Assembly (NCBI GenBank): GCA_030605615.1
Contig: JAUWHZ010000012.1
Coordinates: 1-53,305 of the forward strand
From: Atribacterota bacterium
GTDB lineage: Bacteria > Atribacterota > Phoenicimicrobiia > Phoenicimicrobiales > Phoenicimicrobiaceae
Length of the DNA: 53,305 nucleotides
Reading direction: 5' to 3'
The position numbers and the translations under genes were made by a program. Below the pieces are notes generated by a model, which saw nothing but the letters and a program-made list of their open reading frames with translations, was not told the DNA's origin and did no database searches. Each line of letters opens with the position of its first letter. The first letter of the stretch is position 1. Of this stretch, positions 1 through 53,305 are shown piece after piece.

Positions 1-199
1 TTCCCCAATAAGGTCGAGTATAGGACAGGTAAGTAGCTGTTCCAATTCTCCCCTTCATTATCCACATGCACCTCTTTTTGCTTCTATTTTAGTTTACTTC
101 TTTCATCCTAGCAATGGTGCATATGTATCTGAACTTATTCATATCAAATTCGTATTACGTATAGCGTATCTCGTCATATAGCTCATAGTTCTTATTTTG

Positions 200-2011
200 T
201 CATTGCGGTAAATTCAATTTAATATGGAGTTCCCTTAATTGTTTTATATCTACTTCTGATGGTGCATCAGTTAAAAGGCACGTAGCTTTTTGGGTTTTAG
301 GAAAGGCAATTACTTCCCTTATTGAACGAGCTCCAGCTAAAAGCATCACCAATCTATCCAGACCAAAGGCAATTCCCCCATGAGGTGGTGCTCCATACTT
401 TAATGCTTGTAATAAAAATCCAAATTTTTGTTCGGCTTTTTTATCATCTATTCCCAATAATTGAAATATCTTTTTTTGAAGATCATTGTTATGTATCCTA
501 ATACTTCCGCTCCCAATTTCATTCCCATTAAGTACTAAATCATACGCCTTTGAACGAATTTTTAAAGGATTACTATCTAATAGTTTTATATCTTCATCAA
601 GAGGAGCAGTAAAAGGATGATGAACTGCCTCGTATCCTTTTTCTTCCTGATTATATGTTAACAATGGAAAATTTATAACCCAAAGGAAATTATATTCTTC
701 TTTATCTTTTTTAATTAGATGTAAATCATTAGCTAATTTTAATCTTAAATTTCCTAATGCTTCATAAACCACTTCCTCTTGGTCAGCAACAATTAAGATA
801 AGATCTCCTGGGTTCGCTTTAGTTTTAAGTTTAACTTTTTCTATCTCTTCGGGAGAAAGAAACTTGGCTACGGAAGATTGAAAATCTTTTCCTTCTTTAA
901 TTTTTATATAAGATAAGCCTTTTGCACCAAAGGAGGTAATAAGCAATTGTAAATCATCGAGTTTCTTTCGGGAAAACTTTCTATCTCCATCTATCTTTAT
1001 GGCACATATTTTTCCTTGATTCTTGATTACATCTTGAAATATTCTAAAAGAACTGTCTTGAAATATTTCAGTTAAGTCTATTATTTCCATACCAAATCTT
1101 AAATCTGGTTTATCTGTCCCATATTTGGATATCGCTTCCTGGTAATCCATCTTTAAAAAGGGTGTTTTTATTTTGACATTAAGCAGTTTTTTAAATAAAT
1201 AAATGAACATTTCTTCAATTAAGTTGAATACTTCTTCTCTATCAATGAAAGACATTTCCATGTCAAGTTGAGTAAATTCAGGTGCTCGGTCAGCTCTTAA
1301 GTCTTCATCACGAAAACATCGCACTATCTGAAAATATCTTTCAAACCCGGCTATCATTAATAATTGTTTAAATAATTGTGGTGATTGTGGAAGAGCGTAA
1401 AATTTACCTGGATTAACTCTGCTGGGAACTATATAATCTCTTGCCCCCTCGGGTGTACTTTTAGTTAAGAATGGAGTCTCTATATCTAAAAAACCTTTAT
1501 TATTTAAATAATTCCTGATTTCCATACAAATTTGATGGCGTAAATTCATATTTTTTTGCATCTTCGGTCTTCTTAAATCCAGGTAGCGATATTTTAATCT
1601 TAGATTATCATTTATCTCTAACTTATCATCGATGTTAAAAGGTAGAGCTTCAGAAATGTTTAATATTTTTATCTGTTTAGCCTTAACTTCGATTTCTCCA
1701 GTAGGCATATTGGGATTTTCTGAACCCACTAAACGAGAAACAACTCTACCTTTCACGGCAATAACATACTCATTTTTAACATTGTGGGCTTTCTGGTGTG
1801 CTTCGGTAGATTCCTCCGGATCAAATACAATTTGTGATATTCCTTCACGGTCTCTTAAATCAATAAAAATTAACCCACCATGATCTCTTCTACTTTGAAC
1901 CCAACCCATTAAGGTTATGTTTTTTTCAACATCATTTTTTCGGAGTTCCCCACAGGAATGAGATTTCTTCCAAGAATTTAATTTTTCGATTATTTCTTTT
2001 GAATTCATCAT
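200..2011 (-). CDS. aspS: aspartyl-tRNA synthetase (bacterial type with GAD insertion)
   Basis: Protein motifs: RRDHGGLIFIDLRDREG, FRDEDLRADRAPEFTQLDMEMSF, GIAFGLDRLVMLL. Confidence 0.97.
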   Translation of the reverse strand: MMNSKEIIEKLNSWKKSHSCGELRKNDVEKNITLMGWVQSRRDHGGLIFIDLRDREGISQIVFDPEESTEAHQKAHNVKNEYVIAVKGRVVSRLVGSENPNMPTGEIEVKAKQIKILNISEALPFNIDDKLEINDNLRLKYRYLDLRRPKMQKNMNLRHQICMEIRNYLNNKGFLDIETPFLTKSTPEGARDYIVPSRVNPGKFYALPQSPQLFKQLLMIAGFERYFQIVRCFRDEDLRADRAPEFTQLDMEMSFIDREEVFNLIEEMFIYLFKKLLNVKIKTPFLKMDYQEAISKYGTDKPDLRFGMEIIDLTEIFQDSSFRIFQDVIKNQGKICAIKIDGDRKFSRKKLDDLQLLITSFGAKGLSYIKIKEGKDFQSSVAKFLSPEEIEKVKLKTKANPGDLILIVADQEEVVYEALGNLRLKLANDLHLIKKDKEEYNFLWVINFPLLTYNQEEKGYEAVHHPFTAPLDEDIKLLDSNPLKIRSKAYDLVLNGNEIGSGSIRIHNNDLQKKIFQLLGIDDKKAEQKFGFLLQALKYGAPPHGGIAFGLDRLVMLLAGARSIREVIAFPKTQKATCLLTDAPSEVDIKQLRELHIKLNLPQ

Positions 2012-2030
2012 TTTACTTTACATACACTCC

Positions 2031-3326
2031 TTATGGATAAATTTTACTTAACATTCTTGGGAAAGGTATGGTTTCCCGGACATGGTTTAAACCACATATC
2101 CAGGCGACTGTCCTTTCAATCCCCAGACCAAAACCTGAATGAGGAACTGATCCATATCTCCTTAAATCTAAATACCATTCATAATTTTTTCTGGGTAATT
2201 TATGTTCTTTAATCTTTTCAGCTAATAAGTTATAATCATCGATCCTTTGCCCGCCTCCAATAATTTCTCCATATCCTTCAGGAGCTAAAAGATCTGCACA
2301 CAAAGCAACCTCTGGCCTTTGGGGGTCAGGTTTCATATAAAAGGCTTTACATTTTAAGGGATAATGATGAATAAATATTGGACTTTCATATTTTTGAGAT
2401 AAAATAGTTTCATCTTCTCCTCCAAAATCCTCTCCCCATTCAATTTTAGAACCGCTCTTTTTTAAAATTTCTACTGCTTCATCATAAGATATTTTGGGGA
2501 AAGGAACTTTAATAACTTCTAATTTTGATGTATCTCTTTCTATTAAATCCAACTCTCTTTTTTTATTTTCTAAAACCTGTTTTACAATATAAGTTACCAT
2601 TTTTTCCTGGATTTTATTATTTTCTTCCAAGTCAATAAAAGCTGCTTCCGGTTCTACCATCCAAAATTCCATTAAATGCCTTCTTGTTTTAGATTTCTCT
2701 GCTCGAAAAGTAGGTCCAAAGCAATATACCTTTCCAAATGCCATAGCTGCTGCTTCATTATATAGTTGTCCGCTTTGAGTTAGATAGGCTTTATCTCCAA
2801 AATAATCGGTTTCAAATAAAGTAGTAGTTCCTTCACAGGCTGCTGGTGTAAGTATGGGAGAATCTATAAGAATAAAGCCATCTTGATCTAAAAAATTTCT
2901 AATAGATTTAATTATCTCAGCTCTTATCCTTAAAATAGCATTCTGTCGAGGTGACCTTAACCATAGATGACGATAATCCATTAAAAATCCTACTCCGTGC
3001 TCTTTTAAAGAAATAGGATAATTATCTTCTGCCTTATTAACTACTTCGATATTATTTACTAATACTTCATACCCCAGTGGAGCCCTCTTTTCTTTTTTCA
3101 CCAATCCAATTATTCTCATTGAGGATTCATATTCAATATCATCTATTTGTTCGAATATTTCTGTATCAACTTCACTCTTAATAAGGGTTGCCTGGAGAAA
3201 TCCTGTCCCGTCTCTTATTATTAAAAATTTTACACTTCCACTTGAACGCCTATTGTAAAGCCATCCCTTAATATCTACTACTTTGCCATCATAATTTTTA
3301 ATATCGCTTATTCTTATAATTTCCAC
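2031..3326 (-). CDS. asnS: asparaginyl-tRNA synthetase
   Basis: Class II aa[49 protein letters not shown] and [15 protein letters not shown]. Confidence 0.95.
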
Positions 3327-3357
3327 GTATGCTTCCTCCTAGGGATAATATTCATTT

Positions 3358-4653
3358 TTAGCCTAATGACCCCTTTTCTAATTCATTAATTAGATTATCT
3401 ACCTCAACTTCCTTTTGCTCTTTAGTTTTCATATTGCGAAGGGTAACCATATTTTTTGATATTTCTTCTTCGCCAATAATCATAGTATACTTTGCCCCAA
3501 TTTTATGGGCTATTCTCATTTGAGATTTTAAACTTTTTGCAGAATAATCCATATCTGCTGAAAGGCCAGCATTTCTAATTTTTTGTAATAATTTAAAAGC
3601 TATATTTTTGTTTCTTTCGCTAACTTTGGCTACAAATATGTCTAATCCTTTATTTTTGGGCCACCCTATCTTCTGCTGATTCATAACAATAATCATTCTT
3701 TCTATTCCTGCAGCAAATCCTACAGCAGGAGTAGGCTTTCCTCCTAATTCTTCTACCAGATCATCATATCTACCTCCACCACCTATAGCATTTTGGGCGC
3801 CTAATTCCCCTGACACTATTTCAAAAGAAGTTTTAGTATAATAATCTAATCCTCTTACTAATCGAGGTTCTACATAATACTTAATCTTAAGATCATTTAG
3901 ATATGATTTAACTTCTTTAAAATGTTGTTTACATTCCTGGCAAAGATAGTCGGTGATAATAGGAGCTGTTTTAATAATTTTTTGACAATTATCTTTTTTA
4001 CAATCTAAAATTCTCAAAGGATTTTTTTCATATCTATTTACACATTCTGAACATAGAAAATCTTTTTTATCTTTTATAAATTCTTTTAGTTTCTGAACAT
4101 AAATAGCTCGGCACCTTTTACAACCTACACTATTTATCAAAATTTCAAGATTTTTTAAACCTAATTTTTTATATATTTCTAAAGCAGCAATAATAACTTC
4201 AACATCTACTACTGGAGATTTAGTTCCGATAACCTCAATTCCAAATTGATTAAATTGACGAAATCTACCTGCCTGTGGTTTTTCGCATCTGAACATTGGG
4301 CCGATATAAAATAATTTCACCACCTGAGAAGATCTATCCATTTTATTTTCTAAATAAGCCCTAACTACCGGAGCTGTCCCTTCAGGTCGTAAGGTAAGAC
4401 TTCGTCCTTTTCTATCAGGAAAAGTAAACATCTCTTTAGTAACTATATCAGTCGATTCGCCTATTCCTCGAACAAAAAGTTCAGTGTATTCAAAGGAAGG
4501 AGTTCTTATTTCTTGATATCCATATTTAGTCAATATTTCCCTTATTATATTTTTAATATAATACCATTTTGGAGTATCCTCAGGTAATATATCTTGTGTT
4601 CCTTTGGGAACCTTAATAAACAATTTTTTACTCTCCTTTTCTTTTTTTAACAT
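3358..4653 (-). CDS. hisS: histidyl-tRNA synthetase
   Basis: PKGTQDILPED N-terminus, LRPEGTAPVVRAY, GLDYYTKTSFEI; Cys-rich insertion. Confidence 0.96.
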   Translation of the reverse strand: MLKKEKESKKLFIKVPKGTQDILPEDTPKWYYIKNIIREILTKYGYQEIRTPSFEYTELFVRGIGESTDIVTKEMFTFPDRKGRSLTLRPEGTAPVVRAYLENKMDRSSQVVKLFYIGPMFRCEKPQAGRFRQFNQFGIEVIGTKSPVVDVEVIIAALEIYKKLGLKNLEILINSVGCKRCRAIYVQKLKEFIKDKKDFLCSECVNRYEKNPLRILDCKKDNCQKIIKTAPIITDYLCQECKQHFKEVKSYLNDLKIKYYVEPRLVRGLDYYTKTSFEIVSGELGAQNAIGGGGRYDDLVEELGGKPTPAVGFAAGIERMIIVMNQQKIGWPKNKGLDIFVAKVSERNKNIAFKLLQKIRNAGLSADMDYSAKSLKSQMRIAHKIGAKYTMIIGEEEISKNMVTLRNMKTKEQKEVEVDNLINELEKGSLG

Positions 4654-4655
4654 TT

Positions 4656-5714
4656 CTAATAACTATAGCGATGTTCCATAAATGCTTTTTTATCAATGGC
4701 TTTTTTTATAGCATCTTCTCGACTAATTTTGCCTTCCATAACCAAATCTTTCAATGACTGATCTAAACTTTGCATGCCATCTTTTTTACTAATCTGTATA
4801 GTAGATGGAATTTGGTGAACTTTTCCCTCTCTTATTAGATTTCTAATTGCCGGATTGGCAATCAATACTTCTAAAGCAGGCACTCTTCCTGTGCCATCCA
4901 AAGTAGGCATAAGAGTTTGAGCTACAATTCCTTGTAAAGAACCAGCAAGTTGCATTCTAACTTGATTTTGCTGATGAGGAGGAAATACATCTATTATTCT
5001 TTCTACTGTTTCCCCTGCACTAATAGTATGAAGAGTTGAAAATACTAAGTGCCCTGTCTCAGCTGCAGTCAAAGCCATAGAAATAGTCTCGAGGTCTCTC
5101 ATTTCACCTACTAAGATCACATCAGGGTCTTCCCTTAAAGCATTACGTAAAGCAGATGCAAAAGATTTAGTATGCGAACTTATTTCTCTTTGAGAAACTA
5201 AACAATTTTTATGATGATGAATAAATTCAATGGGATCTTCTATAGTAATTATATTATCGTATCTGTTTTTATTTATAATATCGATTAAAGCAGCTAAAGT
5301 AGTTGATTTTCCGCTCCCTGTAGGCCCAGTAATTAATACGAATCCCTTATCTTTCTCAGTAAATTTTGAGAGAATTGATGGTAAATTTAATTCAGAAAGG
5401 GTTTTAATCTTTTCAGGAATTAACCGGAAAGCAGCCGCTTCACCCAGACGATGTTTAAATACATTTACTCTAAATCGGGCTACATTAGCTAATTCATAAG
5501 ATAGATCTAATTCACCATATTTTTCAAAATCCCTCTTTTGCCTTTCGTTTAATATACTATATATCATTTCATGTGTATTTTTCGGATTTAATTCTGGTAA
5601 ACTTAATTTTTCTAATTTTCCATTTATACGGAGAACGGGAGGTGCTTCCACGTTAATGTGCAAATCAGAAGCATCTTTTTCTTTAGTTATAATTAATAAT
5701 TCTTTTATTTCCAT
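4656..5714 (-). CDS. pilT: type IV pilus retraction ATPase PilT
   Basis: GPTGSGKSTTLAALID Walker A, EDPIEFIHHHKNCLVSQRE, GEMRDLETISMALTAAETGHLVFSTLHT. Confidence 0.94.
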   Translation of the reverse strand: MEIKELLIITKEKDASDLHINVEAPPVLRINGKLEKLSLPELNPKNTHEMIYSILNERQKRDFEKYGELDLSYELANVARFRVNVFKHRLGEAAAFRLIPEKIKTLSELNLPSILSKFTEKDKGFVLITGPTGSGKSTTLAALIDIINKNRYDNIITIEDPIEFIHHHKNCLVSQREISSHTKSFASALRNALREDPDVILVGEMRDLETISMALTAAETGHLVFSTLHTISAGETVERIIDVFPPHQQNQVRMQLAGSLQGIVAQTLMPTLDGTGRVPALEVLIANPAIRNLIREGKVHQIPSTIQISKKDGMQSLDQSLKDLVMEGKISREDAIKKAIDKKAFMEHRYSY

Positions 5715-5858
5715 AATAAACCTCCGATTTATTTCCTATTTTTTTAAACATAACAATTCTTTTTTCGGTATTTTTCCGAATCTTTAATCCTTCTTTTAAT
5801 TGTTTTTAGTTAATAATTATAATATACTAAAATTTCTCCTATAACTATTTATATTATT

Positions 5859-5900
5859 AAAAAATCCCTGACAATACTTTTTATATAGTATTGCCAGGGA
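5859..5900 (-). terminator. T-box intrinsic terminator
   Basis: GC hairpin TCCCTGGCAATACT...AGTATTGTCAGGGA followed by TTTTTT on the minus strand. Confidence 0.9.
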
Positions 5901-6071
5901 CGAGAATCTCTCGCGGTGCCACCCTGTTTGAATGGGGATATCCATTCCGCTTATTAGCAAATTAACGTCTGCTACCCGATTAAGTTTACTATTTTTTCAA
6001 CTTAATTTATTTTAGGGGTCTTTCGATTATCTTCTATTTTATTTTCCAAAAAAAGATAACCTACTCTCCTA
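5859..6071 (-). ncRNA. T-box leader (transcriptional attenuator)
   Basis: Minus strand has AGGGTGGCACCGCG (T-box consensus) at 5912-5925, antiterminator CAGGG..CGAGA/TCTCG.CCCTG, terminator GTCCCTGGCAATACT/AGTATTGTCAGGGA then T-run (5859-5900), stem III TTAAGTT/AACTTAA (5980-6005), and stem I with AGAGTA/GAAA-GAC specifier-type internal loop (6013-6071). Confidence 0.93.
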
Positions 6072-6113
6072 TTTTGTATTTTTTAACATTCTTTAATTGT
6101 TTAAGCTTAAACA

Positions 6114-6142
6114 AGTTTATACAATTATAATTAAAAAGTCAA
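6114..6142 (-). promoter_or_regulatory. possible sigma70-type promoter for the T-box/pilT operon
   Basis: Minus strand TTGACT (6137-6142), 17 nt, TAAACT (6114-6119); upstream of T-box stem I. Confidence 0.4.
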
Positions 6143-6145
6143 ATA

Positions 6146-7084
6146 TTACCAAGAATAGTTTTCATTTTTTATTTTAGCAGACATAGCTTTAATATGCAAA
6201 GGGGTGGTACCACAACATCCACCAATCAGATTTATCCCTGATCTTATAAATTTTTCAGCATAATTAGCCATTACTTCAGGAGATGCAGGATATATGACTT
6301 TTCCCGCAACAAATTCAGGGATTCCCGCATTTGGTTCAACCATTAAATAAGTCTGACTTACTTCTTTCATTATCTTTAAGACCTTATATAAAACTTCTGG
6401 ACCAGTTCCACAATTAGCTCCTACTCCATCAGCCCTTTCACCTTCGAGGACTATTACTGCCTTTTCTGGGTCTACTCCATAGATAGTCTTTAAATTTTTA
6501 TCGAAAGTCATCGAAGCAACGACCATTAAATTAGTATTTTCTTTTGTGGCCTTTAGGGCAGCTTTTATCTCCTCAAGATCATAAAATGTTTCTAAAATGA
6601 TTAAATCTACACCTGTTTTCTCCAAAATTACAATCTGCTCTTTATAGTTTTTATAAACCTCACTTACTTTTAAATCACCATAGGGTTCTAATATCTTCCC
6701 TGTAGGTCCGATGGAACCTGCAATAAATATTCTCTTCTTCAAGCTTGTTTCTTTATTTATTGCTTCTTTAGCAATATTCACGGCTAATTCATTTATTTTT
6801 AAAGTGTCATTTTCTTTACCAAAATTACTTAATTTAATTCTATTAGCGCCAAAAGTATTAGTTAGGATTATATCTGCTCCAGCTTTTATATATTCTTGAT
6901 GAATATTTCGTACTACCCGGGGATGAGATATATTCCATTCTTCAGAGCATTCCCCTTGCTTAAGGCCAAATGTCTGAAGCATAGTTCCCATTGCCCCATC
7001 GATTAATAAAGGTTTTTTATCTAATTGTTCTTTAATTTCTTCTTTAATATTTATATCTGATTTCAAAATTGAATGCTCCTCCAT
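6146..7084 (-). CDS. stand-alone homocysteine S-methyltransferase (MetH N-terminal Hcy-binding module)
   Basis: LLIDGAMGTMLQ, GADIILTNTFGAN, GANCGTGPE, NLIGGCCGTTPLHI (zinc Cys motif); no B12 domain. Confidence 0.88.
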   Translation of the reverse strand: MEEHSILKSDINIKEEIKEQLDKKPLLIDGAMGTMLQTFGLKQGECSEEWNISHPRVVRNIHQEYIKAGADIILTNTFGANRIKLSNFGKENDTLKINELAVNIAKEAINKETSLKKRIFIAGSIGPTGKILEPYGDLKVSEVYKNYKEQIVILEKTGVDLIILETFYDLEEIKAALKATKENTNLMVVASMTFDKNLKTIYGVDPEKAVIVLEGERADGVGANCGTGPEVLYKVLKIMKEVSQTYLMVEPNAGIPEFVAGKVIYPASPEVMANYAEKFIRSGINLIGGCCGTTPLHIKAMSAKIKNENYSW

Positions 7085-7085
7085 T

Positions 7086-7205
7086 ATCGTATTTCGTATA
7101 TCGTATTTAGTATATCGTAAAGCATCTCTACGCTATAAGCTATCCGCTAATATACGAGACTCCTTTTTTCTTTTCGATATACGCGATACGCAATACGATA
7201 TACTA
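7086..7205. repeat. 7-bp periodic arrays in inverted arrangement between the Hcy methyltransferase gene and metK
   Basis: ATCGTAT TTCGTAT ATCGTAT TTAGTAT ATCGTAA ... CTACGCT ATAAGCT ATCCGCT, then inverted CGATATA CGCGATA CGCAATA CGATATA (7175-7202). Confidence 0.85.
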
Positions 7206-8408
7206 TTATAATCCTGCTTGTTTTTTTAATATCTCTGTTTTGTCAGTCCTTTCCCAGGTAAAATCTTCATCTTCCCTTCCAAAATGACCATAAGCAGCAG
7301 TCTTTCTAAATATAGGTCTTCTCAGTTTCAAGTGTCTGATTATTGCCTCTGGTCGTAAATCAAAAACTTTTTTAATTAATTCTAATATTTTCGATTGAGG
7401 AATTTTTTCTGTTCCAAAAGTATCTAACATAATAGATACAGGATGAGCTACTCCTATAGCATAGGCAATTTGTATTTCACACTTATCAGCTAACTCTGCA
7501 GCTACAATATTTTTAGCAATATATCGGGCTGCATAACTACCTGATCTATCTACTTTGGTTGGATCTTTTCCGGAAAAACATCCTCCACCATGACTTCCAA
7601 CTCCTCCATAAGTATCTACAATTATTTTTCTACCAGTAACCCCTGTATCTGCTTGAGGTCCACCTATAGCAAATCTTCCGGTAGCATTAATAAAATATTT
7701 GGTATTTTCATCAAGGTAGTTTTGGGGTATAACATAATTAATAACTTTTTCTCTAATATCTTTTTCTAAAGTATCGTGTGTAACATCGGGATGATGTTGG
7801 GCAGCAATTACTACCGCTTCTACTCTTTTAGGATCCCCATTTTCATATTCAACTGTAACCTGAGATTTACCATCAGGCCTAAGATAGGGAATTATCTTCT
7901 TCTTCCTTACTTCTGCCAGCCGATAAGTTAATTTATGAGCCAATATTATAGGAAGGGGCATCAGTTCGGGAGTTTCTCTACAAGCATAACCAAACATCAT
8001 TCCTTGATCTCCTGCCCCGATAGTTTCTATGTTATTTTCTTCTTTTTCCGCTTCTTTTACTTCCCAGGATTTACTCACTCCTTGATCTATATCCTTGGAC
8101 TGTTCATCAATAGAAGTTAATACTGCACAAGTATCACAATCGAACCCATATTTAGCCCTGGTATAGCCTATATCTCGAACAGTTTGACGTACTATTTTGG
8201 GAATATCAACATAACAAGAAGTAGTAATCTGCCCAGCAACCATAACTAATCCAGTAGCTACCAAAGTCTCCACTGCTACTCTTCCATAAGGATCTTTCTC
8301 ATAAATGGCATCCAGTATAGCATCAGATATTTGATCTGCAATTTTATCCGGATGTCCTTCAGTAACCGATTCTGAAGTAAATAAGTATTTGTTTTTCAAA
8401 TATATCAT
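7206..8408 (-). CDS. metK: S-adenosylmethionine synthetase
   Basis: [57 protein letters not shown]. Confidence 0.97.
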
Positions 8409-8424
8409 CTCCTTTATTTTTTAA

Positions 8425-9510
8425 CTATAAATATTTTTTATATTTTTCGTTGTTAGCCATTCTTTTAATAATCTTTTTTAAATCACCTTCTCGTTTCTTA
8501 GGATAAATTAATTTTATATCTCCACTTGATATTACAACTAAATCAGATAGGCCGATAGTAACTATTAACCCTTCATCATTTATAATAACACACCTCTTGG
8601 TATCTACTCCCTCATGTCCGCCTTGAATTACATTGCCATCTTTGTCCTGAGGGAAAATTCTCTCCATAGATGTCCAGGAGCCAATATCATCCCACTTAAA
8701 ATTTCCCTTTACCATTAATCTATTAGAAACTTTTTCCATAATAGCATAATCTATAGAAATCTTTTCTAATCCGTAAAACACTTCTTTCATAATCTCTTTT
8801 TTATGTAAAGTACCCAAACTATCCTTTATTTTCATTAAACCTTTAAAAAGTTTGGGCATTTCCTTTTCTATTGCTTTTAAAATATCTTTACAAGTCCAGA
8901 TAAATATGCCACTATTCCAAAGATAATTTCCTTCACTAATAAATTTTTTTGCAGTTTCTAAACTTGGTTTTTCAGTAAATTTCTTAACTTTACATGCGAT
9001 AATATCATTGGTCTTTTTAACTTCTTCGCCCACACAAATATAGCCATATCCAGTTTCTGGACGTGATGGTTTTATGCCTATAGTAATTAGATTTCCAGTC
9101 TCCCTGGCAAGATTACAAGCCTCTTTAATAGTTTGTAAAAATTTTTCTTTTTCTTTTATTATATGATCTATAGGGAGAGTAATCATAGTAGTATCAGGAT
9201 CTTTATATCTATGTTCAATGATTACTGCGGCTAAACCAATACATGCAGCAGTATCTCTACCCACTGGTTCTAAGATATAATTCAAATAGTCTACTTCGGG
9301 AAGTGTATCTTTTATACTGTTAAAAAGATCCTCAGTGGTAGAAATAAACACATCTGACAAATCAATTAATGGTGACATACGATTAACGGTCTCTCTAATC
9401 ATACTTTTTCCACCAGTAATAGATAATAACTGTTTTGGTGTATCAAATCGACTATGGGGCCAAAATCTTTGCCCCCGACCTCCGGCCATCAAAACTGCTA
9501 CATTTTTCAT
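8425..9510 (-). CDS. manC: mannose-1-phosphate guanylyltransferase; start corrected to MKNVAVLMAGG
   Basis: VAVLMAGGRGQRFWPHSR nucleotidyltransferase signature, FTEKP, WDDIGSWTSM; the given ORF start lies inside a heptad repeat. Confidence 0.9.
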   Translation of the reverse strand: MKNVAVLMAGGRGQRFWPHSRFDTPKQLLSITGGKSMIRETVNRMSPLIDLSDVFISTTEDLFNSIKDTLPEVDYLNYILEPVGRDTAACIGLAAVIIEHRYKDPDTTMITLPIDHIIKEKEKFLQTIKEACNLARETGNLITIGIKPSRPETGYGYICVGEEVKKTNDIIACKVKKFTEKPSLETAKKFISEGNYLWNSGIFIWTCKDILKAIEKEMPKLFKGLMKIKDSLGTLHKKEIMKEVFYGLEKISIDYAIMEKVSNRLMVKGNFKWDDIGSWTSMERIFPQDKDGNVIQGGHEGVDTKRCVIINDEGLIVTIGLSDLVVISSGDIKLIYPKKREGDLKKIIKRMANNEKYKKYL

Positions 9511-9529
9511 AGAAATTATCCCCCTTTTA

Positions 9530-9556
9530 TCTCGTATCTCGTATCTCGTATTACGC
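9530..9556. repeat. heptad array (TCTCGTA family)
   Basis: TCTCGTATCTCGTATCTCGTATTACGC. Confidence 0.85.
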
Positions 9557-9615
9557 AAAGAAACTAGTAATATATAACATATAATGTCATCAGACCTTGT
9601 GTCTACCCACCGTAG

Positions 9616-9634
9616 GACAGGCGTCTCGCCTGTC
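9616..9634. repeat. GACAGGCG-TCT-CGCCTGTC palindrome, copy 1
   Basis: Identical 19-bp palindrome also at 17720 and 32931. Confidence 0.9.
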
Positions 9635-9637
9635 TAA

Positions 9638-9710
9638 GTAGGGGTTTGATTCATCAAACCCGCCAGAAAAATTATCAAGATAACTCGGGTCGGATAAATC
9701 CGACCCCTAC
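9638..9710 (+). repeat. 73-nt GTAGGGG double-hairpin element, copy 1
   Basis: GTAGGGGTTTGATTCATCAAACCC ... CTCGGGTCGGATAAATCCGACCCCTAC; same layout as copies at 20350 and 42798. Confidence 0.9.
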
Positions 9711-9836
9711 ACTAGAAATAATACTTTATACGAAATGGTTTTGAATTTTGAATTATGGTTTTACACTTTTCACTTTGAATTTTTGATATAATTATATAAT
9801 TATTTTTCTAATTTATCAAAAGTAATTAATATAATT

Positions 9837-10367
9837 TCATTTACTAATTATCAAAGGATATAGCCTTTTATATAAGATAAAAGTTAAGAAACCACTAATA
9901 ATTCCCTTTAAAAGATTAAAAGGAATAATAGCCGGGATCAACATTTTAACTACAATTTCTCTGCTGACACCTAAATAAATTGGGGTTACTATCAAGTTAG
10001 CTGGAATCATTACCAAGGTCATTGCCAGGGTTCCCAGGATTATTCCTAAAATAGCCCCTTTCTTAGTGTGGTGTAAGAGATAAATTTGAGAGGATACAAA
10101 TACTAAAGTTCCAGTAGCCAAAAAATTCATCAAAGCGCCATATGGACCTCCCTGCCCGGTAATTAGAGCAAAGAGTATTGCGGTTATAAAGCACATTAAT
10201 ATGCCAGTTTTGGGCCCTAACTTAAAAGATCCAATTAGAAGAAATACACTTCCTGGGTCATATAACAAAAAGGGGGCTTGTGGTAAAATGGGAAAATGAA
10301 TAAAATATCCTGCTATTACAGATAACGCAACTAATATAGAAATGCTGGTGATTTTTACACTTTTCAT
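9837..10367 (-). CDS. ribU: ECF transporter S component, riboflavin type (RibU-like)
   Basis: Hydrophobic multi-TM protein, FPILPQAPFLLYDPGSVFLLIGSFKLGPKTG; preceded by FMN riboswitch. Confidence 0.88.
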   Translation of the reverse strand: MKSVKITSISILVALSVIAGYFIHFPILPQAPFLLYDPGSVFLLIGSFKLGPKTGILMCFITAILFALITGQGGPYGALMNFLATGTLVFVSSQIYLLHHTKKGAILGIILGTLAMTLVMIPANLIVTPIYLGVSREIVVKMLIPAIIPFNLLKGIISGFLTFILYKRLYPLIISK

Positions 10368-10415
10368 AAAAATTCTCCTTTTATTTGATTTTTTAATTTT
10401 CTGTAATAATAAAAT

Positions 10416-10445
10416 ATCCCCGAAGACATTTCGCTCTTCGGGGAT
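10416..10445 (-). terminator. FMN riboswitch expression-platform terminator
   Basis: ATCCCCGAAGAGCGAAATGTCTTCGGGGAT hairpin followed by ATTTTATTATT on minus strand. Confidence 0.85.
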
Positions 10446-10467
10446 AATCTTTATTTAAAATAAATTA

Positions 10468-10728
10468 CTTCTCCTCCCTTCCAGACTTTACTGTCGGCTC
10501 TGGCTTTTCACCAGATCTGTCCGGCACTCAATGAAATCAATAATATTTTAAAAATATAATTTATACTTTTTTAGAAAGATTATAATTTTAAAACTAAATT
10601 ATTGATTGAGTGCCAGACTCGTGGGCTTATTCTCTCTTTGTTAAAAACAATAGAAAGAATTTACCACCGGTCGGGAATTGGTTAATTTTTAATTCAACCT
10701 CACCCTGCCCCGAAAAAGTTTTTTCTTC
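10468..10728 (-). ncRNA. FMN riboswitch (RFN element)
   Basis: Minus strand TCGGGGCAGGGTGAGG...AATTCCCGACCGGTGGT...AAGCCCACGAGTCTGG...CAGATCTGGTGAAAAGCCAGAGCCGACAGT...AGTCTGGAAGGGAGGAGAAG. Confidence 0.96.
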
Positions 10729-10815
10729 AATATTTTATTTTGATTGATTATATCACTTTTTTATAATTCTGACAATAATTTTCTACATTTCTAAATTATG
10801 TAATCATCTCAATTT

Positions 10816-11670
10816 TTAATCAGTAGACTTTATTTCATTTTGTATTTCTTCCAGACTGAATCCTCTTAAATTAGCATAATAATCTAATACCCTATTCACA
10901 TAATTATGATTTAATTCTTGATTATTGGTTAATCGTTCTTGTATATTATAAGGTCCATTGTTGTAGGCAATAATAGCAGTGTTAAGATCATTAAAGTCCC
11001 TATTTAGCATAGATAAATAATAAACTCCAATTTTAATATTTTTTATAGGATCAAATAATGTTTTTTCTGCACCGTCCCATTTAATACCAATATTTTCTGC
11101 CAACTCCGGAGCTATAAATCTTCTTACCTGACATAATCCATAAGCATAAGAATCAGAAATAGCCTTGGGTTCGAAATTACTTTCGATTTTTATTATGGCA
11201 GTTATTAACAAAGGATTAAAATTATATTTTATGGCTTCTTCATAAGTAGTTTTGGCGATCTCATATATAGTCTTACTCTCTAAAGCAGTATTATTCTGTG
11301 AAATAATTTTTACCATTTTGGTTATATAAAATTCTCTCTTTGCTTCATTTGAAATCATACCGGTTAATTCTTGTAATTGCATATAAATCTCAGTAAATTG
11401 TTCTCTATCTATTTTTACCTGACGGTATAATTTTATTTCTTCCGCTAAATTTTCTAACTTTTTGAGTAATCTCTCATTATTCGCAGTAGCTTCGGTCATA
11501 TGTTCTCCTATTTGTAATTCTAATTTATCAATTCTTACCTCTATTGTAGTTACCAAGATAATCATAAAGATTAAAAAAGTAGTTAATATTATTTCCCTAT
11601 TTTTATTAATTATTCTTCTAATTAATTTCAATATATCTGGTTTATGCCCTTTATTTTTTGTTTCTGACAT
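10816..11670 (-). CDS. membrane-anchored lytic transglycosylase (SLT domain)
   Basis: N-terminal TM/coiled coil, then FNPLLITAIIKIESNFEPKAISDSYAYGLCQVRRFIAPELAENIGIKW and AIIAYNNGP. Confidence 0.9.
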   Translation of the reverse strand: MSETKNKGHKPDILKLIRRIINKNREIILTTFLIFMIILVTTIEVRIDKLELQIGEHMTEATANNERLLKKLENLAEEIKLYRQVKIDREQFTEIYMQLQELTGMISNEAKREFYITKMVKIISQNNTALESKTIYEIAKTTYEEAIKYNFNPLLITAIIKIESNFEPKAISDSYAYGLCQVRRFIAPELAENIGIKWDGAEKTLFDPIKNIKIGVYYLSMLNRDFNDLNTAIIAYNNGPYNIQERLTNNQELNHNYVNRVLDYYANLRGFSLEEIQNEIKSTD

Positions 11671-11754
11671 ATGCTATCATCCCTCCTCTAAATTTATAGA
11701 ACTTTTATATATGGTCATTTTCTATATCTTTTTATTGTATCTTACTACCTTCAG

Positions 11755-11880
11755 TTATAATCCTTTGTCTACAGTTAGTAACACCACACTTTGGTTATCA
11801 ACCGCAGCTAAAAGCATACCTTGAGACTCTATTTCTCTAAGTTTTGTGGGTTGTAAATTATAAACTATTATTATTTTCTT
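11755..11880 (-). pseudogene. remnant of MetRS C-terminal tRNA-binding (EMAPII/Trbp111-like) domain downstream of metG
   Basis: Minus-strand reading frame +1 relative to metG encodes KKIIIVYNLQPTKLREIESQGMLLAAVDNQSVVLLTVDKGL*, matching the end of the MetRS C-terminal domain. Confidence 0.8.
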
Positions 11881-13462
11881 TTATTTTTTTATTGACTTTT
11901 CTCTTAATATCAACTCGAGGAAAAATAACTCTCCCGGGTTTAACTAAAGTTCCTGGCTTTAAATGTCCCCAATGAGCTTCTTCTTCCAATTTTATTTTAT
12001 CTAAATCACTTTCCAACCCCAACTGCCTCCAAATTTCTTTTGCCTTTACAGGCATAAAGGGATAAATCAAAATAGTAGTCAGACGCAAAGATTCTGCTAA
12101 ATTATATAAAATTGTTGACAATCTCTCTTGCTGTGTTTTTTCACGTCCTAAAATCCAGGGTTCTGTTTGGTCAATATATTTATTAGTTCTTCTAATAAAT
12201 TGCCATATAGTTTCTAAGGCCCTACTAAGGGATAAGTTATTCATATGAATATTGTATTCTTTTATAGTATTTAAGGCCAAATCTTTTAAATCAACATCAG
12301 TTTTTTCTTTTTGTTCTGCTGGCTGAGGAACTTTCTTGTTAAAAAATTGATTAATCATCGCTATAGTTCTACTTACTAAATTTCCTAAATCATTCGCTAA
12401 GTCATAATTTATCCTTTGAACTAATAATTTTTTAGAAAAATTTCCATCCTGGCCAAAAGATACTTCTCTCATTAAAAAGTATCTAAAAACATCTGCTCCA
12501 AATTCATCCACCATCTCATATGGATCGACTACATTGCCTTTGGATTTCGACATCTTTTCTCCTTCTATGGTCCACCAACCATGGGCAAAGACCATTCGAG
12601 GTGACTCAATACCCGCAGCCATTAACATAGTAAACCAAATAACAGTATGAAACCTTAATATATCTTTTCCTACCAGGTGAATATCTGCTGGCCAATATTT
12701 TTTAAATATTTCTTCATTTATCCTATATCCAGCAACTGTTAAATAATTAATTAAAGCATCGTACCAGACATAAACTACATGATTATTGTCAAACGGTAAA
12801 TCAATACCCCACTGTAAACTCTTCTTTGTTCTGGTGATACTTTGATCTTTAAGTCCACTTTTAACAAAACTTATGATTTCATTTTTTCTTGCTTCCGGTT
12901 GAATACATTGGGGGTTTTTTTCAATATAAGATAACAGTTGATCTTGATATTTAGACATCTTAAAGAAATAACTCTCTTCCTTTATCTTTTCTATCTTCCT
13001 TCCACAATTAGGACACGTTTTATCTGTCAATTGGGTCTCAGTCCAAAACGTTTCACAGGGGACACAATACCAGCCTTCATATTCTCCTTTATAAATATCA
13101 TCCTTATCATATAATTTATTAAGTAGTCCTTTAACTACCTCAATATGTCTTACTTCAGTTGTTCGTATAAAATCATCATACCTAATATTCAATAAAGGCC
13201 AGAGGTCTTTAAACTTTATTACAACCTGATCAGCTAATTCCTGTGGAGTTAAATTTGCTTTTTCTGCTGAACGAACAATTTTCTGGCCATGTTCATCTGT
13301 TCCTGTAGAAAAAAGAACATCGTAGCCAGATAACCTTTTGTATCTCGCGATAACATCTGCCGCTATAGTAGTGTAGGCATGTCCAATATGAGGTACATCA
13401 TTCACATAATAGATGGGAGTAGTTATATAAAACGTTTTTTTAGATAAATTTGTCTTTTTCAT
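11858..13462 (-). CDS. metG: methionyl-tRNA synthetase, catalytic and anticodon-binding regions
   Basis: YYVNDVPHIGHAYTTIAADVIARYKR, CVPCETFWTETQL...CPNCGR, KMSKSKGNVVDP (KMSKS). Confidence 0.95.
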   Translation of the reverse strand: MKKTNLSKKTFYITTPIYYVNDVPHIGHAYTTIAADVIARYKRLSGYDVLFSTGTDEHGQKIVRSAEKANLTPQELADQVVIKFKDLWPLLNIRYDDFIRTTEVRHIEVVKGLLNKLYDKDDIYKGEYEGWYCVPCETFWTETQLTDKTCPNCGRKIEKIKEESYFFKMSKYQDQLLSYIEKNPQCIQPEARKNEIISFVKSGLKDQSITRTKKSLQWGIDLPFDNNHVVYVWYDALINYLTVAGYRINEEIFKKYWPADIHLVGKDILRFHTVIWFTMLMAAGIESPRMVFAHGWWTIEGEKMSKSKGNVVDPYEMVDEFGADVFRYFLMREVSFGQDGNFSKKLLVQRINYDLANDLGNLVSRTIAMINQFFNKKVPQPAEQKEKTDVDLKDLALNTIKEYNIHMNNLSLSRALETIWQFIRRTNKYIDQTEPWILGREKTQQERLSTILYNLAESLRLTTILIYPFMPVKAKEIWRQLGLESDLDKIKLEEEAHWGHLKPGTLVKPGRVIFPRVDIKRKVNKKIKENNNSL

Positions 13463-13487
13463 GTTCTTCTTCCTTTCTAATTATTTC

Positions 13488-13515
13488 TTCTGAATCCTGG
13501 CTCCTGAATTCTGAT
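13488..13515. repeat. heptad array (TYCTGAN family) ending at the rsmI stop codon
   Basis: TTCTGAA TCCTGGC TCCTGAA TTCTGAT. Confidence 0.7.
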
Positions 13516-14381
13516 TACTCTTTTTTTATTTCTAATAATTTTTTATAAATTATATTTTTGGGAATATTTAATTTTTCCTGAGTAATTTTTATTATATCTT
13601 TATTGGAATAACCCTGGTTTTTTAATTTTTTCAAATATTCTTCCATTATACATTCTCTTTTTAAGAGATTTATTGTATCGTTTTCCTTTCCTCTTTTTCC
13701 TCCTTGGACCACTAAAGTAATCTCACCTTTTATTTCTCTATTATTAATTTTATTTAAAACCTGACTTATTTTCCCCCTGATTATTTCTTCATAACTTTTA
13801 GTTAATTCTCGAGCTACAGTAATTTTTCTATCATCCCACACATCTAACATATCTTTAAGAGTTTTTTTTAATCTATGGGGAGTTTCATAGAATATAATAG
13901 TCCTTTCTTCGCTCTCTATTTTCTTGAAGAATTTCTTTCTCTCCGCGCTTTTGCGAGGTAAAAATCCTTCAAAAACAAAATGATCAGTAGGTAATCCTGA
14001 AACCACTAAAGCTGTTATCAAGGCAGAAACACCAGGTACAGGAATTATTTTTATATCATTTTTTAAAGCTAAATTTATCAATACATACCCTGGATCAGAA
14101 ATTCCAGGCATACCTGCATCTGAAACTAAAGCTATTTTTTGACCTTTTTTTATCTTTTCTACTAAATAAGGAGCTTTTTTAAATTTATTGTACTCATAAT
14201 AACTGGTAACCGGTGTATCTATCTGATAGTAATTTAATAATTTTTTAGTACGTCTGGTATCCTCTGCAGCAATTAATTCGACTTTTTTAAAAATATTTAA
14301 AGCCCTTAAGGTAATATCTTCTAAATTTCCAATAGGTGTTCCACAAATGTATAATATTCCCTCAAATATATTTTTTTTCAC
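13515..14381 (-). CDS. rsmI: 16S rRNA (cytidine-1402-2'-O)-methyltransferase
   Basis: LYICGTPIGNLEDITLRAL, AEDTRRTKKLL, ALVSDAGMPGISDPGYVLI. Confidence 0.95.
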   Translation of the reverse strand: MKKNIFEGILYICGTPIGNLEDITLRALNIFKKVELIAAEDTRRTKKLLNYYQIDTPVTSYYEYNKFKKAPYLVEKIKKGQKIALVSDAGMPGISDPGYVLINLALKNDIKIIPVPGVSALITALVVSGLPTDHFVFEGFLPRKSAERKKFFKKIESEERTIIFYETPHRLKKTLKDMLDVWDDRKITVARELTKSYEEIIRGKISQVLNKINNREIKGEITLVVQGGKRGKENDTINLLKRECIMEEYLKKLKNQGYSNKDIIKITQEKLNIPKNIIYKKLLEIKKE

Positions 14382-15097
14382 TCTATTTCTTTATCTCCAT
14401 TTTCTTCGCTAATTTTAAGAAATAGGGGATTTTCTACTTTTAATTCCCCTTTCCCCTCTTTTATTCCTTCTAATAAGACCAGATTCGCTTTTTCTTTTAG
14501 TTGAGGATGAATGAATTTAATAACCTTTGGTTCAATGCCATATTTCTTTAAGGTAATCATTAACTTTATCAACTCATTGCTTTTGTAAATTAAATAAATT
14601 CTTCCCTTATTTTTCAATAAATAATTACTTGCAGAAATTAAATCTTCCAAATCACATTTTATTTCGTGACGGGCAATAGCTTTACTATTTAAAGGATTAA
14701 TTTTCCCCTGCCCTATAGAAATATACGGAGGATTACTTACCACTACATCAAATTGATTACTTTTAAATATTTTCTTTATGTTTCTAAAATCTTCTCGTAC
14801 TATGGTTATATGATCCTGTAATTGATTTAATTCTACGCTCCTTTTAGCCATATCTGCTAAATTTTCTTGAATCTCAACACCATAAATAGATAATCCTTTT
14901 CTTTTGCCAAATAATAGAAGAGGAATTATTCCTGAACCAGTTCCTAAATCGATAATTTGTTCATAGTTTTTAACTCTAATAAAATTAACCAGTAAAATAG
15001 AATCTACTGAAAAACGATAAGAATCCCTTGCTTGAATAATCTTTAGTCCTTTATCTCCCAAATCTTCTATTTTTTCATTATCATTAACCTTAACCAT
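14378..15097 (-). CDS. tRNA1(Val) adenine-N6 methyltransferase-like (TrmN6/YfiC family)
   Basis: DLGTGSGIIPLLL SAM motif, DVVVSNPPYISIGQGKINP NPPY motif. Confidence 0.87.
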   Translation of the reverse strand: MVKVNDNEKIEDLGDKGLKIIQARDSYRFSVDSILLVNFIRVKNYEQIIDLGTGSGIIPLLLFGKRKGLSIYGVEIQENLADMAKRSVELNQLQDHITIVREDFRNIKKIFKSNQFDVVVSNPPYISIGQGKINPLNSKAIARHEIKCDLEDLISASNYLLKNKGRIYLIYKSNELIKLMITLKKYGIEPKVIKFIHPQLKEKANLVLLEGIKEGKGELKVENPLFLKISEENGDKEIE

Positions 15098-15106
15098 CTT
15101 CTTTTG

Positions 15107-15976
15107 TTATCCGTTATTCTTTACTTTCTTTTCTGTAATCAATGTACTTTTACTCTTATTCTTTTTGAGTTCTTCTAATTCTTCTTCAGATATTTTTATT
15201 CTTTTCTTAATATCACTATCTTCTTCTAATTCAACTGTGATGTATTTCATTAATACATTTATTTCTATAACCTTTCCGGTACCTTTTTCTGTATCTATAT
15301 TATCTCCTAACCTCGGATATTTTTTTAAGCACTCTCTATAAAACTCAGATTCATAGGATAAACAACACATTAATCTACCACAAAGACCTGATACTTTAGA
15401 TTGAGTAAGAGCAATTTTTTGTACTTTGGCCATATTTATATGAATAGGAGTAAATTTCTGAATGAAAGATGCGCAACATACCTCTCGTCCACACATTCCT
15501 ATACCACCTATCATCTTTGTCCCATCTCTTACTCCAATTTGTCTTAGTTCAATTTTGGTTTTAAATATTTTCGCTAAATCTTTTACCAATTCTCTAAAAT
15601 CTACTCGTTGTGCAGAAACAAAATAGAATATTATTCTGCTTTTATCAAATAAATATTTAACATAAACTAATTTCATGGGTAAATTGTATTTTTTAATTTT
15701 CTCTTTGCAGGTATTTAATGCTTCACTTTCTTCCTGTTTTATTGCTTCCAATTTTTTCATATCTTCTTTATTCGCTTTTCTAAATATGCTTTTAAGTGGA
15801 GTTTCCAATTCACTATTTTTTATATACTTATAAGGAATTACCACTTTACCTAAATCTAATCCTATGGAAGTTCTTAATAAACAAAAGTCCCCCTTCTTTA
15901 ATCTTATTTTATTATTAATTTTAAAATAATAGATACAATTCGTTTTGGGAAATTTTAATCCTGCTACCTTAGGCAA
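15107..15976 (-). CDS. ricT: PSP1/RicT (YaaT) family protein
   Basis: RVDFRELVKDLAKIFKTKIELRQIGVRDGTKMIGGIGMCGREVCCASF, KVSGLCGRLMCCLSYE Cys motifs. Confidence 0.93.
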   Translation of the reverse strand: MPKVAGLKFPKTNCIYYFKINNKIRLKKGDFCLLRTSIGLDLGKVVIPYKYIKNSELETPLKSIFRKANKEDMKKLEAIKQEESEALNTCKEKIKKYNLPMKLVYVKYLFDKSRIIFYFVSAQRVDFRELVKDLAKIFKTKIELRQIGVRDGTKMIGGIGMCGREVCCASFIQKFTPIHINMAKVQKIALTQSKVSGLCGRLMCCLSYESEFYRECLKKYPRLGDNIDTEKGTGKVIEINVLMKYITVELEEDSDIKKRIKISEEELEELKKNKSKSTLITEKKVKNNG

Positions 15977-16968
15977 TATTCTACACCTACCATCTTTAAA
16001 TATAGTCTTTCTGAAACAAGACGTCTATTTATGTTTTTTTTCATAAATTCTTTAATCTGCTCGATATAATCCAAGATGTCAATTAACATTTCCTTAGAAT
16101 AAACTCTGGATTTTTCTTTAAGTACCTCAATTTTGTCAGAATTTATAATATATTCTTTAATTCCTAATTCTTTAATTATTAAAATATCGCGATACCATAA
16201 TAATATTATTTCTAACATTTCCTCTATATTATTTATATCCATCAATATTTTTTCTATATTTATAAAAAAATTACTGTCATACTTTCCTGGTAAAACTTTA
16301 TTTAAATAGTCTAACAATTTTTCTCTTCTATTAAAATATTCTTTATCTGATATTAACTTGAAAGCCTTCCCAATACTCCCCTGGGCTAATTTAGAAACTA
16401 ATTCAGCTTTGCTTTTCTCTAAATTAATTTTATTCAATAATGTCTTTCTTATTTTCGAAGAATCTATTAATCTAAATTTTATTAATCGGCAACGGGAAAT
16501 TATGGTAGGTAAAATAGAATCAGTATTTATACAAATTAAAATTATTATCGCATAAGCAGGGGGTTCTTCAATGGTTTTTAACAAACAATTTGAAGCTTCA
16601 ATGGTCATTTCTTCTGCTTGGTCTATAATATATATTTTTTTTCTATTTTTAAAAGGTTTTAAATTAATCTCCCGGCGTAATTCCCTTATTTGTTCAATCT
16701 TAATTGAACTTTTAATTGGTTCGATTATTTTTAGATCTGGATAACATTGTTTATTAATCTTATTACATATATTGCATGTGTCACAAGCTTCTAAATTATT
16801 ATTTAGATTTAAACAACTTATAGTTTTGGCAAATTCTATAGCGGTAAATTTTTTTCCTACTCCTTCGTTTCCTATAAATATATATGATGGGGAGACTTTA
16901 TCCTCTTTAAGGGATTTTAATAATATATTAACAGCTTTTTCTTGCCCCACAATATCTTTAAAAGACAT
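15964..16968 (-). CDS. holB: DNA polymerase III delta prime subunit
   Basis: MSFKDIVGQEKAVNILLKSLKEDKVSPSYIFIGNEGVGKKFTA, CDTCNIC zinc knuckle, AEEMTIEASNCLLKTIEEPP. Confidence 0.93.
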   Translation of the reverse strand: MSFKDIVGQEKAVNILLKSLKEDKVSPSYIFIGNEGVGKKFTAIEFAKTISCLNLNNNLEACDTCNICNKINKQCYPDLKIIEPIKSSIKIEQIRELRREINLKPFKNRKKIYIIDQAEEMTIEASNCLLKTIEEPPAYAIIILICINTDSILPTIISRCRLIKFRLIDSSKIRKTLLNKINLEKSKAELVSKLAQGSIGKAFKLISDKEYFNRREKLLDYLNKVLPGKYDSNFFINIEKILMDINNIEEMLEIILLWYRDILIIKELGIKEYIINSDKIEVLKEKSRVYSKEMLIDILDYIEQIKEFMKKNINRRLVSERLYLKMVGVEYCLR

Positions 16969-16983
16969 AAATTACTCCCTTTT

Positions 16984-17013
16984 TAGCGTGTAGCGTACAG
17001 CGTTTAGCGTATT
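16984..17013. repeat. TAGCGTN heptad array overlapping the tmk stop
   Basis: TAGCGTG TAGCGTA CAGCGTT TAGCGTA TTGCC. Confidence 0.8.
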
Positions 17014-17663
17014 GCCATTTTTTTATTTACAATTTTGATTATATCTTTAAATATTTCTTCTTTGCTTCTATTAGCATCGATTACCTTAATTCTACCTGAT
17101 TCCTCTTGAGACAATTTATAATAACCATCTCTAACTCTTTCTAAAAATAATTTGCCGTCTATAATCTTTTTATTCACAAATTCTTCTTCAAATCTTATTT
17201 CTCGAGAATTACTAAAGGCAGTTGACCTCTTTAGTCCTTCTTGTGGCTCAATATCTAAGAAAAAAGTTATATCCGGGATAGCCTTTCCCACAACTAAAGC
17301 ATTTAGATGTTTAATAATTTTAAGGTCTATGCCTCTCCCATAACCCTGGTAAGCAGTAGTTGAATCGTAAAAGCGATCAGATATGACTATTTTGCCCTCT
17401 TCTAAAGCAGGCAAAATTATTAATCTAACATTTTCAGCTCGAGAAGCTAAAAATAATAACATTTCTGCTTTATAATCCATGCTGTCATTTTTCTGATCAA
17501 GAAGGATTTTACGTATCTTTTGCCCAATCTTTGTCCCCCCTGGTTCTTTAGTAAATATAAAAGGAATTCCTTTTTTATTTAATAAATTATAAAGCATCTT
17601 TGCTTGAGTAGTTTTGCCACAACCCTCGAGCCCTTCAAAGGTTATAAATAATCCTTTTCTCAT
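17004..17663 (-). CDS. tmk: thymidylate kinase
   Basis: GLFITFEGLEGCGKTTQAKML, FTKEPGGTKIGQKIR, SDRFYDSTTAYQGYGRG. Confidence 0.96.
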   Translation of the reverse strand: MRKGLFITFEGLEGCGKTTQAKMLYNLLNKKGIPFIFTKEPGGTKIGQKIRKILLDQKNDSMDYKAEMLLFLASRAENVRLIILPALEEGKIVISDRFYDSTTAYQGYGRGIDLKIIKHLNALVVGKAIPDITFFLDIEPQEGLKRSTAFSNSREIRFEEEFVNKKIIDGKLFLERVRDGYYKLSQEESGRIKVIDANRSKEEIFKDIIKIVNKKMAIR

Positions 17664-17684
17664 TATTTTCCTCTGCAGTCTTAA

Positions 17685-17738
17685 TTAGTCGTTAATAAAT
17701 AGTCGTTAGTCGTTAGTAGGACAGGCGTCTCGCCTGTC
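17685..17738. repeat. (TTAGTNN)5 heptads joined to GACAGGCG-TCT-CGCCTGTC palindrome, copy 2
   Basis: TTAGTCG TTAATAA ATAGTCG TTAGTCG TTAGTAG GACAGGCGTCTCGCCTGTC. Confidence 0.9.
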
Positions 17739-17803
17739 TATTATATAATTTATCATTGATATTGTAATTAATAGATCATTTAAAGCCAATCGATCATTTT
17801 TTA

Positions 17804-18256
17804 TCATTCTTTATTGTCGTTTTTCTCAATAAGCACTCGACAGATATCAGTTAAGGTTACTATTCCTGCTAATTTCCCTCCCCTTATAACAGGGAGTCTT
17901 CGGATTTTATTTCTAATAAGCAAATCAGCTGCTAAAACTTCGTTGTCATCTTCCTCAATGGTAAGCACGTTTTTCCTCATAAATTCTTCTATCGGGTGTT
18001 GGGAATACTCTTTTAAATTTTTAGATAATTGAATAAACTCAGAAAGAATGGAACCACTATTTATAATTCCTAAATAATTCGGTAAAGTAGCTTTAATTAT
18101 ATCGTGTTGTGATATAAATCCGATAACTTCTTGATTATGGCTTACTACCGGAACTCCAGTAATTTTATGTCGAGATAAAATTTCTATCAAATCTTTCAAT
18201 TTGCAATTAGCTAACACACTGGTAACATCACGAATCATAATATCTTTTATTTTCAA
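17804..18256 (-). CDS. CBS-domain pair protein
   Basis: IMIRDVTSVLANCKLKDLIEILSRHKITGVPVV and second repeat FMRKNVLTIEEDDNEVLAADLLIRNKIRRLPVI. Confidence 0.9.
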   Translation of the reverse strand: MKIKDIMIRDVTSVLANCKLKDLIEILSRHKITGVPVVSHNQEVIGFISQHDIIKATLPNYLGIINSGSILSEFIQLSKNLKEYSQHPIEEFMRKNVLTIEEDDNEVLAADLLIRNKIRRLPVIRGGKLAGIVTLTDICRVLIEKNDNKE

Positions 18257-18283
18257 CTCAAAATTTCTCCTCTAAATGTTTTT

Positions 18284-19216
18284 TTACATTTTCTTAACTT
18301 TTGCCCACTGAAGACATCTTTCTACTTCTTCTCTTGAACTAAATTCCTCTTCTTCTCTCAAGGCGCTAGCTAAGGCACAGGCCATTGAAAATTCAATTGC
18401 ATCTTCAAAGCTTTTTTCTTCTTCGGTTAAGGCAATCGCCAATCCAGCAACCAAGGCATCACCTGCTCCAATTAGGTTAACAATTTTATGGTAAGTAGTC
18501 TCTGCAAACCATAATTTATCTCTGGTAGCAATTATATCTTTTTCTTGTTCCAGAGAAACTACACCAATCTCTGCTCCTCTATATACAACTTCTTTTGCGG
18601 CTTTAATGGCATCTTTCTCTTTATCAATTACAATATCAAAAACCTTATTACTTTCTCGAAGGTCAGGTTTTGCTAAAAATGGACCCCCCTCTAAACCTTT
18701 AATAAATTGCTCTCCGGACGTATTTAATATGGTTTTTACCCCTCTTTCTTTGGCCATAGAAATTAAGTTTGCATAAACATCTACAGGTACTCCCCGAGGC
18801 AAACTACCTGAAAGTGTAACTATACTACATTGAGACATAACTCTATAAAAGATTGACTGAAGCATTTCTAAGTCATATTCAGTTACTTTTGGTCCGGGTT
18901 CACTAAGCAAGGTATGTTGGCTCTTTTCTTTATCCCAAATAATTGTATTACTCCTGGTCTTTTCTTCAATGTGCCAAAAATTTGTAGTGATACCTAATCC
19001 TCTTAATTCCTCTTCTATAATTCTTCCCCTGCCTCCTCCTAAGAATCCGATGGCAATGGTTTCTCTACCGCATCCTCTAACAGCTTTAGATACATTAATA
19101 CCTTTCCCGCCAGAAGTTAGGTGAGCATTCAAAACTTTATTATAGTGATCTAATTTTAAACTATCAACCTCTAATATTACATCTAAAGCAGGATTTAAAG
19201 TAACTGTAGCAATCAT
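18284..19216 (-). CDS. PfkB-family hexose kinase (1-phosphofructokinase / tagatose-6-P kinase type)
   Basis: TVTLNPALDVILEVDSL, GGKGINVSKAVRGCG, NLIGAGDALVAGLA. Confidence 0.9.
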   Translation of the reverse strand: MIATVTLNPALDVILEVDSLKLDHYNKVLNAHLTSGGKGINVSKAVRGCGRETIAIGFLGGGRGRIIEEELRGLGITTNFWHIEEKTRSNTIIWDKEKSQHTLLSEPGPKVTEYDLEMLQSIFYRVMSQCSIVTLSGSLPRGVPVDVYANLISMAKERGVKTILNTSGEQFIKGLEGGPFLAKPDLRESNKVFDIVIDKEKDAIKAAKEVVYRGAEIGVVSLEQEKDIIATRDKLWFAETTYHKIVNLIGAGDALVAGLAIALTEEEKSFEDAIEFSMACALASALREEEEFSSREEVERCLQWAKVKKM

Positions 19217-19309
19217 ATTTTTTATCCTTTCCTTTTTATAATATTAAATTATCTGTGAATATTTTTAAAATTATAGCTTAATTATTTCAATTTATCAATC
19301 TTAACTATA

Positions 19310-19348
19310 ACGTAATCGTATCTCGTATCTTGTATCTCGTATCTCGCG
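19310..19348. repeat. TCTCGTA heptad array
   Basis: CGTAATCGTATCTCGTATCTTGTATCTCGTATCTCGCG. Confidence 0.85.
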
Positions 19349-19430
19349 AAGAAAGCAAAAGTCAGGAGTCAGAATATTTTATAACAAAGAACGTTTAGCT
19401 TTAACTTTTTTTAATGCGCGATGCGCGATA

Positions 19431-20105
19431 CTATTCTATAAACGTTTTAAATAGTTTAATTATTATAATTCCACAAATAAAACCACCAATATGAGCAAAC
19501 CATGCTACCCCACCCTCTCCCGTTCTAACTGCTAAAGAAGAGATGCCATATAAAAATTGATATATTATCCAAAAACCTAATACAATAACCGCTGGTATTT
19601 TAATTAACCTTATAAAAAAACCAAAAATGATTACAGTGGTTACTCTTGCCCGAGGATAAAGTAATAAATATGCCCCTAATACTCCAGCTATGGCTCCACT
19701 TGCTCCCACCATAGGCACTGTAGAATCTGGATTAAAAAATATCTGAGTAAAGGCAGCAGCTATTCCACAAAAAAGATAAAAGAGCACAAAATTTCTTCTG
19801 CCTAAATAATCCTCCACATTATTTCCAAATATCCACAAAAACAACATATTTCCTAATAAGTGAACAATACTACCATGCATAAACATAGAAGTAAATATGG
19901 TTAAATATATGGGCGAAGGTCCCGAAGGAAATATATCTGTATGATGAGTAATCTCAAAAGGCAATAATCCCATAGAATAGATAAACTCGGTAAATCTTTC
20001 ACCCAAAGACACTTGGTATAAATATACTATCGTGTTTAATACAATTAATGCCACAGTGATTAAAGGGAATTTTTTAGTTGGTACATCGTCCCAAATAGGA
20101 AACAT
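19431..20105 (-). CDS. rhomboid family intramembrane serine protease
   Basis: MFPIWDDVPTKKFPLITVALI, FMHGSIVHLLGNMLFLWIFG, GASGAIAGVLGAYLLLYP, AHIGGFICG. Confidence 0.93.
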   Translation of the reverse strand: MFPIWDDVPTKKFPLITVALIVLNTIVYLYQVSLGERFTEFIYSMGLLPFEITHHTDIFPSGPSPIYLTIFTSMFMHGSIVHLLGNMLFLWIFGNNVEDYLGRRNFVLFYLFCGIAAAFTQIFFNPDSTVPMVGASGAIAGVLGAYLLLYPRARVTTVIIFGFFIRLIKIPAVIVLGFWIIYQFLYGISSLAVRTGEGGVAWFAHIGGFICGIIIIKLFKTFIE

Positions 20106-20349
20106 AAAATTATCACGCCTTTAGATAGTCGTTAATCGTTAGTGGACGCTATTAACAAAAATATTATAACATAAAATTATATTTTTGCCTTTTATGGTTG
20201 GTAGTGTTCAACGGTTATCAGATAGGTTCCGCTTTTTGTCATTGCGGGGAGTAAATCGACGAAGCAATCTGTATTTAGTATATAGTATATGGTATATCGT
20301 ATTGCGTAAAACAGAATGACTAAAATCGCAAAGTTCAAAGAAGTCAAGT

Positions 20350-20422
20350 GTGGGGGCTCGATTCATCGAACCCGTTAGAGAAATTAACAAAACAATACGG
20401 GGCGGATAAATCCGCCCCCTAC
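20350..20422 (+). repeat. 73-nt GTAGGGG double-hairpin element, copy 2
   Basis: GTGGGGGCTCGATTCATCGAACCC ... CGGGGCGGATAAATCCGCCCCCTAC. Confidence 0.9.
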
Positions 20423-20452
20423 ATCAAAATCAATACTTTATTCGAAAAAAAC

Positions 20453-20515
20453 TTTTGAATTTTAAATTATGGTTTTACGTTTTTCGCTTTTAGTTTTAAA
20501 CTTTAATTTATTTTG
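20453..20515. repeat. TTTTNNN heptad tail following the 73-nt element, running through the wecB stop
   Basis: TTTTGAA TTTTAAA TTATGGT TTTACGT TTTTCGC TTTTAGT TTTAAAC in strict 7-nt phase. Confidence 0.75.
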
Positions 20516-21665
20516 CTTTAAATTCATCAGGGGATTGATTAACTAAATTAAAATTATACAATATTTTCTTAATAATTCTTTCCGCAGCTTTTCCATCGCC
20601 ATAAGGATTAATATTTCTGGTCATTTCCAGATATTTCTCTTTATTGTCTAATAGTTCCTTAACTTCTTTAATAATCTTTTTGCTATTAGTTCCAATTAAT
20701 TTTACTACACCTGCTTCAACTGCCTCTGGCCTTTCTGTCTCCTCCCGTAATACTAAAACTGGCTTTCCCAAGGAAGGCGCTTCTTCTTGTATACCTCCAG
20801 AATCAGTAAGTATAATATATGATTTAGACATTAAATTAACCATATCTTTGTAATCTAAAGTATCAAGAAGTAAGACTTCTTTTCTACTTTTTAAAATTTC
20901 GTTCGCAATTTTTCTTATCTCGGGATTTTTATGAATGGGGAAAATTACTAATAAATCAGAATAATCATCTATGAGCTTAATTAAAGCCTGGCAAGTTTCT
21001 CTTAATGGTCTCCCCCAATTCTCTCTCCTGTGCATAGTTACCAAAATAATTTTTTTCTCAAATATTTTTACATCTCGCAATAGAGGCTCTCTAAAAATAT
21101 AATTCTCTTTAATCATTAAAAATAAAGAATCTATTACCGTATTTCCACTAACAAAAATATTCTCTCTTTTTACACCCTCAGATAGTAAATTTTGACATGA
21201 TTTTTCAGTCGGAGCAAAGTGAAGGTCAGCTAATACACTGGTTAAATGACGATTTATTTCTTCTGGGAAAGGATAATATTTATTATTAGTTCTAAGACCG
21301 GCTTCAATATGGCCAATTTTAATTTTCTGGTAAAAAGCAGCTAAAGCTCCAACAAAGGTAGTAGTAGTATCACCCTGTACCAAAACCATAGATGGTCTTT
21401 CTTTTTTTAATATTTTTTCAATACCTAAAAGGCTATTCTTGGTAATATGTGATAATGATTGGCTCTGTTTCATAATATTTAAATCATAATCGGGATGAAT
21501 TTGAAAAATTTCTAACATTTGATCTAACATTTCGCGATGTTGGCCAGATACAATAATTTTTGACTCAATAAGATGAGAGTATTTTTTTATTTCAGATAAT
21601 ATAGGGAACATTTTTATAGTCTCGGGGCGAGTTCCAAAAATTACAGCAATTTTTATTTTATTCAT
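20508..21665 (-). CDS. wecB: UDP-N-acetylglucosamine 2-epimerase (non-hydrolyzing)
   Basis: [77 protein letters not shown]. Confidence 0.96.
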
Positions 21666-22101
21666 AATAAACCTCAGTTACTCCTGCTTCTTTTAGTAAT
21701 TTTCGAGCTAATTCATCTGGATATTTTTCTTTATAGATAATCTTTGTTATTCCTGAATTTATAATCATTTTAGCACAAGTAACACAAGATTGAGTCGTAC
21801 AATACAATACACTACCTTTAATACTAATACCATATAATGCAGCTTGTACAATAGCATTTTGTTCGGCATGTAGACCCCTACATAATTCCTGTCTTTCTCC
21901 TGAAGCAACCTTTCTCTCTTCTCTTAAGCAGCCTATTTCCAGGCAATGGGGTAACCCTCTGGGAGCACCATTATATCCGGTAGTAAGTATGCGCTTATCT
22001 TGAACAATTACTGCGCCCACCTTTCTTCGTAGGCAAGTAGAGCGTTTTGATACTAATTCAGTTATCTCCATAAAATATTCATCCCAAGAAGGACGGTTCA
22101 T
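21658..22101 (-). CDS. dCMP deaminase (ComEB-like)
   Basis: [56 protein letters not shown] zinc motifs. Confidence 0.93.
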
Positions 22102-22126
22102 AAATTAAAATCCCCTTTAAAAATAT

Positions 22127-22196
22127 TAGCGTGGAGCGTACAGCGTTTAGCGTATAGTAATTTCGTATCGCGTATCTTGTATTTAGTATCTCGTAA
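22127..22196. repeat. phase-coupled heptad array switching from TAGCGT to CGTAT type
   Basis: TTAGCGT GGAGCGT ACAGCGT TTAGCGT ATAGTAA TTTCGTA TCGCGTA TCTTGTA TTTAGTA TCTCGTA. Confidence 0.85.
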
Positions 22197-22232
22197 CTAT
22201 TTAGAGAAATAAAAAAGCATTTTGTTCCAATT

Positions 22233-22311
22233 GTCATTGCGAGCCCTGATTCTATTAGGGCGTGGCAATCTCGGTTTGAGATTGCTTCGTCGCTTTGCTC
22301 CTCGCAATGAC
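22233..22311. repeat. CATTGCGAG palindromic element, copy A
   Basis: GTCATTGCGAG ... CTCGCAATGAC 11-bp perfect terminal inverted repeat; inner GGCAATCTCggtttGAGATTGC. Confidence 0.92.
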
Positions 22312-22404
22312 AAAACTGCTTCTTACTCCTGACTTCTGACATCTGGATTCTTTAAGCTATTCAATCTACACAAAAATCCGCTATACGCTATATTATATAC
22401 TAAT

Positions 22405-23034
22405 TTATTTCGTGCCAAATAACCTATCACCAGCATCACCTAATCCCGGAACTATATAACCATGTGAATTTAGTCTTTCGTCTACAGCTGCCGTATATAT
22501 CTTGATATCGGGATGGTATTTTTGCAAATAATTTATTCCTTCCGGGGCAGCAATTAAGCACATAAACTTTATATCCATTGAACCATTTTTTTTCAAATAA
22601 TCTACACAAGCAACAGCTGTCCCCCCTGTAGCTAACATTGGGTCAACTATAATAATCTTTCTATTTTTAATATCGGATGGTACTTTGGCATAATATTCCA
22701 CTGGTTTCAAAGTTTCAGGATTTCGATAAATGCCAATATGTCCTACTTTAGCAGGAGGAATAAGTTTCAAAATACCATCTACCATCCCCAAACCTGCCCT
22801 CAAAATAGCTATAATAGCAATATTTTTTCCAGAAACTACCTTACTTTTTGCCTTTCTAATTGGAGTTTCTATTTCTATTTCTTTTAATTCGATTTCCCTG
22901 GTAACTTCATAAGCCATTAAATTGGATAATTCATCTACTAATTCTCTAAACTCTTTCACTTGTGTGTTCTTATCTCTAATCATAGTTAATTTGTGCTGTA
23001 TTAAAGGGTGATCTAATATTATTACTTCGTTCAA
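22405..23034 (-). CDS. upp: uracil phosphoribosyltransferase
   Basis: [66 protein letters not shown]. Confidence 0.97.
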
Positions 23035-23050
23035 TTATTTATCCTCCTTG

Positions 23051-23086
23051 TTTCGTATATCGTATATCGTATTTCGTATCGTGTTC
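23051..23086. repeat. TCGTATN heptad array
   Basis: TTTCGTATATCGTATATCGTATTTCGTATCGTGTTC. Confidence 0.85.
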
Positions 23087-23090
23087 GAAT

Positions 23091-23543
23091 TTATTTATAG
23101 ATTTTATTTTCTTTTAGTTTAATCTTATTTAAACGATTAATGTGTCTTTTTTCCTGGCTGAAATCAGTATTTAGCCAAATTCTCACAATTTCTTTAGCCA
23201 ATCCTACATCAATAACTCTTGCTCCTAAGGTTAAAATATTTGCATCATTATGTTCTCGAGTATTTCGAGCAGAAAATATATCATGACATAATGAGGCTCT
23301 GATACCTTTAATTTTATTAGCAACTATTGACATTCCAATCCCTGTTCCACAAATCAATATTCCTCTATCATACCGTCCATTTTTTACTTCAACAGAAACT
23401 TTAAAACCTATATCTGGATAATCGACAGATTGTTCATTATTGCATCCAAAATCTGTATATTCTATATTTAGTTCTTGTAAATATTGTTTTAAGCTCTCTT
23501 TTAATCTATAACCTCCATGATCACTTCCCAAAGCTATTTTCAT
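23091..23543 (-). CDS. rpiB: ribose 5-phosphate isomerase B
   Basis: MKIALGSDHGGYRLKESLK, YPDIGFKVS, RGILICGTGIGMSIVANK. Confidence 0.95.
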   Translation of the reverse strand: MKIALGSDHGGYRLKESLKQYLQELNIEYTDFGCNNEQSVDYPDIGFKVSVEVKNGRYDRGILICGTGIGMSIVANKIKGIRASLCHDIFSARNTREHNDANILTLGARVIDVGLAKEIVRIWLNTDFSQEKRHINRLNKIKLKENKIYK

Positions 23544-23561
23544 ACTTATATATCACCACCA

Positions 23562-24065
23562 CTATTTACTATTTTCTTCGATAATTATATCCGCAATTTT
23601 CTCTAAACTTACCTTCAATTCTTTTGCAACAATTCTATAAAATTCAACTTGCTTTCCAATCGGATCAATTATTTCATTGTCCCTTTCGTTATTCGGAATG
23701 CTTCTAAATTCATTTTTTAAAGCATATTTCTTAAGAAGAAAGGTCTTATTTTGCACAAAAGGAAATTCTTTCTGGATATATTCTTTATGTTCATTTGCCA
23801 TAACTAAAATCAAATCTGCTTTTTTAACCAGTTCTTTCCGTAATGGCTGGGCTTGATGTTGAGAAATATCTATACCTTGTTCAAGCATAACTAAAGTTGC
23901 TTCGGAAGTTGGACTCATTCCTAAAATAGCAGAAATTCCCGCAGATTGAATATTATATCTGTAGGAATTTTCTACATTTTCTTTTAACATCTTTTCAAAC
24001 ATACCTTGAGCCATAATACTTCGGCAGGTATTTCCGGTACAGACAAATAAAATTGATCTGATCAT
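23562..24065 (-). CDS. low-molecular-weight protein tyrosine phosphatase / arginine phosphatase family
   Basis: SILFVCTGNTCRSIMAQ P-loop, DPIGKQVEFY. Confidence 0.92.
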   Translation of the reverse strand: MIRSILFVCTGNTCRSIMAQGMFEKMLKENVENSYRYNIQSAGISAILGMSPTSEATLVMLEQGIDISQHQAQPLRKELVKKADLILVMANEHKEYIQKEFPFVQNKTFLLKKYALKNEFRSIPNNERDNEIIDPIGKQVEFYRIVAKELKVSLEKIADIIIEENSK

Positions 24066-24166
24066 TTTAAAATTATCCTCGTTCTTTTGCGTTATATCTA
24101 CCTGACTTCTATGAACTCTAAAATTTTAGTTATTCTATTTTGCGCAATACTCGATACGAGATACGA

Positions 24167-25081
24167 TTATCCTTTACGATACGCTATTACTACTCTCTCT
24201 ATCCCAGAATAATCTTTAAAAATTTCTACATTTTTTCTATAATTATTTTCTTTTAAAATTAATTCTTTTATTATTTTTACCTGGTCCGCACCTACTTCTA
24301 AAGCTATAAAACCATCTCTTTTTAAAAATTTAGGGCTTCCCTTAATAATTTTACGATAACAATCTATTCCGTCAACTCCTCCATACAAAGCAATCTTTGG
24401 CTCATTACCTTTTATCTCAGAAGGCAATGATTTAAAATCATCTAAATTTACATAAGGAGGATTTGAGATAATTACATCTAAACTATTTTTTTCTATTTTA
24501 CCCTGAAAAGGTCCAAATAGATCTCCCTGTAGAAATATTATTTTATTTTCACAATTATGTTTTTGAGCGTTTTTTAATGCTACTTGTAAAGATTTCTTAG
24601 ATATGTCAGTGGCATAAATAGTAATATCTTTTATAAATTCGGCAATACTTATAGCAATTATTCCTGTACCGGTTCCTAAATCAACTATCTTTATATGGGA
24701 AGATGATTTTCTTTTTTTTAATCTTTCAATGACTCTTTCCACTAAAATCTCAGTTTCCGGCCGAGGAATTAAAACACCTTTTTCTACTAAAAAATCCATT
24801 CCCATAAACTCTTGATGTTTAGTTATATATTGGAGAGGGATTTTTCTTATTCTTTCCTGAATCATATTTTCTAATTGTTTTTTTTCTTTATTCTTTAATG
24901 CCCTATTAGAATTTAAGTATATTTCACTCCTATTCATTTTTAAAAAATAACTTAATAAAAGTTCCGTTTCTCTTTCTGGATTAATAATTTCAACACTTTT
25001 AAATAATTTGCTAACCCATTTTAAAGTTTGTCCGATAGTTTTAAATTTATCCTCAGTTACCAACATTATGTAAATCATCAC
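24167..25081 (-). CDS. prmC: peptide chain release factor N5-glutamine methyltransferase
   Basis: [43 protein letters not shown]. Confidence 0.95.
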
Positions 25082-26129
25082 TGCTTTTTTTCATATTTTC
25101 TGATAAAGTACGTATTAAATTGTCCAGATTTCCCTCTAATGTTTCTTCTAAATTATGCAAAGTCAAATTTACACGATGATCAGTAATTCTATTTTGAGGG
25201 AAATTGTAAGTTCTAATCCTTTCGCTTCTATCACCTGTACCAACTTGATTCTTTCTTTTCTTAGCAATCTCTTCATGCTTTTCTCTTTCTATTTTATCTA
25301 AAAGTCTTGCTCTTAATATTTTTAAAGCCTTGGCTTTATTTTTATGTTGAGATTTTTCATCTTGACAGGTGACTATCATTCCTGTGGGAATATGGGTAAT
25401 CCTCACTGCTGAATCTGTAGTATTAACACTCTGACCTCCTGGCCCGGTAGAACGATATCGGTCAATTTTCAAATCATTGGAATTAATTTCCAATTCAACC
25501 TCTTCTGCCTCCGGAAGTATAGCTACGGTAACAGTTGAAGTATGTATCCTCCCGCTAGATTCAGTTATAGGAACGCGCTGGACCCGATGCACTCCACTTT
25601 CGTGTTTTAATCTTTTATAAACTTCTTTTCCCGTTATGCCAAATATTATCTCTTTAAATCCTCCAATCTCAGTAGGATTGGAACTCATTACTTCCGCTTT
25701 CCATCCATTATTTTCCGCAAAGTGAGAATACATTCTAAATAGATCGCCCACAAAAAGAGCTGCCTCATCACCACCAGCACCTGCTCTAATCTCTACAATA
25801 ATGTTCTTTTTATCATAAGGGTCTTCTGGAAATATGAGTTCCTTTAGCTCTTTTTCCAAACTCGTCTTTTTCCCTTTTAGTCCTTCTAATTCGTCCTTTA
25901 CTAAATTTTTAAATTCGATATCTTGTTCTATGTCAAGCATTTTTAAATTTTCTTCAATTTCGCGTATTATGTCTTTATATTTTTTATATTTCAAGACTAC
26001 CTTGGAAATGTCAGAATGCAACTTTGCATATTCTTGAAATTTAATCTGATTATTGATAATTTTAGGGTCAGCAAGAAATGCATTCAGTTCTTCATATTTT
26101 TTTTCTAATTCTTCTAATTTTTTAAACAT
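25053..26129 (-). CDS. prfA: peptide chain release factor 1
   Basis: [25 protein letters not shown] motif in [50 protein letters not shown]. Confidence 0.97.
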
Positions 26130-26142
26130 TATTTGCCACTTC

Positions 26143-27024
26143 TTATTTTATAATTTCATCATGCTCAGGCAGTACTCCCTGTAAAGCCTCTATCGCAACT
26201 TCTATCTGGCTATCATCAGGTTCTTTTGTAGTAAGTCTCTGAAACCATAATCCCGGCATTACTGCCCATTTCACCAAAGTCTTATCTATGTTTTTTGCTG
26301 ATAATTTCAATATTTCATATGATAGTCCAGCTATTAAAGGAATTATGGCTATTCGATAAGCTACCCTTAAAAGCAAAGTTTGTTTTCCTAATAAAGAAAA
26401 CACTAAAACACTTATTACTAAAACAATAAAAATAAAACTTGTTCCACATCGAGGATGTAAAGTACTATATTTTTTTACATTATTAACACTAAGTTCTTCT
26501 CCTGCCTCATAGGTATATATTACTTTATGCTCCGCACCATGATATTCAAATACTCTTTTAATGTCCTTTATTTTTGATATAAAGTATAAATAAAGCAAAA
26601 ATATACTAATTCTCAATATTCCTTCGAATAAATTATAAACCATTATGTTAGAGAGATATCTATCTAAATATCGGGCTATACCAGTCGGAAGAGCTATAAA
26701 GATAAGAATAAACAGAATAAAGGCAAACAAAATAGTAAAAAACATTTCTATTTTATTTATTTTGTCTTCTTCTCCTGTAGCTTGTTCTGCTGAATAGGTT
26801 AATGCTTTCAAGCCAAGAGTTAAAGACTCGATTAAACTAATTATCCCCCTAAAAATAGGTAATTTCAAGAATTTTATTTTATTGGATAATGATTTTAATT
26901 TACATATTTTTAAAATAATCTCTTTATCGGGTTTGCGAACAGCAACAGCATATTTAAGAGGAGATTTCATCATTACTCCCTCTATTACTGCTTGGCCACC
27001 ATAGTTATATTCGGCATTTTTCAT
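26143..27024 (-). CDS. DUF1385 membrane protein (YqhQ-like)
   Basis: [53 protein letters not shown]. Confidence 0.92.
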
Positions 27025-27050
27025 TATTTTAAATTAACTCCTCATATCTT

Positions 27051-27725
27051 TTATTTTTTAGACCAGGGTTTGCCGCAGGATAATTCACCCTCGGGACAAG
27101 ATCCCGAAATGCAATGCGGACCTGCATTTTCAAATATATTCGGGGCGATGGCTTTAACTTCTTTTAACATTCTTTTTGCCAATTCTCTAATCTCCCATTG
27201 GGCCCTATTACAACATCTTATTTTAAAAATGTGTAGTAATTCTCGAGCATTAACAGTTACTATCATTTTAGTTTCCACAGCTTGAGGTAAAATATATCTG
27301 GCGTCTTCTATTGCTATATTATGATCTAAAAACAAATTATAACTTTCATCTAATTTTTTTATAGTATCAGTATATATTTTAATTAATTTTTTATCTTTTG
27401 CAATAGATTTAGGGATAACATAGGGAAATCCTTTTTTCTTTATTTTAACATATCTTTGACTTTGTTGGGAAAAAGATGCAATTCTATGCCTCACTAACTG
27501 ATGCGAAGTAACTCTGGATATCCCCTCTATGGCAAAAGTAAAATTAGCATGCTCCAAAACAGAATAATGCCCTAATTTTATTATCTTTTTAATTAATTTT
27601 ATTATGTATTTATCGGTAAGCTTTTCATTTAATTCATCAATACCTGATGCAGAATAGCATAATCTTGCTGATTGGGCGACAATTCTTTCAGGATTTTTGG
27701 TATAGTTTATCAATTTAACCTTCAT
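27051..27725 (-). CDS. thyX: FAD-dependent thymidylate synthase
   Basis: ThyX signature RHRIASFSQQSQRYV. Confidence 0.95.
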   Translation of the reverse strand: MKVKLINYTKNPERIVAQSARLCYSASGIDELNEKLTDKYIIKLIKKIIKLGHYSVLEHANFTFAIEGISRVTSHQLVRHRIASFSQQSQRYVKIKKKGFPYVIPKSIAKDKKLIKIYTDTIKKLDESYNLFLDHNIAIEDARYILPQAVETKMIVTVNARELLHIFKIRCCNRAQWEIRELAKRMLKEVKAIAPNIFENAGPHCISGSCPEGELSCGKPWSKK

Positions 27726-27751
27726 CGGAAATAACCTTCCTTATTTGTATA

Positions 27752-27792
27752 TCGTATCGCGTATTATATGCTCGCTCGAATACGAGATACGA
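27752..27792. repeat. heptad array arranged as a hairpin between thyX and tdk
   Basis: TCGTATCGCGTATT (27752-27765) vs AATACGAGATACGA (27779-27792): 13/14 inverted match, 13-nt loop. Confidence 0.85.
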
Positions 27793-27801
27793 GATACGAA
27801 A

Positions 27802-28407
27802 CTATTCTTTAGGTACAATATGACATTTCCTACATCTGGCTTCATAACTTTCTCTTGCTCCAATCAATATAGTTGGATCACTATATTTAGCCGGTTCCCC
27901 ATTTACCAGTCTTTGGGTTCGGGAAGCCGGATTACCACAAACCATACATATTGCTTGTAATTTATCTATATATTCTGCTATGGCAAGCAATTTAGGCACT
28001 GGGCCGAAGGGCTCTCCTCTAAAATCCTGATCTAAACCAGCAATAATTACCCTTTTCCCTTTATCAGCAAGTTTCTGACATATAGATACAATATCATCAT
28101 TATAAAATTGAGCTTCATCAATGGCAATTACCTCTGTATCTGGTTCTAATTTTTCTAAAAGTTCTTCTGGTTGATTAATACTAATGGCTTCAATCTTACT
28201 ACCATTGTGAGAGTAAATATATTGAATAGCAAACCTATTATCAATAGTTGGCTTAAATACTTGGACTTTTTTTCTGGCGATTTGAACTCTATGAACTCTT
28301 CTTATTAACTCTTCACTCTTCCCACTGAACATACTTCCACATATAACTTCAATCCAGCCAGTACTTTTTTCTTTTCTCATCCTTGTACCTCCTCCATAAT
28401 TTCTCAA
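27802..28407 (-). CDS. tdk: thymidine kinase
   Basis: [34 protein letters not shown], CxxC zinc motifs. Confidence 0.95.
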
Positions 28408-28423
28408 GAGAAATATTCAACAT

Positions 28424-28455
28424 AAAAAAACAGAGCCTTATAAAAGCTCTGTTTT
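28424..28455 (-). terminator. intrinsic terminator downstream of rpmE
   Basis: Minus strand AAAACAGAGCTTTTATAAGGCTCTGTTTTTTT. Confidence 0.85.
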
Positions 28456-28547
28456 AATTTTTTTATCAAAAGATAATTAGAGGGGAATCCTCTCTGAAAC
28501 ACCAATTTTTATTTTGTTTGCAACCATAAAATAACGCCTACCTGAAA

Positions 28548-28769
28548 TTAATTATCATCATTCTCTTCATTATTTAAATTATATTTTCTATTAAACCTCT
28601 CTACTCTTCCTGCAGTATCAACTATTTTTTGCTTCCCAGTAAAAAATGGGTGGCATACAGAACATATTTCTATTTTCATGCTCTCTTTAGTAGATCCAGT
28701 TTCAAAACTGTTTCCACAAGCACATTTTATAATAGATTTTCCATACTTTGGGTGAATATCTTTTTTCAT
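28548..28769 (-). CDS. rpmE: 50S ribosomal protein L31 (zinc-binding form)
   Basis: [26 protein letters not shown]...[28 protein letters not shown]. Confidence 0.96.
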
Positions 28770-28907
28770 TTTTCTCTATCCTCTATCTTTTTTTATTTTT
28801 TGTTAATACAGTTTTATAATAAAAATATATAAAATTATAACATAATATTATTTTTACGTCAAAATGAATCTAAAATGTTTTTTACACTTTTAATAAAATG
28901 ATAATTT

Positions 28908-30158
28908 TTAAATATTTTGCTCTTTAATGGAATCTAAAAACTGTTGGTTATTTTTAGTCTTTTTTAATTTATTAATCACTAATTTTATCGCACCCAGCGA
29001 AGGCTGAGAAGATAAGGCTCTTCTTAATATCCATATTTTTTGCAATTTTTCTTTGGTTAACAATAATTCCTCTTTTCGTGTACCAGATTTTCTAATATCA
29101 ATTGCCGGAAATATTCTATTTTCTGCAAGCTCCCTGTCTAATTTCATTTCCATATTTCCCGTTCCTTTAAATTCTTCAAATATTACTTCATCCATCTTAC
29201 TTCCTGTTTCCACTAAGGCAGTAGCTAATATGGTTAAACTTCCTCCCTCTTCAATATTTCTTGCTGCTCCAAAAAATTTTTTGGGCCAATAAAGAGCGCT
29301 TGAATCTATTCCTCCAGATAGAGTTTTTCCACTTGTAGGAACAGTCTGATTGTAAGCTCGGGCTAATCTGGTGATACTATCTAACAATACGACTACATCC
29401 TGCTTTTGCTCCACCATTCTTTTGGCTCTTTCTAAGACTATTTCTGCTACTTTTATATGATTATTGACAGGCTGATCGAATGTAGAACTTACTACTTCCG
29501 CTTTTACCGATCGTTGCATACCGGTTACCTCTTCTGGCCTTTCGTCAACTAATAAGATGATAAGCCTTATTTCAGGATGGTTTATTGCAATACCATTGGC
29601 AATCTTTTCTAATAAAATTGTCTTACCTGCTTTCGGAGGAGAAACGATAAGACCTCGTTGGCCTTTTCCAATTGGTGAAAATAAATCAATTAGTCTGGTT
29701 GACAAATCACCTGATTTATTTTCTAATTTAATCATCTCATCAGGAAATAGAGGAGTAAGATTTTCAAAATCTATTCTTGCTTTAGCTAATTCTGGATCCT
29801 CATGATTAACTGCCTCAATTTTTAATAAGGCATAATATCTTTCTCCTTCTTTAGGAGCCCTAACTTGACCGGATACAAGATCTCCATTGCTAAGATTAAA
29901 TCTCTTTATCTGAGAAGGCGAAATATAAATATCGTTTTCACTGGGTAAATAACCCCCTGTCCTCAAAAAACCAAATCCTTCATCTATTATTTCTAAAATA
30001 CCTTCAGAAAACATATAACCTTTTTTCTCTGTTTCTGCCTGTAATATTTTAAAGACTAAGTCCATCTTTTTAATTCTAGAAAAATTGTTAATCTTGTATT
30101 CTTTTGCAATTTTGCATAAATCGTTTATCTTTTTTTCTTTTAATTCTGTTAATAGCAA
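28908..30158 (-). CDS. rho: transcription termination factor Rho
   Basis: [60 protein letters not shown]. Confidence 0.97.
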
Positions 30159-30482
30159 ATTATAAAACCTCCTTATTTATATAATTAAGATTTAAAATAT
30201 TTATTTTGTATATTATTTTTAGCTATTAATATATATTAATATAACTAATTATTAATTTCTTAGGATCAGGGTTATGAGCGATATGATTAATATGATGAAT
30301 AATTCATGAATAAAACTATTTTTGGTCATAAGTCATAAGTAATAATCAACTTTTTTAAGCCTTTTTATAATAAAAGATAATTTGAAGTTGCAAAATACAT
30401 TAAAAAATTTATTAAAAAGAGGGCTATTGAGGAGTTATTCTTTTAGATTACATCACAAGGCTATTCTATCACTATAATTTCA

Positions 30483-31244
30483 TTAATACAAATATTTTTT
30501 CAAATATTTTTTAATTACCTCCAGATCGCTGGGTTTGTCCAAATCTATCATTATTTCAGGGTGGGATATCTTAACTGCAACGGATTTATAACCGACTATT
30601 TCAGTAACTTTTTTTTCGATTTCATCTAAAGTTAAGGTCTTAAACAAAAACTTTATGATAAATTTAAAACCTAATATTTTAGCATTTTTCCAATTGGCTT
30701 TCCTATTGTCATATAATTCCTTAATTAATTCTCTCTTGTGAAAAAATACTTCTGGTTTAAAAAATACAATATTTCCTCCGCAAAATGTTCCTTCTTTCAT
30801 CTTGACATAAGTTCTTATAGTTTCTGGATACTTTTTTACAATATCGTCTTTAGTAATTATTGGATAGCCGATATAAGCATCTCTTTCTATACATTTATTA
30901 ATGAATTCATCAATAGCCTGAGAAGTAATCAAAGGTATATCAGAGGCTAAAAGCAATAAGTTGCTTTTAGAATTAAAATAATTTAACCCAATTTCCATAT
31001 TTTCAAGTATAGAATCTCCTGGTTCTAATATTTCTTCTACCTTTTTGCCAATATAAGGAAAAAGTTCATTTTTTGGACCCACTACTAACACTTTATCTAT
31101 ATTTTTTGAATTATTGAGGGCATCAATGATATAGTCAATTATAGGTCTGTCGTTTATTATAATTAAAGCTTTATTTTCTACATTAGCAGTAATCTCTAAA
31201 GGACCTTTTTCCTTTGTTCCCGCTAATACTAAAGCATTAAACAT
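30483..31244 (-). CDS. NTP-transferase family protein (MobA/GlmU-N-like)
   Basis: MFNALVLAGTKEKG N-terminus, KALIIINDRPIIDYIIDAL, LLLASDIPLIT; degenerate GxGxR loop. Confidence 0.75.
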   Translation of the reverse strand: MFNALVLAGTKEKGPLEITANVENKALIIINDRPIIDYIIDALNNSKNIDKVLVVGPKNELFPYIGKKVEEILEPGDSILENMEIGLNYFNSKSNLLLLASDIPLITSQAIDEFINKCIERDAYIGYPIITKDDIVKKYPETIRTYVKMKEGTFCGGNIVFFKPEVFFHKRELIKELYDNRKANWKNAKILGFKFIIKFLFKTLTLDEIEKKVTEIVGYKSVAVKISHPEIMIDLDKPSDLEVIKKYLKKYLY

Positions 31245-31259
31245 TTTATATTACTCCTT

Positions 31260-32879
<1,620 letters not shown>

Positions 32880-32895
32880 TTAACTATTTATTAAA

Positions 32896-32949
32896 TTAGT
32901 CGTTAGTGAATAGTGAATAGTCGTTAGTAGGACAGGCGTCTCGCCTGTC
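32896..32949. repeat. (TTAGTNN)5 heptads joined to GACAGGCG-TCT-CGCCTGTC palindrome, copy 3
   Basis: TTAGTCG TTAGTGA ATAGTGA ATAGTCG TTAGTAG GACAGGCGTCTCGCCTGTC. Confidence 0.9.
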
Positions 32950-33137
32950 TATTAATTTATTATGTTCTCTGATTGCGAGCTACCATAGGGAGCGTGGTAA
33001 TCCCTTTATTAAATTAAAAAGTTAAAGCGAAAAGCTATACGCTCTACGCTAAACGTTATACGCTATATAATATTCTGTCTCCTCGTGTCTGAATTCTATT
33101 TTCCTAACTCGATACGCGATACTATATACTAAATATA

Positions 33138-33776
33138 CTATTCATATTGAAAAACAAAAATTTGGTTATTTTCAGGTAAAGTATCTTTTCTAATTTCTAA
33201 TTCGTTTGATTCTAATCTTCTTATATTATCTTTATTGGAAAGAAATGCTTCTACTGGATCTATAGAGAATTTAATAGCCTCAGTTTTATAATGCATGGGT
33301 ATAGTGATTCTTGGTTTTATATCATTAATAATCTGGCTAGCCTGAGTACTATCTATAGTGTAGAATCCTCCCACCGGGATAAATAGAATATCTACTGAAC
33401 CTATTTCAGCTAATTTATCTGGATCCAAAATGTGTCCTAAATCACCCAGATGACATAATTTTAATCCATCAGCTTTGATAATAAATATTGTATTGGTCCC
33501 TCTCTTAGACCCAAAAACACTATCATGATAAGTTGATATTCCTTGAAATTCCATTTTGTGTGATTCTCTTTTTACTGGTCCCTTAAAAACTACCGGTCTT
33601 CCTTTTATTCCCCTTACATAATTATGATCAAAGTGTTCATGACTTACGGTGACAATATTTACTTTAATTCGGGGTAGTTTATAGCCCAGTGTTTCATCGA
33701 AAGGGTCAGTAATAATTTTAATTCCCCTTTCAGATTCAATTAAAAATGAGGAATGGCCCAACCATTTTATTCTCAT
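33138..33776 (-). CDS. metallo-beta-lactamase fold metal-dependent hydrolase (UPF0173-like)
   Basis: IKWLGHSSFLIES, VTVSHEHFDHNYV, LCHLGDLGH, IPMHYKTE. Confidence 0.88.
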   Translation of the reverse strand: MRIKWLGHSSFLIESERGIKIITDPFDETLGYKLPRIKVNIVTVSHEHFDHNYVRGIKGRPVVFKGPVKRESHKMEFQGISTYHDSVFGSKRGTNTIFIIKADGLKLCHLGDLGHILDPDKLAEIGSVDILFIPVGGFYTIDSTQASQIINDIKPRITIPMHYKTEAIKFSIDPVEAFLSNKDNIRRLESNELEIRKDTLPENNQIFVFQYE

Positions 33777-33794
33777 TAAATTTCCTCCATTATA

Positions 33795-35285
33795 CTAAAA
33801 CATTTCCTTAATTATTTTATTCAATCTTTCTCTGGCTAACTCAGGTTTAAAATTCAATATAATGCTGCCCATTTCAGTTTTTTGTAATATATTTAATGGT
33901 TCTAAGGCAAATATTTCAGTAATTTCTTCTACTTCGGACTTTTGCACCTTTTTATATTCAAAATATTCAATACTTTTTTGATTAATGATTTTAGTTAATG
34001 ATTCAATATTAAGATACAATTTTTTACTACTATTTTCATTTAATACCTTAATTATTATATTAATTAATTTTATTTTATTGTGAATTTGTTTTCTTCTTTC
34101 AAATAACTTATAGATATTATTCTCCACGGAATTATCTGGTGAAAAGATTAATTTTAAATTGTTTAAAGAAAATGGTAATCTATTATGTTCTTTTATGAGG
34201 CTATCTAACCATCTCAGCTCAAATAACACAACTTTATATTCATCTGTTTTTTTATTAAGTTTATCAAAATCGAAATCTGTAGAAATAATTACCGAAAAAT
34301 CTACTTTATTTTTTTCTCTGGCCTTACCCAGCTCATTCCAATATTCATATTTTTGTATTCTTTTACTTTTTTTATCTAATATCTTCCCGTCAACAATTAA
34401 ATTGTAAGTCTTGTAATCTAATTGTGCCTTTATTAAAATAAAAGATGTTTTTCCTTCTGATATAAGTGAAGTTTCAAATCCTAAAAATTCAAATACTTTT
34501 TGGATTAACTGTTTGAAATTTTCATTATCCTCGGCAGTTATAAGTTTTACCTGTAATTTTTTTATTTCACTCAGCCAATTAAAAAGACCCCAAATATCCT
34601 CTTTATCTTCAACAAATCGCGGGTCTTTTCTTAAAATATCAATAATATATTTGTAAAATAAATTGTCTTCCTTTACTTCAACCTCCAACACCCTTTCACA
34701 AATTTCTTTATAGGAGAGGGGATGTCCTTCTTCTTCTAATATTTTAAATATTTTTTCACTTAATTCCTCCTGTGGCTTCATTAAGGTTTCATTTTCAGTC
34801 ACTAAAAAATACTTACTTTTATCATAATCAATTAGGCCGATAAAAATAATATCGTTAACCTTTAATTCCTTCTTTTTGTACCATTCTTTCAACCCAATTA
34901 TACAATTAAGTTCATTATTTACTACTGCTTCTATTTCGATTCCTTCTTTATCTATAAAGGTAACTTCAATAATTTTTTTATCCCTTGAGAAAAAAGGTCT
35001 CATATAACTGGTCAAAAACATAGTTCCATCTTTCAAACAATAACTGGTAAGAGAATATTTAATATTTGCATTTTTATATTTCCATCTTACCAAGCCCCAA
35101 ATCCCCCTTTTTGTCCTCATAAATCTCTTATCTCCACTCATAGAAGCATTCACGGCATAATAGGGCTCTTTAACTTTTAAGGGTTTTATTTTTATTAGCT
35201 CTTCAGCAATTTTCCGATAATGTAATGGTTTTTTATGTTTAATTAATATTTCATAAGCAACATCAGCAACTGATTTATGTCTCAT
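33795..35285 (-). CDS. HARE-HTH-like modular protein with two wHTH segments and a putative endonuclease-fold C-terminal region
   Basis: VADVAYEILIKHKKPLHYRKIAEELIKI...RTKRGIWGL and SEKIFKILEEEGHPLSYKEICERVLE...DKEDIWGLFNW repeats; downstream segment FKQLIQKVFEFLGFETSLISEGKTS...NLIVDGKIL...YWNELGKAREKNKVDFSVIIS. Confidence 0.6.
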   Translation of the reverse strand: MRHKSVADVAYEILIKHKKPLHYRKIAEELIKIKPLKVKEPYYAVNASMSGDKRFMRTKRGIWGLVRWKYKNANIKYSLTSYCLKDGTMFLTSYMRPFFSRDKKIIEVTFIDKEGIEIEAVVNNELNCIIGLKEWYKKKELKVNDIIFIGLIDYDKSKYFLVTENETLMKPQEELSEKIFKILEEEGHPLSYKEICERVLEVEVKEDNLFYKYIIDILRKDPRFVEDKEDIWGLFNWLSEIKKLQVKLITAEDNENFKQLIQKVFEFLGFETSLISEGKTSFILIKAQLDYKTYNLIVDGKILDKKSKRIQKYEYWNELGKAREKNKVDFSVIISTDFDFDKLNKKTDEYKVVLFELRWLDSLIKEHNRLPFSLNNLKLIFSPDNSVENNIYKLFERRKQIHNKIKLINIIIKVLNENSSKKLYLNIESLTKIINQKSIEYFEYKKVQKSEVEEITEIFALEPLNILQKTEMGSIILNFKPELARERLNKIIKEMF

Positions 35286-35387
35286 AAGTCTCTATCCTCC
35301 TATCGCTCGATTTAGCTGTTTATTAAATATTTTTTTATAATAATTATTTATTATTATATACACCTTTTGGTATTTTTTACAAATAAA

Positions 35388-35471
35388 TTAGTCGTTGGTC
35401 GATAGTATTTAGTTTTTAGTTCTTGGTTTATAGTTTTTAGATAAAGGGAATCAGTTTTCAGTTATCAGTTT
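35388..35471. repeat. 12-unit in-phase heptad array (TTAGTNN then TCAGTTN)
   Basis: TTAGTCG TTGGTCG ATAGTAT TTAGTTT TTAGTTC TTGGTTT ATAGTTT TTAGATA AAGGGAA TCAGTTT TCAGTTA TCAGTTT. Confidence 0.9.
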
Positions 35472-35483
35472 ATTATGTTCTTT

Positions 35484-35575
35484 GTCATTGCGAGGGTGGC
35501 ACTCAAGTTATATTGAGTGACACCCGCGGCAATCTCGGTTTGAGATTGCTTCGTCGCATTGCTCCTCGCAATGAC
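35484..35575. repeat. CATTGCGAG palindromic element, copy B (alternate inner hairpin)
   Basis: GTCATTGCGAG...CTCGCAATGAC termini; inner GGGTGGCACTCAAGTTATATTGAGTGACACCC and GCAATCTCGGTTTGAGATTGC. Confidence 0.92.
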
Positions 35576-35681
35576 GAAACGAAAAAAGTTATGACTTTTA
35601 ACTGTAAACTCATTATATTATTATACTTTACTTATCTATCTCTACGCTAAACGCTACACGCTATAATACGAGATACGATTG

Positions 35682-36182
35682 TTATTTATATTTTTTCATT
35701 AATTCTACATAACCCCAGGTATGTTTCTTTAAATCTTCAACTTCTTCTTTAGTTAGATTTCTCACTACCTTAGCAGGTATTCCTAAAGCCATAGTATATG
35801 GCGGTATTTTAGTCCTTGGTGTTACTATTGCCCCAGCTCCCACTATAGCCCCTTCTCCTACCTCTGCTTTATCAAGCACAATTGCACCAATGCCTATTAA
35901 AGAACCATCTCCTATCTTGCAGGCATGAAGCACTACATTATGACCCACAGTGACATTACTTCCTATTATAGTAGATACACCCATATCACAATGGACCACA
36001 CTACCATCTTGTATATTGGTATTTTTTCCAATAACAATCGAAGCAATATCACCTCTTAATACCACATTATACCAAATACTGGCATATTCTCCTATTATAA
36101 CTTCCCCAATTATGTTAGCATTTTCCGCAACAAAAGCTTTCTCATTTATTATTGGTTTTTTACCTTCAAAATTTAATATCAT
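35682..36182 (-). CDS. gamma-carbonic anhydrase family protein (left-handed beta-helix)
   Basis: Hexapeptide repeats; VVHCDMGVSTIIGSNVTVGHNVVLHACKIGDGSLIGIGA. Confidence 0.92.
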   Translation of the reverse strand: MILNFEGKKPIINEKAFVAENANIIGEVIIGEYASIWYNVVLRGDIASIVIGKNTNIQDGSVVHCDMGVSTIIGSNVTVGHNVVLHACKIGDGSLIGIGAIVLDKAEVGEGAIVGAGAIVTPRTKIPPYTMALGIPAKVVRNLTKEEVEDLKKHTWGYVELMKKYK

Positions 36183-37678
36183 TTTCTTACCTCCAAAACT
36201 GCTTTAATCGTTTCAGCTATCTTTTTTCCAAATCCTGGTATCTTACTTATCTCAACCGTAGAAGCATTCTTTATTTCTTCTATACTTTTAAAATATTCTA
36301 ATAATAATCTTTTCCGTTTAGAACCAATTCCTGGAATAAGGTCTAATTTTGAATTACGCAATTCTTTACTTCTTATCCTTCTATGATAAGTTATCGCAAA
36401 TCTATGGGCTTCATCTCTAATCCTTTGCAATAAAAAAAGGGCTTCTGAATCAGGAGGTAAAATTATAGACTTATAAACTTCGGGTTTAAATATCTCTTCT
36501 TCTTTTTTAGCTATACTTATTACCGGTAATTCAAGGCTTAAAGCGTTTAATATCTTTTCTACAGCAACAAGTTGTCCCCTTCCTCCATCAACCAGAATTA
36601 AATCGGGCAACTCTTTTCCTTCGGATAATAATCTTTTATATCTTCTTTCTACTACCTCTTGCAACATCGCATAGTCATCAATTCTATTAACTCTCTTTAC
36701 TTTAAATCTTCGGTAATCCTGCTTTTTAGGTCTTCCTTTTTCAAAAACTACTAAAGAACCAACAGGTAACTTCCCCTGAATATTAGAGATATCGAAAGCT
36801 TCAATTTTTTCTGGAAGTATTTTCAAATTTAATTTGTGCTTTAAATCAAAAATTGCTCGTTTACCCTTTTTGATTTCACCTTCTTCTACTTCTTCTATCT
36901 TTTTTAGTAAATATTCATTCCCTTTATCTTTACTGTAGAAATTTAATTCTTGACTTTTTAATATTTCTTCAAGGGATTTTATTTTATCTCTTATTTTAGC
37001 AGCCTTTTCATAATTTATATGGTTAGACGCCTCTTTCATTTCCTGATAAAGATTATGGAGTAACCTCTTTTTCCCACCTGCTAAAAAAAGGCAGATTTCT
37101 TTCACCCTTTTTTGGTATTCTGTTTTGCTAATCATTTTGGCACAAGGAGCTGAACATAAACCTATTTGGTAATCCAGGCAAATCCTGGCTTTTTTTAAAT
37201 CTTTTTTTCTACATCCTCTAATTTTAAATATCTGCCTTATTAATTTTATGACTGCTCGAGTATCTTCTGCGCCCACAAAAGGACCAAAATAAATAGCTTT
37301 ATCTTCTTTTTTCTCCTGATTAATCTTCCGATGAAAAAATATTTGCGGAAAATCTTCTCCTAAAGTTATTTTAATATAAGGATAGCTTTTATCATCTTTA
37401 AATTGAGTATTATAATATGGGTTGTTGTTCTTTATCATTTTACTTTCTAAGATAAGTGCTTCCACTTCAGAAGAAGTAGGTATATATTCAACATCCACTA
37501 TCTCTTTAACCATCTTATTAATCTTGAGAGATTGCTGGGAAGAATTACTAAAATAGGATGAAACCCTACTCCTTAAAGAATTTGCTTTTCCAACATATAT
37601 TATCTTATTTGTCTTATCTTTAAAAAAATACACTCCGTTTGTATCAGGTAATTTATTTATCTTTGCTTTAATATCCAT
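36179..37678 (-). CDS. uvrC: UvrABC system protein C (compact form)
   Basis: GIY-YIG domain GVYFFKDKTNKIIYVGKANSLRSRVSSYF; UVR region; FDISNIQGKLPVGSLVVF, DLILVDGGRGQ, RDEAHRFAITYHR; C-terminal HhH. Confidence 0.95.
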   Translation of the reverse strand: MDIKAKINKLPDTNGVYFFKDKTNKIIYVGKANSLRSRVSSYFSNSSQQSLKINKMVKEIVDVEYIPTSSEVEALILESKMIKNNNPYYNTQFKDDKSYPYIKITLGEDFPQIFFHRKINQEKKEDKAIYFGPFVGAEDTRAVIKLIRQIFKIRGCRKKDLKKARICLDYQIGLCSAPCAKMISKTEYQKRVKEICLFLAGGKKRLLHNLYQEMKEASNHINYEKAAKIRDKIKSLEEILKSQELNFYSKDKGNEYLLKKIEEVEEGEIKKGKRAIFDLKHKLNLKILPEKIEAFDISNIQGKLPVGSLVVFEKGRPKKQDYRRFKVKRVNRIDDYAMLQEVVERRYKRLLSEGKELPDLILVDGGRGQLVAVEKILNALSLELPVISIAKKEEEIFKPEVYKSIILPPDSEALFLLQRIRDEAHRFAITYHRRIRSKELRNSKLDLIPGIGSKRKRLLLEYFKSIEEIKNASTVEISKIPGFGKKIAETIKAVLEVRK

Positions 37679-37726
37679 ATTTTATCTCTCTCTAATTAAT
37701 AAAATAATAATTCGTATCTCGTATTT

Positions 37727-37780
37727 GGCGTATAGCAATACGCCCCTACTGACGACTATTTACTATTCACTAAATACTAA
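37727..37780 (-). repeat. (TTAGTNN)5 heptads joined to GGCGTATtgctATACGCC hairpin
   Basis: Minus strand TTAGTAT TTAGTGA ATAGTAA ATAGTCG TCAGTAG G GGCGTATTGCTATACGCC; begins at the uvrA stop codon. Confidence 0.85.
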
Positions 37781-40599
37781 TCTAATGCTTTTTTTAAAAA
37801 TTCTCCAGTAAATGATTTTTTATTATTGGCTAATTCTTCAGGGGTACCTTCAGCTACAATCCTCCCTCCTTCTTCTCCTCCTCCTGGACCAAGATCGATA
37901 ATATAGTCTGCTGATTTAATTACCTCTAAGTTGTGTTCTATCACCAAAACAGTATTTCCAGCTCTTACTAATCGATCTAAAACATTAAGTAATTTTTTTA
38001 CATCATCAAAATGCAATCCGGTAGTTGGCTCATCTAAAAGATATAGGGTCTTCCCGGTGCTCTTGGTACTTAGTTCTTTAGCTAATTTGACTCTTTGTGC
38101 TTCACCACCTGATAGTGTAGTAGCTGATTGCCCTAATTTTATATATCCTAATCCTACATCATATAAGGTCTTTAATTTTCTTTTAATCGAAGGGATTGCC
38201 ATAAAAAATTCTAAAGCTTCCTCTATAGTCATATCTAACACCTGAGCAATATTTTTACCTTTGTATTTTATATCTAAGGTTTCTCGATTAAATCTTTTAC
38301 CCTTACAAACTTCACAAGGAATAAATACATCAGGTAAAAAATACATCTCAATTTTTACTATTCCACCACCTTGACAAGCTTCACACCTTCCTCCCTTCAC
38401 ATTAAAACTAAATCTACCTGGCTGGTAACCTCTTATCCTGGCTTCTTTTGTTCTGGTAAAAATATCTCTAATGGGGGTAAAGCCCCCCGTATAGGTGGCA
38501 GGATTAGAACGGGAAGTTCTGCCAATAGGTGATTGATCAATAATTATTACTTTATCAATATTTTCAACCCCTTCAATTTTATCATAATCACCCGGGTGGA
38601 CTCGGCTCTTATAAATTTCTCTGGTTAAAGCTTTATATAATGTTTCTTCGACCAAAGTACTTTTTCCTGAGCCAGATACTCCAGTGATGCAAGTAAATGT
38701 TCCCAAAGGTATAGAGACATCGATATTTTTTAAATTATACTGGCGAGCTCCAATAATTTTTAGATATCTCTCATTTCCCTTTCTCCTTTTCGAGGGTATA
38801 CTAATTTTACTGAGACGGCTTAAATACCTTCCTGTAATAGACTCCTCAGTTTTCATTATATCTTGACAACTTCCTCTTGCTACTACATAACCCCCATGTA
38901 TCCCTGCCCCAGGTCCAAGGTCTACAACATAATCAGCAACCTTTATTGTCGCCTCATCATGTTCAATTACTATCACCGTATTCCCTAAATCTCTCAACTT
39001 TATAAGAGTCTGTAAAAGTTTATAATTATCTTTTTGGTGTAAACCAATACTCGGTTCATCTAAAATATAAAGTACACCGGTCAAACTCGAGCCAATCTGA
39101 GTAGCCAGACGAATCCTCTGGTTTTCCCCACCAGCTAATGTAGCTGATGTACGAGATAAAGTTAAGTAGTCTAACCCTACATTGGTTAAAAAGCTTAATC
39201 TATTTTTTATTTCTTTTAATATTTGACCAGCAATAATCTTTTTTCTCCCATTCAACCTTAAATTTTCAAAAAAATCATAATTCTGTTTAACTGACCATTC
39301 GGCAATATCAGCGATGGAGAAACCATCAATAGTTACTTTTAAACTTTCTGGGCGCAGTCTTTTCCCTTTACAAGAAGGACAGGGCCTGATGGTCATAAAC
39401 TTTTGTATCTCTGAACGGATATATTCTGATTTGGTCTCTCTATACCGTCTTTTTAAATTATTAATTACTCCCTCAAAAGAATTCTCATGAAGCCAATAGG
39501 TATTTTGTTCAGCATTCTGGTATTTAAAAGGTATTTTAGTCTCTCCTGAGCCATATAATATAATCTCTTGATATTTGGGGTTTAGCTCAACAAAAGGAGT
39601 AGTAAGTTCAAAACCATAAAAGTCAGCTAAACCCTTTAATATATGATAGAGGTATTTTCCTTTTACTTCACCCCAGGGGACTAAAGCTCCCTGTAATATT
39701 GATTTGCTTTTATTTGGCACAACTAATTCGGGATCAAACTCCATTTTAAATCCCAAACCACTACAAGTGGGACATGCCCCATAAGGACTATTAAAAGAAA
39801 ATATTCGAGGAGCAATCTCTGGTAAATTAATTCCACAATGAGGGCAAGAAAAATGTTCACTAAACATCTTTTCATCTTCCCCTTCTATTTCAATTATCAC
39901 TATCCCATCACTTAGATTTAAAGCAGTCTCAATAGAACTGGCTAAGCGACTTTCTATTTCTGGTTTTACTACCAGTCTATCTATTACAACTTCTATATTA
40001 TGATTTTTATACCGGTCTATTTTTATCTCCTCTTCTACTTCATAAACCTCACCGTCAACCCTCACCCGAACAAATCCCTTCTTTTGAACGTCCTCTAATA
40101 ATTTTTTATGCTCACCTTTCTTAAAACGAATTACCGGGGCTAAAACTTGTATTCTCTTCCCTTTAGGTAAAGTCAGAATTTGATCAACCATCTGTTCAAC
40201 TGTCTGTCTGCTCACTTGCTGACCACACTCTGGACAATGGGGTATCCCAATCCGAGCGAAGAGTAACCTTAAATAATCATAAATTTCTGTTACTGTTCCC
40301 ACTGTAGAACGAGGATTTTTACTTGCTTTCCTCTGGTCAATGGAAATTGCTGGAGATAACCCTTCGATGTAATCTACATCAGGTTTTTTCATCCTCTCCA
40401 TAAATTGACGAGCATAAGAAGACAAGGATTCAATATACCTTCTCTGACCTTCCGCATAGATAGTGTCAAAAGCTAAGGATGATTTGCCAGAACCACTCAA
40501 TCCAGTAATTACTATTAATTTATTTCTGGGTATTTCTAAATTAATGTTTTTTAAATTGTGTTCTCTTGCACCTTTAATTGTTATCTTAGTCTGAACCAT
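37777..40599 (-). CDS. uvrA: excinuclease ABC subunit A
   Basis: [55 protein letters not shown]; tandem ABC ATPase and zinc motifs. Confidence 0.98.
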
Positions 40600-42608
40600 T
40601 AATCTTTTCTCCCGAATAGGGTTTTTTCTTTTTTTAACCTTCTTATCTCATCACGAAGTAAGGCTGCTCTTTCAAAATCTAAATTTTTTGCAGCTTGTTT
40701 CATCTCTTTCTCTAAAGACTTTATCAAAATTCTTAGATTATCTTGACTCAAATATTTTCCTCGTTCTTCACTGACAGTAGAAACATCTTGGAAGTTATCT
40801 AAATTATTGATGATGGCAAATTCTTGCACTGGTTTGATTATAGTTTGAGGAATTATATTATGTTGTCGATTGTATTCTAATTGTATCTTTCTTCTTCGAT
40901 TGGTTTCTTTTACGGCCCTACTTATTGAACCAGTAATATTTTGACAGTACAAAATAACAGTTCCATTTATATTCCGAGCTGCCCTTCCCATTGTCTGAAT
41001 CAATGAAGTTTCTGACCTTAAAAAACCTTCCTTATCCGCATCCAAAATAGCCACCAGAGATACTTCGGGGAGGTCCAGCCCTTCTCTTAAAAGATTTACT
41101 CCTACTAATACATTAAATTTACCCAATCTTAAATCCCTTAAGATGTTAATTCTCTCTAACGTTTCTATTTCTGAATGGAGATATCTAACTTTTATATTAA
41201 TTTCTTCTAAATACTCCGCTACATCTTCGGCCATTCTCTTAGTTAAGGTAGTTACTAATACTCTTTCTTTTTTTTCTGTCCTTTCTTTGATTTCTTCTAT
41301 TAAACTATCAATCTGATTTTCTATTGGTTTTAAAATTACTTCAGGGTCAACCAATCCAGTAGGCCTAATAATCTGTTCAACTACCTGTTCACTCCTTTCT
41401 AATTCATACTTGGCTGGGGTAGCAGAGACAAAAATAACTTTTTCCATATATTTTTCTATTTCCTCAAAATATAAAGGTCTATTATCATAGGCTGAAGACA
41501 AACGAAATCCATATTCCACCAAACTATTTTTTCGGGATTTATCACCCGCAAACATCCCTCTTAACTGAGGAATAGTAACATGAGATTCATCAATAAACAT
41601 TAAAAAATCAGAAGGAAAATAATTCAATAAAGTTGCTGGCGGTTCACCTGCTTTCCTCTCACTTAAATGACGAGAATAATTTTCAATTCCACTACAGTAA
41701 CCCACTTCTCTTAACATTTCTAAATCATATTTAGTCCTTTGTTCTAACCTTTGGGTCTCTAAGAATTTTCCTATTTTTTTTAAATATTTTAACCTTTCCT
41801 GTAATTCTCCTTCTATTGAGAAAATTGCTCTTTTTAATTTATCTTTAGTGGTTACAAAATGTTTAGCCGGATAAACTATCAATTTTTCTTTCCTGTGTTT
41901 AATCTTTCCACTTAAGGGGTCAATCTCGGAGATAGCTTCTATTTTATCACCCCATAATTCTATACGAAAGGCATATTCTAAGTAAGAAGGGAATACTTCA
42001 ATTACATCTCCTCTTACTCTAAAACACCCTCGATGAAAATCAATATCGTTTCTCTCGTAATGTATATTTACAAGCTTTTCTAAGATTTCATCCCTTTCAT
42101 GAACCTCATTCTGGCCAACCATTAATACTAAATCTTTATAATCTTCAGGAGAACCCAATCCATAAATACAAGATACACTGGCTACAATAATCACATCTCT
42201 TCTTCCTAATAAGGAACTGGTAGCAGAGAGTCTTAATCGATCTATCTCGTCATTTATAGAAGAATCTTTCTCAATATAAGTATCTGTACGTGGTATATAG
42301 GCTTCTGGTTGATAATAGTCATAATAACTTACAAAATATTCCACAGCATTATAAGGAAAAAATCTTCTAAATTCGCTACATAATTGGGCAGCTAAAGTTT
42401 TATTATGAGAGATCACCAGGGTAGGCAACTGAACCTCTTGGATTACATTAGCCATAGTAAATGTCTTTCCTGAACCAGTTACTCCCAGTAAAGTTTGATA
42501 TTTATAACCATTGTGTATGCCCCCAATCAATTTTTCTATAGCCTGGGGCTGGTCTCCTTGAGTGGGGTAATCAGATACTAAATTAAATTTATGGTTCATT
42601 GATAACAC
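40599..42608 (-). CDS. uvrB: excinuclease ABC subunit B
   Basis: [70 protein letters not shown]. Confidence 0.98.
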
Positions 42609-42702
42609 CTTTTTAAAACTAAATCTACAACTTAAAATTTTATGGAACTTACTTTTATTCTCAATAATTATACACTTAATATATAATTCTATAAAGGTTT
42701 AA

Positions 42703-42765
42703 TTCGTATCTCGTATCTAGTATCTCGTATTATAGCGGATAGCGTAGAGCGTATAGTTTTTAAGA
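42703..42765. repeat. in-phase heptad array (CTCGTAT then TATAGCG)
   Basis: TTCGTAT CTCGTAT CTAGTAT CTCGTAT TATAGCG GATAGCG TAGAGCG TATAGTT. Confidence 0.88.
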
Positions 42766-42797
42766 TGTAGGCATAAGTAATATGTAATTGATAATAT

Positions 42798-42870
42798 GTA
42801 GGGGCTCGATTCATCGAGCCCGTTATAAGAATTTTAAAAGCAACTCGGGGCGGATAAATCCGCCCCCTAC
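42798..42870 (+). repeat. 73-nt GTAGGGG double-hairpin element, copy 3
   Basis: GTAGGGGCTCGATTCATCGAGCCC ... CTCGGGGCGGATAAATCCGCCCCCTAC. Confidence 0.92.
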
Positions 42871-42981
42871 GCCAAATACTATATCCTATGCAGAAAATAT
42901 TTTGAATTATGGTTTTTCGTTTTAAATTTTTAGTTGCATACTAAAAACTTGTATTTATGCTAATTTAATTGGTGAATCAGC

Positions 42982-44703
42982 TTAATCCATAAATAAATCT
43001 ACAATTTTTGAATTATTAACATCTACCAAACCTTTATTGGTTATTTTAAGATGAGGAGCAACTTCTAAAGATAAAAAAGAAATACTCATAAAAGGATTAT
43101 CAACCGTAACCCCTAAACTCTTAGAAGTCTTATAGATGGAATCTAAATTTTCTTTCACTTCTAAGAGAGGCCTATCTGACATTAAACCGGCAATAGGCAA
43201 AGGTAGTGAATCTACTATTTTTTCATCTACGGATATCGCTAATCCACCTCCCATCTTAGCAATAGCTGCTCCTACATTTAACATATCTTTATCGTTAGTG
43301 CCAACAATTATAATATTATGCGAATCATGGGCGACAGATGACCCTAAAGCTCCTTTCTTAAGCCCAATCCCTTTTACCAAACCCAGACTCACCTTCTCAG
43401 AAGCATGATGTCTTTCCACTACTGCAACTTTCAAAATATCTCGCTTAATATCAGATACCACCCAACCATTCTCAATTTTGGGAGTTTCTATATTAGTTTC
43501 AGTAATGATCTGACCTGGTATAATTTTTATTACTCTACATTTATTTCCTTTAACTGGAATTTTAAAATCTTCTGGGTAAAGCCATTTAATATTAACTGAC
43601 CCTCTAATAGGTACCTCCAGCGGTTTGGGTCTTAACTCTAATAATTTTCCATTTTCTGCTACCAATTTTCCATCTTTAAAAACTTTAAGTATATTAAAAT
43701 CTTTAAAGTTATCAAAAATAACTAAATTAGCTGTATAACCTGGAGCAATTGCTCCTAAGTTCCTTAATCTGAAATATTCAGTAGTATTAAGAGTAGCCAT
43801 TCTTATAGCAGTAACCGGGTCAATACCTTCTTTTATAGTGGTTTTTATCATATAATTAATATGCCCTTCTTCTATTAAATCCTTAGGATGCCGGTCGTCA
43901 CAACAAAAGAAACATCTTCTGGAATTATCTGAATTTACAAGTGGTAAAAGATCGTTTAAATTCCGAGTAACAGAACCTTCTCTTAACATAATATACATAC
44001 CTAATCTTAATTTTTCTTGAGCTTCTTCTACTGTGGTACATTCATGATCAGATCTTATTTGGGCAGAAATATAAGCACAAAGATCTTTACCGGATAAATT
44101 AGGGGCATGGCCATCGATACATTTATGAGAGGAAGCAACTATCTTATCTAAAACCTCGGGAATTTGATTTAAAACTCCTGGAAAATTCATCATCTCTCCT
44201 AATCCTAAAACCCATTTTTCGTCTAAAAGTGGGTATAAGTCATTTACACTTAAGTTTGCTCCTGAAGTACCTAAAGATGAGGCGGGAACACAAGAAGGAA
44301 GCATCATAAAAATATTTAAGGGGTTATATTTGCTAGATTCCAACATATATCTAATACCTTCTAAACCCAAAACATTAGCGATTTCGTGAGGATCTATAAT
44401 TACTGAAGTTGTCCCTAAAGGTACTACCGTTCTGGCAAATTCTGATATTTTTACCATTGAACTTTCTAAGTGAATATGTCCATCAATAAATCCGGGAGAT
44501 AAATAGCAATCAGAAATATCAATTTCTTTATCTGCGTTATATCCTTCTCCTAAACCTACAATCAAACCTTTATAAATTGCGACATCTGTAGTATATATTT
44601 CTCCGGAAAAAACATTTATTATCTTCCCATTTTTCAATAATAGATCAGCCTTTTCCTCTCCCCGGGCAACTTTTATAATTTCAGAAAGACTCATAATGAC
44701 CAC
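42982..44703 (-). CDS. ade: adenine deaminase
   Basis: LSPGFIDGHIHLESSMVKISEFARTVVPLGTTSVIIDPHEIANVLG, CCDDRHPKDLIEEGHINYMI. Confidence 0.95.
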   Translation of the reverse strand: MVIMSLSEIIKVARGEEKADLLLKNGKIINVFSGEIYTTDVAIYKGLIVGLGEGYNADKEIDISDCYLSPGFIDGHIHLESSMVKISEFARTVVPLGTTSVIIDPHEIANVLGLEGIRYMLESSKYNPLNIFMMLPSCVPASSLGTSGANLSVNDLYPLLDEKWVLGLGEMMNFPGVLNQIPEVLDKIVASSHKCIDGHAPNLSGKDLCAYISAQIRSDHECTTVEEAQEKLRLGMYIMLREGSVTRNLNDLLPLVNSDNSRRCFFCCDDRHPKDLIEEGHINYMIKTTIKEGIDPVTAIRMATLNTTEYFRLRNLGAIAPGYTANLVIFDNFKDFNILKVFKDGKLVAENGKLLELRPKPLEVPIRGSVNIKWLYPEDFKIPVKGNKCRVIKIIPGQIITETNIETPKIENGWVVSDIKRDILKVAVVERHHASEKVSLGLVKGIGLKKGALGSSVAHDSHNIIIVGTNDKDMLNVGAAIAKMGGGLAISVDEKIVDSLPLPIAGLMSDRPLLEVKENLDSIYKTSKSLGVTVDNPFMSISFLSLEVAPHLKITNKGLVDVNNSKIVDLFMD

Positions 44704-45334
44704 CCCTTCTTTCGTGAATCGTATCTCGTATCTCGTATCTCCAAATTTTTTTTACTTGTTCTTTGGTCTTATCCAATGAATTGCTATTATCTATTACATA
44801 GTCAGCCATTTTAACTTTTTCTTTTAACGGCGTTTGAGATTTAATTCTCTTTAAAGATTCTTGGGCCGATAAATTATTTCTCTCCATTAATCTTTCAATC
44901 TGTTTCTCTTCATTTATATATACTACAATTATCTTGTCCATTAAATTATCAATCTTTGCTTCATAGATTAAGGCAGCGTCTATGATTAATATCTTTTCTT
45001 TTCCATTTTTATAAGTTTTATTTTTTGCTAAACTTATTTCCTTTTTAATTAATTTTATTATCTCTGGATGAGTAATATCATTCAATTTTTTTAATAAATT
45101 TTGATTATTAAAAACTATCCTTCCTAATTTTTTTCTATTTATTTTTAAATCTTCTTTTAATAAATCTTTTCCAAACAATTTAACAATTTTCTTCCAAGCA
45201 GGTTTATGTGGCAAAATTACCTTATGGCCAAGCTCGTCAGCATCGACTATCTTGGCTCCTAAATCTTTAAACATCTTAGCTACAGTACTTTTACCACTTA
45301 CAATCCCACCTGTAAGTCCAATAATCAATGCCAT
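44681..45334 (-). CDS. coaE: dephospho-CoA kinase
   Basis: IIGLTGGIVSGKSTVAKMFKDLGAKIVDADELGHKV, DYVIDNSNS; C-terminal tail RYEIRDTIHERR read through a heptad repeat. Confidence 0.94.
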   Translation of the reverse strand: MALIIGLTGGIVSGKSTVAKMFKDLGAKIVDADELGHKVILPHKPAWKKIVKLFGKDLLKEDLKINRKKLGRIVFNNQNLLKKLNDITHPEIIKLIKKEISLAKNKTYKNGKEKILIIDAALIYEAKIDNLMDKIIVVYINEEKQIERLMERNNLSAQESLKRIKSQTPLKEKVKMADYVIDNSNSLDKTKEQVKKIWRYEIRDTIHERRGGHYESF

Positions 45335-45422
45335 AATTCCCCCCTGAATTAGTCGTTAACAAATTAGTTAACTGGTTTAACATTAACTCATTAACTAACT
45401 AACCAGGTAACTAAGTAACCAA

Positions 45423-48083
45423 TTAACTAACTTCTGCCCAATTATAGCCCGTCTTCAAATTTACTTTTAAAGGCACAGAAAGTTCCAAACTGTTTTCCAT
45501 AATATCTTTTACAATTGACTTTGCTTCTTTAAGTTCATTTTTATAAATTTCAAAGATTAATTCATCATGGATTTGAAGTAATAATTTACTTTTGAATTTT
45601 TTCTTTTTAAAAAATTCACTAATTTTAATCATAGCCAATTTTATCAAATCTGCTGCACTACCCTGAATGGGAGCATTAATGGCAATCCGTTCATTAAATT
45701 CCCGAATATTTTTATCCAGACTGTTTATACCACCTAAATATCTTCGTCGATTTAATAGGGTAACCACATAACCTTTTTTTCTGGCTTCTTCTTTCTCTTT
45801 TTCAATATACCTTTTTACACCTTGATATCTTTGGAAATAATTGCTAATATATTTTTCCGCCTCTTCTCTCCCTATCCCCAGGTTCCGGGCTAACCCGTAA
45901 CTACTCATCCCATAAATAATACCAAAATTTATCATCTTAGCCATCCTTCTCATCTGCCCACTAATTAAATCCTGGTCAAGGTCAAATATATCAGCAGCTG
46001 TATGAGTATGAATATCCTCATCATTTTTAAAAGCAGTTATTAAACTCTCATCTCCAGAGAGATGAGCCAAAATACGTAACTCAATTTGAGAATAATCTGC
46101 AGTTAACAATATAAACCCTTCCTCGGGAATAAAAGCCTTTCTTATTTCTCTACCTATTTCAGTTCTAATGGGGATATTCTGTAGATTTGGTTCACTACTG
46201 CTTAATCTCCCGGTAGAAGTGATTGTTTGATGAAAAGAAGTGTGTATCCTTTTCGTATTACCATTTACTAAAAGGGGCAATTTTTCTATATAAGTATTTT
46301 TTAGCTTACATAGTTCTCTATATTCTAAGATAAAAGATACTACTTTATGATGAGGAGACAAAGTGTTAAGCACATAAGCATTGGTAGAATAACCTGTTTT
46401 AGTCTTTTTAATTACTGGTAATTTTAATTTTTCAAAAAGTATATTACTCAACTGTTTAGGGGAATTAATATTAAATTCAGTTCCAGCTAAATTATAGATA
46501 GTTTCCTCTAATTCTTTAAGTCGAGAATCCACTTGCCTGGACATTTTCTTTAAAAAATCAACATTTATTTTGATGCCGTTAATTTCCATCTCTCCCAATA
46601 CTTCTATTAAGGGCATTTCAATTTCTTTAAACAAAGAAATTAATTCTTTTTCCTTTAATTTTTCCTCCAAAATCTCTTTCAATTTCAGGATATTTTGAGC
46701 ATTTTCACATACATCTTCTATGCTCTTGATAGTATTTTCTTTATCTTCTTTATCTTCATTCTTTAAGTATTCCAAATATTCCCAGAACAAATTTTTTAAA
46801 CTATATTCTTCTTTTGAGGGATTTAACAAATAAGCAGCAATCATCGTATCAAAATTATCTCCCTTTAGTTCTATCTGATATCTATTAAGCACTACAAAAC
46901 CAAACTTAAGGTTGTGCCCAATTTTTATAATTTTTTCATTTTCATAAAATGGGCGTAATCGACTTAAAACCACATCTGCAGAAAGACACTTAGGTCTTTC
47001 CATTAAGTTTAAAGGGGAAATCGGGATATAAAAGGTTCTATTATCTTTAAAGCTGAGGGCAATACCTAAAATTTTGGAAGAGATAGCATTGTCTGAAGAA
47101 GTTATCAAATTAAAGGAAAAATATTTATTTCCTTTAATTATATTGATTAACTCATCTAATCTTTCCTTAGTGTCAATTAAATTGTATTTCACTTTTGTAT
47201 TTTCCCGATTAATTTTAGGAGCAATCTTTTTTATTAAATTCTTAAATTCTAATCTTTTGAAAATTTCCCATAATTCTTTATAATTTGGTGATTTAATCTT
47301 CAAATCATTAAAATCATATATTATAGGGACATCCCTTACAATAGTGGCTAACTTTTTGCTCATTCGAATTTGGTTTTCATATTCTTTTATTTTTTCTCTT
47401 AAAGATTTTTTAGGAATTTTATCAACGTTTTTTAATAAATTTTCTAAATTGGCAAATTTTTTGATTAAAACTATAGCAGTTTTTTCTCCTATGCCGGGAA
47501 CTCCAGGGATATTATCTGAAGGGTCCCCTTTTAAAGCTAATATATCCACTATTTTATCAGGGTCTACTCCATATTTATTTTTTATACTTTCTTCATCATA
47601 AATTTTGACTTCAGTTACTCCTTTGACAGTAGTCATTATCTTGGTGAATGGAGAAATTAATTGAAAGGCATCTTTATCCCCCGTTACAATAAGTGTATTA
47701 CAATTTCTTTTCTCTGCTTCCCTTGCTAAAGTGCCAATTATATCATCTGCCTCATAACCTTCTTTAGAACAAATAGAAATATTATAATTATTAATAATTT
47801 CTTTAATTAAGGGGATTTGATTTATTAATTCAATGGGCATCTTCTTGCGGTGGACTTTATATTCTTTGAATTCTTTATGTCGGAAAGTGGGTTTAGGCGT
47901 ATCAAAGGCAATCATCATATAATCTGGTTTCTCTTCCTCTAATAACTTTATCAATATCATAGTAAATCCGTAGACCGCATTAATAATTTGACCATATGAA
48001 GTAGCCAATTGTGGTAAAGCATAAAAAGTACGATAAAGTATTCCTTGTCCATCAATTAAAATAAATTTTTTTTTATTATCCAT
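45423..48083 (-). CDS. polA: DNA polymerase I (5' nuclease, degenerate 3'-5' exo, polymerase)
   Basis: 5' nuclease ALKGDPSDNIPGVPGIGEKTA; polymerase TADYSQIELRILAHLSGD, INFGIIYGMSSYGLA, LQIHDELIFE. Confidence 0.97.
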   Translation of the reverse strand: MDNKKKFILIDGQGILYRTFYALPQLATSYGQIINAVYGFTMILIKLLEEEKPDYMMIAFDTPKPTFRHKEFKEYKVHRKKMPIELINQIPLIKEIINNYNISICSKEGYEADDIIGTLAREAEKRNCNTLIVTGDKDAFQLISPFTKIMTTVKGVTEVKIYDEESIKNKYGVDPDKIVDILALKGDPSDNIPGVPGIGEKTAIVLIKKFANLENLLKNVDKIPKKSLREKIKEYENQIRMSKKLATIVRDVPIIYDFNDLKIKSPNYKELWEIFKRLEFKNLIKKIAPKINRENTKVKYNLIDTKERLDELINIIKGNKYFSFNLITSSDNAISSKILGIALSFKDNRTFYIPISPLNLMERPKCLSADVVLSRLRPFYENEKIIKIGHNLKFGFVVLNRYQIELKGDNFDTMIAAYLLNPSKEEYSLKNLFWEYLEYLKNEDKEDKENTIKSIEDVCENAQNILKLKEILEEKLKEKELISLFKEIEMPLIEVLGEMEINGIKINVDFLKKMSRQVDSRLKELEETIYNLAGTEFNINSPKQLSNILFEKLKLPVIKKTKTGYSTNAYVLNTLSPHHKVVSFILEYRELCKLKNTYIEKLPLLVNGNTKRIHTSFHQTITSTGRLSSSEPNLQNIPIRTEIGREIRKAFIPEEGFILLTADYSQIELRILAHLSGDESLITAFKNDEDIHTHTAADIFDLDQDLISGQMRRMAKMINFGIIYGMSSYGLARNLGIGREEAEKYISNYFQRYQGVKRYIEKEKEEARKKGYVVTLLNRRRYLGGINSLDKNIREFNERIAINAPIQGSAADLIKLAMIKISEFFKKKKFKSKLLLQIHDELIFEIYKNELKEAKSIVKDIMENSLELSVPLKVNLKTGYNWAEVS

Positions 48084-48183
48084 AACCTCTCTTCTTTCTC
48101 TCGACTTTCTCTAACATTCCTCTGACTTCCTCTTGACAATAAATATTAGTTAACCTATAATTTTTAAACAAGAACTAATAAAC

Positions 48184-48272
48184 GCCGAAGTGGCGAAATT
48201 GGTAGACGCACTGGACTCAAAATCCAGCGAGCCTTAAAGCTCGTGTCGGTTCGACTCCGACCTTCGGCACCA
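48184..48272 (+). tRNA. tRNA-Leu (anticodon CAA), CCA encoded
   Basis: GCCGAAG acceptor pairs with CTTCGGC-ACCA; anticodon stem CTGGA-CTCAAAA-TCCAG; long variable arm; T-arm GTCGGTTCGACTCCGAC. Confidence 0.97.
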
Positions 48273-48340
48273 CTTTCTCGTATGTCGTATATCGTATGTC
48301 GCATTTCGTATTGTGTATCTAATATCGAATCGTTTTTATT

Positions 48341-48426
48341 GCAGGGGTGGCATTTAATATTACTTGATTACCACCCCGATTTATTTTGATAATTTGTCTG
48401 GCGGGATTAACGAATCAAACTCCTAC
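48341..48426 (-). repeat. diverged GTAGGGG-family element in inverse orientation (copy 4)
   Basis: Minus strand GTAGGAGTTTGATTCGTTAATCCCGCCAGACAAATTATCAAAATAAATCGGGGTGG...CCACCCCTGC aligns with copy 1. Confidence 0.8.
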
Positions 48427-48483
48427 CTCTTTCTCTCTTCTATTTTCTTTACTATATACGATATACGATATACGAGATACGAA

Positions 48484-48711
48484 TTAGTCGATATCGTTTA
48501 ATAAATTATTATCATAAAGTAGAGATTGATTAATCACATTAACTGCTTCTTTAGCTTCACAGTGAGGCACTAAAATTTCTACATTTCCATTTAATTCATC
48601 CTGATTCATTTCTAACTGATTTAAAATAGTTATAATACCTTTATCCTTTAAGACTTTTCCCAAGCTTTTGGCCAGTGAAATATCTTTTGCAATATAAATT
48701 ACTTTCCACAT
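48484..48711 (-). CDS. small conserved hypothetical protein downstream of dnaE
   Basis: MWKVIYIAKDISLAKSLGKVLKDKGIITIL...NVEILVPHCEAKEAVNVI; two-layer alpha/beta-like pattern. Confidence 0.7.
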   Translation of the reverse strand: MWKVIYIAKDISLAKSLGKVLKDKGIITILNQLEMNQDELNGNVEILVPHCEAKEAVNVINQSLLYDNNLLNDID

Positions 48712-48725
48712 TTTAAATAAAACCT

Positions 48726-51700
48726 CTAATGATAAATTTTTTTGTTATTTGATATTTTTTCTATCCATACTTTATCATTTCCTAAAATATTTCTTATTTT
48801 TTCAATTAATTTATCGTCAATATTTACAGAAAATTCTTTATCGATAATATGTAGTATTGTTTTTTTCTTTTCTTTAAAATGAATCATTATCTGGCTTTTT
48901 CCTGGATAAGTACAAAATATTTCTTTTAATTTTATTAAAAGATCAGGTTTATTTTTATAAGAATTAATCTCAAGATGAAGCTCTTCGAGAAGATTTTGAT
49001 CTGTCTGCTTTTTTGTTTTTATCGTATATTCTTTATTTTCTAAATATTTATTTAAAAGCGATATTTTTTCTGCAATTAATTTTATTTTTCCTTCCGCCAC
49101 ATCTAAGCGTCCTTCTATTACCACAATTTCGTCTTTTTTTATCAGTTCTTTATATTCCTCATAAACTTTGGGAAAAGCTATTATCTCAACATTACCTTCT
49201 AAGTCTTCCAAGATGATAAATGCCATAAGATTTCCATTTTTAGTGCTCTTTCTTTTAAAACTATTAATCACTCCTCCCAAAACCACTCTACTTTTATCTA
49301 AAAGATTAGTTAATTCAGCAGAAGTACAGGTTGTAATCTTCCTTAATTTATCCTTATAACTATTTAAGGGATGATATGAGATGTATAATCCTAACATCTC
49401 TTTCTCCATAGCTAAAAGTTCATTCTGTGAAAATTCTGGTATTTCTGGCAATTTTTGTTGGTAATTATCACCAATCTTTTCTTTGTGAACTTCTTCAAAT
49501 AGATCAAAGATTGAAGTTTGACCATTCTTTTGAGCTTTTTGGTATTCTTGCCCACTCTTCATGAAATTATCTAAAATGTCTAATAATTGTGATCTCTTTG
49601 CCCCCAATGAATCAAATGCACCACACTTTATCAAACTTTCAATAACCCTCTTATTTGCTATTCTTAAATCCACTCTTTGACAAAAATCAAATAAGGAAGT
49701 AAAATTAGAATTCTTTTTTCGTTCTTTAATTATGCTTTTTATGGCTTTTTCCCCAACATTTTTCACTGCAGCTAATCCAAAACGAATAGCCTTTTCTCCT
49801 ACCACAGTGAAATTTACCAAGCTCTGATTTATATCAGGGGGCAATATGTCAATGTTCATATTTCGACACTCTTTTATATATAAAGCTACTTTATCATTAT
49901 TTCCCATTATGCTGGTAAGTAAAGAAGCCATATATTCTACTGAATAATTAGCTTTTAAATAAGCTGTCTGATAGGAAATGAAGGCATAAGATACGCTATG
50001 AGATTTATTAAAACCATATCCCGCAAAATATGCAATTAAGTCAAATATTTCTGCAGCAGTACTTTTTCCGATACTGTTTTTCTGAGCACCTTTTACAAAA
50101 AGCTCTCGTTGTTTCTCCATCACTCCTTTCTGTTTTTTTCCCATAGCTTTTCGCAGGATATCTGCTTGCCCCAAAGTAAAACCAGCTAATTCACTGGCTA
50201 TCTTCATAACCTGTTCCTGATAAACAATTACTCCATAAGTTTCTTTTAATATAGGTTCTAATTGGGGATGAGGATATTTAATTTTTATAATTCCTTTCTT
50301 TCGGTTAATAAAATCTTCAATCATTCCACTCCCCAAAGGTCCAGGTCTATATAAAGCCAATAGTGCAGTAATATCTTCTATGTTTTCAGGTTTTAATCTT
50401 TTAACTAAATCCCTCATTCCTTCACTCTCTAATTGAAAAATACCGACACAGTTTCCTTTAGAAAGCATTTTATATACTTGATTATCATCTAAGGGAATCT
50501 GGTTTATATCAACTTCTTCTCCTCGTGTATGTTTTATAATTTTGAGGGCGTTACTTATTACAGTTAAAGTACGTAAACCTAAAAAATCCATCTTTAATAA
50601 ACCCAAATCTTCTAATTCTGCCATAGCATACTGGGTACATATTTCACCTTCAGCAGTATTTTGTAAAGGAACATAATCGGTTAGGGGTTTATGAGAAAGA
50701 ACTATGCCAGCGGCATGTGTAGAGGCATGCCGAGCTAAGCCCTCCAAAGAAGAAGCTATCTCAATCAACTTTTTTATAGTCTCGTCTTCTTTCATTAAAT
50801 CTTTAAGTCGACTTTCCATCTTTAATGCCTTCTCAATAGTTATATTTGGTTCCCAGGGAATCATCTTAGCAATAGTATCTACCCGAGCATAGGGAATATT
50901 TAAAGCCCTTCCTACATCTCTTACAGCAGCTCGAGCAGCCATAGTGCCAAAAGTTATAATCTGAGCTACTTTTTCCTCTCCATATTTTTTAGAAACATAT
51001 TCAATTACCTCTTCTCTACGCTCATAACAAAAATCAATATCGAAATCTGGCATGCTGATTCTTTCAGGATTTAAAAATCTTTCAAATAATAGTCCATAAG
51101 TTATAGGATCGACATTAGTAATCTTCAGACAATAAGCAACTAAACTTCCTGCAGCAGAACCCCGTCCTGGCCCAACCATTATTCCCTTTTCTTTAGCATA
51201 CCTTACAAAATCCCAGACAATTAAAAAATAAGGATCAAATTCCATTTTTCCAATAATTGAAAGCTCGTACTCTAACCTCTCATTTAATTCTTTGGTGATG
51301 TTAGTATATCTTTCTTTAAGTCCTTTATTGCAAAGTTCTCTCAAATAACTACTTATATTATGTTCTGGGGGAACTTTAAATTCAGGTAACTGGGCTTGTC
51401 TAAAATTAATTTCCAAATTACATTTTTCAGCAATGCGAACAGTGTTTTCTATAGCTTGAGGTATATCTGAGAAGTTTTCGTTCATCTCTTCAGGAGAATT
51501 AAAGTAAAATTCATCAGTAGCAAATTTTAAACGTTTAGGATCATCTAAATTAGTAGCAGTTTGAATACAAAGCAATATTTCATGAGCTCGGGCATCTTCT
51601 TTTTTAATATAATGAATATCACTACTCGCTACTATGGGAATAGAAAGTTCTTGACCTATTTTGATGAGATTCTCATTTACAACATCTTGTTCAGGAATAC

Positions 51701-52241
51701 CATTTTTTTGCAATTCTAAATAAAAATTTTCTTCTCCAAAAATTTTCACAAAGTCAATTGCGACTTCCTTTGCTTTTTTTATATTGTTTTGCAAAATACT
51801 ACGAGGAATTTCACCCTTTAAACATGCGGAAAGACCAATCAATCCACTACTATACTCTCTTAATACTTCTTTATCAATTCTTGGTTTATAATAAAAACCT
51901 TCCAAATAAGATAAAGTAACTAATTTTATTAAATTTTTGTAACCTTCATTATTTTTAACCAGTAAGATTAAATGATGAGGAGTTTCTTTTCTTTGTGAAG
52001 ATTTATCAAATCTACTTTGGGGAGCAACATACATTTCACAGCCAATTATGGGTTTTACACCTTTTCGTATAGCTTCTTTGTAAAATTGGATTACTCCATA
52101 CATAACTCCATGATCAGTAATGGCCAAAGCAGGCATCTTATGTTTTTTAGCTTGAGCTACTAAATGGTTTATCCGACAGGCTCCATCCAAAAGACTGTAT
52201 TCAGTATGAGTATGTAAATGGACAAAATTTGAGTGCCACAT
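48726..52241 (-). CDS. dnaE: DNA polymerase III alpha subunit with N-terminal PHP domain
   Basis: FVHLHTHTEYSLLDGACRI, MVGPGRGSAAGSLVAYCL, MPDFDIDFCYERREEVIEYV. Confidence 0.98.
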   Translation of the reverse strand: MWHSNFVHLHTHTEYSLLDGACRINHLVAQAKKHKMPALAITDHGVMYGVIQFYKEAIRKGVKPIIGCEMYVAPQSRFDKSSQRKETPHHLILLVKNNEGYKNLIKLVTLSYLEGFYYKPRIDKEVLREYSSGLIGLSACLKGEIPRSILQNNIKKAKEVAIDFVKIFGEENFYLELQKNGIPEQDVVNENLIKIGQELSIPIVASSDIHYIKKEDARAHEILLCIQTATNLDDPKRLKFATDEFYFNSPEEMNENFSDIPQAIENTVRIAEKCNLEINFRQAQLPEFKVPPEHNISSYLRELCNKGLKERYTNITKELNERLEYELSIIGKMEFDPYFLIVWDFVRYAKEKGIMVGPGRGSAAGSLVAYCLKITNVDPITYGLLFERFLNPERISMPDFDIDFCYERREEVIEYVSKKYGEEKVAQIITFGTMAARAAVRDVGRALNIPYARVDTIAKMIPWEPNITIEKALKMESRLKDLMKEDETIKKLIEIASSLEGLARHASTHAAGIVLSHKPLTDYVPLQNTAEGEICTQYAMAELEDLGLLKMDFLGLRTLTVISNALKIIKHTRGEEVDINQIPLDDNQVYKMLSKGNCVGIFQLESEGMRDLVKRLKPENIEDITALLALYRPGPLGSGMIEDFINRKKGIIKIKYPHPQLEPILKETYGVIVYQEQVMKIASELAGFTLGQADILRKAMGKKQKGVMEKQRELFVKGAQKNSIGKSTAAEIFDLIAYFAGYGFNKSHSVSYAFISYQTAYLKANYSVEYMASLLTSIMGNNDKVALYIKECRNMNIDILPPDINQSLVNFTVVGEKAIRFGLAAVKNVGEKAIKSIIKERKKNSNFTSLFDFCQRVDLRIANKRVIESLIKCGAFDSLGAKRSQLLDILDNFMKSGQEYQKAQKNGQTSIFDLFEEVHKEKIGDNYQQKLPEIPEFSQNELLAMEKEMLGLYISYHPLNSYKDKLRKITTCTSAELTNLLDKSRVVLGGVINSFKRKSTKNGNLMAFIILEDLEGNVEIIAFPKVYEEYKELIKKDEIVVIEGRLDVAEGKIKLIAEKISLLNKYLENKEYTIKTKKQTDQNLLEELHLEINSYKNKPDLLIKLKEIFCTYPGKSQIMIHFKEKKKTILHIIDKEFSVNIDDKLIEKIRNILGNDKVWIEKISNNKKIYH

Positions 52242-52294
52242 GTTAAGACAACCAACCTCCTAAGATCGTATTTTGTACGCTCCACGCTGTTTCG

Positions 52295-53305
52295 CTATTT
52301 AAAGAATACCTGCGCTAATTTCCACCATTTTTTATCTACAGTTTTAAGTTTACTTACTGCCTCTTTTAAAGGCACTCCTATTACTTCACTACCTTTAAGG
52401 GCGGCCATGTAGCCAAACTTTCCTTGGGAAATCAAATCCACGGCAGTTACTCCACACCTAAGACCTAAAATACGGTCGAAAAGTGTAGGAGAACCCCCTC
52501 TTTGAATATGACCTATAACTGTATGGCGGGTTTCAATGCCAGTATTCTTTTTAATTAAATCAGCTAGGATATTCCCCACTCCTCTATTGCGTAATATCAT
52601 ATGCCCAAACTGGTCTAAGCTTTCCTCCTTGACATCTATACCAGGAAGTGTTACTCCTTCTGATATTACCACAGAAGCATACTTATTTTTTTTATAAACA
52701 TCCTTTAAATGTTGACACATTTTTTTTATATCTGCTTTTTCTTCAGGAATAAGGGTCCAATCCGCACCAGAAGCCATACCGGTAAATAAAGCCACCCAAC
52801 CGGCATGTCTCCCCATTACTTCTAAAACCATTATTCTGCGATGAGAGCGTCCACTGTCTTGAAGGCTTCGTATCGCCTCAATTGCCCGGGTAACTGAACT
52901 ATCGAACCCAAAGGTATAGTCAGTCCCGCTAAGATCATTGTCCATAGTCTTAGGAGCACCAACTAACTTAACACTTTCCTCTTTAAATAATTTATTAGCT
53001 ACCCCCAAAGTATCTTCTCCGCCAATAGCTATTATCGCATCTAATTTAAACTTTTTTATCGAATTAAGAACCTGTCTGATGCCATTTTCTACTTTATAAG
53101 GATTTAATCTCGAAGTCCCTAAAATTGTTCCTCCTTGATCAACTATTTCTTTTACATCTCTCAAATTTAGAGGATTTATATCGCCTTTTACTAACCCTCT
53201 CCAACCTTCTTGAATTCCGTAAATCTCATAATTGTAATCTTGTGCCCGGTATACTACTCCCCTGATAGTCGGATTTAACCCGGAACAATCTCCTCCCCCG
53301 GTTAA
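52295..53305 (-). CDS. pfkA: phosphofructokinase, probably PPi-type; 5' end runs off the window
   Basis: Translation continues past the listed ORF start to the window edge: LTGGGDCSGLNPTIRGVVYRAQDYNYEIYGIQEGWRGLVKGDINPLNLRDVKEIVDQGG; IAIGGEDTLG, APKTMDNDLSGTDYTFGFDS. Confidence 0.93.
   Translation of the reverse strand, partial: LTGGGDCSGLNPTIRGVVYRAQDYNYEIYGIQEGWRGLVKGDINPLNLRDVKEIVDQGGTILGTSRLNPYKVENGIRQVLNSIKKFKLDAIIAIGGEDTLGVANKLFKEESVKLVGAPKTMDNDLSGTDYTFGFDSSVTRAIEAIRSLQDSGRSHRRIMVLEVMGRHAGWVALFTGMASGADWTLIPEEKADIKKMCQHLKDVYKKNKYASVVISEGVTLPGIDVKEESLDQFGHMILRNRGVGNILADLIKKNTGIETRHTVIGHIQRGGSPTLFDRILGLRCGVTAVDLISQGKFGYMAALKGSEVIGVPLKEAVSKLKTVDKKWWKLAQVFFK

Follow-up and report, generated by a model that had tools for sequence, protein, structure and literature searches.

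The leader that precedes the pilT-hisS-asnS-aspS operon is a genuine T-box riboswitch. It lies on the minus strand of the window (the whole 53,305 nt stretch analyzed here, from an uncultured Atribacterota bacterium) and spans 6073–5859, from the proximal end of Stem I through the terminator and its U-run. Recognition of tRNA-Asp with control by termination is very likely, and we put the probability that the element acts as a transcription-attenuating T-box riboswitch sensing tRNA-Asp at roughly 0.9. Such a switch would let the enzymes that charge the His, Asn, and Asp tRNAs be made when uncharged tRNA-Asp builds up. The T-box as a kind of RNA is known; the novelty of this variant is the combination of a class IV anatomy with a class I expression platform.

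The Rfam T-box covariance model RF00230 matches positions 6084–5893 with 90.3 bits (E = 1.8e-20, 501 bases searched), and the alignment spans model positions 1–219 from end to end, with all domains aligned. The score falls 2.7 bits below the gathering cut-off of 93 bits, a point that we count against the assignment, and for this reason a scan of the window at gathering threshold missed the T-box and returned an FMN riboswitch and a tRNA only. The leaders of relatives score 66.8–85.6 bits with the same model. The leader strand folds far better than shuffled sequences (z-score −6.15). These data uphold the call of a transcriptional T-box made in a first-pass annotation, which also placed Stem I at 6013–6071 and the end of the terminator at 5859; both sets of coordinates hold, and the strand is minus. 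Weak Rfam matches to mir-23 and MIR2630 reflect the hairpin form of the terminator. A promoter match upstream of the leader is no better than chance, which we likewise count against the assignment. The FMN riboswitch (10465–10721, minus strand, 78 bits) is a separate element that precedes a gene for an ECF-type riboflavin transporter (9837–10367).

The first gene of the operon encodes a PilT/PilU-family type IV pilus ATPase (4656–5714, minus strand; TIGR01420, 485 bits against a cut-off of 319). It is followed on the same strand by hisS, encoding histidine–tRNA ligase (3358–4653; TIGR00442, 521 bits), asnS, encoding asparagine–tRNA ligase (2031–3326; PRK03932, 572 bits), and aspS, encoding aspartate–tRNA ligase (200–2011; PRK00476, 893 bits). 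The nearest named relatives are Atribacterota metagenome-assembled genomes (MAGs), and HisS is 83% identical to that of UBA9904. Other members of the window's family have orthologous leaders before this operon; in a second, sister family the leader immediately precedes hisS, and the one pilT gene is located upstream of the leader. All 12 hisS-operon leaders surveyed in these two Atribacterota families combine a short Stem I with a terminator, which in every case ends in a run of 5–7 U and overlaps the antiterminator; a thirteenth such leader (G016) lies beyond the 12 surveyed. Relatives carry two pilT paralogs, one on either side of the leader (window 4656–5714; L080, L082, L083, L085, and L148), and in an unrooted pilT tree the “up” and “down” copies separate, with the sister-family genes between them. 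Some relatives (L148 and L151) have, between the T-box and pilT, a gene for a small MshEN-domain protein, of a domain type that usually binds c-di-GMP; the window's genome has no such gene.

Stem I (6013–6071, minus strand) is defined by the RF00230 alignment and by pairing in seven leaders. Its proximal helix (UAGG, 6071–6068, with CCUA, 6016–6013) leads into an S-turn loop formed by AGAGUA (6067–6062) and GAAA (6024–6021), beyond which a distal helix of 9 bp (6061–6053/6033–6025) is capped by a 19-nt AU-rich loop. The distal helix is 96.8% paired across the seven leaders, and four of its nine pairs have changed on both sides. The specifier, GAC for Asp (6018–6020, minus strand), occupies a side bulge within the internal S-turn loop beneath this covarying helix, rather than an apical loop. 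The same codon is found in 11 of the 12 hisS-operon leaders, with AAC (Asn) in the other, and agrees with the presence of aspS in the operon, so the Asp specifier proposed in the first-pass annotation stands, as do its internal-loop pattern and its description of the distal part. The base 3′ of the specifier is C in the window's family, where a purine is usual, and this too counts against the assignment.

Inspection of Stem I also bears out the reported absence of the elbow platform: the canonical AG bulge and distal T-loop platform (IDTM) are missing from this leader, and no longer Stem I lies upstream, the covariance-model alignment already reaching model position 1. The earlier description of Stem I as “ultrashort” is right as to shortness and wrong as to the term, which strictly denotes a specifier in an apical loop; with its side bulge, this Stem I is of “intermediate” length. 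By eye, the base of Stem I has no GA/GA motif indicative of a K-turn, and we count this against our reading, a K-turn having been reported as essential for binding by short Stem I–Stem II T-boxes. A GA/GA K-turn motif is visible by eye in the valS leader of this genome.

Stem II and a pseudoknot, which the first-pass annotation had considered not apparent, are both present and conserved, each with covariation in the seven leaders. The correction matters because known T-boxes without an IDTM use their Stem II domain as a substitute for the elbow contact. Stem II (5979–6006, minus strand), identified by alignment and pairing, is formed by AUUAAGUU and AACUUAAU (6006–5999/5986–5979) and encloses an S-turn of GAA (5998–5996) and AGUA (5990–5987); 98.2% of its alignment cells are paired, and one pair has changed on both sides. 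The Stem IIA/B pseudoknot (5955–5978, minus strand) comprises CG/CG together with UAGCA (5974–5970) paired to UGCUA (5959–5955), with the F-box CGUUA at 5967–5963; all of its cells are paired, and again one pair has changed on both sides. Stem III (GAAUGG/CCAUUC; 5928–5952, minus strand) is flanked by the AAGCG ... AA purine motif described for T-boxes (PMC7778990; PMC7583486).

The expression platform consists of two alternative structures. The antiterminator (5896–5925, minus strand) contains helix A1 (AGGG/CCCU), the bulge UGGC-ACC (5921–5915), and helix A2 (GCGAG/CUCGU). The intrinsic terminator (5859–5900, minus strand), identified by fold energy and by a terminator scan in which 0.1 sites were expected in the shuffled region, pairs UCCCUGGCAAUACU with AGUAUUGUCAGGGA in a hairpin (5900–5865) with a 14-bp stem of about −21.6 kcal/mol, followed by UUUUUU. 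This is the clear terminator noted in the first reading of the sequence, and it is 99% paired in relatives. The segment UCCCU (5900–5896) is common to both structures, so that their pairing is mutually exclusive. Two features led us to reject control of translation: the strength and conservation of the terminator, and the position of the pilT ribosome-binding site, well over 100 nt further downstream.

Covariation was assessed in an alignment of seven leaders, all from the window's family. The full structure, including the pseudoknot, has 43 pairs, for which 98.7% of cells are paired, a percentage favored by the structure having been drawn from the window's own sequence; both-side changes gain nothing from that choice. 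Nine pairs have changed on both sides, as against 2.2 in shuffled alignments, and none of 500 shuffles reaches nine. When partners are slid out of register, at most three pairs show such changes. Changes of this kind occur in all three stems and in the pseudoknot; in Stem II, the pseudoknot, and Stem III, 98%–100% of cells are paired. Since four of the nine fall in the distal Stem I helix, this helix is genuine structure rather than a remnant.

The UGGC bulge is complementary to the 3′ GCCA of tRNA-Asp, with G73 as discriminator, the tRNA sequence being taken from relatives. A pattern search found tRNA-Asp(GUC) in 26 of 31 genomes, and the relatives' copies end in GCCA. The gene was not found in the window's own MAG, which is 65.7% complete; this is a further point that we count against the assignment. 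The same MAG encodes a tRNA-Asn with G73 and a tRNA-His with C73, so the bulge disfavors tRNA-His, as was first suggested from the sequence, and Asp and Asn would be separated by the specifier. A ligand other than tRNA-Asp, either tRNA-Asn or a tRNA read in another frame (AGA or ACC), we consider very unlikely. The shared G73 of tRNA-Asn and the presence of asnS in the operon are compatible with such a specificity, and one hisS-asnS leader (G023; L145/L061) has AAC in place of GAC; yet GAC is constant in 11 of the 12 leaders while its neighbors vary (GAAU-GAC-G, CAAU-GAC-C, and GAAG-GAC-A), the ACC frame is confined to the window's family, and aspS belongs to the operon. The AAC leader is a possible natural switch of specificity, which the UGGC bulge would tolerate because tRNA-Asp and tRNA-Asn both have G73.

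With tRNA-Asp as the ligand, GAC in the Stem I side bulge would pair with the GUC anticodon while the leader is being transcribed. With no elbow platform to rely on, the leader may instead clamp the codon-anticodon duplex with its Stem II S-turn, which the IIA/B pseudoknot would hold in place. The 3′ GCCA of an uncharged tRNA would then pair with the UGGC bulge and stabilize the antiterminator, allowing RNA polymerase to continue into pilT-hisS-asnS-aspS. With charged tRNA, or with none bound, the UCCCU strand would instead enter the terminator hairpin and transcription would stop. That the tRNA could be bound by leaning on Stem II, free of any elbow contact, is suggested by analogy with published class III structures.

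Known T-boxes fall into class I, with a long Stem I bearing the platform, a Stem II, and transcriptional control; class II, the glycine T-boxes; class III, with a short Stem I and an apical specifier; and class IV, with an intermediate Stem I, no platform, and a side-bulge specifier. Classes III and IV “mostly regulate translation initiation” (PMC10482949). According to a leading review, transcriptional T-boxes generally need a long Stem I with an elbow platform, since tRNA binding has to precede the arrival of RNA polymerase at the terminator; the platform is described there as expendable in translational T-boxes and essential in transcriptional ones (PMC7583486, section 6.2). The TBDB database likewise reports a longer Stem I in transcriptional T-boxes and mentions some class I sequences predicted to have a truncated Stem I (PMC7778990), so the database may already contain other transcriptional leaders of truncated form.

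The window's leader has the class IV architecture joined to a transcription terminator. It shares with the Actinomyces odontolyticus ileS type (class IV; PMC10482949) the intermediate Stem I, the missing platform, the side-bulge specifier between two helices, and Stem II, but it has an intrinsic terminator, whereas class IV is mostly translational; it also specifies Asp rather than Ile, comes from Atribacterota rather than Actinobacteria, and has no recognizable K-turn. Like the “ultrashort” class III ileS leaders of Nocardia farcinica, M. tuberculosis, and M. smegmatis, it lacks the elbow platform and has a Stem II S-turn and IIA/B pseudoknot, but the class III specifier is apical, in a penta- or hexanucleotide loop, and control is translational, in contrast to the internal S-turn loop and transcriptional platform seen here. 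The contrast that the first-pass annotation drew with translational short-Stem-I leaders of actinobacteria is therefore a fair one (PMC7583486, section 6.2; PMC10482949, introduction). With class I leaders of the B. subtilis tyrS type, it has in common the S-turn specifier loop, Stem II, the IIA/B pseudoknot, Stem III, the antiterminator/terminator switch, and an aminoacyl-tRNA synthetase operon, and it differs from them in lacking the double T-loop of a long distal Stem I (AG bulge and GGUG-type loop).

Stem I was read by script and by eye in 76 T-boxes, 75 from Atribacterota and 1 from an outside genome. The distance between its S-turn strands is bimodally distributed. In 26 of the 76, about a third, Stem I is short (about 13–45 nt) and bears no elbow platform; the remainder are mostly 52–68 nt, nearly all with an AGAGA-type bulge and a GGUG-type loop. 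The short leaders specify Asp (12, one of them AAC), Phe (4), Val (3), Thr (3), Ile (2), Ser (1), and Trp (1), and all belong to the window's family, the sister family, or one further family. Specifier and downstream gene agree for Val (valS), Ile (ileS), Phe (pheS), Thr (hom), and Trp (trpE), and the Ser leader precedes a class V aminotransferase gene. A terminator-like hairpin and U-run follow in 25 of the 26, the trpE leader being an unclear exception. The window's genome itself has short Asp and Val leaders alongside a long Ile leader, before ileS, that bears the platform.

These lengths bear on whether the first reading simply misfolded a canonical long Stem I, with an elbow platform concealed in the 19-nt AU-rich loop. 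The corresponding stretch in UBA9904 is longer, at 44 nt, and contains AAAGAGUA. However, the hisS-operon leaders measure 19–44 nt between the S-turn strands, against 52–68 nt for leaders with the AG bulge and GGUG loop, a group to which the ileS leader of the window's own genome belongs, and the distal hairpin of the sister family is only about 4–7 bp with a small loop. A concealed platform is on these grounds scarcely credible.

Sequence patterns for the short and long forms were also applied to 349 genomes of one Bacillota phylum, where they matched 95 and 232 genomes, respectively; the patterns require AGUA, GAA, a C-ending codon, and an exact T-box sequence, and this strictness undercounts both forms. 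Most of the Bacillota short-pattern matches show an AG-bulge/GGUG platform in the printed stretch and were rejected as short T-boxes. Full reading covered part of this set: none of 15 ambiguous loci examined in this sample has a genuine short Stem I, all 15 having a long Stem I with the platform and the pattern's AGUA inside the distal stem. The same short pattern in Atribacterota finds genuine short leaders in about 19 of 23 cases by eye.

In three relatives the T-box before this operon is degraded or gone, which we also count against our reading. One (G001, L148) retains remnants of Stem I and the terminator and has no T-box sequence, a second (G007, L151) keeps just the 3′ end with the terminator, and in a third (G005, L150) the element is completely absent, with only 16 nt separating the two pilT genes. 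Together with the lack of a recognizable K-turn, these stages of loss could indicate that the window's leader is itself a decayed T-box, its Stem I shortened by degeneration, that now serves mainly as a weak constitutive attenuator. We regard this as distinctly unlikely: the distal helix covaries, and a decaying element would not retain compensatory changes; at least 11 of 12 leaders, from two families, still have GAC, UGGC, and the terminator; and short leaders for other amino acids carry specifiers matched to their genes.

Considered together, the survey and the leader's structure incline us, by a small degree, toward a clade-wide Atribacterota class of terminating T-boxes, for at least seven amino acids, that would catch their tRNA fast enough to beat the terminator with no elbow platform (and, in the hisS leader, no recognizable K-turn), presumably by means of Stem II. 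If true, this class would run counter to the general rule that transcriptional T-boxes cannot do without the platform. Natural platform-less leaders that have terminators and share genomes with long ones make that claim directly testable, the short and long leaders of one genome forming matched natural pairs. The limited collection of literature searched contains no report of T-boxes in Atribacteria or Atribacterota, and the present leaders extend T-box biology to this phylum.

Near-perfect long inverted repeats (GGGGUCAGGUCUCAACAUUUGACAUAACUU...) lie beside hisS in several relatives (L052, 2769–2850; L053, 1422–1513; L082, 6263–6354). They match miRNA models by chance and are probably a mobile or repeat element.
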